From: Hysterangium stoloniferum
Lineage: Eukaryota; Basidiomycota; Agaricomycetes; Hysterangiales; Hysterangiaceae
Assembly (NCBI GenBank): GCA_015178975.1
Contig: WHVD01000104.1
Coordinates: 241,764 to 305,763, forward strand
DNA: 64,000 nucleotides
Reading direction: 5' to 3'
Each line of letters opens with the position of its first letter. Within the stretch, counting starts at the first letter, position 1. Below the pieces are notes generated by a model that was not told where the DNA came from, made no database searches, and saw only the letters and a list, made by a program, of their open reading frames with translations. The translations under genes were made by a program, and so were the position numbers. This document shows positions 1 through 64,000 of the stretch, piece by piece.

Positions 1-950
1 TTACCAAATGCCATATGGAGAATGATGGTTATCATCTCAGTCCTCATATTCAACACCATGATTGTAACAAATGTCCAATGGGGCTCTGGACAATTTTCCT
101 TGAAATTATACAAGTTCCATATCAATTTCAGCCCAGGGGACAAAATGTTCATACCCAAGCACCTTTCTTGGATGGAGGATTTATTGTTCAGCATATGAAA
201 TTTGTATACAAATTTGGTAATAATGGGTCTCAATTTCAACTCGGTATGGAGACAATTTAACCAGAAATTACAAGTTACAATCGCTGCTTCCTGCATTGCA
301 GAAAGTTAATTGATCGAAGTAAAAACGTTTGAATCAGAGCTTCCTACTTTCATGGCATCTTGTTTGAATTTCGAATGGTGGTCATGCATCATGTCACACC
401 ACTCCAAAACAAAGATTGAAACACAATCTCTACCATTTACAGGGAACACTCCTCTCAAACGCTCGGCTATTTCCAGCCCCAAAAATCATGAAAGTCAAAC
501 TATAAAGAGTAGATTTATGGGTATAAGAAATTTCTGGTACCAGTGTTCCTTCAATTTATGGAATGACATATTATTTGACACCAAATAAACATAAATAGCT
601 TTCAGGTGGATTCAGCTCCTGACAAATGGTATATGCTCATTGAAATGATGGCCGGCAGCTCATCCCATATTTCCCCTCGGTCCATGTGTTCATGGAAAGA
701 CCCGGAGTCCTCAAGCCTCAGACAACAGACACGCAGGGCAATAGGTGCATCAGCATCCGGTGCCGGACAGGTTGAGAAGTGTAAAAAAATGGCCCGATGA
801 GATGGAGATGGAGATGGAGATGTTTATGAAGATTATATGATGGGGAGGAAGCAACCAGGGTGGTGATGTTCTTCCTTTTCGATTACAACTGAGGTATTCA
901 CAGTCCATTTTCGGTTTCCGACTGCTTCGGTGCCCGCTCGAAAAAACCCA
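1..950. repeat. Background blocks P, Q and R, copy 1
   Basis: No gene is supported here. The first 250 bases are block P, which elsewhere lies upstream of the DUF6533-like gene (also near 2155-2420, 24295-24560 and, reversed, 27440-27720). Bases 300-600 are block Q (also 2470-2770, 3950-4250, 20180-20300, 24610-24700). Bases 620-930 are block R (also 2820-3110, 4280-4430, 16490-16780, 17330-17590, 20330-20610 and reversed 25440-25690). Short open frames here are not conserved between copies. I read this as old dispersed repeat sequence. Confidence 0.65.
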
Positions 951-959
951 GTCCGCTTT

Positions 960-1800
960 TGCTCCCTAACTCCGCTTCCTCCGCGCAAGGCTCCAAGGAC
1001 ACGCTAGGAACTCGGAAGATATCACGAGCGTGCCTATGCACCGCGAGTAGAGTAACACGGCAGGGACCGGTGTATGGCGCATGCGTTGCGCGGGGATGGC
1101 CGTGGCATGTTCAACACGGTGGACGCATAAGGCTCTCCATGCGGTGGAAATGGCTGATGGGAGCGTCTCCGTGGATTTTTCCCTTTCGTTCATCCAAACC
1201 GTTTAGTCAGCTGTGTTTTCATCTAGATTGGAATAGTTTTGGTTGATATAGTAAGCTTTTCACTCACCGTCCCCGAATCAATGTACACTTCTTCATATGA
1301 TTCACCAACCAGCCTGCACTGGAAGGCAAGCTGATTCGAATTAGCTTGGAATGCTCTGTAAGCACCCAAAGAGATTGTCATTTTGTTCCAGAACCTGTGA
1401 GGCAAGGAGATTCACGGCCGTTGCGGGACATCTGTGTTGTCCTGTCGTGAAGCCCACGGGCAGCGGCGCAGGCTGTGACTCGTTTGCAGTGGCGGTGGCG
1501 GTGGCGGTGGCGGTGGCGGTGGCGGTGGCGCCAGTGGTTGTGATGGCGGCCCTACGACAGTTATTGTGGGTTAGAAATTTGATTGAGCCTGGGAGAGACT
1601 GCCTTGTTGTGTCGCTAGTTTCCACGTCCATGAGGCTGGCTAATGGTCATTTGATATTTGTTCGAAGGAAATAGACTCAAAGGGTTTGGGCACCGACAGT
1701 GAGGAATGGGAGGACAGCTATTCCACAGGTATTCGTGAGAATGATCAAAAGGACAGGCGGAGTTCGCACCGTGATAGATGCAGATGCACCGGAGATTTCT
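960..1800 (-). pseudogene. Unknown repeated gene X, copy 1 (degenerate)
   Basis: I do not recognise this gene. Minus-strand reading frames at 966-1193, 1223-1405 and 1341-1631 have relatives near 4440-5270, 16906-17121, 17944-18200 and, on the plus strand, 46860-47200. The most conserved peptide is a stretch like FTEHS..NQLAFQ..LVG. Frames shift between segments, which may reflect introns or decay. An in-frame hexanucleotide expansion lies inside it. It joins a DUF6533-like fragment abruptly at about 1800. It could be a captured host gene or part of an ancient transposon. No function is assigned. Confidence 0.35.
1489..1530. repeat. (GTGGCG)7 microsatellite
   Basis: Seven perfect tandem copies of the hexamer GTGGCG. 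It lies inside gene X copy 1. The equivalent position in copy 2, near 4840-4860, has only a short imperfect version. On the minus strand it reads as an alternating Ala-Thr run. Confidence 0.95.
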
Positions 1801-1952
1801 GAGGAAATGTCAGGATTGTATCATAAAGTGAAATTACTGGACAGAATATCAATATATATGTGTCGAATTGTAAAGATGTGTGTACCAGAACCAGCGATGA
1901 TCCAGTAGTAAATCAACTGGCTAAGAACTCTCATGAGTTTCAATGAAGACAT
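1800..1952 (-). pseudogene. DUF6533-like gene fragment (exon 1 and start of exon 2)
   Basis: An intact exon 1 starts at the ATG at 1952 (MSSLKLM...) and ends in Ala-Gly-Ser at a GTACAC donor. A short intron and the first residues of exon 2 (Tyr-Asp-Thr-Ile-Leu-Thr) follow. Homology stops at about 1800, where gene X sequence begins. It is a truncated copy of the gene described at 22439-24120. Confidence 0.7.
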
Positions 1953-3110
1953 CTCTTCAGCCCCGCTTACTTGTCACTCTCTTTCTGAACGAAGGCAGAA
2001 ATTTGAGCAGCGTTGTATGCCATTTTTAATGAGAAAAAGAGATAAAGGAATGGTCAATTTGAATCGAGATTGAAGATGCATTATAAGGATGCATCTCGCA
2101 GTCGAGATGGTACCCATAGGATCACCGCTTGTCACTAAGAGCCATCATCCAGGGCCAGTGCCGAAGCTACTAATTGCTATTATCATCTCGGTACTCATAT
2201 TCACCGCCAGGATTGTGATGCCCGATGGGGCTCTGGGGGAGAATTTTCCTTGACACTATCCATTTTTTATCACATTGGGCCGGGGAAAAAAAGGTTCATA
2301 CCCAAGAACCTTTCCTTAGATGCAGGCATGATTTTTCGGGGTATAAACGTCGCATACAAATTTTGAAATAATAGGTTTCAAATTCAACTCAGTATGGAGA
2401 AAAATAAACCTGAACACACAAGGTACAATCGGTGCTACCTGCGTTGATCCCAGACCGATTACTGAATGTAAGGCCAGAGAGTTGATTGACTGAATGGGAG
2501 ACGTTTTGAATCAGAGCTTTCTAATTTAATCGCATCCTGTTCGCATTTCGAATAGTGGTCATGCAGCATGTCACACCACTCCAAGACGAAAATTGAAACA
2601 CAATCCCTACGATTCCTCCGAACACTTCTCCTGCTCTCAAAGGCTCTGCTATTTCAACCACAACAATGCTGAAAGTCCCACTGTAAAGGGTTGATTTATG
2701 GATTTATGAATTTTCTGGCGTCGGCGCTCCTTCAATTTATGTAATGACATGATATTCGACATCAACTACACATAAATAGCTTTTCAGCTGAATCCAGCTC
2801 CTGAAAAATATTTTATATTCACTGAAAGGATGGCCAGCAGTTCCTCCCATCTTGCCACTCGGTTATTTTATTGATGGCACTCACATATATTTGTTCATGA
2901 CAAGACTCGGAGCCCTCCGCCCCAAGACAGCAGACGCACAGGCCAATAGAGACATCATCATCAGGTGCCAACACTGGTTTAGATGTGCTCAAAAATGGCC
3001 ACGATGAGATAGACATGGACATGAAGATGTTGATGAAGATTATTTGATTTTGCGGTGAAGGAAACGAGGTTGTGACGTTCTTCCTTTTCGATTCCAACTG
3101 AGGTATTAGC
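1953..3110. repeat. Background blocks P, Q and R, copy 2
   Basis: Upstream side of the truncated DUF6533-like fragment. Block P at 2155-2420, Q at 2470-2770 and R at 2820-3110 follow the same order as in bases 1-950. Stops occur in all frames and no gene is supported. Confidence 0.6.
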
Positions 3111-3850
3111 TGGTTCGACATTGGTATGGACCCCGGTTGGAGCCCGCCTGTCGACGACAGGTTAAGTTCGTCATGTTCCGGCCTTCATCCGGATGACAAG
3201 GATTCGGTCTTCTCCTTTCTAAGTAATGCAATGTATTTAGTAGAGACCGGTGCGGTCGTTTCTGTTCATTGAGAGTAATTTTCACGTAGTAATTGCGCAT
3301 TAACGCAGACCCATTGGATTTGTCCGGCATAAACTCAGCACCTTCCGTACGGAGATCAATTGAAGAATGGGCGCAGTTTCAATTTTACCTCGGGATGATT
3401 AGTGAAAGTTAACATCACTGCTTCTTGCGTTGAGCACATGCTAAGTGTTCTCACAGGAAAAATAATTGATAGAAGTTAAAAATATTGGAATGAATGCTTC
3501 TACAATTCAAGTTCGTCGGATTTAAATCGAGATAGGGAATAAGCACAATGGGTGCCCATCATGATTCAATCCATCGCCAAATATTATATTATCAACGCAT
3601 GGAATCGAAGCTGTGAACGGCTCCCCTGTTGAGTCTCAGTTCGCATGTTGATGGGACTCAACAGAGACGGATCGTACATGGACAGCAGATAGACGTAGAC
3701 AGACTACAACTGAGAGTGACGGGGAGGGTGGCGCAGGTCGTTGGGAGGAAGGATGAGACCAACACCTTCCACGGTGATTTGGCCCGTGTGAGATGCCCGC
3801 TGGATTGTGGTGCCGGTGTAACCGCGGGAATATCAGTAGACTTGTCAATT
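3110..3850. repeat. Background blocks T and U, copy 1
   Basis: Block T (3120-3350) carries the 15-bp near-palindrome CCTGTCGACGACAGG and recurs at 5140-5300, 20770-21130 and reversed at 24880-25290 and 55660-56010. The reversed copies are diverged. Block U (3540-3850) recurs at 5290-5455, 21240-21610 and reversed at about 55020-55480. No conserved reading frame is apparent. Confidence 0.6.
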
Positions 3851-4440
3851 TCAACTCAGTATGGAGACAATTAAAGCAGAAATTGCAAGTTACAATCGCT
3901 GCTTCCTGCATTGATCACATACTAATTAGTGAATTTCAAGACAGAAAGTTAATTGATCGAAGTAAAAACGTTTGAATCAGAGCTTCCAACTTTAATGGCA
4001 TCTTGTTCGAATTTCGAATGGTGGTTATGCATCATGTCAAACCACTCCAAGACGAAGATTGAATCACAATCCCTACCATTACTCGGAACACTCCTCCTTC
4101 TTTCAAAGCTCTGTTGATTCCAGCCATAACAATCCTGGGGGTCGAATTATAAATAGTTGATGTATGGTATAAGAATTTTGTGGTGTCAGCGCTCCTCAAT
4201 TTATGGAATGACATGTTATTCGACACCAAATAGACATAAATAGCTTTTCAGGTGAATTCAGGTCCTGACAAAGAGTATATGCTCATTGAAATGATGGCCA
4301 CGATGAGATGGATATGTATTGATCTGTTTATGAAGAATATGTGATGGTGGCCAAGCAAACGAGTTTGTAACGTTCTTCCTTTTCGATTCCAACTGAGGTA
4401 TTCACAGTCCATTTTCGATTCCAGGCTGTTTCGGGTGCCC
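3840..4440. repeat. Background blocks Q and R, copy 3
   Basis: Block Q at 3950-4250 and a shortened block R at 4280-4430, in the same order as the earlier copies. No gene is supported. Confidence 0.55.
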
Positions 4441-5270
4441 GCTCGACAAAACCCAGTCCGCTTCTGCTCCCGAGCTCCACGCCCTCTAATCTGAACTATG
4501 CTTCCCTCCGCGCAAGGCTCGTCAAGGAATACGCCAAAGGACACGCTAGTAACTCAGAAGATACATCTAGATTGGAATAGTTCTGGTTGATAGAATGAGC
4601 CTTTCACTCACCGTGCCCAAATCAATGTACACTTCTGCATGTGATTTACCAACTAGCCTGGACTGGAACGCAAGCTGATTCGAATTGGGTTTGGAATGCT
4701 CTGTAAAGCACCCAATACGCAAAGAGATTGTCATTTGGGCCAGAACCTGTAAGGCAAAGAAATTGACGGCTGCTGTGAGACATCTGTGTTGTCCTTTCGT
4801 GAAGCCCACAGGCAGCGGTGCAGGCTGTGACTCGTTTGCAGTGTCGGTGTCGGTGGCGTGATGGCGGCGTTAGTGTGGGTTAGAAATTTGTTCGAGCCTC
4901 GCAGACTGTTTTGGTTTATGGCTGATTTCACGTCTATGAGGCTGGCTAAAGGGAGTTCAATTGAGATTTGTTCGGAGGAAATAGACTCAAAGGGTTTGGA
5001 AACCGACAGTGAGGGTGGCAGTACAACTATTCCGCAGTTATTCCTGAGAATGATCAACAGGATACGCAGAGTTCGCACCGTGGTAGATATCCCGGAGATC
5101 GCTCTGGAAGTTAGGAATAGTATGCCGTTCTGACAACATTGGCATGGAGCCCGGTTGGAGCCCGCCTGTCGACGACAGGTTAACTTCCTCACTTTCCCGT
5201 CTTCATTCGGATGGCAAAGATCCGGGCTTCTCCTTCCCGAGTGTAATTTACCTCTTATTAGGGAGACCAG
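4440..5270 (-). pseudogene. Unknown repeated gene X, copy 2 (degenerate)
   Basis: The second copy of gene X includes a 191-codon minus-strand frame (4731-5306) and a frame at 4567-4809 with the conserved FTEHS..NQLAFQ peptide. The long frame runs into block T, so block T may be another exon of the same gene or a fused neighbour. The frames of copies 1 and 2 are offset relative to each other, so at least one is broken. Function unknown. Confidence 0.35.
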
Positions 5271-5455
5271 TGCGGGCGTTTGAATTCTGATACCGAATAT
5301 GCACAATGGGCGCCCATCACGATTCAGGCCAAAGATTATACGATCACCGCTGGAATCAATACAGAGACGGATCGGGGGGAGATAGACAGTAGGTAGACCG
5401 CAACTGAGAGGGACGGGGAGGGGTGGTGCAGGTTGTTGGGCGGATGGATGAGACC
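5140..5455. repeat. Background blocks T and U, copy 2, cut by gypsy-1
   Basis: Block T with its conserved near-palindrome is followed by block U. Homology to the block U copy at 3600-3770 ends at about 5455, where integrase coding sequence of gypsy-1 begins. This marks a truncation boundary, because no LTR is visible there. Confidence 0.6.
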
Positions 5456-6500
5456 AATCCCCTGTTTCTTTAGCTCCACTGACAGGTCCAGCTCATAGGT
5501 TGCACCTGGCTCCAATATGTGGGTGATCCTAAAAGGCCCAATGTATTTCAGCAGCAATTTGTGTGCCCAATGCTTTGGCAAACATAAGTTTTTCATGGAC
5601 AGGTAAACAAGGTTATTGATGGTAAACTTGGCAGCCCTCCTATGGCAGTTCACCTACCGTGTCTGCTTGACCCTTGCCACGAGGATTTCATCATGTGCAC
5701 TCATTATGGCCAGCTTCATGTGTTCTGCAAAGGGAAGAACACCAGGATATTGTGTGTTGCTTTCCCAGAGCAATGGCCATGGCATCCAGCCATAATTCAA
5801 GAAGAATGGTGAGAACCCAGTCATTTCTGAGGTGGCGTTATTCATAGTGAACTCAATTTCAGGCAGTTTTGACACCCAATCCTTCTGGTTTGGTGCTATA
5901 CATTGCCTCAGCATCTGTGTCATCATTCTATTTGCTCACTCAGTCGCTCGATCTGTTTGAGGATGGTATGCTGAAGACATCCTCAATTCCACTCCTATTA
6001 ACCGGTGAAAGTCTCTCCAGAACAGGCTTGTAAATAGTGAGTGTCGATCACAGGCTTGTAAATAGTGAGTCTCGATCACTGATTATCTTGAGTGGCAAGC
6101 CATGCAGCTTATAAACATGCTTGAATATTATTTTGACCATTTGCATAGCAGTATAATTGCCACATGCTGGAACTAAGTGAACCATGGATGTTAAATGATC
6201 AATAATGACACAAATGTTATCAAACTCTCCAAGGTGGTGCTTGGATGGTGGTAATCGTCCCACAAAGTCGACTCCAATTGCCTCCCATGGTTGTGATGGC
6301 ACCTCCAATGAGTGAAGATGTCCCTGAGACTTCTGAGTATCTGATTTTGACATCGCGCACACACTGCAAGACCTGCAAAACAACTCAACATCCTTGGTTA
6401 AAGATGGCCACCAAACATTAGATTGTAGGTATGTGGCGGTTTTCCTTGCCCCTAAGTGTGCCAGGGTCAAGTGAGCGTGTGAGATAATTATTTCCCACAC
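5456..6500 (-). pseudogene. gypsy-1 integrase (broken)
   Basis: Integrase of the Ty3/gypsy polyprotein, which joins cDNA to host DNA. The segment 6500-6048 has the N-terminal His-Cys zinc region (CRSCSVC), the first catalytic Asp in VDFVG and the second in ISDRDSLF. A 28-bp tandem duplication then shifts the frame. The catalytic Glu follows in a YHPQTD...ATE context, immediately before a TGA where relatives have arginine. The 5653-5456 segment carries a GPY/F-like motif (YIGPFRI). The protein is in at least three pieces and is surely inactive. Confidence 0.8.
6023..6078. repeat. 28-bp tandem duplication in integrase
   Basis: Two adjacent 28-bp copies (6023-6050 and 6051-6078) differ at one base. 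Because 28 is not a multiple of three, the second copy throws the gypsy-1 integrase out of frame just after its second catalytic Asp. Confidence 0.9.
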
Positions 6501-6881
6501 CTGTCAATTGCCCACCATAATGTCCGGGATACACAGTAAGTTGACCTTCTCTAAATTCAAAAACAAGAGGCCCTCCTGTAACATAGACCCCTTATACTCC
6601 AGGGGTGCTGCTCAAATTTTTGCAAAGAAGTCATCTGATTCATATTGTTGTCAAAGGGCATCTGGGATGTGGACACCTGGGTGACCCTCTGAGATTATCC
6701 CAGCTAGTGGAAACTTGGAACCTGAGTTTGTCTGAATCCCCGGTAACTCACCCTCCATTGTCAATTGTGAGGTATGTCCAGTGTCATCCTGATGACTATC
6801 CTTGCCTGACATATCAGGCCCTTCTTGCAAACTAGATGTTGTGGCCTGTTCTGTACCTGCAATGTCCACCACCTGTCCCAA

Positions 6882-7663
6882 TCATTCCTTACATCTCTTT
6901 CCCCATGTCTCCAACCCCACGAGTGTTGCATATGATGGGTGTGGGCATGTGGCCAGCCTTCTAGACTGTCTGGTTGCCTCTGTTAGCACCGCTGCTGCTA
7001 ACCCTGTATACAGTGGTGTCGACACGCTGTTGAGGCAGCCTTGTGGCCTGTAAGGTACTCCTCTCTCCTCTTTGTCCACCTCAGGGGTCTCACTTATGTA
7101 CTCTGTTTCCACCTGAATGGTCCCGAGTGGTTCATCACTGTAAATGTGGGACAGTGCATCAGCAAAAGTATTCAACTGCCCAGGGATATAGTGGATCTCG
7201 AAATCAAATTCATTTAGCAGATCTAGCCACTGTGTCTGCCTTGGGGACAACCTTTTTGCATAAGTAAATATTCTATTCCCTTATGGTCAGTACAAATCCG
7301 AAATTTTACCCCCAACGGCTGTGGCCGAAACCATTTCAATGATTCCACAATGGCTAGGAGCTCCTCTTCATGCACAGGATAGTTTTGTTGAGCCAAGTTG
7401 AATTTCCCAGACCAAAATGACACCACAGCCACTTGTTGAACATCTTCCCCTTGGCTAAGGATGCCACTCACTCCCGTTAAGCAAGCATCTGTGACCAAAT
7501 TAATGGTGGAATGGCCTGGTGAGTAATATAACACAATTTGATACTTGTCGCAATGTGTGAAGAGTGGCGGAAGTTCTGACCGTTCTATATACGAAGAAAT
7601 GAGTAGAAAGGAAGGATATTGACCTATTCGGTGCAATATAAGAGAAAGTGAGAGAAGGAGCAC
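6882..7663 (-). pseudogene. gypsy-1 RNase H domain
   Basis: Minus-strand frames at 7223-7663 and 6882-7250 overlap and encode the RNase H domain that degrades RNA in RNA-DNA hybrids. Visible motifs are VTDACLTGVSG with the first catalytic Asp, NYPVHEEELLAI with the Glu, CTDHKG with another Asp, and the tether motif FEIHYIPGQLN.FADALS. A frameshift separates the two frames. Its N-terminal side runs into about 150 bp of unrecognised sequence (7620-7776) and then LTR-A, where the reverse transcriptase should be. Confidence 0.8.
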
Positions 7664-7776
7664 GAGATGACGAAGGAGTCAATGAGTGTGATGGTTCGAG
7701 TGGAGGCCTCGACTGTTACAGTTCAAGGCCAGAAGTGTTAGATAGTTCAGATATTGCTACCTATGTAGTAGCTGAC

Positions 7777-8498
7777 TGTTAAGAACTGAAAACTGACTAA
7801 TGTCGGTGGCCAACAGGGACCGATCGGAAGGACTTGGCTTCAGCTTATGTGCTGCACCCTCGCAAATATCCGTAGGGTGTCCTTAAATTTCGGGCAGGCG
7901 AAGACTAATCCTAATGAGTACCTTTCGGCGTGATACCGATCGGAATCGAAGGACAAGTCGAGTGTCAGGCCAAGGGGTCGGGGCTGGGAGTGGGCGAGCG
8001 CACGCGAAGGCGGATGGGGGGATTCTTAGTATGAGACTGTTACAGATGTATGAGGGTATTCTGAGTCGATATTCTGATTGCCTAGTAACTACGACTACAG
8101 CAGGTTCATATACAAGTAGCAGGCATCTAGAAAATACTAATGGGGAGAATGGCGGAAAATGGTATTAACAATAAGCTTGACTAGGAATGGGAAGTTTATG
8201 ATTAGTTCGGAGGCCGATGATAACCGAGAGCGGGATTACGATAAAAGGAAATAGTTCAAGGACTATAAATATAGATAGACATATGCGAAACATAAGATTG
8301 AACGGATCAACATAATAAAGGGGACGTATCAAAGTTTGACCAGACAATACGAGTTATTTTGACGTGGGCATAAACGGAGTTTGATCTTCATGAAAACATT
8401 CGTCAGCTTCGGGGCCGATGGTTTCCGAGATGGTGACTTGAAACGTTGACAAGTGGTGATAACCTCGGGACCGATAGGGTTGCGACACGGTCGTAACA
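7777..8498 (+). mobile_element. LTR-A copy 1 (solo-LTR-like)
   Basis: 722 bp starting TGTTAAGAACTG and ending GTAACA, closely similar to the LTR-A copies at 27935, 52363 and 63137. Unlike the other three it has no target duplication (flanks CTGAC and CATAT). It also sits where the gypsy-1 reverse transcriptase core is missing. This suggests a deletion next to the insertion or recombination between elements. Confidence 0.75.
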
Positions 8499-8687
8499 CA
8501 TATCCACTGTGGCTACCCGCCATCTCCCATTCCTCAGGTATGCTGTTTTCTTTTCCTGCCATAGATCCCTCATTGCTTCTGGACATTTAGATGGCCACCA
8601 TGAATAGATTTTATCCTCATTGATTATTGGAATGGTATGATTTCCTGCTCTTATTGGAGGCAGCCCTGTCAGTGCAGTGTCTGGGTC
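8499..8687 (-). pseudogene. gypsy-1 reverse transcriptase, N-terminal remnant
   Basis: One minus-strand frame reads LPPIRAGNHTIPII...WWPSKCPEAMRDLWQEKK...LRNGRWRVATV. This is the segment before the reverse transcriptase fingers in mushroom Ty3/gypsy polyproteins. It stops where LTR-A begins. The palm with the YxDD motif is absent. Confidence 0.7.
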
Positions 8688-8690
8688 TAA

Positions 8691-9307
8691 GGAGGACAGT
8701 CAAAATTCATTGAATATACAAAGGTTTATGAAAACTCTTCATATTTTAAGTGAGACTACTTCCTCTGGCTATGACTACATGTTTAGGGGTTTATATTTCA
8801 TTACCCCAAAATTTGATCTTTAAGATTTGTATACTCTTTTAAAATATGCAGAAATGTCATGGTTATACAAGATTATCTGGGTTGTTACCTAATCTTTGGG
8901 ATGAGATGCATTCTCTAGTATCTCTGTGACTTTTAAAATGTCCACAAACATTATAGTTAACCAAAATTATTTGGGTTATGACTTAATATTTGGGATGAAA
9001 TGCATTCTCTTGTATATTATGCAAACTTTCAAATATAGTTCATATAATTTAAATTTATTTGGTTTAGAAAGTTAACCAGAACTATCTTGCCAACCAATCC
9101 ATGTTGTGGAATTTATCCCCAAAAGGATAATCTATATATGTTTGTTTGACTAACGTTTGTCAGATACAAGATAAATATTAATATTTCCTTATTCTCCAGA
9201 ATGTCATCTGATAGACTGAATTTGCTTAAATATTAATTTTACAACAAACAATATAGATATATACACTTTAGTGGATAAATAACTTTTAAAGTTTTGGATT
9301 ATCCTCC
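8691..9307. mobile_element. MITE copy 1, 617 bp, TSD TAA
   Basis: AT-rich noncoding element with short terminal inverted repeats (GGAGGACA at the left, TATCCTCC at the right) and a 3-bp target duplication TAA (8688-8690 and 9308-9310). It is the reverse complement of the element at 61200-61819 along its whole length. A 3-bp TAA duplication fits the PIF/Harbinger superfamily, but no transposase is present, so the assignment is tentative. Confidence 0.85.
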
Positions 9308-9325
9308 TAAGTCAGCCACTTCAGC

Positions 9326-9976
9326 TCACAAATTGGCCTTTAAACTGTCAAGCTCATGCTGGAAAACTTCAGCAATGGCAGACTGCAGTGTCTCGACAGT
9401 ATCCCCTTCCATTGGTAGTGGCTGGCCCAACCCAATGTTAACTCTTGTAGGATTCAAGCCAAGCATCATGCCATGTTGAAAAATAAATGGAGTCCCTAAA
9501 ATCAAATCATAAGAATCGAGGTTGGCTACATCAAAATGACGTGAACAATTTATCTTCTGGTAGACAAACTGAGCGGTTGCTGAATAATTGATCTTAGATC
9601 TTGACCCATGAACAGCCAATTGTATGGTGAGTGGTTTGAGCAGTGGATCCTTAATAGCTCCTAACTGATTGACCAATGTTGTGGACATAAAATCTGCGAG
9701 TGACCCACTATCAATTAGGGCTTTCACAGGTCGTCCATTAATGAATGCTTCAATGACAACTGGTTTAGGCAGCTGCTGAGTTAAGTCCTTGGGCTGCATT
9801 GAAGTATGCTCGACTGTTTCAATACCTCCATTTTTTAATTGACTCCTTTTAGTTCCTCTTGGTGACATTGGCAGCACTTGCAAAAACAATAGGTTCCGAC
9901 AAATTGTTAAGTTCCCGAACAAAGCTCCATGGATAGTCCTGCAGAGGTTTCTCCAGTAACTATATTCTGAACACAC
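9326..9976 (-). pseudogene. gypsy-1 aspartic protease region
   Basis: A 216-codon minus-strand frame for the retropepsin-type protease that would cleave the polyprotein. The active-site motif ALIDSGS is intact and the second motif DLILGTPF is present. The region leads toward the reverse transcriptase remnant once the MITE is removed. Upstream (higher coordinates) the polyprotein is interrupted by the LTR-B-like insertion. The reading frame is open but isolated. Confidence 0.75.
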
Positions 9977-10930
9977 TTCCCGGGTAATAGTCCCATGGAC
10001 TCCCCGGGTAATAGGTCCGGGGAGTTTCCGGGAATATTAGTAGTACAAGGGAGTGTCGTATCAGAATAGTTACCAGAGAATGGGTATGACTGAGATGGAC
10101 TTGGCTTCAGCTTATAGGCTGCACCCTCATACACTCATTTGGGCATCCATATTTCGAACTGACAGAATGCATGCAAGGCGATATAGATTCCGGAGTTCCT
10201 GTGGGAGTTCCAGGAATCGAGCGTGCAGACACACAAGAGGACTAGAGACTGTTCAAGGGTCAAACTTGTTTGAGATTGAAACTGGATTCTAAGTACATGA
10301 ATATAGCAGACTTATATAGACTGTGAAATGTAATAATACCAAATCCGGTATTAATGAGAGGCAGAACTATTAAACATAAAACGAAACAAGTAAATACTAA
10401 ACTGGAATTAGGGATGGAACGGAACGGGAGTGGAGAACAAATCATGACAGGTCATTTAACCATAACTGGAGCAGGGCTCAGTTAGAGGGGTTCCGGAAGT
10501 CCGGTCGGAGTCTGGTGACTTGGTGCACAAAGTAGTGTCGGGTATAGACAGGCTTGATGTGCAGGAGGTCCGGTGGAGTCTGGTGGGTTTTCTGATGACT
10601 AGTGTGTGAGACGCAGAGACAGATCATAACAGGAGTGGGGTTCTATTCTCTGTTAGAGGGGTTCCAGGAGTCCGGTGACTGGTACACAAGACACAGAGTG
10701 TCGGGTGTATGTAGGGTGGAGTCAGGAGTCTGGAGGAGTCCGAGGACTGGTGTATGAGACACAGAGTGTTAGGTGTAGACAGGTGGGGTGCATACAGAGA
10801 GTCAGGCATAAACAAGTTGACATGTGGGCTCCCGTGGGAACTCCGGTTGTTACTATACAATATAGAGGGTCGGGAGCATGTAGGAGGTTCGGGGGCCTGG
10901 AGGCCGGCGGGCTTTCCAGTTCCTGACACG
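9965..10930 (+). mobile_element. LTR-B-like insertion in gypsy-1
   Basis: Sequence with a proline-codon-rich shadow frame, related to LTR-B (61040-63985). It has the shared core GGACTTGGCTTCAGCTTAT near 10098, the AAATCCGGTATTAATGAG region near 10340, and repeated variants of GGAGTCTGGTG. Boundaries are approximate: I could not find a target duplication. The open frames in it are not conserved and are not called as genes. Confidence 0.5.
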
Positions 10931-11130
10931 AATCCTCCCTGGATACTGCCTGAGTTAATATCTGAAGTACATAAGGTCCATTCCTCATGTTGCAGATGGT
11001 CGGCTGTCACAGTGTATGTTATTCATAATTCACGATCACAAATCTCATATAACCCTGCATTAAAGGAAGCTCAGAATTACTGCTGCTCCACTCCATTTGC
11101 ATCCTTAAAGACACTTGTCTTATAGTAGAC

Positions 11131-12056
11131 TCAGAACTGGAGATCCAGAAGATTGCACATTGCCTCTTGACGATACCTTCGAAATGCAGGCATATCTTCA
11201 GAGAAACCAGGTATGCGTTCCTTATAGACAGCCTTTATTTTATCATCCATATTCTCATTCAGCCTGAACACAGACCAGGGCATAAACAGAGGTAGGTCAG
11301 TGTGGTTCTCATCCCATATCTGAAGTCCCAACTCTTCTGTATGTACCCTAAACTGAGCTTCAGGATTAATCGCCTCCTGCAGTGCTTCTTCCAGTGGAAA
11401 GTACTCCTTCAGGGCTTCAAGAAGATGCTGTGCTGGACTAGTTCCATCTGACCTCGGTGGGTCCTCATGCTCCCTTGTTTCCCATTGGGTAGTCCCCCCT
11501 GCCATTGGGATAGCAGTGCTAACCACTTGCACCATTTCCCAGTCACCACTCAAGAGGGCTTGTTTCGTAATCGCCATGTATAAATGGGGTTGCAAGCGAT
11601 CCATGATTTCATACACCCAATGCATACCATCGAAAGACACCTGAAACTGTTCTGTGTGTCACATTCCCACTGCCATGGACTCAATTCGTGGAAAATGTGT
11701 GCACAGCCATCAGTGAGCTTTTTCCCTAACCCTTCAGGGTCATTCACGATGCTTTGAGCAACAGTAAATCCTGGTTCCCTACATTCAACTTTCCCAATTT
11801 GAAGAGAGTCCCCAGGTATGACATTGTCCCTCACCCTGAAATCTTCAACCAAATAGGACACCTCGAACCGTGTCAGTGGATTTTGACCCTCAGCTATGGC
11901 AGTATCTGGCCCAAAATATTCTGTGATTGAACTCTGCAGCCAGGCAGCATAAATTTGATCATGTAAGTTATTGAACTCCTGTTGTGCCTCCTCATCCCTA
12001 AGCACAAATGAGGCCATATGTAGATGTAACTCTGCCCACTCTTTCTTTCTTTCCAA
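11131..12056 (-). pseudogene. gypsy-1 gag-pol linker region
   Basis: Two overlapping minus-strand frames (11550-12056 and 11131-11640) lie between the gag core and protease. The protein is acidic and Trp/Glu-rich (for example DFRVRDNVIPGDSLQIGKVE) and has no motif I can name. One frameshift near 11600 separates the frames. Its place in the order and its strand make it part of the gypsy-1 gag-protease precursor. Confidence 0.6.
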
Positions 12057-12190
12057 ATTGGTAAGTCATTTTACTTGGACAGATCCAGCAGACATGGTTA
12101 CCACCTTTTTTGATGCCAACACAAACTTCCCACAGGGAAGTTGCGGGATTTGTGACCCCCATTCTTGCAGGAGAAACATCTCCCCTCCAC

Positions 12191-12937
12191 TCAAAGTTGA
12201 TTCATCTCACTCTGAGTTAATTTAGGATGTGGTTCAAGAGTGGTACTTCCCAGTCCAGATGGCATGGACTGGTAAATTTTCACCCCTTGGGTATCAGTCT
12301 TCTGCCCAGTCTGACTCACTAGGTCTTTCTTTTGGGGCCATATCCGGGGTAATCTGGACGATGTGTTTTCCCTTCTCCCTTTTTCTGCCATCTGAAATTC
12401 TTGTGCAGCCTCAAACAGGGTAGCAGTTTTGATAAGTTTCTTCCATGATGTATTGTCAGGATTAAGTCCATTATCTAACCATTTCTCTTTAATATAGTCA
12501 TATGCCCCATCCCACATGATTTGCTTTAGTTGTCACTCGTGGATGTCAGGAAACCTCCTCACATTATTTTTGACATCCCATGCAAAATCACGAAAACACT
12601 TGCTACCCTGCCTGGCGGATGTAAGTTGCTTTTGAATATGAACCTTATAATCCGCAGGAAAACAATAATCGAATAGGCCATCATACATGGCCTTCCAGGT
12701 CCACTTCCATTTGCTCAAAGCTACATGCTTCATATAGAAGGAGCTTGCCTTTCCATCAAGGAAGTATATAATCAATTTCACCACCCACTTGTGACCTAAC
12801 CCATTGATCTCTGCCCAGAGATCATAGGCATATATAAATGCTTCAAGAACATCAATTTCAGCAGTGCCTGTGTATATCACAGCTTGCTTAGTCTTTACTC
12901 CAGCAAGCAGCTTTTTGGTTTGTTTTGCCTCAGCCAT
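12191..12937 (-). pseudogene. gypsy-1 gag core (retrotransposon gag domain)
   Basis: The frame from an ATG at 12937 (MAEAKQTKKLLAG...) reads like the retrotransposon gag domain: DLWAEINGLGHKWVVKLIIYFLDGKAS.FY, then W...MYDGLFDYCFPADY and a TSARQG..CFRDFAWDV segment. A stop at about 12533 separates it from the continuation at 12517-12191 (YIKEKWLDNGLNPDN). It would form the capsid-like shell. Confidence 0.7.
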
Positions 12938-13148
12938 GGACCGTTTGCATTTTTCCTTTCTTATGTGCTGAGAGCTAGGTGAGTTTTTCTTTCTATGCTT
13001 CCTTCCTGTTTCAGAGTGACTTAGGGGAGCACCCCCTGATCCTGACCCAGACTCAGGGGAGTTGGTGCTACATTCGCTGGCTGATGAGTCTGACTCAGTA
13101 GCTATGCTATCCGATGACTCATCATCTCCATTGATAGAAGATGAGCTG

Positions 13149-14399
13149 CTAGAATGGGATGGCAGTACCTCCTACTGCAAAGTACCTGCCCTCTGGCACT
13201 TGTGAGGACTCCCATACATAATGGCTAGTAACTTTCTTGGGCTTCCGCTCTTTTTGCAGCTGACTATTCTGTGTTTCACTCCCTTTGCACAGGTTCTTCA
13301 AGGGAGATTCACCTTCCAGTCTTTCCTTCCCTTTGTTGGACGGAGTTGGCAACTTCTTTTTAGATCCATCTGCATTTCCAGGCTCTAACATAGAAGATGT
13401 GACTGAATCCAGTAATGATGAAACGAAATGAGCAAAACATAAAACGGGAATAGTAAACACCAAATTGGTGTTAGGATCATGACGGAACAGAGCAGAGTCC
13501 GAATAGTGACAAATCATAAACCATAATGGGAAACAGAGCGGTAGCGGAGTCTGAATTGTGACAGGTCATTTGACTAAAATGGGAACAGGGCTCAGTTGGA
13601 GGGATGACAGGTTTTCTGAGTGGGGTCCGGTGACTGACGTGCAGGATGAGGTCGGAAATAGACAGAGACGGAGTCCGGTGGGTTTTCCGGTGACTGAAAC
13701 ACAATGTAATGAAGACGAATGTAGACAAGTCTGACGTATGGAGTCTGGTGGGAATTCCGGTAAACTGATAATGGGTGCATATAAGGTGTGGGTGCATATA
13801 AGTTAGTGCCCGGAGTCTGGCGGGATTTCCGGTTGTAACAGATGGTCCTTCCCCCCTTTCATCGCCACTGCTCTCTTCTTCAAACCACTCTGGAAAAAAA
13901 GAGTGCTTCTGGACAAATGAGAGGTTTCCCCTTTTGGTACCTCCTCTGGAAGGTCTTTCAAGTCGCTGCCAACTCTTCAGGGTAAAACCATACTGGCAAG
14001 TCCAGTTGTGGAGAGTGACCTGAGTACTGAGATATTCACTAGAACAGGGGAATGTTGTGTTGTCTTTGCCACTCTCAACAGATTCATTCAAGGCTTCACT
14101 AACAGGAGCAGGATTGTTCCCACTGGAAGTGGCCATCGAGGAATCAGAGGCAATTTGCAATACCTCTTACATCTAAGCATCACAGTCCATTCTCCCCTCT
14201 CTTTCTGTGTGTGCAGTGTAGATTGGTTCAGGGCCTGTGGCATTCAAAGGTGAAGAGGTAATACTCACCGTTTCAGTAGCGGGACTATTCAAGTCATCAC
14301 TAGCCACCCATCATCGAGCGATTCTCTTGCTCCATATGGGAATTGCACTTCGGACAGTGCCTTGATGAGTGACAAGTTGATTAATCTCGGACATTGTGG
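13149..14399 (-). pseudogene. gypsy-1 gag N-terminal region, split by an LTR-B piece
   Basis: Low-complexity Ser/Glu/Lys-rich sequence on the minus strand that would precede the gag core. It begins near an ATG at 14394 (MSEINQLVTHQ...). The LTR-B fragment at 13400-13840 interrupts it between ...ERGEGPSV and GNADGSKKKLPT. The exact start and reading frame near 14160-14390 are uncertain. Confidence 0.5.
13400..13840 (+). mobile_element. LTR-B fragment (5'-truncated) in gypsy-1 gag
   Basis: 441 bp matching the 3' part of LTR-B, ending GGTTGTAACA. It is flanked by GATG on both sides (13396-13399 and 13841-13844), so a 4-bp duplication is possible. It supplies the uninterrupted version of two insertion sites seen elsewhere: ACACAATGTAAT near 13700 (LTR-A copy 4) and GCAGGATGAG near 13641 (MITE copy 2). 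Confidence 0.7.
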
Positions 14400-14452
14400 C
14401 GAGAATATATTTGTGTAGTTTTATTGCATGCATGCATTTTTTATTTTTTATT

Positions 14453-15018
14453 TTAAAACCTAGTGGGTGATCAGTTCGCTAGTATAGAATATAAAAAAAG
14501 AAGATGGAGTTGGAGACAAAGTGCTCAAAAAGTGTAGGGTTCGGCTTTGGAGATAGTGTAATCCTTCAGTTGAGCTCTTACAAAGAGGAACACACAGAGT
14601 AGGAATAGGCTCCAATTCGAAAAAGACTACTCTAACTAGTGGAGGGTTCACCTGTTAGTAATCAAGTCTTCGCATAAACCAAAATATGGATCCGGTGACG
14701 AGTATATGTGCATATATACACATATATTGTAGTGCCATTAAGGGGGGGAGTAACTCCTAATTACGAATTTCTCCTTAATGATGCAATTGACTAGAAAATT
14801 CAAGCATCAAAAATTTCCCTTTTTTACTCCCCTAATAACTCTCCCAAAATAATTAGAAAGTAAATAAAAAGTTGCGATATTTCGCCATATACCTCAGTGA
14901 AGTTTACTCACTCACTCACTGAGCTTCGAATTTAGACTCTACCCTTCCGAATTCTTGTCTCCTACTCAACATCACCTACAGTATTTATGCTGGCAATCAT
15001 AAGCTACATCCCCTAACA
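14453..15018 (-). mobile_element. Putative 5' LTR and leader of gypsy-1
   Basis: On the minus strand a possible LTR starts TGTTAGGGGATG at 15018, has a TATA-like GCATAAATAC, and runs to about ACTGATCACCCA near 14465, with LTR-D copy 1 inserted. The matching 3' LTR is lost, so the ends cannot be proven. Confidence 0.35.
14653..14971 (+). mobile_element. LTR-D copy 1, solo LTR, TSD TCACC
   Basis: 319 bp, TGTTAGTAATC...CTCAACA, with a perfect 5-bp duplication TCACC (14648-14652 and 14972-14976). A related copy lies at 19558-19968. It contains the tandem ACTCACTCACTCACTGAG near 14908. Confidence 0.9.
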
Positions 15019-15400
15019 ACACCTAATAAGTCTGAAACCCTTTAATGATAATGAGAAAGGGAATCTGATCTGTGTTGAGAGCAGTCTACTCTAGTATTAG
15101 CTCAGACGTTCAACGAAGTGATGTGAACGACTGAGGAAAGAAGAGAGAAGGCGCTCGAATTGGACTAAATGCCCACGGGAGTCATTGTGGGTCCATATGG
15201 ATTGGTATCAGATCCAACATGCCCCTGTGATACGAAGAGAGTACTTAAGACAGGCCGAGAAGTCGTATGAATTTGGAATGTGCGGGTCGTGGGAGAGGTT
15301 TTGTAAAGATATCAGCTGTCATGTCATGAGTGGAGATCCATTGAAACGAGAAAGAATGATCAACAGTTGCACAACGGCGGGTGTATAGGAGGGGGAGATC

Positions 15401-15590
15401 TGTAACAGGAGCAGACGTGGTGGCGGACTTTGAATCGGGCGGGTAACCGCCCTAGTCTGTTCTCATTGTGTGATTCTTCTCTGCAAATAAATATTACTTA
15501 CACTTCGGTATATTTTCCTATTTAGTAGTTACTCTCCCTGCACACCGAGCATCTCCACAACATCTTATTACCTGCTACTCTATTTTAACA
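15401..15590 (+). mobile_element. LTR-E, 3' end of a lost retrotransposon
   Basis: 190 bp with TG...CA ends (TGTAACAGGAGC ... TATTTTAACA), directly preceded by a purine-rich tract (AGGAGGGGGAGATC) typical of the polypurine primer for plus-strand DNA. About 200 bp upstream is TTGGTATCAGATCC, like the common initiator-tRNA primer site TGGTATCAGA. No second copy is seen, so the assignment rests on structure alone. Confidence 0.45.
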
Positions 15591-16240
15591 AGCTAAAATT
15601 TTCCTGTGTTGCCAACTGAGTGTGATTGACACAAGGACCTTTCTGCTTGCTTGCACACGCATGCATGATGTTTTGAACAGCAATTCGGCTGTGTCAGCAA
15701 CTGGGCAATGACTAATAGTCTGTGTTAGTCATGTAGAACAACAACAGTACAATAACTAATAATAGTGATTGTACTCCTCTTGATACATTGTATTCAGCGA
15801 GTAAATGTATTGAAAGAGAGCTCCTAGTGAGCAAGGAAGAAGGACAAACTATCTTTTATCTCCTCGATTTACATTCTGAGCTGACTGACCAACGTAAAAC
15901 GCCAAGCCAACTTTGAGTTCTCAGCGTAGCGCTCGATGCAAAACGTGCCAAGCGCACGATTCTGAGCTCAGAAGTGATCACGAATGTGTTGAGGCGCCAC
16001 AAGTTGTGGAAAACCACCTGGAATGCAACATGGGACTCACATTCCGCTTCAATAACCCTAGTACGTCCAACGAAGCGGATATGCAAGGAAGTGTCGCAGG
16101 GCATGAAGGAAGATGTAAAACTACAGGATGGGTGGTACTACTATGGTCATAATGTCGAAAATCTGAACAAATGTATACTCCGAGGATCATTAGCCTGTAT
16201 TACTCTTACTCAGGCTGAACGAAGTTCTTGGTTTTAATTC
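15591..16240. other. Unknown fragment Z, copy 1
   Basis: 15591-15850 shows nothing recognisable. At 15900-16230 there is similarity to 56280-56470 (opposite strand) and a shorter stretch near 26690-26866. The shared peptide-like pieces are VVENHLECNM and TTGWVVLL on the plus strand here, but frames differ between copies. I see a diverged repeat, possibly once coding, with no function assigned. Confidence 0.35.
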
Positions 16241-17600
16241 CAACTCAGAATGGAGAGAATTTCACAAAGTAGAAGTTACAATTACTGCTTCTTGCATTGA
16301 TACCAGACGTAATCTTGAAAGTCACATCACAAAGTTGATTTATGGGCGTTAAAGATTTCTTCAATTAACTCTCCTCCAATTTAATCAAATGTGATTCGAA
16401 TTCTCACATCACAAACATAATTGCTTTCATGTGAATTCAGCCACTAAAAAAGATCTCATATCATTTAAAGGAGGCTGACATTTGCTCCCTCCCTTTTTGA
16501 GCCTCGGTCCACGTGTTGATGGCACTTTCATTGATTTGTTCATGGAAAGACCCGGATTGCAGCCCTACCGTCAGAAGGAAAACACACAAGCACAATGGAT
16601 GCATCAGGATCCGGTGCTCGTACTCGTGGGGAAGTGCTCAAAAATGGCCACGATGACATGGACAAGGAGATGGTAATGATCATTCTTTGATGGCGGGGAA
16701 GCAAACGAGGTTGTGCCGTTCTTCCTTTTCAATTCCAACTGAGGTATTTGCAGTCCATTTTCTGTACCTGGCTACTTCAGGTGGGCCTGCACATAGGTCG
16801 GTCGACTGACCTAAATCTGTCACTCAAGCAAACCCAACGTGCTCCTCCTGCCTAACTCCGCGCCCTCCAAGCCAAACTATGCCTCCTCTGAGAAACGCTC
16901 TTCGATTAACACACCAAAGGACACACCAGTAATTCAGAAGATATCGCGAGCGTGTTTGTGCAGTACGAATAAAGGAACACGACAGGGGCCGGTACATGAT
17001 GCATGTGTTGCACGGGGAGAGGTGTGGCATGTTCAACAAAGCGGACGCATAAGGCTCTCCATATCATCGAAATGGCTGATTGGAGGCGTCTGGGTGGGGA
17101 TTTCGCCTTTCGTTGATTCAAACCGTATGTTCAGCTGTGCTTCCATCCAAATGTAATCTTGAAAGTGACAACACAACATTGATTTATGGTTGTTAAAAAT
17201 TCTGGAATTAACGCTCCTCCAATTTAATGATGTATGGTTCGAATTCTCACATCAAATAAACATAATAGCTTTTCATCTGAATTCTGCACTGACATTGTAT
17301 ATTACTCAAAGGGTGATTGTTCCCTTGTTGAACCGTGGTCCACGTATTGATGGCACTTACATGGATTTGTTCATGAAAAGACCCAGATTGCAGCCCTACC
17401 ACCAAAGAACTGACACACAATCACAATATATGCATCAGCATCCCGTGCCGGCACTCGTTAAGATGTGCTTAAAAATGGCCACAATGAAATGGACATGGAC
17501 ATGGAGTTAATTGATGGCTGTAGACGAGGTGACGTTCTTCTCTCCTTCAGTACTAATTGAGGTATCCACAGTCCATTTTCGGCTTCGGGCTGCTTGAGGT
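16240..17600. repeat. Background blocks Q, R and part of X
   Basis: Block R at 16490-16780, a gene X segment at 16820-17150 (minus-strand frame 16906-17121 with ISMIWRALCVRFVEHAT), a second Q-R pair at 17157-17590. The duplicated arrangement suggests a local tandem duplication of an R-X unit. All copies are diverged. Confidence 0.5.
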
Positions 17601-17639
17601 GGCTTGAATACGAGGCAGCGGACCCACCGAACGGGTTCA

Positions 17640-18360
17640 GTCCACTTTTGTTGAATAATTCGGCATCCTCCATGCCGAGAGACGTGTTCTCCACGCAACA
17701 CTTGATGCAGAACGTGCCAAACTGTGCACCACTAATTCAGAAGAGATCACGAGCCTCTTTATGCACCACAAGGAGAGGAGCATGTCAGTGATTAATACAT
17801 GGCGCTGGCGTTGGCGGCGATAACCATGGTATGTTCAAGAAAGCGGACGTCCATAAGGTCGTCCGTACGTCAAAAAGGCTCTCGGAGCCGTCTGTGTGTG
17901 CTTGGGCCTTTCGTTCATCCAAATCTTATTGTCAGCCGCATCTTCAAGGATTGGCGTTAATGTGATCCTTTCCCGAAACAAACCACACTTTTACATACCC
18001 CCGACTAACCATCTTGAACGCAAGCCTATTGGCTCCCGAATGATCCGTAAAGCGCCGAATACGCAGTGGTGGAGGTGGGCGGACGTCTGCGGTGTTTTGG
18101 GTGATGGAGAACACATTGAGCGTTGCATCGCAGGCTGCGACTCGTTCACAGCGATGTGAGGAGTGCTTCTTCGGAGCAAGTGGACTTAAAGTGTGATTTC
18201 TAACCCCAAAGCTTGAGTTACACGTTGTTTTCATCCCAGATTCCCTTGGGTCTAAGAGATCTGGTAAATATAACGTCATAGGTATGCAACAAGACCCATC
18301 CAGTACATATGGCTTGATCAAATCCCCAACCCATGTTCTTATAAAGATCTCAATCCTCAA
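17640..18360 (-). pseudogene. Unknown repeated gene X, copy 4
   Basis: The longest minus-strand frame (17944-18360) contains APKKHSSHRCERVAAC and FTDHSGANRLAFKMVS, matching the plus-strand copy at 46860-47200 and the FTEHS peptide of copies 1 and 2. A GT after LAFKM could be a splice donor, but I cannot confirm the exon. No domain recognised. Confidence 0.4.
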
Positions 18361-18419
18361 TCGAAACTAATTTCCGGTTCTACCTATCTACGTGATCTAA
18401 TTGCCCTGCTGCTCACGGA

Positions 18420-20060
18420 AACTCTTCAAGATTGACCATGGGATATGAGTTGTTGTTTTCAGCCTTGCTAGCTGACGGACACAACGATTGTCTGGAGACA
18501 TTCCCACAATTCGTAGATCGGCTGGTGGCCAGCGCCTCCTCATCTTCCAGATATTATTGCATTTGCGAATTTCTGCACGGCTGCCTTAAATGAGGAACAA
18601 GGTTCCAGGTCCCTTGTGTGAGATGTGTCATTTGGCTGGGCATTCCGTTCACCAGGATGGAGGATGAACCGTATCACCAGTATAATCGAGACACTGGAAA
18701 CAGGTAAATCTGCGAGATATTGCCACGTGATAAATATACATACGGATTCTCAGTATCTGTCGTCAAACCCACAAGACTAGACATTAAAATTTAGGATTCA
18801 ACCAGAATAAAAAACGATAGACATCAACAGTTAGCAGGGTTATGATACCTTGAAGTGACGAAACAAATCTTATCCTGCTTCAATTTTAAGTCTGAGGGGA
18901 GTGACTGGTGGAGGAAATTCCGCACATAAAGCGAAAGACACCTGGCACATCCGGCGTCTGATCTTTGAGACTATTTCAAAGCAAGTAGTATTCTCACTCT
19001 CACCTTGGTGGACGTGTTGCTAGTCATCTCAGTGAGCGACCTTCTCAATTTTACAAGAGTCCATGTATGATACGCAGTTAGTCCGAATATCGCCAAGTCA
19101 AACAATCATGTCAATGCACTGACCACTGCTTTGCGAGGCCGTGAGGTGCTGAGACTATGTTGGAGGCTCTGACAAAAGTGCCTCTTTTTCCAAGATGTTA
19201 GAAGTTGCAAAATGGAAGAATAGTAGAGCGACACATGTATTTGTGTTGGGAACGTGAAGTCGCATTCTCGGATGATCAAGACGATCTGGAGAAATATTAG
19301 TTTAAGCACAAGGAAAATTCAGCATCATACCTCGGTTAGACCGCAAGAGGAATAAGATTCCCAGGCATGAAAACAGATACCGCCATGAATGCATGATGGC
19401 ATAGACAAGTGCCAGTAAAATTTCTCTTCCGATTCATGATCGTCTACTTTGTATAACAGTTTTCATACCTCGAAATGAAACCATTGAGATGAAGAAGGTC
19501 GAAGAAATCACCCTCCATAATATAGAACAGCCACTAAGAGAGACCAATCAGATCAATTGTTAGTAATCAAGTCTTCGCGTAAAATGTAATCGAAATATGG
19601 ATCCGATGACGAATATATGCGCATATATTGAGGTGCCGCTAAGGGGGAAGTAACTCCTAATCTCCTTAATGATGAAATGGACTAGAAACTTCGAGTATCT
19701 AAATTTCCCCTATTTAGTCCCCTAATAACTCTCCTAAAACAATTAGAAAGTAGATAAAAAGTCGCGATATTTCGCCATATACCTCAGTGAAGTTTACTCA
19801 CTCACTCACTGAGGTATATGCACAATCATTTATTATTCATTCTATTACTTATTAAATATCTTGTAGCTTCGCAAACAGGTACTATAATATATAGTGAAGT
19901 TTACTCACTCACTCACTGAGCTTCGCAAACAGACTCTACCCTTTGAAAATATTGTCTTCTACTTAACATCAATTCCATGCCTCTCATGAGGGATTCAGTA
20001 CTAAAGGTGAATCTGTAAATATGTAGGACGGTATGTACTCAAATAACGTTGCTTAAATGG
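18420..20060 (-). pseudogene. DUF6533-like gene copy, interrupted by LTR-D
   Basis: Minus-strand remnant: exon 3 around 19330-19550, exon 4 around 19190-19295 (IVLIIRECDFTFPTQIHVSLYY), an exon 5/6 region, and a last exon around 18420-18670. Homology on the 5' side ends in intron 2 near 20060, so exons 1-2 are missing. LTR-D copy 2 is inserted in intron 2. It cannot encode the full membrane protein. Confidence 0.6.
19558..19968 (+). mobile_element. LTR-D copy 2, solo LTR, TSD TCAAT
   Basis: 411 bp with TGTTAGTAATC start, TTAACA end and a perfect 5-bp duplication TCAAT (19553-19557 and 19969-19973). It is about 90 bp longer than copy 1 because the AAGTTTACTCACTCACTCAC segment occurs twice. The uninterrupted site is visible in the homologous intron near 23745. 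Confidence 0.9.
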
Positions 20061-21610
20061 AGGCTTGATTTCTCGACAACTAAAGTCAGTATCCTAATTA
20101 GTATCCTAATTAGGAAAGAATATGTTTCAATTTGAACTCAGTATGGCAATAATTAAAGCAAAGTACAAGTTAGTTGATTGATGGAATTAAAAACGTTTTG
20201 AATCAGAGCTGCCTAATGTAAAGTCATCTTGTTCGAATTTAGAATTGTGGTCATGCATCATGTCACACCACTCCAAGACGAAGACTCAACACACTCCTTG
20301 CTGAAAAGATTATATACTCACTGAAAAGATGGCCGGCACTTCATCCCATATTTCCCCTCAGTCCGTGGGTTGATGGCACTCATATATATATGTATTCATG
20401 GAAAGACCCGGACCCCTCCAGCCCAGACAGCAGACACGCAGGGACAATAGATGCATCAGCCACCCGGCGCCGGCACACGTTGAGAAGTGCTCAAAAATGG
20501 CCAGGATGAGATGGACATGGACACGGCGGTGAAGCAGACGAGAGTGTGATGTTCTTCCTTTCAATTCCAACTGAGGTGTTCACCATCCACTTTCGGTTCG
20601 CAGCTGCTTCCGGTCGGCTTGGACATAAGTCGGCGGACCAACCTAAAGCCGTCATTCAAACAAACCCAGTCCGCGACAATGATCAGAATGGCATGCGCAA
20701 TTGGCACCGTGATACATGTATCTGGAATCGCTTTGAAAGGTAGGAATAACAGGCCGTTCTGGTAACACATCGGTATGGAGCCCGATTGGAGCCCGCCTGT
20801 CGACGACAGGTTAAGTTCGTCATTTTCCGGCCTTCATCCGGATGCCAAAGATCCGGTCTGCTCCTATCTAAAAGATGTAATTCATCTTATTTGAGAGACC
20901 GGTACGGGCGTTTCTGTTTGCTCCTCCACCAACTTGAAGTGGGTGTTCATAGGATTCACCTCCGCAGGCACAGGGTGTGTTGAGTATTCTTTTGTTACTT
21001 GCTAGGACACCGACACTGATACGGCCCAATTGCACGAGAGTAATTTTCACGTGATTGCGCATTAACGCCAACCCATTTGTCTGGCATAAACTCAGCGCCT
21101 TCCGTAGACAGATTAATTAAGGAATAGGGGCGGGCTCAATTTTACCTCGGTAGAAGTTAAAATCACTGCTTCTTGCGTTGAGCACATACTCACAGTTAGA
21201 ATAGAAAAAATAATTGACGGAAGTCAACAATCTTAGAAGGAATGCTTCTACAATTTAATGTCGTATTTGAATTCTGATATGGAATATGCACAATGGGTGC
21301 ACATCATAATTTGAGCCATTGCCAAAGATTATATGATCGCTGTATGGAAGCGTTGTTCCGAGCCGCTCCCTTGTTGTGTCTCAGTTCGGTTGTTGATGGG
21401 ACTGAACAGAGACGGATCGTACACGGTGGTGGCAGATAGACGGGAGATAACCCGCAACCGACGGGGAGGGTGGCGTGGGAGGGAAGAGGTCCTTGGCCGA
21501 AATGATGAGGTCAACAGATTTCATGGTTAATTTGGCGGTGTAACGTGCATACTGTATTGTGGTTCCAGTGTAGCCTCGGGAATATCAGTAGAAGACTGTG
21601 AAAGACATTC
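20060..21610. repeat. Background blocks Q, R, T and U
   Basis: Q at 20180-20300, R at 20330-20610, T at 20770-21130 with the conserved near-palindrome, U at 21240-21610. A short direct and inverted AT motif (CCTAATTAG twice) sits at 20095-20113. No gene supported. Confidence 0.55.
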
Positions 21611-22438
21611 GTAAACAGTGGTTGCCTCACATTCCTGTTCATACAATTCTCCCAAACTAAGACGCTGCCACTACAGGCTACCTTCGTCTTGCTGACCCTT
21701 CATCTGTAGCTCTCCAACTGATGCAAAAATACCATTACAATACATGTCGTTGGCCCATTGACGAAATCTCGGAACAACGCAACAATACAGCACTCTAAAT
21801 CTCATGTATATAAGCAAAAAATATTTTTTGGCGTTGAACTGAGACAATCTGTTCCATCAGTAAAAACCCCGGAGGACTACTTGCGTCAACAAGGTTTCAT
21901 GTACATCGAATATTAGGGGGAATCAACAGGGATGATGCCTCAATTGGTACCAACATGTAATTTCTAAATCTTATTAGTTTCCTCGAAGGAGAAGAACTTG
22001 GATTCACTGCTTCCTATCTCTCCGTGTAATGTTGGAATGTGTAGAACTGCACCGTTTCCCCAATACTAGGAGTGTTTATATCCATGGGATGAATGGGCCA
22101 GAACCATTGCAAAAGATCTCGGATAATATTATTACAATTCATGTGGTTGAAATATCAACGAACTCTTCAGTTACTAGTAACACAACAGGATAATAGACCT
22201 TACCATGTCTTACATTGCTATAATAACAGAGTTTGTCTGTCTATGGAATATACTCACGGACAACATAACATCCAAGACAGATGCCACGTTTGCTTCCTTC
22301 AGAGTTCGCATAAATATAAGTGCAGTAACTACATACAAAAGCATCGCCTGAAACAAATAGTTCCTTGAACAAATTCTCAGATAGATATATTCTGGAAAAA
22401 ACCTTGATCCACAACCCACACCATGACGTTAATTGTCC
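21610..22438. other. 3' flank of the DUF6533-like gene, noncoding
   Basis: No reading frame of note. Parts match, in reverse, 54340-54780 and 58680-59090, which lie downstream of other DUF6533-like copies. The duplicated unit therefore includes several hundred bases of 3' flank. Confidence 0.45.
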
Positions 22439-24120
22439 TCAACCCGTGTCTGTTCCTGTTGGAGCTTTTGCGTCCTCTAATATCCTTGCTACCCATGGAA
22501 AGTCTACAAAATCGACCGCAGCGGATGAGTCCTTGTTTGCAGCGTCGCTCGCTGTTGGACGCAACACTCTTCCTAAGACAGACCCGGAACCTGTAACTTG
22601 GCTGCCGACAAACTGCTCATCCTCGGGATCTCCGAGGTCTTCAATTATTGCATTTGAAAATTTCCCTGCGGCCGCCTTAAATGAAGAACAGGGTTCCTCG
22701 TCCCTTGTGTGAAATGTGCCATTTTGGTAGGCATTCTGTTCACGAAGATCGAGGAAGAACCGTAAAACTAGGATAACTGAGACACTGGACACAACAGGTG
22801 AATGAGCGAGATATCACCTGGTAATAAAGTATACATACGGTCTCTCAATAGTTGTTGTCAAGCCCGCAAGACCAGGCTGTGAAATTTAAGATACAACCAA
22901 AATGACGAATAATTGACAAACTTACTTGAACGAGCTTTGAATATGAGACCGAGCATTAATCGACAAACTTCAACAGTTAACATACGGAACCCACCTTGTC
23001 GGTTATTATACCTTGAACTGTCCATGAAAATATTATCCTGTACATTGTTCAGTCCTAATGAAGTAGGTGGTGGACTAAATTTCGTACATAAAGCGAAGGA
23101 CACCTAGTACATCCAATATCTGAAGATGAGAGAGTATTCATCACAGAAGTGATATTCTCACCTTGTTTGAGGATTAGCGACGAAAGAGATTTCCCACTAA
23201 TCATCTCAGTGAGTGACCATCTCGTTCTTGCGAGCGTCCATGTGTGATACACAGTCACTCCGAATATCGCCGCATCGGACAATAATGTTAATCCATTGGC
23301 AATATTTCTCACTGTTTTGTGACGGGGTTAGCTCCTGCAACTGTTTGGGTGGTTCTGAGAAAAGTACCTCTTTTTTCAGATGTTATAAGTTCGAAGACGC
23401 AATGGTAGTAAAGCGACACATACATTGATTTTTGGAAGGAGGGGTTACAATTGTTGAGTATTGAGTTGGTCTGAGTGAACATTAGCTCCATCATTTGGAC
23501 AAATTCAGGCTCATACCGTGCTCAAACCACATCGAGAGAGGAATAAAATCGCCAAGCATGAGAACAGATGCCGCCGTGAATGCATGATCGCATAGACGCG
23601 AGCCAGTGAAATTCCTATTCTGATTCATGACCATGTTCTCTTTATAATTGGCTTCGTACCTCCAAATGCAGAGTTCATGATAAAAAATATAGACCACATA
23701 ACCTTCCAAAATGCCGAACAGCGACTAACAGAAACCAACCAGGTCAATCACTTGTCTCAACAGTCAAGAAGGATTGGTACTGAAGGGAAATCTGTAAACA
23801 TGTAGGGGAATATGCACTCAAGTAGGCAATACATACCTCTTCCCATAATCCAGTTAGGGCCCAGACGGGGTAGAGAGTTTGATACAGAAGCATAGATATC
23901 CGAGCAGCCAAATATAGAAAGGTCACGCCCCGCAATTTTCCTAGGTAAATATACCGGACTTCCTGAGGAAATGTCAGGATTGTGTCATAAAATGCAATTA
24001 CTGAACATAATATCAATATGTATGTCTGAAATTGAAAAAAAGCGAGTGAGTACCAGAACCAGCGATGATGCAGTAGTAATTAACCCGGCTAAGAACTTTC
24101 ATGAGTTTCAATGAAGGCAT
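22439..24120 (-). pseudogene. DUF6533-like multi-pass membrane protein gene, most complete copy
   Basis: The best copy of the repeated host-type gene. Exon 1 is 24120-24054 (MPSLKLMKVL...). A 53-nt intron follows. Exon 2, 24000-23837, encodes the DUF6533-like start VIAFYDTILTFPQEVRYIY and a hydrophobic stretch. Intron 2 is 112 nt. Exon 3, 23724-23517, contains YVVYIFYHELCIWRYEANY. Later exons carry NIANGLTLLSDAAIFGVTVYHTW and, last (about 22790-22439), LRFFLDLREQ with a polar tail. A TAG interrupts the short exon near 23050, and the exon 3/4 phase does not match. It is probably a pseudogene. Family assignment is from the YD..LT..QE..YIW pattern. Confidence 0.65.
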
Positions 24121-24129
24121 CTCTTCAGC

Positions 24130-25850
24130 CTCGCTTACTTGTCACTTTCTTCCTGAACAAAGGAAGTAATTCGAGCAGCGTTGTATAACATTTGGAATGA
24201 GGGGAAGAGCAGAAAGAATCGACAGTTTGAATCACGTAGAAGATACATTATAAGGATGCATCCTCGCGGTGGAGATGGCACGTCAGGGCCAGTGCCGAAG
24301 TTGCCAATTGCCGTTATCATCTCGGTACTCATATTCAACGCCATTATTTCAATCCCAGATGGGGCTGTGTGGGACAATTTTCCTGGAAAAGATTCAGTTT
24401 CATATCAAATTTCGCTTGGGGGACAAAACGTTCATACCCAAGCACCTTTATTTAGATGGAGGTTTGATTTTTCGGCGTAAAACCTCAGTTTACAAATTAG
24501 GTAAATAGGTTTCAATTCAACTCAGAATGGACAAAATTAAACCAGAAATTTCAAATTTCAGTCGGTGCTTCCTGCGTTCATCCTAGACAAATTACTGAAT
24601 GTTAGGCCAGAAAGTTGATTGATCTAATTGTGTGGAATCAGTGCTTCTTAATTTAATGGCGGCATCTTGTTCGAATTTCGAATAATGTTCATGCATCATG
24701 TGTTGCCACTTCAAACACAATGCCTTATCCGAATTCAAATACGACAACATTGAATTGCAGAAGCATTCTTTCCAATATTTTAACTGCCATGAATTATTTT
24801 TTTGTGCTAACACTCAGCATGTGCTCGACGCAAGAACCAGTGATTTTAACGTTTACTCATCATCCCGAGGTAAAATTGAAACCGCGCCTATTCTTCAATT
24901 GATCAATTTACGGAACGCGCTGAGTTTATGCCGGACAAATCCAATGGTCGGCAGTAATGCGCAATTACTACTTGAAACTTACTCTCAGTGTGAGATAATA
25001 TCGCCATTTTCCTTTCTTCATTGTGTCCCAGCAAATAAGAACCACCAGCAGACTCAACCTGTCATATGCCTGCGGAGGTAAATCCTGTGAACACCCACAC
25101 GTCAAGGTGATGGAGGAGCAAACAGAAACGACGGCACCGGTCTCTCTACTAAGTACATTACATTACTTATAAAGGAGAAAACCGAATATTTGTCATCCGG
25201 ATCAAGGCTGGAACATGACGAACTTAACCTGTCATCGACAGGGGCTCCAATCGGGCTCCATACCGATGTGCTACCAGAACAGCATGTTATTCTTACGTTT
25301 CAGACCGATTCCCGCCGCCTGTATCACGGTGCCAATCGTGGATGTCGTTCTGATCACTCGCCGACTGGGTTTGGGCGAGTGAGAGCTTTAGGGCGTCCGC
25401 CGACTTATGTCGAGGCCGATCGGAAGCAGCGGGAACCGAAAGTGGACTTTGAATACCCCAGTTGGAATCAAAAAGGAAGAACGTCACGATCTCGTTTGCG
25501 CCACTATCACAAAATCTTCACCGACATCCCCGTGTCCATATCTATCTCATCGTGACCATTTTTGAGCACTTCTCCACGAGTGCCGGCACCGGATTCTGAC
25601 GCATCTATTAGCCTGCGTGTCTGCGGTCTGGGGTGGAGGGCTCCGGGTCTTCCATGAACAAATATATGTACGTGTCATCAACACACGGATAGAGTGGCAA
25701 TATGGGAGGAACTGATACAGTAATTTTGAGTATCGGGAATAACTGTCCATCCTACATCGACAAATTGGAGACGGCTACTGTTAGAGTTGACGACTGGCTC
25801 ATCTCTTGCGTCCTTAACCCTCCAATAATGTGCGGATATATATCATTTAC
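24130..25850. repeat. Background blocks P, Q, T and R
   Basis: Block P (24295-24560) lies directly upstream of the DUF6533-like gene on the minus strand, then Q (24610-24700), block T reversed (24880-25290, diverged), and block R reversed (25440-25690). The change of orientation shows an inversion or an inverted second unit. 25700-25850 has nothing recognisable. Confidence 0.55.
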
Positions 25851-26430
25851 CATGTTGAAATACTCTCACAGATGAGGTTGATTAGGTATCCAATGCTTTG
25901 TGTGCACGATATCACCGACCAGTTACTCCTTTGGACTTAAAAATGATTTAGGATAATATTTTTTTGGACACTTCAATGTACAATAACCATAAACATGAGT
26001 TCTGTATACTACCCGTCAGACTTCTCGATTGATAGTCAGCCTTACAATGAAAGCTGGTTCGAATAAGAGCTTTCAACTATCCTCCAAGCCATAAAATTTA
26101 AAGCCTGGTATTGGCTCATTGGTGGCAAAAATTAAGAACCCGGATGTATGTTTGTATACCCTGGGAGTATCAAGCAGACTCGCCTTTGTGTCCAGCGTCT
26201 CAGTTATAGTTGTTGTATTGTTCTTTCCCTATCTTCGGCGACGGAATGGCCACCAAATGGCATATCACAGACAAACCTGGGGCATTGTTCCTGATTTAAG
26301 GCGGCGACACGAAAAACCTCAAATGAAATGATTGAATATATTGGAGTTCCGGAAGATGAGGGATTTTTGCCAGCCAGGCTACGAGTTCCGGGGGTGTTTC
26401 CAGACAAGTGTGAGGTCAATCACGAGGCTC
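25850..26430 (+). pseudogene. DUF6533-like gene, 3' fragment
   Basis: Plus-strand match to the intron 6 and last-exon region: a TTTGTGTCCAG acceptor at about 26190 followed by VSVIVVVLFF. The exon is soon out of frame compared with 22439-22790. Upstream exons are absent. Confidence 0.5.
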
Positions 26431-27050
26431 AAAGAAATGACTCATCAATCTTGAGGGGATCCATGGGACGCAGGTAGCCCAGGAAGCAACACGGTTTGAG
26501 GAGTTAGCTGCACGATGCAGATTGAAGCGTAAGATATTTGAAAGAATACCTGTTTGAGGCTTTGTTCAAGCATGGATATGTATTCGCTAGCTTTGGTATA
26601 TAATTGGCGCATTTATCTTTACAATAACGGTAAGAAACAATTTATTCTGCCATCTATCTTGTTTTAATGAAATAAAATGAAGTATGAACGTTATGGATCG
26701 ATCGATGAATGGCGCTTTCACCATCGTCCACAACTCGTGGGACGCAAAAACCTTCATGATCTCGTCTGAACTCAGCACTATACACTTCCAAACAGTCTTC
26801 AGCACTGGATTCTGATATATCCCTTGTGATTGTGCGCTCCGGCCGTGGCATGTTGTACGAAGTCACTGCCGTTTAGAGATTGGAGGTGCCTAACGGGTTG
26901 TCTGTGCCAGGTTTAGCATTCGAACGTCCGAAGGTACCATTGTGTTACAAGGATGGAGAAGTGAAAGAGGAGGCTTGGGAGTAATGGGAGGTATTGTGTT
27001 TTAAGTGCCGACACATCATGCCTGGCCATTATTTGAAATTCGAACAAGAT
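26430..27050. other. Unassigned sequence with a short Z-like segment
   Basis: Weak similarity at 26690-26866 to the Z fragments (16000 and 56400 regions). The rest shows no repeat or gene I can support. Confidence 0.3.
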
Positions 27051-27051
27051 G

Positions 27052-27319
27052 TGTTGGAATTGGTGATGAAACAACCTTTTTCCTAGGGGCGGTTCACCCA
27101 TTTCTTACTTTTTCATAGGAGGATGCTAATTGTGGACCATGTTTTCTGAGGTTAATGCATGCCAGAACCAGTGTAAGCCTAAACTAGCACCCTACCTATC
27201 ATGTCAGAAGGTGATTCATTAACTGACACATTGATTGACAAACAAGTACTATTATTACAAGTCTATTACCCACTTGTAGGTTGTGTATTACAATAAGTCA
27301 ACTCATACTATTTTTAATA
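27052..27319 (+). mobile_element. LTR-C copy 2, solo LTR, TSD AGATG
   Basis: 268 bp from TGTTGGAATTGG to TTTTTAATA with a perfect 5-bp duplication AGATG (27047-27051 and 27320-27324). It is homologous to LTR-C at 43250-43521 and 47237-53264. The 3' end is TA rather than CA, as in the other two copies. Confidence 0.85.
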
Positions 27320-27868
27320 AGATGCCATTAAATTCAGAAGCACATATGCAAAACATTTTTGATTCCATCAATTGACTAACTTCTACTTTGTTTAATTATT
27401 GCCACATTGAGTTGAAATTGAAATCTGCTATTTCCCAATTTAGATACTAATTTCAGTTGCTGAGAAATCAAGTCTCCATCTAAGCAAAGGTACTTGGGTG
27501 TGAACTGTTCCCCCGGTCAAATTTGATATGGAGCTTTATGTTTTTTCAGGAACATTGCCATGCACAGCTCCATTGTGCATTACAATCATGACATTAAATA
27601 TGAGCACTGATATGATAACCATCCTTGTCTGGCACATGGCAAGTTGGAATTTTGGCTCTGGTTCTGATGCATGATGATCACACTCGTAGATGAGGGTGAT
27701 GTTATAAGTGACATCTCAACTCCAAGATGCAGCCTTGAAATATATCTTCAATTGTGGTGCAAACTGTCGATTCCTTCCTCTTTTCACCTCATTAAAAATG
27801 TCATACAGCACTGCTCAAATTGCTTCCTTCATTCAGGCAGAAAGTGACAAGTAGGTGGGGCTCAAGAG
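27320..27868. repeat. Block P, reversed
   Basis: Reverse-oriented block P (about 27440-27720), upstream of the plus-strand DUF6533-like copy that starts at 27869. This is the same relation as at 24130-24560, so it is probably the ancestral upstream region of that gene. Confidence 0.55.
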
Positions 27869-29455
27869 ATGTCCTTGTTGAAACTCATGACATTTATTAG
27901 CCAGTTGAATGGCTACTGTCTCATTGCTGGTTCTTGTTAAGAACTGAAAACTGACTAATGTCAGTAAGCCAACGGGGACCGATTGGAAGGACTTGGCTTC
28001 AGCTTATGTACTGCACCCTCACAAATATCCATCGGGTGTCCTTAAATTCCAGACAGGCAAAGACTAGTCCTAACAAGTACCTTTCAGCGAGTTACTGATC
28101 TGGACCAAAGGATAAGTCAAGTGTCAGGCCAAGGGGTCAGGGACTGAGAGTGGGCAAGTGCATGTGAAGGTGGATAGCGGGATACTTAGTATAAGACTTT
28201 TAGAGGTGTAAGAGGCTATTCTGAGTCGATATTCTGATTGCCTAGTAACTACAGCAGGTTCATATACAAGTATTCAGCATCTAGAAAATACTAACTAGGG
28301 GAAGAGTGGAAAACGGTATTGACAAATAAGCTTGACTAGGAACAGGAAGGTTACAATTAGTTCGGAGGCCATGAAATAACCGAGAGCGGGATTACGAGAA
28401 AAGGAAATAGTCTGAGGGTTACAAGTATATGTATATAGACATATGTGAAACATAGAGTAGAATGGATCATCATAATAAAAAGGGACGTATCAGAGTTTAA
28501 CCAGATAATACGAGTATATTTTGATGGGGGTGTAAACAGAGTTTGATCACCGGGAAAGCATACATCAGCATTGGGAGTCCAACGGTTTCCAATGCAGTGA
28601 CTTGAATGCTAACTTGAAATGTCAATAGGTGGCGATAACCTCGTGGACCATCAGGTTGTGACACAGTTGTAACAATTCTGGTACACACTTCTTCTTAATT
28701 CCACACATATGTATTGATATTATTTCTAGTAATTACATTTTATGACACAATCCTGATGTTTCCTCAGGAAATACAGTATATTTGGACAAGGAAATTGCGG
28801 CCTGTGACCTTCTATATGTAGCAGCTCAATTATCTATGCTTTTGGAACAGGGTCTCTACCTTCTCTGGGACCTGATGAAATTCTGGGACAAGGTATGCAT
28901 TACCGCCTTGTGTCTATATTCTCCCCCATATTTAAATATTTCCCTCCAGTACGGAATCTTTCTTGACAGCTACAAAACAACTAATTGATCTGATTGGTTT
29001 CTCTTAGTGGCTGTTCTGTAGTATGGAGGGTTATTGCTTATACCTCCCACAATCTCAATGTTTGCATTAAGAGGTATGAAACCAGTTATCAAGAGTAGAT
29101 GGTCATGAATTGGAATAGTAATTTTACTGGCACTTGTTTACACCATCATGCATTCACGGCGGTATCTGTTTTCATGCTTGGGAATTTTACTCCTTGCCCA
29201 TTCGTTAACTGAGGTATGATGCTGAATTTTCCATGTGGTTGAACTGATATATTTTTCCAAATCATCGTTATCGAAGGAGAATGTGACTTTACGTTCCAGA
29301 CACAAATGTATGTGTTGCTCTACCTTTTCAACTTCTAACAGCTTGAAAAAAGAGTCCCTTTGTCAGAGTTGCCAACATAGTCGTAGCATCTAACTGAGTC
29401 GCAAATAGCGATCACTATTGCCAATGTATTGATAGTATTGTATGATGTAGGGATA
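27869..29455 (+). pseudogene. DUF6533-like gene copy with LTR-A at the exon 1 border
   Basis: Exon 1 at 27869 is intact (MSLLKLMTFISQLN...IAGS). LTR-A copy 2 is inserted within its last bases, immediately before the intron 1 donor GTACAC. Exon 2 resumes near 28735 (VITFYDTILMFPQEIQYIW) but is frameshifted soon after. Exon 3 and 4 remnants follow to about 29340. At about 29455, in the exon coding LLYD.GIF, homology stops and an opposite-strand copy begins. Not functional. Confidence 0.65.
27935..28674 (+). mobile_element. LTR-A copy 2, solo LTR, TSD GTTCT/ATTCT
   Basis: 740 bp, TGTTAAGAACTG to GTAACA. The flanks GTTCT (27930-27934) and ATTCT (28675-28679) are a 5-bp duplication with one change. 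The homologous gene copy at 57021-57036 reads GCTGGTTCTGGTACAC without interruption and serves as the empty site. Confidence 0.9.
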
Positions 29456-29456
29456 T

Positions 29457-30684
29457 TCCATTCTGTTCCCGAAGATCGAGGAAGAACCGCAAAACTAGTA
29501 TCACTGCGACACTGGACACAACAGGCGAATCAGCGAGATATGACCGGGGAATAAACTATACATGCGGTCTCTCAAAGATTCACATTAAACCCACAAGGCC
29601 AGGCTTTGAAATTTGAAATTTAAGATTTATCCAGAATGAAAAATAATTGACAGTCTTATTCGAACCAGCTTTGATTATGACGCTGAGTATTAATGGAGAA
29701 ATTTCAAAGGTTAATACATAGGACCCACGTTATCGGTTATGATGGTTTGAAGTGTCCATGACAAGATTATCCTGCACATTGTTCAGTCTTAGGAGTAGCT
29801 GGTGGACGAACTTTCGCACATAAAGCGAACGACACCTAGTCGATCCAACATATGAAGATGAGAGTATATCAACACATAAGTGATATTCTCACCTTGCTTG
29901 AGGATTAGCGATGAAAGCGATTTCCTACTTGTCATCTCAGTGAGTGACCATGCCGATCTTACGAGAGTCCATGTGTGATACACAGTCACTCCGAATATCG
30001 CTGTGTCGTACAATAATACTAATCCAATGCTAATATTGTTCGATTGCTCTGGGAAGGAGGAGCTACAATTTTCGAGAAGTCCAGTGGTCTGAGGGAACAT
30101 TAGCTCCAGCATTTGCAAAAATTCAGACTCATACAACGTTCCACACACAGCGAGGGAGGAATAAAATCACCAAGAATGAGAGGAAATACCACCGTGAAGA
30201 AGGAATGATAGCATAGACCCGAGCCAGTAACATTCCTAATCCGATCAATGAGTATATTCTCGTCATAATTGGTTTCGTACCTGCAAATGATATGTTCAGG
30301 ATGAGCAATGTAGAACACATGACCTTCAATAATACGGAACAGCCGCTAAGAGAACCCAAACTGATCAATCACTTTTCTCAGCAGTCTAGAGGGATTTCGT
30401 ACTGAAGGGAGGTCCATAAATATGTAGGGGAATATGTACTCAAGTAGGCAATACATACCTTTTCCCACAATCCAGCGAGGGCCCAGATCGTGTAGAGAGT
30501 TTGATACAGAAGCATAGATATCCGAGCCGCCACATAAAGCCAGCCCCGGTCACACCCCACAATTTTCCTGTGTAAATATACCGGATTTCCTGAGGACAAG
30601 TCAGGATTGTGTCATAGATTGCAATTACTCGACAGAATATCAAAATATATGTGTGGATTTGAAAGGAAGTGTGTACCAGATCCA
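29457..30684 (-). pseudogene. DUF6533-like gene copy, inverted to its neighbour
   Basis: Minus-strand copy: the end of exon 1 and the intron 1 donor near 30675, exon 2 around 30625-30460 (VIAIYDTILTCPQEIRYIYTGKLW), exon 3 around 30350-30130, the exon with LVLLYDTAIFGVTVYHTW near 29990, and the start of the last exon near 29508. It ends at 29457 within the last exon, back to back with the plus-strand copy. The frame is lost at several places. Confidence 0.6.
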
Positions 30685-30881
30685 GAATATGCTTTTTAAA
30701 AGTTTTGGTGTTTTAATCTACTAAACTCTTTCATAATCTATTCAGGTCCTGAAAGATGCTTTGTTTCATAATATACAAATAAGTTTTAAACATTCCCAAA
30801 GTTTGGATCACATCCCAGATGTTTAAATGACCTTTAGAGTATATTAGAATTTGGTATACTTAATAGTTTTCAGATATCCTC
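30685..30881. mobile_element. Truncated MITE-like end
   Basis: AT-rich piece ending AGTTTTCAGATATCCTCC then TAA. This resembles one terminus and the target triplet of the MITEs at 8691 and 61200. The other terminus is not visible. Confidence 0.4.
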
Positions 30882-30891
30882 CTAAGGTGAC

Positions 30892-31800
30892 TGTTAAGTG
30901 CTGTGTCAGAGACTTATTCCAGGAACTATCAGGAAATAACTGGGAACTGGGACACTTCCAGGTAGGGTCAGGACTTGGCTTCAGCTTATGCACTGTGCTC
31001 CTATGCAAACACTTGAGTGTCCTTAATTTCAGAGGGATGATAAGTACCAGAGAGCTTACAGATAATCATAGTTCCAAATATTGAGCACATAGAAAGAAGA
31101 GGGGAATAAGCTAACTAAGTCAATATCAGATCTGAGGTGTAAGTACAATGCATGGAAACTAATATAGGCTTTCTGGGAATTGTACTACAAACTGAGATCA
31201 CAATAAGACAGATTAGAATAGGAGTTTCAAATCAGGAACATAATAAGGAAATGAATAAATACTTCTCAACAGACAAGTTTGGAATGTCCGGGAATCAATG
31301 GGTTTCTGGAGGTGTGAATTATTGGAATATTGAGATATCTGGGAATGGAAGGTTATATTGGAAGATTGAATTGTCTGGGGAATGGATCATAACAGTGAAA
31401 ATGGAATTTACATCAAATTTATTCTAAATGTCAGAATGAGTGAGAACAACATGAGGCATCCAAATACGCATTATAGGCCACTGGGTGTGGTTGTACTTTA
31501 AGATTCCCATGTCAGAGTGGGTTTTTAAGACCACCCTTAGTATACATATATCTTCAGAGTTTACTACATGTTGTTTTGATACTGGTTAAGTTCCAGATTC
31601 CGGGGAACTCTCTAGAAACATTCTGGGAACTATTGGAATATTGCCAGGATATTGGAAAGACTTTACTTCAGCTTATGTAATGCACCCTCATGCAAATGCT
31701 CAGATGTCCTAATCTCAAGATAACAGATACTTGCATGATAAAGATAACCAGAGTTTAATGAGTTCCAGATATTGAGTTTACAGAAATGTTATGAGATATC
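30892..31800 (+). mobile_element. Two LTR-like segments of an unresolved family
   Basis: A segment starts TGTTAAGTGCTG at 30892 and carries GGACTTGGCTTCAGCTTATG near 30971. A second, related stretch has a diverged core near 31665. The core is shared with LTR-A and LTR-B. I found no matching ends or target duplication. The open frame at 31152-31427 is not supported as a gene. Confidence 0.4.
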
Positions 31801-31805
31801 AAATG

Positions 31806-32115
31806 TGTTAAAAATTGCAACTAATATTATCTCAGTCTCGTATTAGGGTATAACAGACTGATGTATATACCTAATATTATCTAATACAGACTGTCAATAC
31901 GACAATAAGGAATATTATCTAAAGCAAACTCACCTCAGTCTCGTATTAGGGTATAACGGACTGAGGTGTAAATGACATGGCCATATAGTTTAAATACCAT
32001 GCAATGAATATGTGGAACAAAGGGACGACGTGTCCTTTTGTGTATCTTTGATCGCATGTTCTAAAAATAGATGCCGATTGTCGAATCCGTTGTTCGTGGT
32101 GTATACATTCCAACA
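31806..32115 (-). repeat. copia-1 3' LTR
   Basis: 310 bp, starting on the minus strand with TGTTGGAATG and ending TTAACA. It contains two copies of a motif built as an inverted repeat. The better one has 10-bp arms CACCTCAGTC (31931-31940) and GACTGAGGTG (31959-31968). Confidence 0.95.
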
Positions 32116-32195
32116 CTCCTCCTCAGCAAGAACAAATGTTAATGGTCTCCTCCTTAGCGAAAACAACGTGTGCTCCTCCTTGCATGGAAATCGAG

Positions 32196-33861
32196 TTAGA
32201 TGAGACCAAGGAAGGGGCGAAGACAGGAAAATTTTGAGGTGTCTAGGGCCTTTGTGAAGATATCAGCGAGGTTATCTTTGGTGTTGACATAGTTTAAGGT
32301 AAAGTCTCCCGCTAAGACACGCTCCCTAAGAAAATAATATTTGATATCGATGTGTTTGACCCGATAATGTAAGAGTGGGTCCTCGGAAAGTGCAATGGCG
32401 GCATTGTTGTCACAAAGGAGAGTTGTAGGAGCCGAGGGAGGAAAATGGAGGCCTGTAAAATAATGTGCGAAGCTAACTGCCTTCCTTGGCAGCCTCAAAT
32501 GCAGCAACATATTCAGCCTCACAGGAGGACACTGCAACTGTTTTTTGTTTTCTAGAAGTCCAAGAAATAACACTGGAACCCAAGGTGAAGGCATAACATA
32601 ACCACTTATGCTGCGATGAGTGTCGAGACAATCGGAGTCGGTGTACCCTAGCAGGTTGATTGCATTGGTACCTCCCAGGTGTAAACGAAGTCTTCGGGTG
32701 CCTTTTAAATAACGAACAACATGAATGGCGGCGTGCCAGTGAGGCATGGAATAACAGTCAAGATATTGAGAGAGTTGTTGGACGGCATAGGAAATATTGG
32801 GACGGGTTGAGATGGCTAGATAAAGTAGACAACCCACTAGAGATCTGTAGGGAAGTTTCAACAGAGCATCGAGTTCAGCGGTGGAAGAAGTTGCACGATT
32901 GCTGCATCGAAGCTTTGAATTATAGTCCATGGGTGTGGGTGCAATGGAAGCATTGGTTTGGCCGAATTGTCGAATAATCTTGTCAATAAGGGCAATTTGG
33001 GATAAATAAACAGATTTGTTGGGACAGTCCCACTCGACAGCAATACCAACTACAAAACGCACATTCCCAAGGTCAGAGATAGTCCAGACTTTGCTCATCT
33101 GTTCCTTGAAAAGCTTATTTTCTGTGGGAGAACTTGCAATGGAGAGAAAATTGTCAACATGAACAGCCGCTATTATGATCCCAGTAGAAGTTTTGCGGTA
33201 ATTGATGCATGATTCACAGTCAAGTCTTGTAAAAACCCCAGGAGAGCATTTGTTCATTCATTGTTTGATTCCATATGCATCCACTCTGTTTCATGCCATA
33301 AATACCGTGCATTAAAATCCATACCCAATCCTCTTTGCCAGGCTCTTCAAAACTGGTTGGTTGTTCCATATACTGCGTCTCATTCTCGGGCAGTATACCA
33401 TATAGGAATGCTGTCTTGATATCGATCTGCTGAGCATCCCATCCTAGGATAGCAGCAATATGTAGCAAGATCCTCCAAGGTTCCATGCATGCTGTTGGTG
33501 AGCTTGTTTTGTTATAATCTTTGCCATAGATTTGTTCAAAACCTTTGAAAACCAGGTGTACTTTCCATCAGGTCACCTTGCCTGTCTCATCCCGTTTAAT
33601 TCAAAAGACAGGTCGACCTTTGCGTATCTTACAGCCTTGTGAGACATCAGATCGGGGGACTAACTTGTAGACCCCCATGGCTTTGAGGGAAGCAAGTTCA
33701 TCGAGATAACCCTTTTTCCAATGAGCTGCATCGGCAGAGTTGAGGGCTTCCTCCCAAGACTTGGGTTTGTCATTACATGTTAGGGGATCAATGCCTGTGA
33801 CTGATTCAATGGTAGTGTCGGCCCCAAGGAGGCCATATTCTTGCAGTAACATGGACAACAC
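32196..33861 (-). pseudogene. copia-1 reverse transcriptase and RNase H
   Basis: Frames at 33601-33861, 33220-33486 and 32196-33257 make up the copia-type reverse transcriptase and RNase H. Seen are QQIDIKTAFLYG (first catalytic Asp), YGMKQSG.IW, and the catalytic turn VHVDNFLSI. Most copia elements, and copia-2 here, have VHVDD, so one catalytic Asp is replaced by Asn. RNase H shows LGYTDSDC, a damaged middle part and the C-terminal KHIDIKYYFLRE...ADIFTKAL. At least two frameshifts occur. Confidence 0.85.
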
Positions 33862-34154
33862 ATGATCAATATCCTCGTTATTGGGTGGATCATGGGATGT
33901 GTTTGACTGTGATTGGTGGAGTTAATGTAGGGTATGCAGACGTTGTTGCTTTGCGAGATGTAAATGTTCCGCACTTTCTTGAGAGGCTAGGATAGCACGT
34001 TGAAGGTGTGAGCCTGGTTCAATATGTCTTTCTGCGATACAATCAGAACGATGAACAGGTGCTTCAGGATTTGGTTGGTTATTGATTAAAGGGGGGCCGT
34101 CATTTTGTGGTGCAGGTGCCACTGGATGATTTATACTGGGTGGTATAGATGGTG

Positions 34155-35516
34155 CTATAATACTATCATCGAGAGGGTTCGGAATGACGATGTTATTTGG
34201 TGTAGATAAGGTAGAGGTGATTGGGAAAAAGGTACTGGCAGGTCTTGGTGTGTACACATTGATTGTGGATGGGGGTGTCCCTCATGGCTTTCCAAAAAAT
34301 GTATGTGATATGAACTGTATATTTGATGAGTTTTGGGGTTGTAACATCGGTATGATTTTGACTTCACATCATTACCAACCAAAATACATTCAATTGAACA
34401 TTTGAAGATTTTTGGATTAGATTGGTTTTGGATGAGTACGAAAGCTTTGCATCCAATTTCCCTCATATAGGAGTAATCAGGAATGCGGCCATACCAAAGC
34501 TCCCAAGGAGTTTTGCCATTAAGAGAGTTGGTGGTCGTCTTAACATGAAGATGAGCCGCAGTTAGGTAGAGTTCATCCCATAAGTATGTTGGTAAATTAG
34601 CGTATATACGCATTGATCGAGCTTTTCCCATTGATCGAGCTTTTCCCATTGATCGAGCTTTTCCCATTGATCAAGCTTTTCCCATTGATCGAGCTTTTCC
34701 CATTGAACGAGCTTTTCCCATAAGGGTTCTATGCATACATTCCACTCGTCCAATGTGGGCTGATGTGTATGGTGCTGTAAATTGTTGTTCAGTTCCTCTG
34801 GATGATAGCCAATTCGACATTTCGCAGCTTTTAAGTTTGCTGTTATCAGTGTGGTATATTCCGACTTTCAGCCCTGTTTCAACTTCCCTAGCTTGCTCCC
34901 ATATCCGAAGCTGAGGAAAGGCATCACTTTTAGCTTTCAATAATATAGTCCAAAGAAAATTTGTATAGTCGTCAACTATATTCATGACGTAGTTATTTCC
35001 AGTTCGTGAAGTTATAGCCTGTGGTCCTGAGAGATCTATCCAAACTTTTTGTAATCTCCTTGTCACCTTATGCCCCAACCCACTTTCACATATTTTTGGA
35101 ACTGAAGATTTTGTCTGTTTTCCAAGATGCATGAATCACATTTCCAGGGAGCTGAAGTGGGGGAGGACTGCACACCTTTTAGGAGACCACTTTTGAATGT
35201 CGTTAATAGATTTATAGTTCGCATGTCCAAGGTGGCGGTGCCAAGTATCGAGGGTAGGCATATTTTGAGTGATGAGTGCATGCTCTGTGAGTGTGGAGTG
35301 GAGAGATAGCATGTAGAGATATTTGTGGGGGAGTAATGAGCCACGAGCTATTATAGCATTAGATGATTTTGTACTGAGCCAACATGATTGATCATCAAAG
35401 TGTGCGATGATATTGGAATCTCGGGTTAAGCAACGAACTGATATGAGACACACTGTGGCATCTGGTATGTAGAGCATGTCTCGGAGTATGATGGATGTTC
35501 CATGGCCTATACACAT
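34155..35516 (-). pseudogene. copia-1 integrase
   Basis: The pre-integrase segment (LDTWHRHLGHANY), then CDSCILGKQTK, the catalytic core WIDLSGP and YHTDNSKL with the two Asp, and GRVECMHRTLMGKA with the Glu. After the Glu the hexapeptide MGKARS is tandemly expanded by an 18-bp repeat, one unit of which contains a TGA. The C-terminal part continues with TPWELWYGRIPDYSYMREIGCKAF. Frame breaks occur near 35140 and in the repeat. Confidence 0.8.
34611..34718. repeat. 18-bp minisatellite, six copies, in copia-1 integrase
   Basis: Six tandem copies of CATTGATCGAGCTTTTCC with single-base variants in units 4 and 6. On the minus strand the unit encodes Met-Gly-Lys-Ala-Arg-Ser. Copia-2 has a single copy of the equivalent MGKAQT at about 40800. 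Confidence 0.95.
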
Positions 35517-35566
35517 TTTGATGTCACCAATACCAATGGCCCAGATAAGAGAATTCCCTAATCCCC

Positions 35567-36871
35567 TTACAGAACGAGGGTAATGGCTCTTAAAGTGAAA
35601 AAATCAGTTTGATCTGGTGATATGTGTATGGTGGCACCAGTGTCCAGCCAGACGGGATAGATTTCGGTGGAAATTGGGGTACATTTCGATTGTGATAGTG
35701 GTTGAACGGTTGATGTGTTCAATGCTGTAGGATGCGTGTGGCTGTTCTTGGTCCAATCAATGGTAGTCTTCAACTCCTCCTCAAGGACAAGCCAACCTTC
35801 ATACTCGATCTGTTCTAGCACAAGAGGGGAAGACAATGCTCTGTCAGGAGCGGGGGTGACATGTCCCACAAAGTCAGTGGAGGCAGGGTTTGGGGTAGAT
35901 AATTCAGAGGTGTCCATTTGAGCGATGTAAATGCGACCATTGGCCCCTTGGATACGCACAGGAATCTTCATTGTAGGGGTTGATGCTGGAGTAGTGGAGG
36001 TAGATGGAGAATGTATGATCCTTGATGGTTTAGCCCCCCGGCTCTGTTGCCTGGCCAGCTTGGACTTTTCAATAGTTTTGCCCGCCATTCCACCTGGTGC
36101 GATACAGTAGTCAACTGTATGGTGGTGCTTTTTGCAATTGGAACAAATGATTGAAGTGTTGGGTTTGGATAAGGCGGCGAGAGCGATGGAGTCACCCACA
36201 GTGGAATTTTTGTTACTAACTGGGGTCATAAGAGCTTGTTCACTGTCTAAGTAGGAACATAGTTGGGTAGAGGTGAACGGATTGGACTTAGTGGATTGAG
36301 TGATATCGCGGGTGATGATAGAACAGAGATGTTGGAAGTCGGTGCCCAAAGCATTGAGAAGAGCAATGCATTTAAAGAGGTCATGGGAAATTTTTCCCAT
36401 ATCATAGGCACAGTCAATCATAGTGCAGATGGTTTCGGCTGTTGTGGGTAGAGGTGTGCTGCGGGAAAATTGAGCGAGTAGGGCATTTTGCAGTAATTGG
36501 ACCTGTCGGATGGGTCCCTCACTCTTGTGGCGAAGTTGTACAGCATCCCAACAGGCCTTCGCCCCAAGGTCCAGGTCAATGTACTCCCATTCTGAGGCCT
36601 CAAGGGTGGATGCAATAAGAGCTGCAGCGAGGGAGTTATTACTTTCCCAGTTGGCCCGAGCGCGAGGGCAGTCGAGACCTGGCTGAGGGATAAGTCCCTT
36701 GGCATAGCCCTGGAAACCGGTAAGAGTGAGGAATAAAGTGGCAGCACGAAGCCATGGTTGGTAGTTGGACTGGAGTTTGTCTAGCTTCGGTGCAGAGTAA
36801 ACGATGTTGGTGCGGAGTGCTGTGATGGATGGAGCAAGGTCATATGTAGAGGTTGTTATAGAGGAAGCCAT
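35567..36871 (-). pseudogene. copia-1 gag and protease
   Basis: Open frame from the ATG at 36871 (MASSITTSTYDLAPS...) to a stop at 35567. It contains a UBN2-like gag region (ARANWESNNSLAAALI, ACWDAVQLRHKSEG), a CCHC zinc knuckle (CSNCKKHHHTVDYC), and the protease site WLDTGATIHISPD. The frame is lost by about one base near 35575, beyond which RSVRGLGNSLIWAIG continues in another frame. Gag would package the RNA. Confidence 0.8.
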
Positions 36872-36940
36872 GTCAAATGGAGAATGGGATTGCAATTTTT
36901 AATTCGTCACAAGTATAGTCAGCTTATACAGACGAGTCGG

Positions 36941-36951
36941 GGCCCATAACC
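36941..36951 (-). promoter_or_regulatory. copia-1 primer-binding site
   Basis: The minus strand reads GGTTATGGGCC directly after the 5' LTR end TTAACA. This complements the anticodon region of an initiator Met tRNA (GGCCCATAACC), as in Drosophila copia, which primes with a half tRNA. Copia-2 has the same site. Confidence 0.7.
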
Positions 36952-37261
36952 TGTTAAAAATTGCAACTAATATTATCTCAGTCTCGTATTAGGGTATAAC
37001 GGACTGATGTATATACCTAATATTATCTAATACAGACTGTCAATACGACAATAAGGAATATTATCTAAAGGAAACTCACCTCAGTCTCGTATAAGGGTAT
37101 AACGGACTGAGGTGTAAATGACGTGGCCATATAGTTTAAATACCGTGCAATGAATATGTGGAACAAAGGGATGACGTGTCCTTTCGTGTATCTTTGATCG
37201 CGTGTTCTAAAAATAGATGCCGATCGTCAAATCCGTTGTTCGTGGTGTATACATTCCAACA
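36952..37261 (-). repeat. copia-1 5' LTR
   Basis: 310 bp, about 97 percent identical by eye to the LTR at 31806-32115. As the upstream LTR on the minus strand it would hold the promoter. It lies 96 bp beyond the stop codon of the host gene at 37358. Confidence 0.95.
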
Positions 37262-37357
37262 AAATGAGGCGCTACATAATTAATCATACATGATTGGGCT
37301 TTGCCGCTTGGGAGAACCTGTCAACGCGTATTGTACTCTAACACCTTACATTGTTAA

Positions 37358-38103
37358 TCACCAATTATTGTCCACCCTGTGACCCGGCCAGTGATAACGA
37401 GACAGACGGACGATGGTGTTGTTGTTCTCATCGATGGCGGCAAAACTCAACCCAGTCATCAAGCTCTGCAGGCGGTGATCGTGAAACGACATCATTTCCG
37501 ACACATAAAAGTTCACGTTCCCTACTCTTCGAAACACGAAAAGCAGTTTCCCGTTCGTGCACATACTCCACTGACAACGTTGGGACACCAAAGACCCCCA
37601 TAACTGTCCGAATTGTCAGTATGAGACATAAAATGCGGTATATCACACTTGTATATATTTATAGGTTTACCTGTTTTATGAGTTGGTGTTCCCGAGCGTT
37701 ACCCCACCAATTGTAAGCTCCGGTTACGGCGTTCGCTGTTGACGCACTAAATATACGTCGAATAACATTATCGGGATAACTCCACCAGGTCTTGACGTGT
37801 ATTAGAGCCTTGTGCGATTCGTGAGCCGGTGGGGTGGGGTGGGACACTAACAAAAAGGTAGGATAGCCCCCTTGCTTGGCCGCCCGGCGAGGAGGCGGAC
37901 GAATCCACAAAGGGTATCTTGTAGTGTCAGCGTCATTCTCTGGGACTCCTGCTATAATATTGGTATTGGCATAACGTGACTGAGAAATATTTTTCTTCAA
38001 AATGTAATGCACAGAGAAGCGATGTACTAACCGCCAAATGATGGTTAAGAGGTTCAATCAATTGGATAAAACCTTCATCCTCGAGAGACCTCTCTGAGGT
38101 CAT
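37358..38103 (-). CDS. Three-exon host gene, PD-(D/E)XK-like protein (tentative), 208 aa
   Basis: Exon 1 is 38103-38032 (MTSERSLEDEGFIQ...), exon 2 is 37979-37671 and exon 3 is 37603-37358. The introns, 52 and 67 nt, start GTTAGT and GTAAAC and end CAG, and all phases are 0. The total is 627 nt, open from ATG to TGA. The segments ALIHVKTWWSYPD and KQLWGSL followed by LLFVFRRVGNVNFYVSE resemble the K-bearing strand and Q helix of PD-(D/E)XK-like domains that occur N-terminal to some basidiomycete kinases. That assignment is inference; the gene model is well supported. Copia elements flank it 96 bp downstream and 194 bp upstream. Confidence 0.7.
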
Positions 38104-38297
38104 TATATTCGGCGTTCTGGTAATGTGATTTACGGGTGAATTTACGATTAATATTTATACTCATTTTCCATGTTTGTACCCATTTTAGAGAAACTGCAGT
38201 TTATGAGTTCAGGCCCCCAGCATGAGGCCTGACAGAACTTGTAGTGAAACAATACAGTACTGTGCCAGTACTGTCCAAGAACAAACGGGGTGGCGGG

Positions 38298-38639
38298 TGG
38301 TGAGGAAGAGAGACACCTCATATACTTCTATATGGATTAGGGACGATCGAATCCGAAATCAGGCAAACGAATATTCCTTTTGCCCCATCACATCCCCTGT
38401 ACTAATCACAGTCACATCGACTGTCACACACATATATATTGGGCGTCAATTATAGCTTTGCCTCAGTACCTTATACTACGAATATACGAGACTGAGGTGA
38501 GCTGTCTATTTATCAAATAGACAATTTCCTTAAATAACCTTGCATGTACTAGAACTACATTCTAGGTACCTATTGTACAGTCCGTTATACTACAAATATA
38601 CAAGACTGAGAACTACATTCTAGGGTATCACTTTTAACA
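38298..38639 (+). repeat. copia-2 5' LTR
   Basis: 342 bp starting TGGTGAGG (a change from TGTTGAGG in the 3' LTR) and ending CTTTTAACA. A 16-bp direct repeat (AGAACTACATTCTAGG at 38551 and 38609) brackets 58 bp that are missing from the 3' LTR. Confidence 0.9.
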
Positions 38640-38650
38640 GGTTATGGGCC
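38640..38650 (+). promoter_or_regulatory. copia-2 primer-binding site
   Basis: GGTTATGGGCC follows the LTR directly and matches copia-1. It complements an internal, anticodon-loop segment of initiator Met tRNA. Confidence 0.7.
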
Positions 38651-38723
38651 TATTGTGTCCCTATTGAAATCACCTATCACAATACCTTTTCTGGCGTCTT
38701 GAGGCATTTTTTTCATCTACAAC

Positions 38724-40030
38724 ATGTCCAACCCTCCAGCAATCAGCCCCTTATCCATCCCTCTCTTGTCGACATCCCTTACTTATACAGAGGCTAAACT
38801 TGACAAGTCTGAAGGAAATTATAAGGAGTGGTACCGTAGTGCAAAACAATACCTTACAATTACAGGGTTGATCTTCTATGATCCTTCTGACCTTACCTCT
38901 GCCCAGAATTGGAACTCCAATGATGGCCTTACCCATGCACTTATCCTCTCCACTCTCTCTCGAACCGAATGGGATTTTGCTGAACCCCTTCTGAGTGCAA
39001 AAGTGTGTTGGGATGCTGTCTTGGTTCGCCATTGCAATGAGAGGGGACCCATTCACCAGGTCCAGCTCATCCAGGAAGCCCTCACTATCCAGTGTTCAAA
39101 GTTGACATCCCTGCCCACAACAGCCTCTCTTATTTGTCACGCTATCTCCTGGGCATTTGAGATGGGCCAACTTCCTGAAGATCTCTTCAAATGCATAGCC
39201 CTGCTTAATTCCCTCACCAATTTTCCTCACTTGCACTCTCTCATTACTCGAGATTTATCTGACTCTTCTGCCTTGACCCCATACCCTTGATCCTGCATCC
39301 TTACCTTACTTGAAAATGAACAATGCATTATCGACTCAGACACTAAGTGAATGTCCAACACTGACACAATTGCTCTTTCAACTCAATATGCTCCAAAGTG
39401 GACCATAGTCACCTGCATCAACCCGAATTGCAAGAAGACAGGACACACTATCACTTACTGCATGTCACCTGGGGGAGGCATGGCCAGTAAGACTATTGAA
39501 GAGTCTAAAGCAATGCGACACAAGAATCAGGAAAGCCATAAATCTGGGTCAAACCCCACACCTACAGGTAAAATCCCCATTAGCATCAAGAGTGCGAATG
39601 GGCAAGTCTTCACTGCTTACATGGATACACCACTACCTGACCCTGCCTTTGCCGGCATGGCTGTTGGAGACACTCCTCCTACCATGTCCCCTTCCGATAC
39701 AATTGAATATGCTGGATGGATTGCTCTGGAAGAGGACCTACATGCAACAATTGACTGGAAACTACAAACTCACCCAGTGGACATGACGGCTCTTACTGCA
39801 TCCACTATTTCCCCCATATCCCAGACCAACTCAACACCTATTTCCTGCACTACACACCACTTCTGGCTTGACACAGGTGCAAGTGTACATGTCACGCCAG
39901 ATTCCCATGACTTCAAGACCTTGCGACCCATTCCACCACGACCCGTCAAAGGACTTGGGGGGTCCTATGTATTAGCCATTAGCCTGGGTGACATCCACCT
40001 TTGTGTCGGTAGAGGGGCACACATTACCCT
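38724..40030 (+). pseudogene. copia-2 gag and protease
   Basis: Starts at ATG 38724 (MSNPPAISPLSI...). The gag region shows NWNSNDGLTHALIL and CWDAVLVRHCNERG, matching copia-1. Two TGA stops (39288 and 39348) break one continuous frame. A zinc-knuckle variant, CINPNCKKTGHTITYC, follows, then the protease site FWLDTGASVHVTPD near 39860. Without the stops it would be a typical copia N-terminus. Confidence 0.85.
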
Positions 40031-41681
40031 TAATGATGTCCTTTATATCCTGACTGCCTTGGTCTGTCTCATTTCAGTTAGATGTCTTACCAGGGATTCC
40101 AAGATTTTGGCACACTTCAATAAATCATCATGCTGGCTGACCACCAACTCAGGTGCAACCATTGCACATGGTTCTTTACTCTCTCACAAAAACTTATATT
40201 CATTGTCACTTGAGTCTGCCACAGTCGAACACACACTCTACACCCATGGTGCCCCCAATATCACTACTTGGCACTGCCGTCTAAGTCATGCAAACTACCA
40301 ATCTATTGCTGATATGATCAACAACGGCATTATTAAAGGTATGCCAAACTCTACCTGCCAGCCTCCTCCCAAATGTGATTTTTGCATCCTTGGCAAACAG
40401 ACCAAAAACTTAGTACCAAAAGTGGGAGCACAGGGAGATGGGCATAACATAAAGCCACAAGATGTTTAGGAAAAATCTGGGTGGATTTGGCAGGACCAAA
40501 TGACGTAGCGTCCCACACGGGATCATTGTATATGATGAATATTGTAGATGACTACTCAAGTTTCCCATGGTCTATCCCTCTTAAGAACAAGAGTGATGCC
40601 TTTAATGCACTCCAAAACTGGGAGCGTGCACAAGAAATGGAAACTGGGTTGAAAGTTGGCATCTACAGAACAGACAATGGAGAACTAAAAACCAACAAAA
40701 TGTGTCAATGACTGGAATCACGAGGTACTACATATGAGTTCATTGCATCTTATACCTAAGCACACATAGGCTGTGTTGGATGGATACACCACACACTAAT
40801 GGGCAAAGCCCAGACTATGTGATCATATGCAGGATTACCCCCCCAATTTTGGGAAGAATTTTACCTCCCTGCAGCTCATGTACATGGTAAGACAATGACC
40901 CAACGATCCAAAGGAAGAACCCCTTGGGAACTATGGTATGGTTGTAAACCAGATCTCTCTTACCTGGGAGAGGCCGGCTGCTGGGCATTCATCCTCATAC
41001 TCAACAAAAATAATCCAAAAATATATGAATGATCAAGAGAATGTATCCTACTTGGATACAAACCAAATGCAAAGGCATACCACTGTTCTGACCCAAAACC
41101 CAAGCAGATATACATTTCTTACCATGTAAAATTCCTTGAAAGCCATGATAGTCACCTATGCACATCTCAACCCACCATGTCCGCTTTACCACCACCTAAC
41201 ATCAAATCTTTCACAGATAGTCATGCCACCCCTTCAACCACCAGAAATCGATGAGTCAGAACCCATCATGCCTATACTGCAACCTAATGATATTGCACCT
41301 CCACTTTTACCACCTGACAATGCCATGCCTCCACAGTTGGCCATCCCAGATGATGCCCCAGCACTTATTCCTGATGACAGGATTTGGCACTCTACTTGGA
41401 TAGTGGCACGAGCCCCTAATCATCCTTCACAGCTGGAGACTGCAGTCCAGGATGCCATAGCAAGTGCTACACGTGTCTGTGCCCAACAGGAACAACACCG
41501 CCTAGACATCCAGCAGTTACATGACATTGACCTCCCAAATGCTAACATTGCTGATGAGCTGTGCACCATGCTCAACAGTTTTTGCCATCCAGGAGAGTCT
41601 GACACTGATGTATTAACTGCTATCTCAAGCTTACCTGCGTCCAATGGCCCCACACCATACGAAACAGACCCTCTTACATGA
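40031..41681 (+). pseudogene. copia-2 integrase
   Basis: Contains TTWHCRLSHANYQ, CDFCILGKQTK, WVDLAGP and YRTDNGEL with the two catalytic Asp. The equivalent of GRVECMHRTL in copia-1 reads GCVGWIHHTL, so the third catalytic residue, Glu, is lost. Several TGA codons stand where copia-1 has Arg. The frame 41136-41681 is a Pro-rich linker before reverse transcriptase. Confidence 0.8.
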
Positions 41682-43227
41682 GATGAAGCAAAAAAACTCT
41701 CCCCAAAAAGAAGCATGGCACACCAGCTAGCAAGAGGAATTTCAATCGTTGAAAGAGATGGGAGTATATGAACTCGTACCACCTTCAGAAATTCCCATTG
41801 GTACCAAGGTTCACAAAAGGAAGCCTATTTTTCATATAAAAAGGAATGCTGCTGGCGAAATCTACCGTTGGAAAACAAGGCTCATTTCAAGTATATGGAC
41901 ATGACTTATGATAAGACAACCTCACCTACAGATCATATGGAATCCTGGCACATTTTACTGCATTTAGCAGAAAATTTAGGATGGGATGCCAACAAATTGA
42001 TGTCAAGATGGCTTTCTTATATGGCCTGCTTCCAGATGATGAAATACAATTCATGTTCCAGCCCAAAGGCTTTGAGGAGCCAGGAAAAGAATCATGGGTC
42101 TGGATAGTCATACAAGGACTATATGGTATGAAACAGGGCAGTCGCATTTGGAATTGCACAATGCATGAGAAAATGCTCAGCTGGAGTTTTACTCCATTGC
42201 CCAGTGAACCCTGCATCTATTATCGAAAAACTTCTTTGGGAATCATCATTGTGGCTGTCCATGTTGATGATTTCTTATCTATGGCCTCTACTAAGGCTGA
42301 AAATGACCAATTCAAACAACAAATGAAATCAGCCTGGAGCATATCAGATCTTGGTACCATCAGTTTTGTTGTTGGCATCGCTGTCAAATGGGACAGACCA
42401 AATTCTCTCGTCAAATTGTCCCAGACTGCTCTCATTGATCACATTGTATCTCAGTTTGGACAAGTGGACTCCACACCAGTGTCTATTCCTATGGCCCCAG
42501 GCCTAAAGTTACAGCGCATCCTCCATTCTTCCCTCCCTCTGAATGACCAATCTTACCTCTCCAAGCTCCCTTACCGCTCACTTGTAGGCTTGCTCCTATA
42601 CCTCACCATCTCCACTCGTCCTGACATATCCAATGCCATACAACAGCTCTCCCAATATCTCGACTGCTATTCATATGAGCATTGGACTGCCACATTTGGG
42701 TTGTCGGGTATCTCAAAGGCACAAAAAGCCTACAACTACACTTGGGGGGCACTGATCCTATCACTCTCTTGGGTCACAGCGACTCTGATTGGGCAAATTG
42801 CCTTGACACCCATAGAAGTGTGGGGGGGTTCACGTTCTCTCTAGGCTCAGGCATCGTATCCTGGAGTGCCTGCAAACAAAAAACCATTGCAGATTCATCA
42901 TGTGAAGCTGAATATATTGCAGCCTTCTCTGCTGCAAAGGAAAACTCCTGGCTACGTTCAGTGCTTTGAGGTATCAACATACCTTTCAACAAACCTACAA
43001 CCATTCATTGTGATAACAACGCCACCATCTGTCTCTCAGATGACCCACTTCTACATGATTGAGTGAAGCATATAGATATTAAGTATTATTTTCTATGAGA
43101 GTGTGCCACATCTGGAGAACTAAAACTGAAGTACATCCACACCAAAGACAACATATCAGATATATTCACAAAAGCACTTGAGGGCCCACAATTCACACAT
43201 CTTCACGGATTCTTAGGCCTAAAATAG
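41682..43227 (+). pseudogene. copia-2 reverse transcriptase and RNase H
   Basis: A frameshift near 41980 separates HMESWHILLHLAENLGW from QIDVKMAFLYG. The catalytic turn VHVDDFLSMAS is intact. Continuing are KLPYRSLVGLLLYL and ISTRPDIS. A second frameshift near 42690 leads to YLKGTKSLQLHLGG, GHSDSDWA, SCEAEYIA and, with further TGA/TAG-type breaks, KHIDIKYYFL and DIFTKALEGPQF, ending at FLGLK. The protein cannot be made in one piece. Confidence 0.85.
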
Positions 43228-43249
43228 GCACAAATGACAGAGGAGTACT

Positions 43250-43521
43250 TATTAAAAATAGTATGAGTTGACTCTATTGCAATACACAATATACAAGGGT
43301 TTAATAAGCTTGTAATAAAAGTACTTTATGTCTCAATATCTTGTGTCAGTTAGTGTAGCACCTCCTGACAATATAGGTTGGATGCTCTGGGAGGTGTATA
43401 GTGGTTCTGACACACATTAACCTCCAAATGCATGGTCCACAATTAGCATCTTCATATGAAAAGTTGCAATAATTGGTGGACTCCCCCTATAAAAAGGTGT
43501 GTTTCATCATCAAATTTAACA
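43250..43521 (-). mobile_element. LTR-C copy 1, solo LTR, TSD GTACT
   Basis: 272 bp in minus orientation, inserted in copia-2 between the end of RNase H and the polypurine tract. Perfect 5-bp duplication GTACT (43245-43249 and 43522-43526). On its own strand it runs TGTTAAATTTG...TTTTTAATA. Confidence 0.9.
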
Positions 43522-43749
43522 GTACTGCAGTGAGGAGGAGTGTTGAGGAAGAGAGATACCGCATATACTTCTATATGCATTAGGGATGATCGAATCTGAA
43601 ATCAGGCAAATGAATATTCCTTTTGCCCCCATCACATCCTCTTTACTAATCACAGTCACATCGACTGTCACACACATATATATTGGGCGTCAATTATAGC
43701 TTTGCTTCAGTCCGTTATACTACGAATATATGAGACTGAGGTGAGCTGT

Positions 43750-43877
43750 TGTTAAAAGTGTAGAAAATGAATGGCCAGACTGGGGATTGAACCCAGGGCT
43801 TCTGCATATATAGCAGGGGTGTAAACCATTACACCACCTGACCCTGGGAAGCACTGCTAGCATTACTCAATCTAACA
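43750..43877 (-). mobile_element. 128-bp tRNA-bearing LTR-like element, copy 1, TSD GCTGT
   Basis: Inserted in the 3' LTR of copia-2. The flanks carry a perfect 5-bp duplication GCTGT (43745-43749 and 43878-43882), and the 5' LTR gives the empty site GAGCTGTCTATTT. On the minus strand it reads TGTTAGATTGAG...CACTTTTAACA. It differs from the copy at 59090 at only two positions by eye. TG...CA ends and a 5-bp duplication point to a solo LTR from a very small retrotransposon. Confidence 0.9.
43773..43843 (-). tRNA. tRNA-like gene inside the 128-bp element, copy 1
   Basis: It has the same cloverleaf as described at 59124-59194. The only difference within the tRNA is T instead of C in the D loop, so this copy has GGTTTACACC. 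The anticodon loop is TATATAT. Confidence 0.7.
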
Positions 43878-43963
43878 GCTGTCTATTTATCAAATAGACA
43901 ATTTCCTTAATTAACCTCGCATGTACTAGAACTACATTCTAGGGTATCACTTTTAACAGCGGG

Positions 43964-44588
43964 ATACATATTCGGCGCCGGAGAGTTGACAGATTCCTGT
44001 CCACGGCGGATAAATAGCAATCCATGTGATAGCGCGCTGTCATATGTGGGGCGCGAGTACTACCAGCTGTGTTTGTCTGTCACTACAATTCCATTCAATG
44101 TGGCTGCGATCACAGGTCCCGATGTTGGGGCGACAATTTTCCTATGAAGGTCTTTCAGAAACTGTACAGCACAATAAAACCAGAAGGCCGTCTGCACTCG
44201 TCTTACAACACCATTTTGTAATAAATTGCATTAAATTGTAGCATATGTTTGGAGTATGCGATTTGCTTCCTTGCGGAGTGATTACTGTCCCTAACTCTAC
44301 GATAAGAATCTAACATTCGAAGAAAAATTAAGTGGTCGCAACGTAAACACCTCTTGGACATGAAACTTTCAATGTAGTGCCTTAATGACGCTCCTTATTC
44401 TATTTTTATTCTACGTGCTCCTACGAAACTTCCGAGAGGAACCGGTGAAGCAGTCGACACGCCTCACGAGCCGTCAATAAAGGAAATCCAGCAAATTAAT
44501 CTATGAGAGGTAATTTGGGAGTCCTAAGTGTAGTACTGCTAGATATTATAAAGTACTCGGAAGAATGTGCTAACAGCATTACCGCCGT
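43964..44588. other. Intergenic, unique-looking
   Basis: Between copia-2 and the kinase-like gene. I see no repeat block, LTR or conserved frame. Before copia-2 inserted, about 800 bp would have separated the two host genes. Confidence 0.5.
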
Positions 44589-45617
44589 TCACCACGCGTC
44601 AGTGCGACCATCACCCCCACCATCATAACCTTCCCAGTCGACAGGTCCCACGTTATACTCCAGGTCCCAACACATATCTTCCAAGCAATTGGTATCCCAA
44701 CTAAGCAACAATCCCTCATTAAAAGCTGTCTTCGCCGCGAGATCGAAATCTACTATACGCCATTCATGAACATGATTATGAGTTGGACAGACAGGGTTTT
44801 CCATTGAGTTAGGTGCACGGAGGATGTTATACCAACATACATCCCGGTGTTGTATCCCCATTTGGCAAAGATGGCTAAACGTTTCAACCAACTCTGGGCT
44901 GAAATAAAGTGAGGATTTATGGGCGGGCGTTTGCAGTAAAAAGAAGTGAACTTTACACAGTAACCGGAAGGGGCACACATTTCGGGATGCGTTCTCCAAG
45001 CTTTTCGAGTACTAACACTGAGAGCAGGTAATGGTGTTCGTTCTGCGAGATATCATGAGGGGTTCTAGCGTGAGGATGGATCTAGAGAGCAAATTAGATA
45101 CTAGATAGAACAACATTGGAGGAATAAAATAAACGGAGCCCACAGATTCCGAATATTCTAATCGCTTGAACGCCGTGTTTTGCTCCTGCGCCTCCTCTTT
45201 TGCATACATCGCACTTTTCTGTCTGGTAATCACCTCTTCAGAAGCACGTGTGGCGTCTTCCTGATTGACTTTCTCCCAGTCAAGAACTTCATACTGTTCA
45301 TCAAGTACAACTTGGAAGATACCATAACACCGCGCAACTATTATGCCTTGGAGATGTTCCATTTCTTCGTAAAACCAGGCCTCACGACAAAGGTTATTGG
45401 ACTGATATCGACGAGCGACCTTAATAACAAGGTCTGGAATTGCGTGTGATCCCGACGTGCCCCTCTTGTCTACGTCATAAACGAATCCTACCCGACCTTC
45501 GCCAAGTTTAGCCTGTACAGATACTTCAAGCGTCAGATCACCCGGTGGAGGCAATGTGGAAGGCGGACGAATATAAAATCCATCAGGTCTGGTATTCTCT
45601 TCTGTGTTCGAGTACAT
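44589..45617 (-). CDS. Fungal protein kinase-like protein, three exons, 289 aa
   Basis: Exon 1 45617-45144, exon 2 45042-44957, exon 3 44898-44589. Introns of 101 nt (GTGGGC...CAG) and 58 nt (GTAAAG...CAG) restore one frame of 870 nt. Kinase hallmarks: a Gly-rich loop LGEGRVGFVYDV, Lys in DLVIKVA, a Glu in REAWFYEEM, SVLVLEKLGERIP, the catalytic loop HRDVCWYNIL, and the metal motif as DFDLA instead of DFG. This layout matches mushroom FunK1/PKL-type kinase-like proteins. The HRD Asp and Asn are present, so activity is possible. Upstream exons could exist; the ATG at 45617 is simply the first in frame. Confidence 0.75.
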
Positions 45618-46855
45618 CAATTCCGTAGGTACTGATGTGCCTCGGGAACATATAAGTCTTGTCTCAGTATGATTACTTTTGATAAGGCCAGTTACAACCA
45701 GGGAAGAAAAAGCGTTTGAAGGCTAGGGTAATCAGTTTATAAGCATGAGGCATGTGAGTAAATACCGACCAATCCATGTTTCAATTCCATATCCGGGATG
45801 GGTGGGTAGTCTGACACCAAGGACAACAGGCGGAGTTTGAATCACTGTTCAAGCCATCTGATTGGGGCTACGAGAATTCAGTGCGAAGGTAGCGCGACTG
45901 TAACAAATATAATTAACAGATAATAATGGATAACAGTGAAGTAATTCCAACCTAGAGGCTCCGGACGGCCCTAAGTTCCAACGCGGTCGTGACGTGGTGG
46001 TCAAGTACCGGATTATCCCTGGTAGACACATCTTTTCAATGTCACAAATATATTCTGTCCCTTAATTACCTGATATAACACAATAATCCCATTTTATCGG
46101 GGGGTACGGTTCATTTGGACGGGAAAAGTACAGGGTATGATGTTTCTTTATGCCACTGCTGGTTATTATTGTTTCTGTCTCCAATTTTCTTGCTTGTCCT
46201 TGAGCTCACACAATTATGGAAAAGGTGTGCACTTTATAATTGTGTACATATTATCCTACAAATTCACATGCCTTCTCTCACTGCGGTATCCGAGGTCTAC
46301 CACGTACCTTTGTCGTCATTATTACACTCGTCCGGGGGTCTATTTTCAGGTCAAGCAATGTCAAAACCACCACTTAGGTGAGTATATTTCATCATTTCAA
46401 TCCTGACATCGTGAATGCCATTTTAGTAGGTCTATTTCAACCCTTTCCGTCATCCCTTCCTAACAAGACATGGCGCATCCCGAGAATTCTATAAATGGCA
46501 AGTGTCCAAGTTAAATTGACCAAGTTAAATTGATGTGTTTATGGTTAATTAGTACGTTTCCCATATATTATATTTTTCCCTGGAAAGTATGGGACTTTGC
46601 CGGTTCGTCATTTCCATCATATTCTCGTTGATTAATATATATTATCTTCCAGCAGGGCAATTGAATCACGTAGAAGGTAGAACCGGAAACAGAATTTTTG
46701 GATTGAGGATTGAGATATTGACAAGAAAATGGCTTTGAGGATTTGACCCACAAGCAATATGTACTGGATGGGTCCTCTCATACAGCGACCATTATATTTA
46801 CCAGAACTCTTAGACGCAAGTTAATCTGGAATGATAATAATGTGTAAGTCAATAT
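45618..46855. other. Intergenic; possible two-exon short ORF on the minus strand
   Basis: Mostly unassigned. An ATG at 46031 (MCLPGIIRYLTTTS...) is followed by a plausible 54-nt intron (GTTGGA...TTACAG) and a short second exon ending at a TGA near 45849, giving about 43 residues. It might be an upstream exon of the kinase-like gene or chance. The rest shows no repeat or gene. Confidence 0.25.
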
Positions 46856-46859
46856 TTGG

Positions 46860-47230
46860 GTGAGAGGTCACACTTTAAGTCCACTTGCTCCGAAGAAACA
46901 ACTGCTGCCGCCCCCGTGAACGAGTCTCAGCCTGCGACTCAACCTGTGCTTGTGTGCCTCACCACCCAAAAATCCCGCAGACCTTCTGCAGCCGCCACTA
47001 AACTCCACCGCTGCATATTGCGCCCTTTACTGATCATTCGGAAGCCAATAGGGTTGCGTTCAAGACAATTAGTAGAGCTATGCAGAAGTATGTTTTGTTT
47101 CGGCAAAGGATCACATGAACCAGGATTATGCGAATCCCAGATGAAAATGCGCCTGATACATAAGATTTAGATGAAGAAAGGGCAAGCTCCGCAGAGACGG
47201 CTCTGATGAGCCATTCCGACCCCTGGTTGT
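46860..47230 (+). pseudogene. Unknown repeated gene X, copy 5
   Basis: Plus-strand homologue of the 17944-18200 segment, with CSEETTAAAPVNESQPA and RLLIIRKPIGLRSRQL-type shadow frames. DNA similarity is clear but the reading frame differs from the minus-strand copies, so coding status is uncertain. Confidence 0.35.
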
Positions 47231-47353
47231 AAGCCCTGTTAAATTTGATGGTGAAACACACCTTTTTATTTGGGGAGTCCACCAATTATTGCAACTTTTC
47301 ATATGAAGATACTAATTGTGGACCATGCATTTGGAGGCTAATGTGTGTCAGGA

Positions 47354-47681
47354 TGTAATCCTGGCCATCTTCCCACAGGCACACATTACCAATAGGATCC
47401 CCATTGTTCTACACAACTCTCTTTTGTTTTACCTAATCACCTTTGTCTTCCACTGAGCTGTCCCTTTGTTCTCTTACCTCATGTCACCACCTCCATTGTC
47501 CTTTTGTTTCCCCCTATGTCTCTGATGCCACTCCTTTGGTCTGCCAAGATATATTAACCCATGATTAATGTAGTTACAAACAGAAGCTTCTACCTGTATC
47601 TCTCTCATATTCTAACAACTCGAACAGAGAAAACTTACTCCTGTCTGTACCGACCGAGTGAGGTCAATCAATCACCTTAAA
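47354..47681 (+). repeat. gypsy-2 5' LTR
   Basis: 328 bp, closely similar to 52036-52362. The end reads CCTTAAA where the 3' LTR has CCTTACA. An ATATATTAA near 47549 may be a TATA-type promoter. Confidence 0.85.
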
Positions 47682-47949
47682 CTTTTTTTTGACATCGACT
47701 AAAGATAAACTGTCCACCGTGTCTCATTTACCATCCACACTGATACCACTACTTACTCTCTCAGAAACAAGAAGGAGACACCAACTCGGATTATCTCCCC
47801 TCCTTGTAAATCCTCTTACTGACCCCACAACCATCTCACACTCTGCCTCACCACCCTCTGAAACCAACACTGATACCGATACCGACACTGACACTGAATA
47901 TACCACATTTCAGACATACCACACACACCCCAAAGTCTTCACACCAATA

Positions 47950-49089
47950 TGAACCAAAAAGATCAGGATGCCACAAAACAAACTGAACCAACCCATAGCT
48001 GAAATCAAGGTTGGGAAACTGAAAGAATGTCCAATGCTCACTGCGGAACGATACACACCAATTGTCCATCAAGGCTGGTCAATAGCTTGCCATTGATACA
48101 TGAAGTTTGGGGAAAATAAACCTGGAGAGGTTGTGAGTTATGTTGTGGATGCCATGATGGAACTGCGACTCATGGCCTGATACCAAGGGGATCAGACATG
48201 GATTGATGCCCTCACACTCGAACAATATCTGGAGGAGCTTGTGAGTATCACCCTCGAGAAAAACTGGGCTCACCTCATTAGGGAAAAAATCCTCACCACT
48301 GCACAAAGCAACCAGCGATTCATTGACTGGAAATTTGAGATGGAGAATCTAAATGTGATCCTCACTACTTCGGCAAAAACATTTGCACTGTCCAATGCTG
48401 CCTTGAAGACTCAATTAGAGGCAAACCTCGACAAAGCCTTCAAACAAAACCTTCTTGTAGAACCAATCCTCGCTACTGAACTCGCAGCATGGACCAGTGA
48501 AGTGAAGGAATGTGATGAGCATGTTCGTGAACAACGGGAGATGGTGCAAGAACAAATTATCACCAACAATGCTGCCCGGGCCTTCTGCCACAATGAGAGG
48601 AAGGATTTAGCCTCCCGCTTATCTGATCCCATATCCAGTTCCACATCTATAACCAAGCCCAGTATCAAGCTCCCAAAGCTGACTGATGAAGAAAGAAAAC
48701 TCCTACATGAACATCAAGGATGCATATGTTGCCGTGTTTTCTATGCTGGTCATCGTGCTGACACATGCCCCATGAAGACGAACAACTCCTGGCCAGATGC
48801 CGCCACATACAAGCCTCTCACCTCAACAATGGCACATGCAGCTGCACCACGTGTCACCACAGGCCTGACCATGGCCAACATTCAAGAATACACTAATGTA
48901 GACACAGACATGTATGTCACTCCCTCACTTGAACCCCACATCCCTTTCACAGTCCCACACCTCTATGCACCCATAGAGATAACAGGACCTCTCATAACTG
49001 ATTTCCCTCTCTCCGTAAAAGCACTCATTAATGTTGGATGTCCTTCTACAGTGATTAGTGACACCTTAGTCACTCAGCTGGGGCTCTGA
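47950..49089 (+). pseudogene. gypsy-2 gag and protease
   Basis: The region VGKLKECPMLTAERY...HQGWSIAC starts gag. It is broken by TGA codons near 48096 and 48178 and continues as an open frame 48241-49089. That frame has a long helical part, a degenerate zinc knuckle CICCRVFYAGHRADTC, and a protease-like segment KALINVGCPSTVIS. In related elements the active site is LIDVG; here Asp is replaced by Asn, so the protease would be inactive. The codons before 47950 include a Thr-Asp repeat from a short microsatellite (near 47870-47897). Confidence 0.75.
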
Positions 49090-49539
49090 TGATTTCTACT
49101 TCCCAAGGCAGAAGATAATTTATCATCATTATCAGACATGCCTTTGAGTTGCAGGGAGTTCGTGAGAATTAAAGTTACATCAGGGAAGGGGGCATGATAA
49201 ATGGGTAAACTACAACATTACCAGCCCCAAGTAACCCAATCAAAGGAAACCACAGACAACCCCTACGAACACATGCACCAAAGCATTGCAGGTGCCCCAG
49301 AGCCAAGAAATTTCTGAACCACCACTCGCTGGGTATATTTTACATGCCCCCATTATGGCTGCTGTATGTGAAACCATGGAGAGACTTGCATTACATGAAA
49401 GATTAGCAGAAAAAGACACTGAGTTGAAGAATGCTTTTGCTGACCGATTTCCACTAATATTACTGGACACATCTGATCTGCCTACCCATATCTACCACCG
49501 CATATGCATGAAAGACCCTTCCAAGGTCACTACAGGATG

Positions 49540-50830
49540 AGGGTATTCTGCAGCAAGGAAATTTCACAATTCGTGGAAATTACTCCTTGAAGAACACCTA
49601 GCAGCAGGGCGAATATGACCATTGTCCTCTGAATATGCATCCCCGGCCTTCTGTGTACCCAAATACCACAATGGCATACCTGCCCTTGACATCCCACCAT
49701 GATGGGTTAACGATTACTGGGAGCTCAACAAGAATACTGTCCGGGACAACTACCCATTGCCTTGGGTTGATGACATTCTGTCAGACTGCGGGCAGGGTGT
49801 GATATTTGGCAAATTAGATATGACGAATTCTTTCTTTCAGACCAGGATGCACCCTGATGACATCCACCTCACAGCTGTATGCACCCCTTGGGGATTGTAT
49901 GAGTGGACTGTCATGCTGATGGGGGGGTGCAATGCACCGTCCACACACCAACAATGTATGACAGATGCTCTGCATCGTTTACTTGGGAAGATATGTCACG
50001 TATACCTGGATGATATTATTATATGGTCAAAGACACTGGAAGAACATGAAAACAATGTAAGGGAGGTACTACAGGCACTCCGTGTAGCCAAGTTATATTG
50101 CAATCCAGACAAATCTATTCTTTTTGCCATGGAGCTCTCCTTCCTTGGACACCACATCTCTTCAGAAGGCATCCACCCTGATGCTAAGAAAACTGAATGC
50201 ATCACCAACTGGCCCCAGCTGACCACTGCCACGAATGTCTGGGGCTTCCTGGGTCTTACCCGTTACATTTGTGCATTCCTCCCTGCCTTGGTGGAACATA
50301 CCAGTGTTCTTACCCCCCTAACTACAAAAGATTGTGACTCCCAATTTCCCACATGGACTCAGGAACACCAGCAGGCTTTCGATGCCATCAAACGATTGGT
50401 CACTGGCACAGACTGCCTCATGGTGAGTGACTATGATGACCCGACAGGGAAGATCTTCCTAACCACTGATGCCAGTAATCGACGCACAGGCACTGTGCTT
50501 CATTTTGGCAAGGATTGGGCTACAGCCTGACCTGTTGCCTATGACTCATGACTCATACCAATTGAACCGTGCAGAACAGAACTACCCAGTCCACAAGAAG
50601 GAACTGTTAGCAATTATCAAGGTCTTCAAGAAGTGGCGTACCAGTCTCTTAGGGTGCCATTTTGAGGTCCACAGACCACCGAACACTGGAGTATTTCCAG
50701 TCACAGAAGGAGATGTCCCGCCGACAGATGTGCTGGTCTGTGTACCTTGCAGACTTCAATTTTGATATTGTCTACATCCGTGGGGAAGACAACACAGTCG
50801 CCGATGCACTATCCCGTATGCCAGACTGTG
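49540..50830 (+). pseudogene. gypsy-2 reverse transcriptase and RNase H
   Basis: Broken by TGA before 49757, then open to 50530. Motifs are VNDYWELNKNT.RDNYPLPW, GKLDMTNSFFQTRM with the first Asp, and CHVYLDDIIIWS with the catalytic YLDD intact. Next come SFLGHHISSEGI and the connection domain. RNase H begins at FLTTDASNRRTG and, after a TGA and frame changes, continues NYPVHKKELLAI and FDIVYIRGEDNTVADALSRM. Confidence 0.85.
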
Positions 50831-50859
50831 AACCCAACACAATGTACACTGCCTGTGCC

Positions 50860-51995
50860 TTAGCACACACCTGGTCCTCACCGAAGAAAATTGTTGGAGG
50901 GACACTTAGTATCACTACCAACCCCAACCTACTGGACACCATCTGGCAGGGTTATCTTCATGACGACTTCTGCAAGCAGCTTGACAGCGACATTGCTGCA
51001 GGAAGCATTGAAGGTGCAAGGAAGGAAGCAGGTCTTCTCTATGTTGGATGATGACTTGTTATCCCTCGTAATGTTACAATCCGAGAAATACTGTATCATC
51101 TTGCACATGACACACTGGGCCATTTTGGTTTTGATAAAAGCTACAAATATCTTCAGAACTCCTACTATTGGCCCAACATGAGGTGAGATTTAGAAACGGC
51201 CTACATACCCTCATGCACTGAATGTCAGAGGAATAAAGACCGAACCAGCCAGCCCAGCGGTCCCCTACACCCCCTCCCTGTTCCGGATGACCGTTTTGAC
51301 ACCGTCGCCATTGATTTTGTTGGACCCTTAACCGAGGAACAGGGGAAAGACATGATCATGACCATGACGGACACCTTGGGTGCTGACATTCACTTAGCCC
51401 CTGTTCATTCATCCTACACAGCAGCACAAATTGCAGTTGTCCTCTTTGACAAGTGGTATGGTGAAAATGGACTGATGCTAAATATTGTGTCAGATCACGA
51501 CCCTCTTTTCACATTTGAACTCTGGGCTGCCCTACACAAACTTTCTGGTGTCTAGTTGAAAATGTCTACAGCCTACCACCCCCAGAGCGATGCGGCCAGC
51601 GAGCGGACCAACAAAACGCTCAACCAGTTGATCCGCTATCATGTTGACATCAACCAGAAGGGATGGTTGGCTCAACTTCCCCGGGTACGTTTCGCCTTAA
51701 TGAACACTGTGAGCACATCCACAGGGTTCTCTCCCTTTCAGCTAAAAACAGGCCGTTCTCCGTGGCTCATACCCCCCCTTACACCTTTACCTCTGAATGC
51801 AACCCTACTCAGGTCTCAGCCCAGGAGATCATGCAGTGCCTGGCACTCGATATCCAGGAGACCCAAGACAACCTCACTGCTGTGAAGGTTCATCAGGCTT
51901 ACCATGCAAATGAACATTGTGGTGTGGAAATCCCATATAAGGAGGGAGATTTAGTCACTGAAGCATTGGATGTTTGGGAAAATGAAAATGGTCTG
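50860..51995 (+). pseudogene. gypsy-2 integrase
   Basis: Zinc-binding half (HDTLGHFG-like region near 51105, then CTECQRNK), the catalytic core with Asp in AIDFVGPL, Asp in IVSDHDPLF, a TAG just before LKMSTAYHPQSDAASERTNKTL that carries the Glu, and a C-terminal GRSPW.IPP region. All three catalytic residues survive, but TGA/TAG codons and a frameshift near 51660-51880 break the protein. Confidence 0.8.
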
Positions 51996-52035
51996 GACAT
52001 CTGAGCACATCTGAAGTTTTCAGAAGGGGGAGGGG

Positions 52036-53105
52036 TGTAATCCTGGCCATCTTACCACAGGCACATATTGCCAATAGGATCCCCATTGTTTCACACAACT
52101 CTCCTTTGTTTTACCTAATCGCCTTTGTCTTCCGCCAAGCTGCCCCTTTGTTCTCTTACCTCATGTCACCACCTCCATTGTCCTTTTGTTTCCCCCTATG
52201 TCTCTGATGCCACTCCTTTGTTCTGCCAAGATATATTAACCCATGATTAATGTAGTTACAAGCAGAAGCTTCTACCTGTATCTCTCTCATATTCTAACGA
52301 CTTGAACAGAGAAAACTTAGTCCTGTCTGTACTGACCAAGTGAGGTCAATCGACGACCTTACTGTTAAGAACTGAAAACTGACTAATCTCGGTGGCCGAC
52401 AGGGACCGATCGGAAGGACTTGGCTTCAGCTTATGTGCTGTGCCCTCACAAATATCCATAGTGTGTCCTTAAATTTCGGACAGGCGAAGACTAATCCTAA
52501 AGAGTTCCTTTCGGCGAGATACTGATCGGGACCGAAGGATAAGTTGAGTGTCAGGCCAAGGGGTCGGGGCTGGGAGTGGGCGAGCACACGTGAAGGCGAG
52601 TGAGGGGATCCTTAGTATGAGACTGTTACAGACATATGAAGGTATTCTGAGTCAATATTCTGATTGCCTAGTAACTACAACTACAGCGGGTTCATATACA
52701 AGTAACAGGTGTCTAGAAAATACTAACGGGGAGAAGGGCGGAAAACGGTATTAACAATAAGCTTGACTAGGAATGGGAAGTTTATGATTAATTCGGAGGC
52801 CGAAGAGATAACTGAGAGCGGAATTACAGAAAAAGGAAATAGTTCGAGGACTACAAATATAGATAGACATATGTAAAACATAGGATAGAACGGATCATGA
52901 TAATAAAAGGGATGTATCAAAAGTTTAACCAGATAGTACAAGTATATTTTGATGTGGGCGTAAATGGAGTTTAATCACCGCGAAAGCATACGTCAGCATC
53001 GGGGGTGATGGTTTCCGATGTGGTGACTTGAGCGATAACTTGAATCATCAATAGGTGGCAATAACCTCAGGGCCGAATGGCTGCAACACGGTTGTAACAC
53101 TTACA
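52036..53105 (+). repeat. gypsy-2 3' LTR, interrupted by LTR-A
   Basis: 328 bp when LTR-A copy 3 and one CTTAC are removed. Its last base is at 53105, followed by the CAGAA target copy. Confidence 0.85.
52363..53099 (+). mobile_element. LTR-A copy 3, solo LTR, TSD CTTAC
   Basis: 737 bp, TGTTAAGAACTG to GTAACA, with a perfect 5-bp duplication CTTAC (52358-52362 and 53100-53104), inserted one base before the end of the gypsy-2 3' LTR. Confidence 0.95.
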
Positions 53106-53264
53106 CAGAACCATTATACACCTCCCATAGCACGAAACCTATATTGTCAGGAAGTGCTACACTAACTGACACAAGATATTGAGACACAAGTACTTTAATT
53201 ACAAGCTTATTAAAACCTTGTAGATTGTGTATTGCAATAGAGTCAACTCATACTATTTTTAATA

Positions 53265-53359
53265 AGGCCTAATACTACCTTTTGAACAAGTTATATTACT
53301 CACTATCAAGTGTGCATACAGTAAGTGGCACAACTTGTTCAAAGGGTGGTATTAAGCCT
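53265..53359. repeat. Long hairpin (28-bp arms, 39-nt loop)
   Basis: Arms 53265-53292 and 53332-53359 match at 25 of 28 positions. The inner 12 bp (TTTGAACAAGTT / AACTTGTTCAAA) are perfect. It begins exactly at the target duplication of LTR-C copy 3. Confidence 0.85.
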
Positions 53360-53700
53360 CACAGCTTAGGGTATACTCGTACACAATATATAGTATTAGT
53401 CCTACCAGCTTATATGCAAATCATGGAAGAATTGAATGAAGGGGAGCCATTGCACTCATATTTCACTAAATATTAAATAGCATCTCATAATGCCAACTGT
53501 ATACATAAATATATAGATCTATACTATATAGTACACACTCCAAAATATTTTGTCTTAATTGGGTCCCTTTCCTGAGATACAGCACAATTTGCCTGTGGGT
53601 CAAAAGCGGAATTATTTTTTAAACTTTGAACTCCGCCTTATGTAAGGTACTCGGAACAGCTGTAATACTCAGCCTCATAAGCTGGTTCGAGTTCGAGTAA
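53360..53700. other. AT-rich, nothing recognised
   Basis: No gene or repeat supported. The short open frame at 53282-53476 overlaps the hairpin and has no conserved features. Confidence 0.4.
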
Positions 53701-54140
53701 GACTCTGTCAAGTATTCTTCATTCTGGATATATCTTAAATTTAAAAGCCTGTTTTTTCGGGTCTGACAGCAGGTATCGAGAGAGCGTATGTATATTTCAT
53801 TTCCGGGTACTATATCGCTGATTCACCAGTTGTGTCCAGTGTCTCAGGTATACTGCTTTTACGGTTCTTCTTCGAACTTCGTGAACAGAATGTTCACCCA
53901 TATGGTACATCTCAAATAAGGGTTGAGGCGCCTTGTTCTTCATTTAAGGCTGCCGCACGGAAATTCTCAAAGGCAATAATTGAACATCTTGGAGATCCCG
54001 AAGATGAGCAGTGTGTCGGCAGCGAAGCTACGAGTTCCAGGGCTGTATCCGGACGAGCGTTGCGTCCGGTAGCTAATGACGCTGAACTCAATGACTCATC
54101 TCCTGCGGTCAATATTGAAAAGAGTTTCCGTGGGCAGTAG
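53700..54140 (+). pseudogene. DUF6533-like gene, last exon copy
   Basis: Acceptor TTGTGTCCAG near 53847, then an exon starting VSGILLLRFFFELREQN and ending SFRGQ at 54140. It corresponds to the last exon at 22439-22790. Earlier exons are missing. Confidence 0.6.
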
Positions 54141-56100
54141 GGAGATTAGAGGACGCAGAACCTCGAACTGGAACCGACACAGTTTGAGGACAATTAACGT
54201 CATGGTGTGGGTTGAGGATCAAAGTTTTTATCAGAATGTCTGTTTGAGAATCTGTTCAAGGAACTATTTGCTTTACAAGATGCTTTTGTATGAAGCGTCT
54301 GAATTTATATCATACAAAATCTGAGAAGCAAGCAAACCTGGCATCTTTCTGTCATGATTTTTTGACTTCCTGTATCGGTTAGATAAATGAATTCTGTGAT
54401 TATAACAACATTCTAAGGTCTATTGTATTGTTGTATTACTAGTAACTGAAGATTTCGTTAATATTTCAACCACACAAATTGTAAAGATATAAACTAAGCT
54501 TTCAGCACTGGTCGTGACCCATTCATCCCATGGATATGAAAATTTTTAGTTTTGGGGAAACAGTGTAGTTCTGAAAATTCCAACATAAGAATCGATGGAG
54601 AGATGGGCGGAAGTGAATCCGAGTTCTTCTCCTTTGGAAAGAATATTGAGATAGGGTAAGTTCCATCTCGCTCCCAGTTAAGGTATCATTCTCTAGTATT
54701 CGATTTACATGACGCATTAATGACGTATATAGTCCTCCGGGGTTTTGCTGATGTAACACATTGGCTCAGTTCGACGTCAAACAATATGCGTTGCTTATAT
54801 ACTGAAGGTAGGAGTGCGGTATTGTTGCGTTGGGCGGAGATTTCGTTGACGTGTCGATGACGATCACTTGAATATATACAGATGAGGGTTCGGAACGCCG
54901 AAGGTAGCCTGTCGCAGTTGCGGCGGCGCAATTCGGGCAATTTGTATGAACAGAGCATGCTAGGTAACATGTGCTACGAATGTCGTTGTGACAATCTTCT
55001 ACTGATAATCCCGCGGCCGCACCGGAACCACAATACAGCGATCTCACCGCCAAATCAAGATGGAAGGTGTTGGCCTCATCCTTCCGGCCAACGACCTCTT
55101 CCCTCCCGCGTCCACCCCGTCTTAGTTGGGTCTATATACCGTCTATCTGCCACCGTGAACGATCTGTCTCTGCTCAGTTTTAGAACTTATTGTGTTGCAA
55201 GCCATTCTATGCTCTTTTATTATACTATATTAGATGTAGTTTATTCGATGCTCGGCTAGGCAGTGCTTTACAGTAGCTTAAGTCATTGGCTTTATTTTAA
55301 TAGGGACTTCGTCACCTCCCTCACCCACATGAAAACCCGTTGTGTATTTCTACACTCAGTGCCATCAACAACCGAGATGAGACTTAACAAGGTAGCGGTT
55401 CCCAGAATCGATTCCATGCGGTGATCGTATAATCTTTGGCGTGGCTTGAATTATGATGAGCGCCCATTGTGCATATCAGAATTCAAATATGACGTCACGA
55501 AATTGCAAAAGCGTTCATTTTAAGATTTTTGATTGCCATCAATTATTTTGTCTGTTCTAACAGTTAGTGCGCAACGCAAGAAGCAGCGATTTTAACTTGT
55601 ACTAATTATCCCTGGACCTCCGAGAGGGAAAATTGAAACCGCGCCTATTCTTTGATTAATCTGTTTACGGAAGGAGCTGAGTTTCTACCGGACAACCCCA
55701 ATGGGTCCGCGTTAATATACAGTCACTGCGGGAAATTTACTCTCACTTTTTGATAACATTGTCATTTTCCTTTCATCATTGTGTCCCAGAAAATATAAAA
55801 GACAAGAAGGCTAAACCCGTCCTGTTCCTGCAGAGGTAAACCCTGTGAACACCCACACTTCAAGTTGGTGGACGAGAAAACAGAAGCGCCCGCACCGGTC
55901 TCTCCAATAAGAGGTAAATTACAGCATTCCGGATGGAGAAGAACGAATGTTTGTCAGCCGGATGAAGGCGGGAAAATGCGAAGTTACCGGGCTCCACACC
56001 AATGTGGTTCCAGAACGGCATGCTATTCCTAACGTCCAGAGCGATCTCCGATGCATCTATCACGGTGCCAACTGCGCGTTTAACCATTCTCATTGATGGC
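54141..56100. repeat. Downstream flank and reversed blocks U and T
   Basis: 54340-54780 is 3' flank of the DUF6533-like gene, also seen reversed at 21610-22430. 54900-55260 and 55350-55480 match block U reversed. 55660-56010 matches block T reversed, and 56010-56090 a gene X segment (minus-strand frame 55860-56093). No intact gene. Confidence 0.5.
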
Positions 56101-56214
56101 TATGATATAGTTGTTTTTCCACTCCTCAATGCATCAGGACTGAGATGACAAGACCTTTGTCCACGTGGCCGTTAATATCCGTGGGTAGGGTGCATATAGT
56201 GCGCAATAAACTAC

Positions 56215-56620
56215 TTATTTCAGAAAGAATAAGAACAATAAAAGGCTAATGATCCTCTGAGTACGCATTCGTTCACATTTCTTGACATTATTATCATATA
56301 GTAGTACCACTCTTCCTGTAGTGTCACACCTTCCAACCTCGCATATCCGCCCCCTCGGCCGCATTACTGCTATCGTGGTGCAATGTACGTGCCATGTTAC
56401 AGTCCTCGTAGTTTTCCACAACCCGTGGCGCGCAAGTACCTTTGTGATCCTCTCTGAGTTCAGCATCCTGCTCTTTAGTGAATTTTCCTGATCGAGCCGT
56501 GCACCGAGAAGACGAAGTTTGGCTTGGAGCACTTGCAGTTGAGCGACGGAAGCGGACTGGGTTTGTTCGAGGAAGCGTTTTTGACCAGTCAGCAGGCTCA
56601 TCTCACAGGGGGCATCTAAC
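56215..56620 (-). pseudogene. Unknown fragment Z, copy 2
   Basis: A 128-codon minus-strand frame (QLQVLQAKLRLLGARLDQENS..., then HGLWKTTRTVTWHVHC). Related DNA lies at 15900-16230 and 26690-26866. The early part could form a coiled coil. I do not recognise the family and the frame is not kept in the other copies. Confidence 0.35.
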
Positions 56621-56984
56621 GGAGCTTGGAACTAAAAAGGATTGTGGATACCTCCGATGGAAGCGAAAGGAAGTGAGTCACTTGGTCTACTTCGCGAACA
56701 TCAATAATCTCCGTTAACATGTCCATCTCATCATGGCTACGGTGCAACATAAGCGCACTGGCGCTTCAGACACCTTAATTGAATCTTTAAGGTTTAGAGC
56801 GGTGATCATCTCGGCTGCGAGATGCAGCCTTATAATGAATATTCAGTCGTTCAACTCCCTACTTCTTCCTCGTTTCACCTGATTCAAAATGTCATCATAC
56901 AACACTTCTCAAATCACTTCCTTCGTTCAGGGAGAAAGTGACCAGTAAGCGGGGTTGAAGAGGTGCTTTCACTGAAAGTCATGT

Positions 56985-58641
56985 AAGTTCTTAGCCAGTT
57001 AATATACTACTGGATCATCGCTGGTTCTGGTACACACTTATCTTTTCAATTCCACACACATATATTGATATACTGTTCAGTGATTGCATTTTATGACACA
57101 ATCCTGACATTTCCTCAGGAAGTTCGGTATATTTGGACAGGAAAATTCCGGGTCGTGACCTTTCTATATGTGGCGGCTCAGATGTCTATGCTTCTGTATC
57201 AAACTCTCTACAGAATCTGGGCCCTTACTGGATTGTGGGTATAGGTATTCATTGACTACTTGAGTACCCATTCCCCTACATATTTACAAATTTCCCTCAA
57301 GTGCCAAATCCCTCTTGACGGCTGAGACAAATAATTAATCTGATTGGTTTCTCCTAGTGGCTGTTCCGTATTTTTGAAGGTTATTTCTGTTATAATGGTC
57401 ATACTGAACCTTTCATTTGGAGGTACGAAACTGATTATAAAGAGGACATGGTCATAAATTGGAATAGGCATTTTACTGGCTCGTGTCTATGCCATCATTC
57501 CTTCACGTCGTATCTTTTCTCATGCTTAGTGATGTTATTTCTGCCTGGATGTGTCTTGACCGTGGTATTAGCCTGAATCTTTCCAAATATTGGAGCTAAT
57601 GTTTCCTCAGATCCCCGCAGTTCTCGAAAGGTGCCACTCCTCCATCTCAACACAAATGTATGTGTCGCCTACTAACCTTCCCGCTTTGAACTTCTAACCT
57701 GTGACAAAAAAGAGGTACTTATCTCAGAACCACCCATGCACTTGCAGTGTCTCACCCCCTCGCAAAACAGTTGCCAATATTGCCAATGGAATAACATTAT
57801 TGTATGATGCAGCGATATTCGGAGTGACTGTGTATCATACATGGACTCTCGTGAGATCGAGGTCGTTACTCACTGAGATAACTAGTGGGAAATCGCTTTC
57901 GTCGCTAGTCTTCAAGCAAGGTGAGAATATCACGTTTGTGTTGAAATATTCTCTCATCTTCAGATGTTGGATGTATTAGGTGTCCTTCGCTTTATGTGTG
58001 AAATTTCGTCCACCAGCTACTCCCTTAGGACTGAACAATGTACAGGATAATATTTTCATTTTTCGTTGAAATGTTTATAACCGACAATGTGGGTTCCATC
58101 TGCTAATCGTTGAAATTTCTCGATCAATACTCAGCCTCATTATCAAAGCTGGTTCGAGTGAGACTGTCAATTATTCTTCATTCTGTATCAATCTTAAATT
58201 TCGAAGCAAGGTCTTGTGTATTTTCCGGATTTTATTCAGAGACCGCAAGTATACTTTATTACACGGTAATATCTCGCTGATTCACCTCTTGTGTCCAGTG
58301 TCTCAGTTATACTAGCTTTACGGTTCTTCCTCGATCTTCATGAACAGAATTCCCACGCGAATGGAACATCTCAAACAAAGGATGAGGCACCTTGTTCTTC
58401 ATTTAAGGCTGCCACACGGAAATTCTCAAATGTAATAGTTGAAGATCTTGGAGATCCCGAAGGTAACCAGTTTTCCTGCAGCCAAGTCACAAGTTCTCGG
58501 ATTGTCTCCAGACGAGTATTGTGGCAGACAACTAGCGACGCTGAAAACAATGACTCATCTCCAGCGGTCAATCTTGAAGAGTTTCCGTGGGCAGCGGGGA
58601 GATCAGGGGACGGAGAACCTCCAACAGGAATCGACACTTTT
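56985..58641 (+). pseudogene. DUF6533-like gene, nearly full-length plus-strand copy
   Basis: Exon 1 is recognisable but starts with a damaged codon and has a TAA. Intron 1 is GTACAC...TTCAG (about 57031-57079). Exon 2 reads VIAFYDTILTFPQEVRYIWTGKF. Exon 3 begins WLFRIFEGYF and stops early at TVVLA. The exon with LLYDAAIFGVTVYHTWTLVRS (57790-57920) and its donor GTGAGAATATCAC are intact. The last exon (58300-58641) gives VSVILALRFFLDLHEQN and ends ...PTGIDTF. Several stops make it a pseudogene. Confidence 0.65.
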
Positions 58642-59089
58642 TGAGGACAATTAGCGTCATGGTGTGGGTTGAGGATCACAGTTTCATGAGGACATCTGTT
58701 TCAGAATTTGGTCAAGGAAATAATTGTATTAGATGATGCTTTAACTCTGAGAAGCAATTAAACCTGGCATCTGTCGTAATTATTTCAGTGAGTGTATCGG
58801 ATAGAGACAAATTCTGTGATTATAGAAATGTAAGACCCCGCAAGGTCTAAGATATTTCTGTACCACCAGTAGCTGAATATTTCGTTCATATTTCAAGCAC
58901 ATAAATTCTAATGATATTATCCGATCTTTTCTCCAGTGATTGTGACCCATTCATTCCACGGATATAAACACTCGTAGTATCGCGGCAACGGTGCCGTTCT
59001 AAACATTCCAACAAAGGACTTGATGGAGATATGGGCGGCAGTCAATCCGGGACATTCTCCTTCGAGGAAAGTATTGAGATACCGTAACT
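58642..59089. other. 3' flank of DUF6533-like copy
   Basis: Matches the flank after the copy at 53700-54140 (54140-54660). No gene. Confidence 0.45.
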
Positions 59090-59217
59090 TGTTAGATTGA
59101 GTAATGCTAGCAGTGTTTCCCAGGGTCAGGTGGTGTAATGGTTCACACCCCTGCTATATATGCAGAAGCCCTGGGTTCAATCCCCAGTCTGGCCATTCAT
59201 TTTCTACACTTTTAACA
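59090..59217 (+). mobile_element. 128-bp tRNA-bearing LTR-like element, copy 2, TSD TAACT
   Basis: Runs TGTTAGATTGAG...CACTTTTAACA and is flanked by perfect TAACT duplications (59085-59089 and 59218-59222). It has the same length as the copy at 43750-43877 and is nearly identical to it. Both whole ends are conserved, as expected of a solo LTR. A SINE would have a variable 3' tail and lack TG/CA ends. The 11-base end CACTTTTAACA is shared with the copia-2 LTR. Confidence 0.9.
59124..59194 (+). tRNA. tRNA-like gene within the 128-bp element
   Basis: A full cloverleaf folds by eye: acceptor GGTCAGG with TCTGGCC (two G-T pairs), D stem GTGT/ACAC, anticodon stem with four pairs closing a TATATAT loop, a short variable loop, T stem CTGGG/CCCAG with loop TTCAATC, and A as discriminator base (59195). 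The A box is TGGTGTAATGG and the B box GGTTCAATCC. A TTTT terminator lies at 59200-59203. The anticodon would be TAT (Ile), but position 33 is A instead of the near-universal T, so decoding function is doubtful. Confidence 0.75.
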
Positions 59218-59333
59218 TAACTCACATAGTGCTACCAGTTGAGGTAGCCCTTTGCTTCTCTCTAGTAATTGTTGTACTTGACACATTATTGATGCATATA
59301 TCTCTGGGTGTTTACTGATGTAACAGGGGTGAG
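59218..59333. other. DUF6533-like downstream flank
   Basis: Continuation of the background flank after the 128-bp element. Its last 20 bases resemble 54735-54755. Confidence 0.4.
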
Positions 59334-59975
59334 TGTTATGACTGGAAAACCTGCCAGACTCTGGGCACTAACTTATATACACCCACACCCTGCATGCACC
59401 AGTTATCAGTTTACCAGAATACCTGCCAGACTCTGTATGTCAAACCTGTCCATGCTCAACCTTCATCACTTCATGTATCAGTCACTGGAATACCTGCTGG
59501 AACCTGCTCCTCTCTATCTCTGACCCTGTCCCATGTAACAGTCACTGGACTCCACTTGGAAAAGCTGACAGCTCTCTAACTGAGCCCCATTCCCGTTATG
59601 GTCAAATGACCTGTCATGATTTGGACTTTGTTTCTGCCCCATTCCTGTTATGGTTTAACTAGCTGTCACGATTCGGACTCCACTCCATTCTGTTCCATTC
59701 CTAACACCAAATCTGGTGTTTACTTATCTCATTTCATTTTTGTTAGTTTAGATTTCATTATTACTGGGTTTGGTATGTTATACATTCCACAGTCTATATA
59801 GTCTGGCAGATGTTGTACATACAATCCAGTCAGAAAATCAGCTTAGATTCTCCCCAGTAATCTCAGTATATTTTCTGCTCTATTCTCCTCTTTGAAACAC
59901 ACTGCTCTTACTCGTTGGAGCCCATGGGCTCTGACTCATCTATCGCTCGACCTCCAACTCATCACCTCTCGACCT
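59334..59975 (-). mobile_element. LTR-B copy 3, truncated
   Basis: Begins TGTTATGACTGG (the reversed LTR-B end) and matches 61850-62290 in its second half, up to CGACCTCCATG near 59980. Homology stops where Helitron-like sequence begins, so the other LTR end is missing and no target duplication can be shown. Confidence 0.65.
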
Positions 59976-59984
59976 CCATGGGGG

Positions 59985-60470
59985 CTGCTAATTGTTATTT
60001 GCATAGGGAATGTCCCATGACCAACCACATTCACCCCTGGGAAAGAGCATGACATAATTAAGGGGTGTACAAATGGCCTGTCCTTCATACAATCGATGGA
60101 AGGGCCCCCCCCTTCTCTGAACAATAATATCCCTTGGGTCACCCTGACCTGTATCACCATATCCAGGCACAATGACTGGAAGTTCATCACTGGTTGGAAG
60201 GTTGTACCATCAGGGATCAGTAAAAGCCTTGTAGCTCAGTCTAACATGTAACCTTGGAGTCTCTGCCTGTGTCCTCAATCGCTCATGTGCCTGGTGATAG
60301 AGTGCTATAAAAGGATTATATTGCTCCATCATGTCCTGCAAGTCAGAAAAGGTTTGATTGTTTAGATTTTGATTTGCCCTGTGATTCTGCCTTATCTGCA
60401 ATGCATTCCCCAGTGCATCCTCATGTGCCAGTGCAGGATCATGGATGTAAGACTAAGCATAACTGGGTGA
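59985..60470 (-). pseudogene. Helitron helicase-like N-domain fragment
   Basis: Minus-strand peptides in order: HDPALAHEDALGNAL, then SDLQDMMEQYNPFIALYHQA, a TGA after FTDP, then WYNLPTSDELPVIVPG, DPRDIIVQRRGG and PLNYVMLFPRGECGWSWDI. This series is the signature of the Helitron_like_N region just before the Rep nuclease. Neither the Rep HUH motif nor the helicase is present, so it is a short remnant caught between LTR-B copies. Confidence 0.8.
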
Positions 60471-60499
60471 TACATCTTCCCTGTATGGGATTAAGGAAC

Positions 60500-61034
60500 C
60501 ATGTTTGGAGAACAGAAAGTGTTCAAAAGGAATGGTTATAAAGGAATCAACAGTTGCAAAGGAATTAACAGTCACAAAGGAAAACTCCCCTGCATCAACA
60601 ACGTTTAAGTGTTTCTGAGGCCCATTGTTTTAAAAGAGTTTCAAAAGGAATAAAGGTTCCAAAAGGAATGAAGTTTCCAAAAGGAACAACAGTTCCAATG
60701 GTTGAATTGACTATAACTTGCAAGTAATTACCATGGTCACCTGATTTATTTATTTTGATTTAATGAATTTTATTTTGATTTATTGTATTCTATTGGCTTC
60801 CTGCATTTTATTCTGATTTATTGTATTTTATTTGGATTTATTGTATTTTATTTTGATCTAATTTATTTTATTTTGGTTTATTGCTATTTCTTCTTGATTT
60901 ATCATATTGTATTTTGATTTATTCTATTTTATTTTTATTTATTGTATTTTATTTTACTTATTCTTGGATTTTATTGTGATTTTCCCAGAAATCCTTGTAG
61001 ACTTCTCCCAGGAATAAGGGATCTGTGCGTGGGA
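60500..61034. repeat. Low-complexity: AAAGGAAT-type and TTTATTTTGATTTATTGTA-type repeats
   Basis: 60510-60700 has irregular repeats around AAAAGGAAT. 60740-60965 is an AT-rich minisatellite with a degenerate unit close to TTTTATTTTGATTTATTGTA, about ten copies. No gene. Confidence 0.8.
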
Positions 61035-61075
61035 GCTAGTGTTAGGGTATGTACATGGCGGGTTTCTGGAGAAAC

Positions 61076-62468
61076 TGTTATGACCAGAATTCCCACCGGA
61101 CTCCGTACTTCAGACTTGTCTACATTTGACTTTGTTATGTTGTGTATCAGTCACCAGAATACCCACCGGACTCCATCCCTGTCTATGTCTGACCTCATCG
61201 GAGGATAACCGAAAACTTTAAAAGTTGTTTATCCACTAAAGTATATATATTTATATTGTTTGTTGTAAAATTAATATTTAATCAAATTCAGCCTATCAGA
61301 TAATATTCTGGAGAATAAGGAAATATTAATATTTATCTTGTATCTGACAAAAGTTAGTCAAACAAACATATATAGATTATCCTTTTGGGGATAAATTCCA
61401 CAACATGGATTGGTTGGCCAGATAGTTCTGGTTAACTTTCTAAACCAAATAAATTTAAATTATATGAACTACATTTGAAAGTTTGTATAATATACAAGAG
61501 AATGCATCTCATCCCAAGGATTAAGTCATAACCCAAATAATTTTGGTTAACTATAATGTTTGTGGACATTTTAAAAGTCATGGGGATACTAGAGAATGTA
61601 TTTTATCCCAAAGATTAGGTAACAACCCAGATAATCTTGTATAACCATGACATTTGTGCATATTTTAAGGGAATGTACAAGTCTTAAAGATGAAATTTTG
61701 GGTTAATGAAATATAAATTTCTAAAACATGTAGTCATAGCCAAGAGAAATAGTCTCACTTAAAAATATGAGGAGTTTTTCATAAAATTTTGTGTATTCAA
61801 TGAATTGTGACTATCCTCCATCCTGCACATCAGTCACCAGACCCCCGGTCGTAAAAGCCATCATCCCTCTAACAGAGCCCCATTCCCATTTTAGTCAAAT
61901 GACCTGTCACGATTTGGACACTGCTCCTGCTCCATTTCCCATTATGGTTTATGATTTGTGACAATTCAGACTCCGCTCTGTTCCGTCCTGTTCCTAACAC
62001 CAAATTTGGTGTTTACTATTCTCATTTCATGTTTTGCTAGTTTCGTTTCATTATTACTGGATTTGGTATGTCATTCATTCCATGGTCTATATAGTCTGGC
62101 AGATGTTGTACATACAATCCAGTCAGAAAATCGGCTTTACATAGATTCCCCCCAGTAATCTAATACATTTTCCGCTCTAAACTCCTACTTGAATAACACC
62201 GCTCACGCTAGTCAGAGCCCACAGGCTCCGGCGCATCTATCTCTCTTACCTATTTTGACCTGCATCTCGACTCACAACCTCTCAACCCACGACCTCCGAC
62301 CCATGACCCCTCGACCCACGAACCCCACCCAAACTCCCGAAATTCCTGTCTGCCTGTCTGAAATTGGACAACACGATCTCCTGAGGGCACAGCCTATAAG
62401 CTGAAGCCAAGTGCTACTGGATATTCCATGGGTTTCTCCAGAAACCCGTCATGTACATACCCTAAACA
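61076..62468 (-). mobile_element. LTR-B copy 2 (inner, inverted), TSD GAAAC/GAAAA
   Basis: A full LTR-B in reverse (TGTTATGACC...CTAAACA) inserted 36 bp into the outer copy. Flanks GAAAC (61071-61075) and GAAAA (62469-62473) form a near-perfect 5-bp duplication. It carries the second MITE; without it the LTR is about 770 bp. The two LTR-B copies make a large imperfect palindrome around 62470. Confidence 0.85.
61200..61819. mobile_element. MITE copy 2, 620 bp, TSD ATC
   Basis: GGAGGATA ... TATCCTCC, the reverse complement of 8691-9307. It is flanked by ATC (61197-61199 and 61820-61822). The LTR-B fragment at 13641-13650 shows the uninterrupted site, fixing the duplication at exactly three bases. 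Confidence 0.9.
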
Positions 62469-63136
62469 GAAAACCCGCAGAATATCCGGTAGGACTTGGC
62501 TTTAGCTTATAGGCTGTGCCCTCATGAGATCATGTTGCCCAATTTCAGATAGGCAGATGGGAATCCCAGGGAGTTTGGGCGGGGTTCGTGGGTCGGGGGG
62601 GTCATAGGTCAGAGGTCATGGGTCGTGAGGTCATGAGATCATGAGTCGAGATAGGTAGAGAGATAGATGTGCTGGAGGCCATGGGCTCCAACTAGCATGA
62701 GCGGTGTGATTCAAGTAGGAGTTTAGAGTGGAAAATGTATTCAATTACTGGGGGGAATCTAAGCCCGATTTTCTGACTGGATTGTATGTACAACATCTGC
62801 CAGATTATATAGACTGTGGAATGAATGACATACCAAATCCAGGAATGATGAAACGAAACTAGCAAAACATGAAACGAGAATAGTAAACACTAAACTTGGT
62901 GTTAGGAATGGGACGGAACAGAGCGGAGTCCAAATTGTGACGAATCATAAACCATAACAGGAAATGGAGTGGGAGCGGAGTCCAAATTGTGACGGGTCAT
63001 TTGACTAAAATGGGAATGGGGCTCTGTTAGAGGGATGAAGGGTTTTCCGAGTGGGCTCCGGTCACTGATGCGCAGGACAAGGTTGGACATAGACAGGGAC
63101 AGAGTCTGTGGGTATTCCGGTGACTGATACACAATG

Positions 63137-63846
63137 TGTTAAGAACTGAAAACTGGCTAATGTTGGTAGGCCGACAGGGACCAATCGGAAGGACTTGGCT
63201 TCAGCTTATGTGCTGCACCCTCGCAATTATCCGTCAGGTGTCCTTAAATTTCGGACAGGCAAAGACTAGTCCTAATGAATACCTCTCAGCAGAACTACTG
63301 ATCGGAACTGAAGGATAAGTTGAGTGTCGGGCCAAGGGGTCGGAGACCGAGAGTGGGCGAGTGCATGTGGAGGCAGATAGTGAGTAAGAGGGTATTCTGA
63401 GTCAATATTATGATTGCCTAGTAACTACAACTACAGCGGGCTCAATATACAAATATTCAGCATCTAGAAAATACTAACTAGGAGAAGGGCGGAAAGTGGG
63501 ATTGACAAATTAAGCTTGACTAGGAACGGGAAGGTTACAATTAGTTTGGAGGCCATGAAATAACTGAGAGTGGAATAATGAGAAAAGGAAATAGTCTGAG
63601 GGTTACAAGTATATATAGACATATGTGAAACATAGAGTAGAACAGATCATCATAATAAAAGGGACATATCAGAGTTTAACCAGATAGTATGAGTATATTT
63701 TAATGTGGGGCGTAAATGGAGTTTGATCACCACGAGAGCATACATCAGCATTGGGAGACCGACAGCTTCTGATGTGCTGACTTGAATGAATCGTCGATAG
63801 GTGGTGATAATCTCGGGGACCGTCGGGTTGTGAGATGGTCATAACA
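63137..63846 (+). mobile_element. LTR-A copy 4, solo LTR, TSD CAATG
   Basis: 710 bp from TGTTAAGAACTG to ATAACA. Perfect 5-bp duplication CAATG (63132-63136 and 63847-63851). The uninterrupted site ACACAATGTAAT is at 13701. It is shorter than the other copies by small deletions. Confidence 0.95.
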
Positions 63847-64000
63847 CAATGTAACAAAGTTGAACGTAGACAAGTCTGACATACGGAGTCTGGTGGGAAT
63901 TCCAGTAAACTGACAATTGGTGTGTATAGGGTGTGGGTGCATATAAGTTAGTGCCCGGAGTCTGGCAGGAATTCCAGTCATAACAGCTAGCATCAAAATG

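Follow-up and report, generated by a model that had tools for sequence, protein, structure and literature searches.

The locus raises the question of what a 128-bp unit with a tRNA-like sequence, which occurs twice in the window (the whole stretch of 64,000 nucleotides analysed, G000:C7:241764-305763, in a genome of 111 Mb), represents, and by which means it is transcribed, primed and mobilized. Very probably, it represents an LTR that belongs to a young TRIM of the Helenus type, a non-coding LTR retrotransposon of 128 + 155 + 128 bp that is moved by the machinery of Copia. The original prediction had described two copies of equal length with TG...CA ends and differing perfect 5-bp duplications, GCTGT and TAACT, and all of this can be seen in the sequence (Table 1). 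The two copies are unlike at 2 of 128 positions, both possess TGTTAG...TTAACA termini and each has its own duplication, while an 18-mer at up to three mismatches matches twice in the window versus 0.08 matches expected.

Table 1. Coordinates of the two LTR copies, their internal elements and the Copia element that provides an empty site (window positions)
Feature	Position	Strand	Basis or remark
Solo LTR of TRIM, 128 bp, TGTTAG...TTAACA	59090..59217	+	100% match in genome DNA search
Left target-site duplication TAACT	59085..59089	+	Read from sequence
Right target-site duplication TAACT	59218..59222	+	Read from sequence
Second solo LTR, in Copia 3' LTR	43750..43877	-	Target-site duplication GCTGT given on + strand
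tRNA-like sequence, Ile(TAT), without U33	59124..59195	+	ARAGORN
tRNA-like sequence of second copy, Ile(TAT)	43772..43843	-	ARAGORN, Rfam
A box TGGTGTAATGG	59131..59141	+	By reading, standard motif
B box GGTTCAATCCC	59174..59184	+	By reading, standard motif
First TTTT, possible Pol III terminator	59200..59203	+	By reading
Second TTTT, close to LTR end	59210..59213	+	By reading
3' LTR of + strand Copia (filled site), interrupted by solo LTR	43540..43958	+	Start = alignment start
5' LTR of same Copia, no insertion, empty site GAGCTGTCTATTT	38297..38639	+	Start = alignment start
Core start of that Copia, GGTTATGGGCC	38640..38650	+	Same 11 bases as TRIM primer site

The anatomy of the family becomes evident on the genome-wide level. 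A DNA search retrieved at least 40 full-length LTR matches and one partial match (40 scored of 542 candidates), and a 23-mer in the A-box part, with at most one mismatch, has 235 genome matches versus 0 for the reversed control. The 100 listed of these 235 sites form 73 clusters with 48 single sites, 23 pairs and 2 triples; close neighbours among the listed sites have the same orientation and a distance of 281-285 bp in 27/27 cases, exactly 283 bp in 22/27, with 0.1 close pairs expected by chance. As the spacing of the LTRs clusters at 283 bp, the full TRIM consists of an LTR of 128 bp, a core of 155 bp and a second LTR of 128 bp, 411 bp altogether. Such direct pairs had been anticipated by the original prediction, and in 30/30 fetched cores the sequence between the LTRs has a primer site as well as a purine-rich stretch. 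These 30 core loci, taken from the 40 scored, are the best matches to one core, with divergent cores under-represented. Both LTRs are present in 24/30; the LTR pairs are identical in 20/24, all pairs together differing at 5 of 3072 sites, and a perfect 5-bp target-site duplication, no two alike, flanks 19/24 paired elements. Five paired elements are without a matching duplication; in four of them one flank runs into a further core at its start or its end, as in tandem units, and the remaining one (L041) is unexplained. The other 6/30 core loci have one side without an in-register LTR within 6 changes. Solo LTRs constitute 16 of the 43 distinct LTRs in the fetched loci, counted if exactly 128 bp long with the full TGTTAGATTGAG start, and perfect, distinct duplications flank 15/16. 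The TRIM family is recently active. Tandem forms with two cores one 283-bp unit apart were seen at G000:C517:13061-13498 and C16:166061-166498, the latter with three LTR sites at 283-bp steps among the listed 23-mer matches. As an observation on base composition, CpG occurs once in the 283-bp unit versus 8.4 times expected at the window rate (Poisson P 0.002), with one CpG or none also in 7% of 1275 window stretches of 283 bp; in a second comparison the TRIM unit has 1 CpG versus 14.0 expected, while the gag-only core described below (G000:C135:369715-370908) has 62 CpG versus 62.8 expected, and seven other Copia-upstream regions have 0.36-0.86 of expectation.

The 5' end GGTTATGGGCCCCGCTGT and the 3' end AGCATTAAGGGAGTG are the same in 30/30 fetched cores, with variant cores reading GGTTATGGGCCCTGC (L010) and GGTTATGGGCCCCAC (L018), and the core end AAGGGAGTG, again in 30/30, is purine-rich with one T. 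A tRNA-Met(CAT) gene of the same genome is, at its nt 26-40, exactly complementary (15/15) to the first 15 nt of the core. The pattern GGGCCCATAACCC has 19 genome matches versus 0 in the control; among the three matches inspected, one is a tRNA-Met(CAT) gene and two are without a tRNA by ARAGORN. From its sequence, the primer tRNA is read as initiator tRNA-Met, and Ty5 and Drosophila Copia are known to prime from a tRNA's anticodon half, as stated in the Helenus account (PMC10886601). Self-priming by the element's own tRNA-like part was rejected, as no exact match of at least 5 nt (lengths 20-5) to the reverse-complemented first 20 nt of the core was found; the same is on record for Helenus (PMC10886601).

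The tRNA-like part occupies 72 of the 128 bp of the LTR according to ARAGORN, which calls a tRNA-Ile(TAT) in 6/6 full-length LTRs examined (2 in the window and 4 in L004, L010 and L021), so that TRIM LTRs read as tRNA genes affect tRNA annotation. Rfam model RF00005 recognizes the sequence at 43772-43843 with 43.2 bits, the copy at 59124 being under the cut-off in that scan, and the LTR version in L014 with 46.8 bits, where cmscan flags a non-standard pair; at gathering scores Rfam reports nothing but tRNA in the window, L014, L021, L063 and L091. The anticodon loop reads TATATAT with an A at the U33 position, while tRNAs carry U33 in the anticodon loop, and the fold energy of the tRNA-like part (z -1.55) is equalled by 18/200 shuffles. 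A complete cloverleaf with A box, B box and TTTT terminator had been postulated; boxes and TTTT are present as described, but 'complete' was generous in view of the absent U33, the non-standard pair and the unexceptional fold. Elsewhere in the genome, a cluster of tRNA matches, mostly 93-95 nt long, on both strands and with many equal scores, extends over G000:C112:913507-1219099 and may be a further repeated tRNA or a repeat that carries one.

Transcription by RNA polymerase III (Pol III) from the tRNA-like boxes is what we infer for the TRIM; in the accessible part of the published account, Pol III transcription of Helenus equally has the status of a prediction (PMC10886601). Four-T runs are located at LTR positions 111 and 121, with both runs in 28, the second alone in 11, the first alone in 4 and neither in 0 of the 43 distinct LTRs, the first TTTT having been removed by T to A at LTR position 113 in 11/43. 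The core of L014 is without a four-T run, a weak indication, as the chance of this is about half by a rough estimate. TTTT in the 5' LTR should halt many transcripts short of the full-length RNA. Longer T runs are often required for Pol III to stop in fungi, which makes passage through the stops of the 5' LTR plausible.

A sister family allows the parts of the tRNA-like sequence that are preserved to be distinguished. Aligned over 95 columns, the sister tRNA-like sequence in L021, Thr(TGT) by ARAGORN, is 83% alike to the first; near identity is seen in the A box region, in the acceptor, in the T arm, which contains the B box, and in the tail ATTCATTTTCTACA, while the anticodon arm is unlike. 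Preservation of boxes, acceptor/T arm and tail versus change in the anticodon arm fits the maintenance of a promoter function rather than that of a tRNA for translation. The stretch L021:1100-1400 recurs in the genome: 17 rows begin no later than query base 29 and run to base 267 or beyond, and 38 rows are confined to roughly the initial 190-200 bases, which form the LTR part (40 scored of 416 candidates); the repeat copies lie 410-413 bp apart in five cases worked out. The sister primer site, TGGTAGCAACTCCA, can pair over 14 nt with the 3' end, CCA added, of the same tRNA-Met, and a 49-bp core block is 88% alike between the two families. Judged by these similarities, one genome harbours two TRIM families with tRNA-like part and core block in common that would use opposite ends of one primer tRNA. 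Fungal Helenus families have switched primer type several times, according to the accessible part of the account (PMC10886601), and the common core block adds a close pair to these switches described by Kojima 2024. As far as our searches show, such a sister family, akin in its tRNA-like part and core block and matched to the other end of the primer tRNA, is new. After the sister copy in L021 comes an inverted repeat, 29 bp long, of the 5' part of this copy.

The insertion sites of the window copies are of different value. The copy at 43750-43877 has a clean empty site, because the 5' LTR of the same + strand Copia crosses the target uninterrupted, with GCTGT once. For the copy at 59090, the joint is spanned solely by diverged paralogues (71-81%), which is a weak empty site; its flanks recur together with the insertion in three other contigs at 98.4-99.7% identity, and therefore the copy was duplicated along with its surroundings, or both haplotypes are in the assembly.

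The search for a pol-bearing carrier covered 150 RVT_2 places, those scored out of 1270 candidates, with eight upstream regions fetched. The 11 bases of the primer site, GGTTATGGGCC, are present in both window Copia elements and in L083, L084 and L090. Upstream of RVT_2, GGTTATGGGCCCCG occurs in L083, L084 and L090 and in a near form in L087; it was not found in the upstream regions L085, L086 and L088, and the L089 region missed the 5' end, because its content reads like another kind of reverse transcriptase. The TRIM LTR and the core beyond the primer site have no convincing DNA match in the eight fetched regions or the window Copia elements, the best being 14-15 identical bases in L083, L084 and L090 and, in the minus-strand window Copia, an alignment of 28 columns at 86% (E 0.08); in these sequences, no pol-bearing element was found that has more than the primer site in common with the LTR or core of the TRIM. 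Equally, a search for an autonomous element with a tRNA-bearing LTR, by a pattern of the exact LTR/gag-core joint that is blind to other cores, returned solely the fusion described below. In the minus-strand Copia (window 31806-37261), the two LTRs (TGTTGGAATG...TTTTTAACA) are 97% alike and the primer site reads GGTTATGGGCCCCGAC. Two window frames that had been taken for kinase exons matched no Pfam family.

A hint at the carrier, and unusually direct evidence on it, comes from a fusion at C135:369312-371028, in which an LTR2 (120 bp, no tRNA) is followed by a TRIM core (155 bp), a TRIM LTR (128 bp), a gag frame and another LTR2, with GCCAT on each side. With the inserted 283 bp taken out, the element belongs to a family of gag-only Copia elements. 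Among the 20 best gag loci (L063-L082), two full LTR2 copies are present in 19/20, L069 being without a second full LTR. The 18 gag-only elements, the fusion left out, are 1429-1451 bp long, with a perfect target-site duplication in 17/18 (one mismatch in L065) and the primer site GGTTATGGGCCCCGC in 15/18, three having one or more changes in it. The gag protein matches PF14223 at 3.6e-29 with a zinc knuckle slightly under the cut-off, finds 12 matches in a homologue search and is 19-31% alike to frames in 6/8 of the fetched Copia-upstream regions. As the best 30 gag rows, out of 141, have open frames of 285-322 aa, with one stop within the match in 7/30, pol does not follow in frame. Across the family (L064-L082, e.g. 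G000:C213:46178-47026) many gag frames are open and LTR differences are mostly at CpG; an elongation factor 3-like frame is located near the fusion and, this factor being fungal, points to a fungal host. The TRIM and the gag-only family have 19 nt in common at the joint, by reading AACA plus the 15-nt primer site, and both fusion joints lie inside this stretch. The exact joints LTR2/TRIM core and TRIM LTR/gag core each occur once genome-wide, other joint matches, at three mismatches, being read as native joints, and the fusion is therefore a single event (n=1). No earlier report of a fusion between Helenus and a gag-only element was found in titles and abstract starts of the non-subscription literature, and, as far as these searches show, a TRIM unit fused into a gag-only Copia at a common primer site is new.

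Alternative explanations have to be weighed against this. That the unit might be a tRNA-derived SINE moved by a LINE is suggested by its tRNA-like head with A and B boxes, its small size and its many copies, but the ends are fixed as TG...CA without a tail, the 5-bp duplications are constant in size in solo (15/16) and paired (19/24) forms, and the paired forms possess a primer site and a purine-rich end, whereas a SINE would be a single tailed unit with variable duplications and no LTR pairing. The assignment to an LTR rather than a SINE in the original prediction is upheld by these features, and the SINE reading, refuted by the paired forms, is left with a vanishingly small probability. Hardly any probability remains for a MITE or another DNA transposon that acquired a tRNA gene either: the unit is short and its TGTTA/TAACA ends form a 5-bp inverted repeat, yet long inverted termini are absent, and direct LTR pairs, a tRNA-Met primer site and a fusion exactly at this site are not expected of terminal inverted repeats without LTR pairing, so that here, too, the paired forms refute the reading. 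An ordinary TRIM driven by an unseen Pol II promoter, with the tRNA-like part as a dead passenger without a role, is improbable, if clearly less so than the former two. The use of Pol III is deduced from sequence and TTTT in the 5' LTR would impede its read-through; against a dead passenger speak the 72 of 128 bp that the tRNA-like portion takes up, the diverged sister, which largely keeps A box, B box and tail and not the anticodon arm, and, weakly, the L014 core mentioned above. The TRIM reading itself rests on the mostly identical LTR pairs, the primer site and purine-rich stretch, the target-site duplications and the empty site, together with the large number of near-identical copies and the single fusion with a gag-only Copia.

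The fusion, on the other hand, can be read in two ways. It might have been made after integration, with a TRIM circle recombining into a resident gag-only element at the 19-nt stretch, instead of through strand transfer from one co-packaged template to another, a course of events to which, in its post-integration form, we assign a substantial probability below an even chance. A duplication around the outer LTRs is equally compatible with an older gag-only insertion, and the fusion exceeds the other elements by about one 283-bp unit. However, the outer LTRs have just 4 differences, all C/T or G/A at CpG, within the gag-only range of 0-6. In Sabot and Schulman 2007 (PMC1950507), template switching is recognized by a flanking target-site duplication together with outer LTRs that resemble each other, and the fusion displays both.

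Returning to the Helenus-type TRIM, its propagation can be envisaged as follows. Pol III would initiate at the tRNA-like A and B boxes of the 5' LTR, often pass the weak four-T stops of this LTR and terminate at those of the 3' LTR, whereby the tRNA-like region would become the terminal repeat R. Priming would be by an initiator tRNA-Met that has lost its 3' part through a cut near nt 40 and pairs with the 15-nt primer site, and Copia reverse transcriptase and integrase would copy and insert the TRIM inside particles of Copia or gag-only Gag; solo LTRs would be the leftovers of LTR-LTR recombination. Tentatively, and at a level of confidence that remains low, we suggest that the Pol III-driven TRIM rides the particles of the gag-only Copia and obtains its enzymes from a third, complete Copia, with the half-tRNA-iMet primer site as the point where LTRs are swapped between TRIM and carrier cDNAs. 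If true, this would constitute a three-tier chain of dependence and a route by which LTRs with a tRNA promoter could pass between elements.

The strategy of a tRNA within a fungal LTR, presented by the original prediction as if novel, has a precedent, as TRIMs with a tRNA in the LTR, fungal ones included, were named Helenus by Kojima 2024 (PMC10886601), with Pucciniales and three Agaricomycetes as fungal hosts in the accessible part of that work. Set beside the published families by description, the 411-bp family very probably belongs to this known kind. Like Helenus (TRIMp3), it is non-coding, shorter than 1000 bp and has two LTRs (128 + 155 + 128 bp; 24/30 loci), with a tRNA-derived sequence with A and B boxes, identified by reading, in the LTR, a primer site and a polypurine tract at the core ends and a primer site in common with a host Copia element; the 5-bp target-site duplications (19/24 paired, 15/16 solo) are those of fungal Helenus. 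The comparison with plant Cassandra in the original prediction was apt, as this TRIM, too, would have a Pol III promoter within its LTR, there in a 5S rRNA and here, in a fungus, in a tRNA, with no 5S rRNA by Rfam. The nemertean Ajax, as described in the accessible text, is of the TRIMp3 kind and has equal 5-bp duplications, but differs in its partial 5S rRNA origin and tRNA-Leu primer (PMC10886601). The fusion partner resembles the plant gag-only TR-GAG elements in layout, with its 1429-1451 bp, a gag of about 300 aa and no pol in frame, as far as the available part of that source goes (PMC8704663); in contrast to TR-GAG, it is fungal and separate from the TRIM itself. The gag-only fusion and the core block across two primer types go beyond the accessible part of the Helenus account, in which Helenus is known from sequence only and the upkeep of TRIM dependence on an autonomous element is called not known (PMC10886601). 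In comparison, an active family, a primer tRNA gene, an empty site and a fusion would make the use of Pol III and the identity of the carrier testable in one organism.
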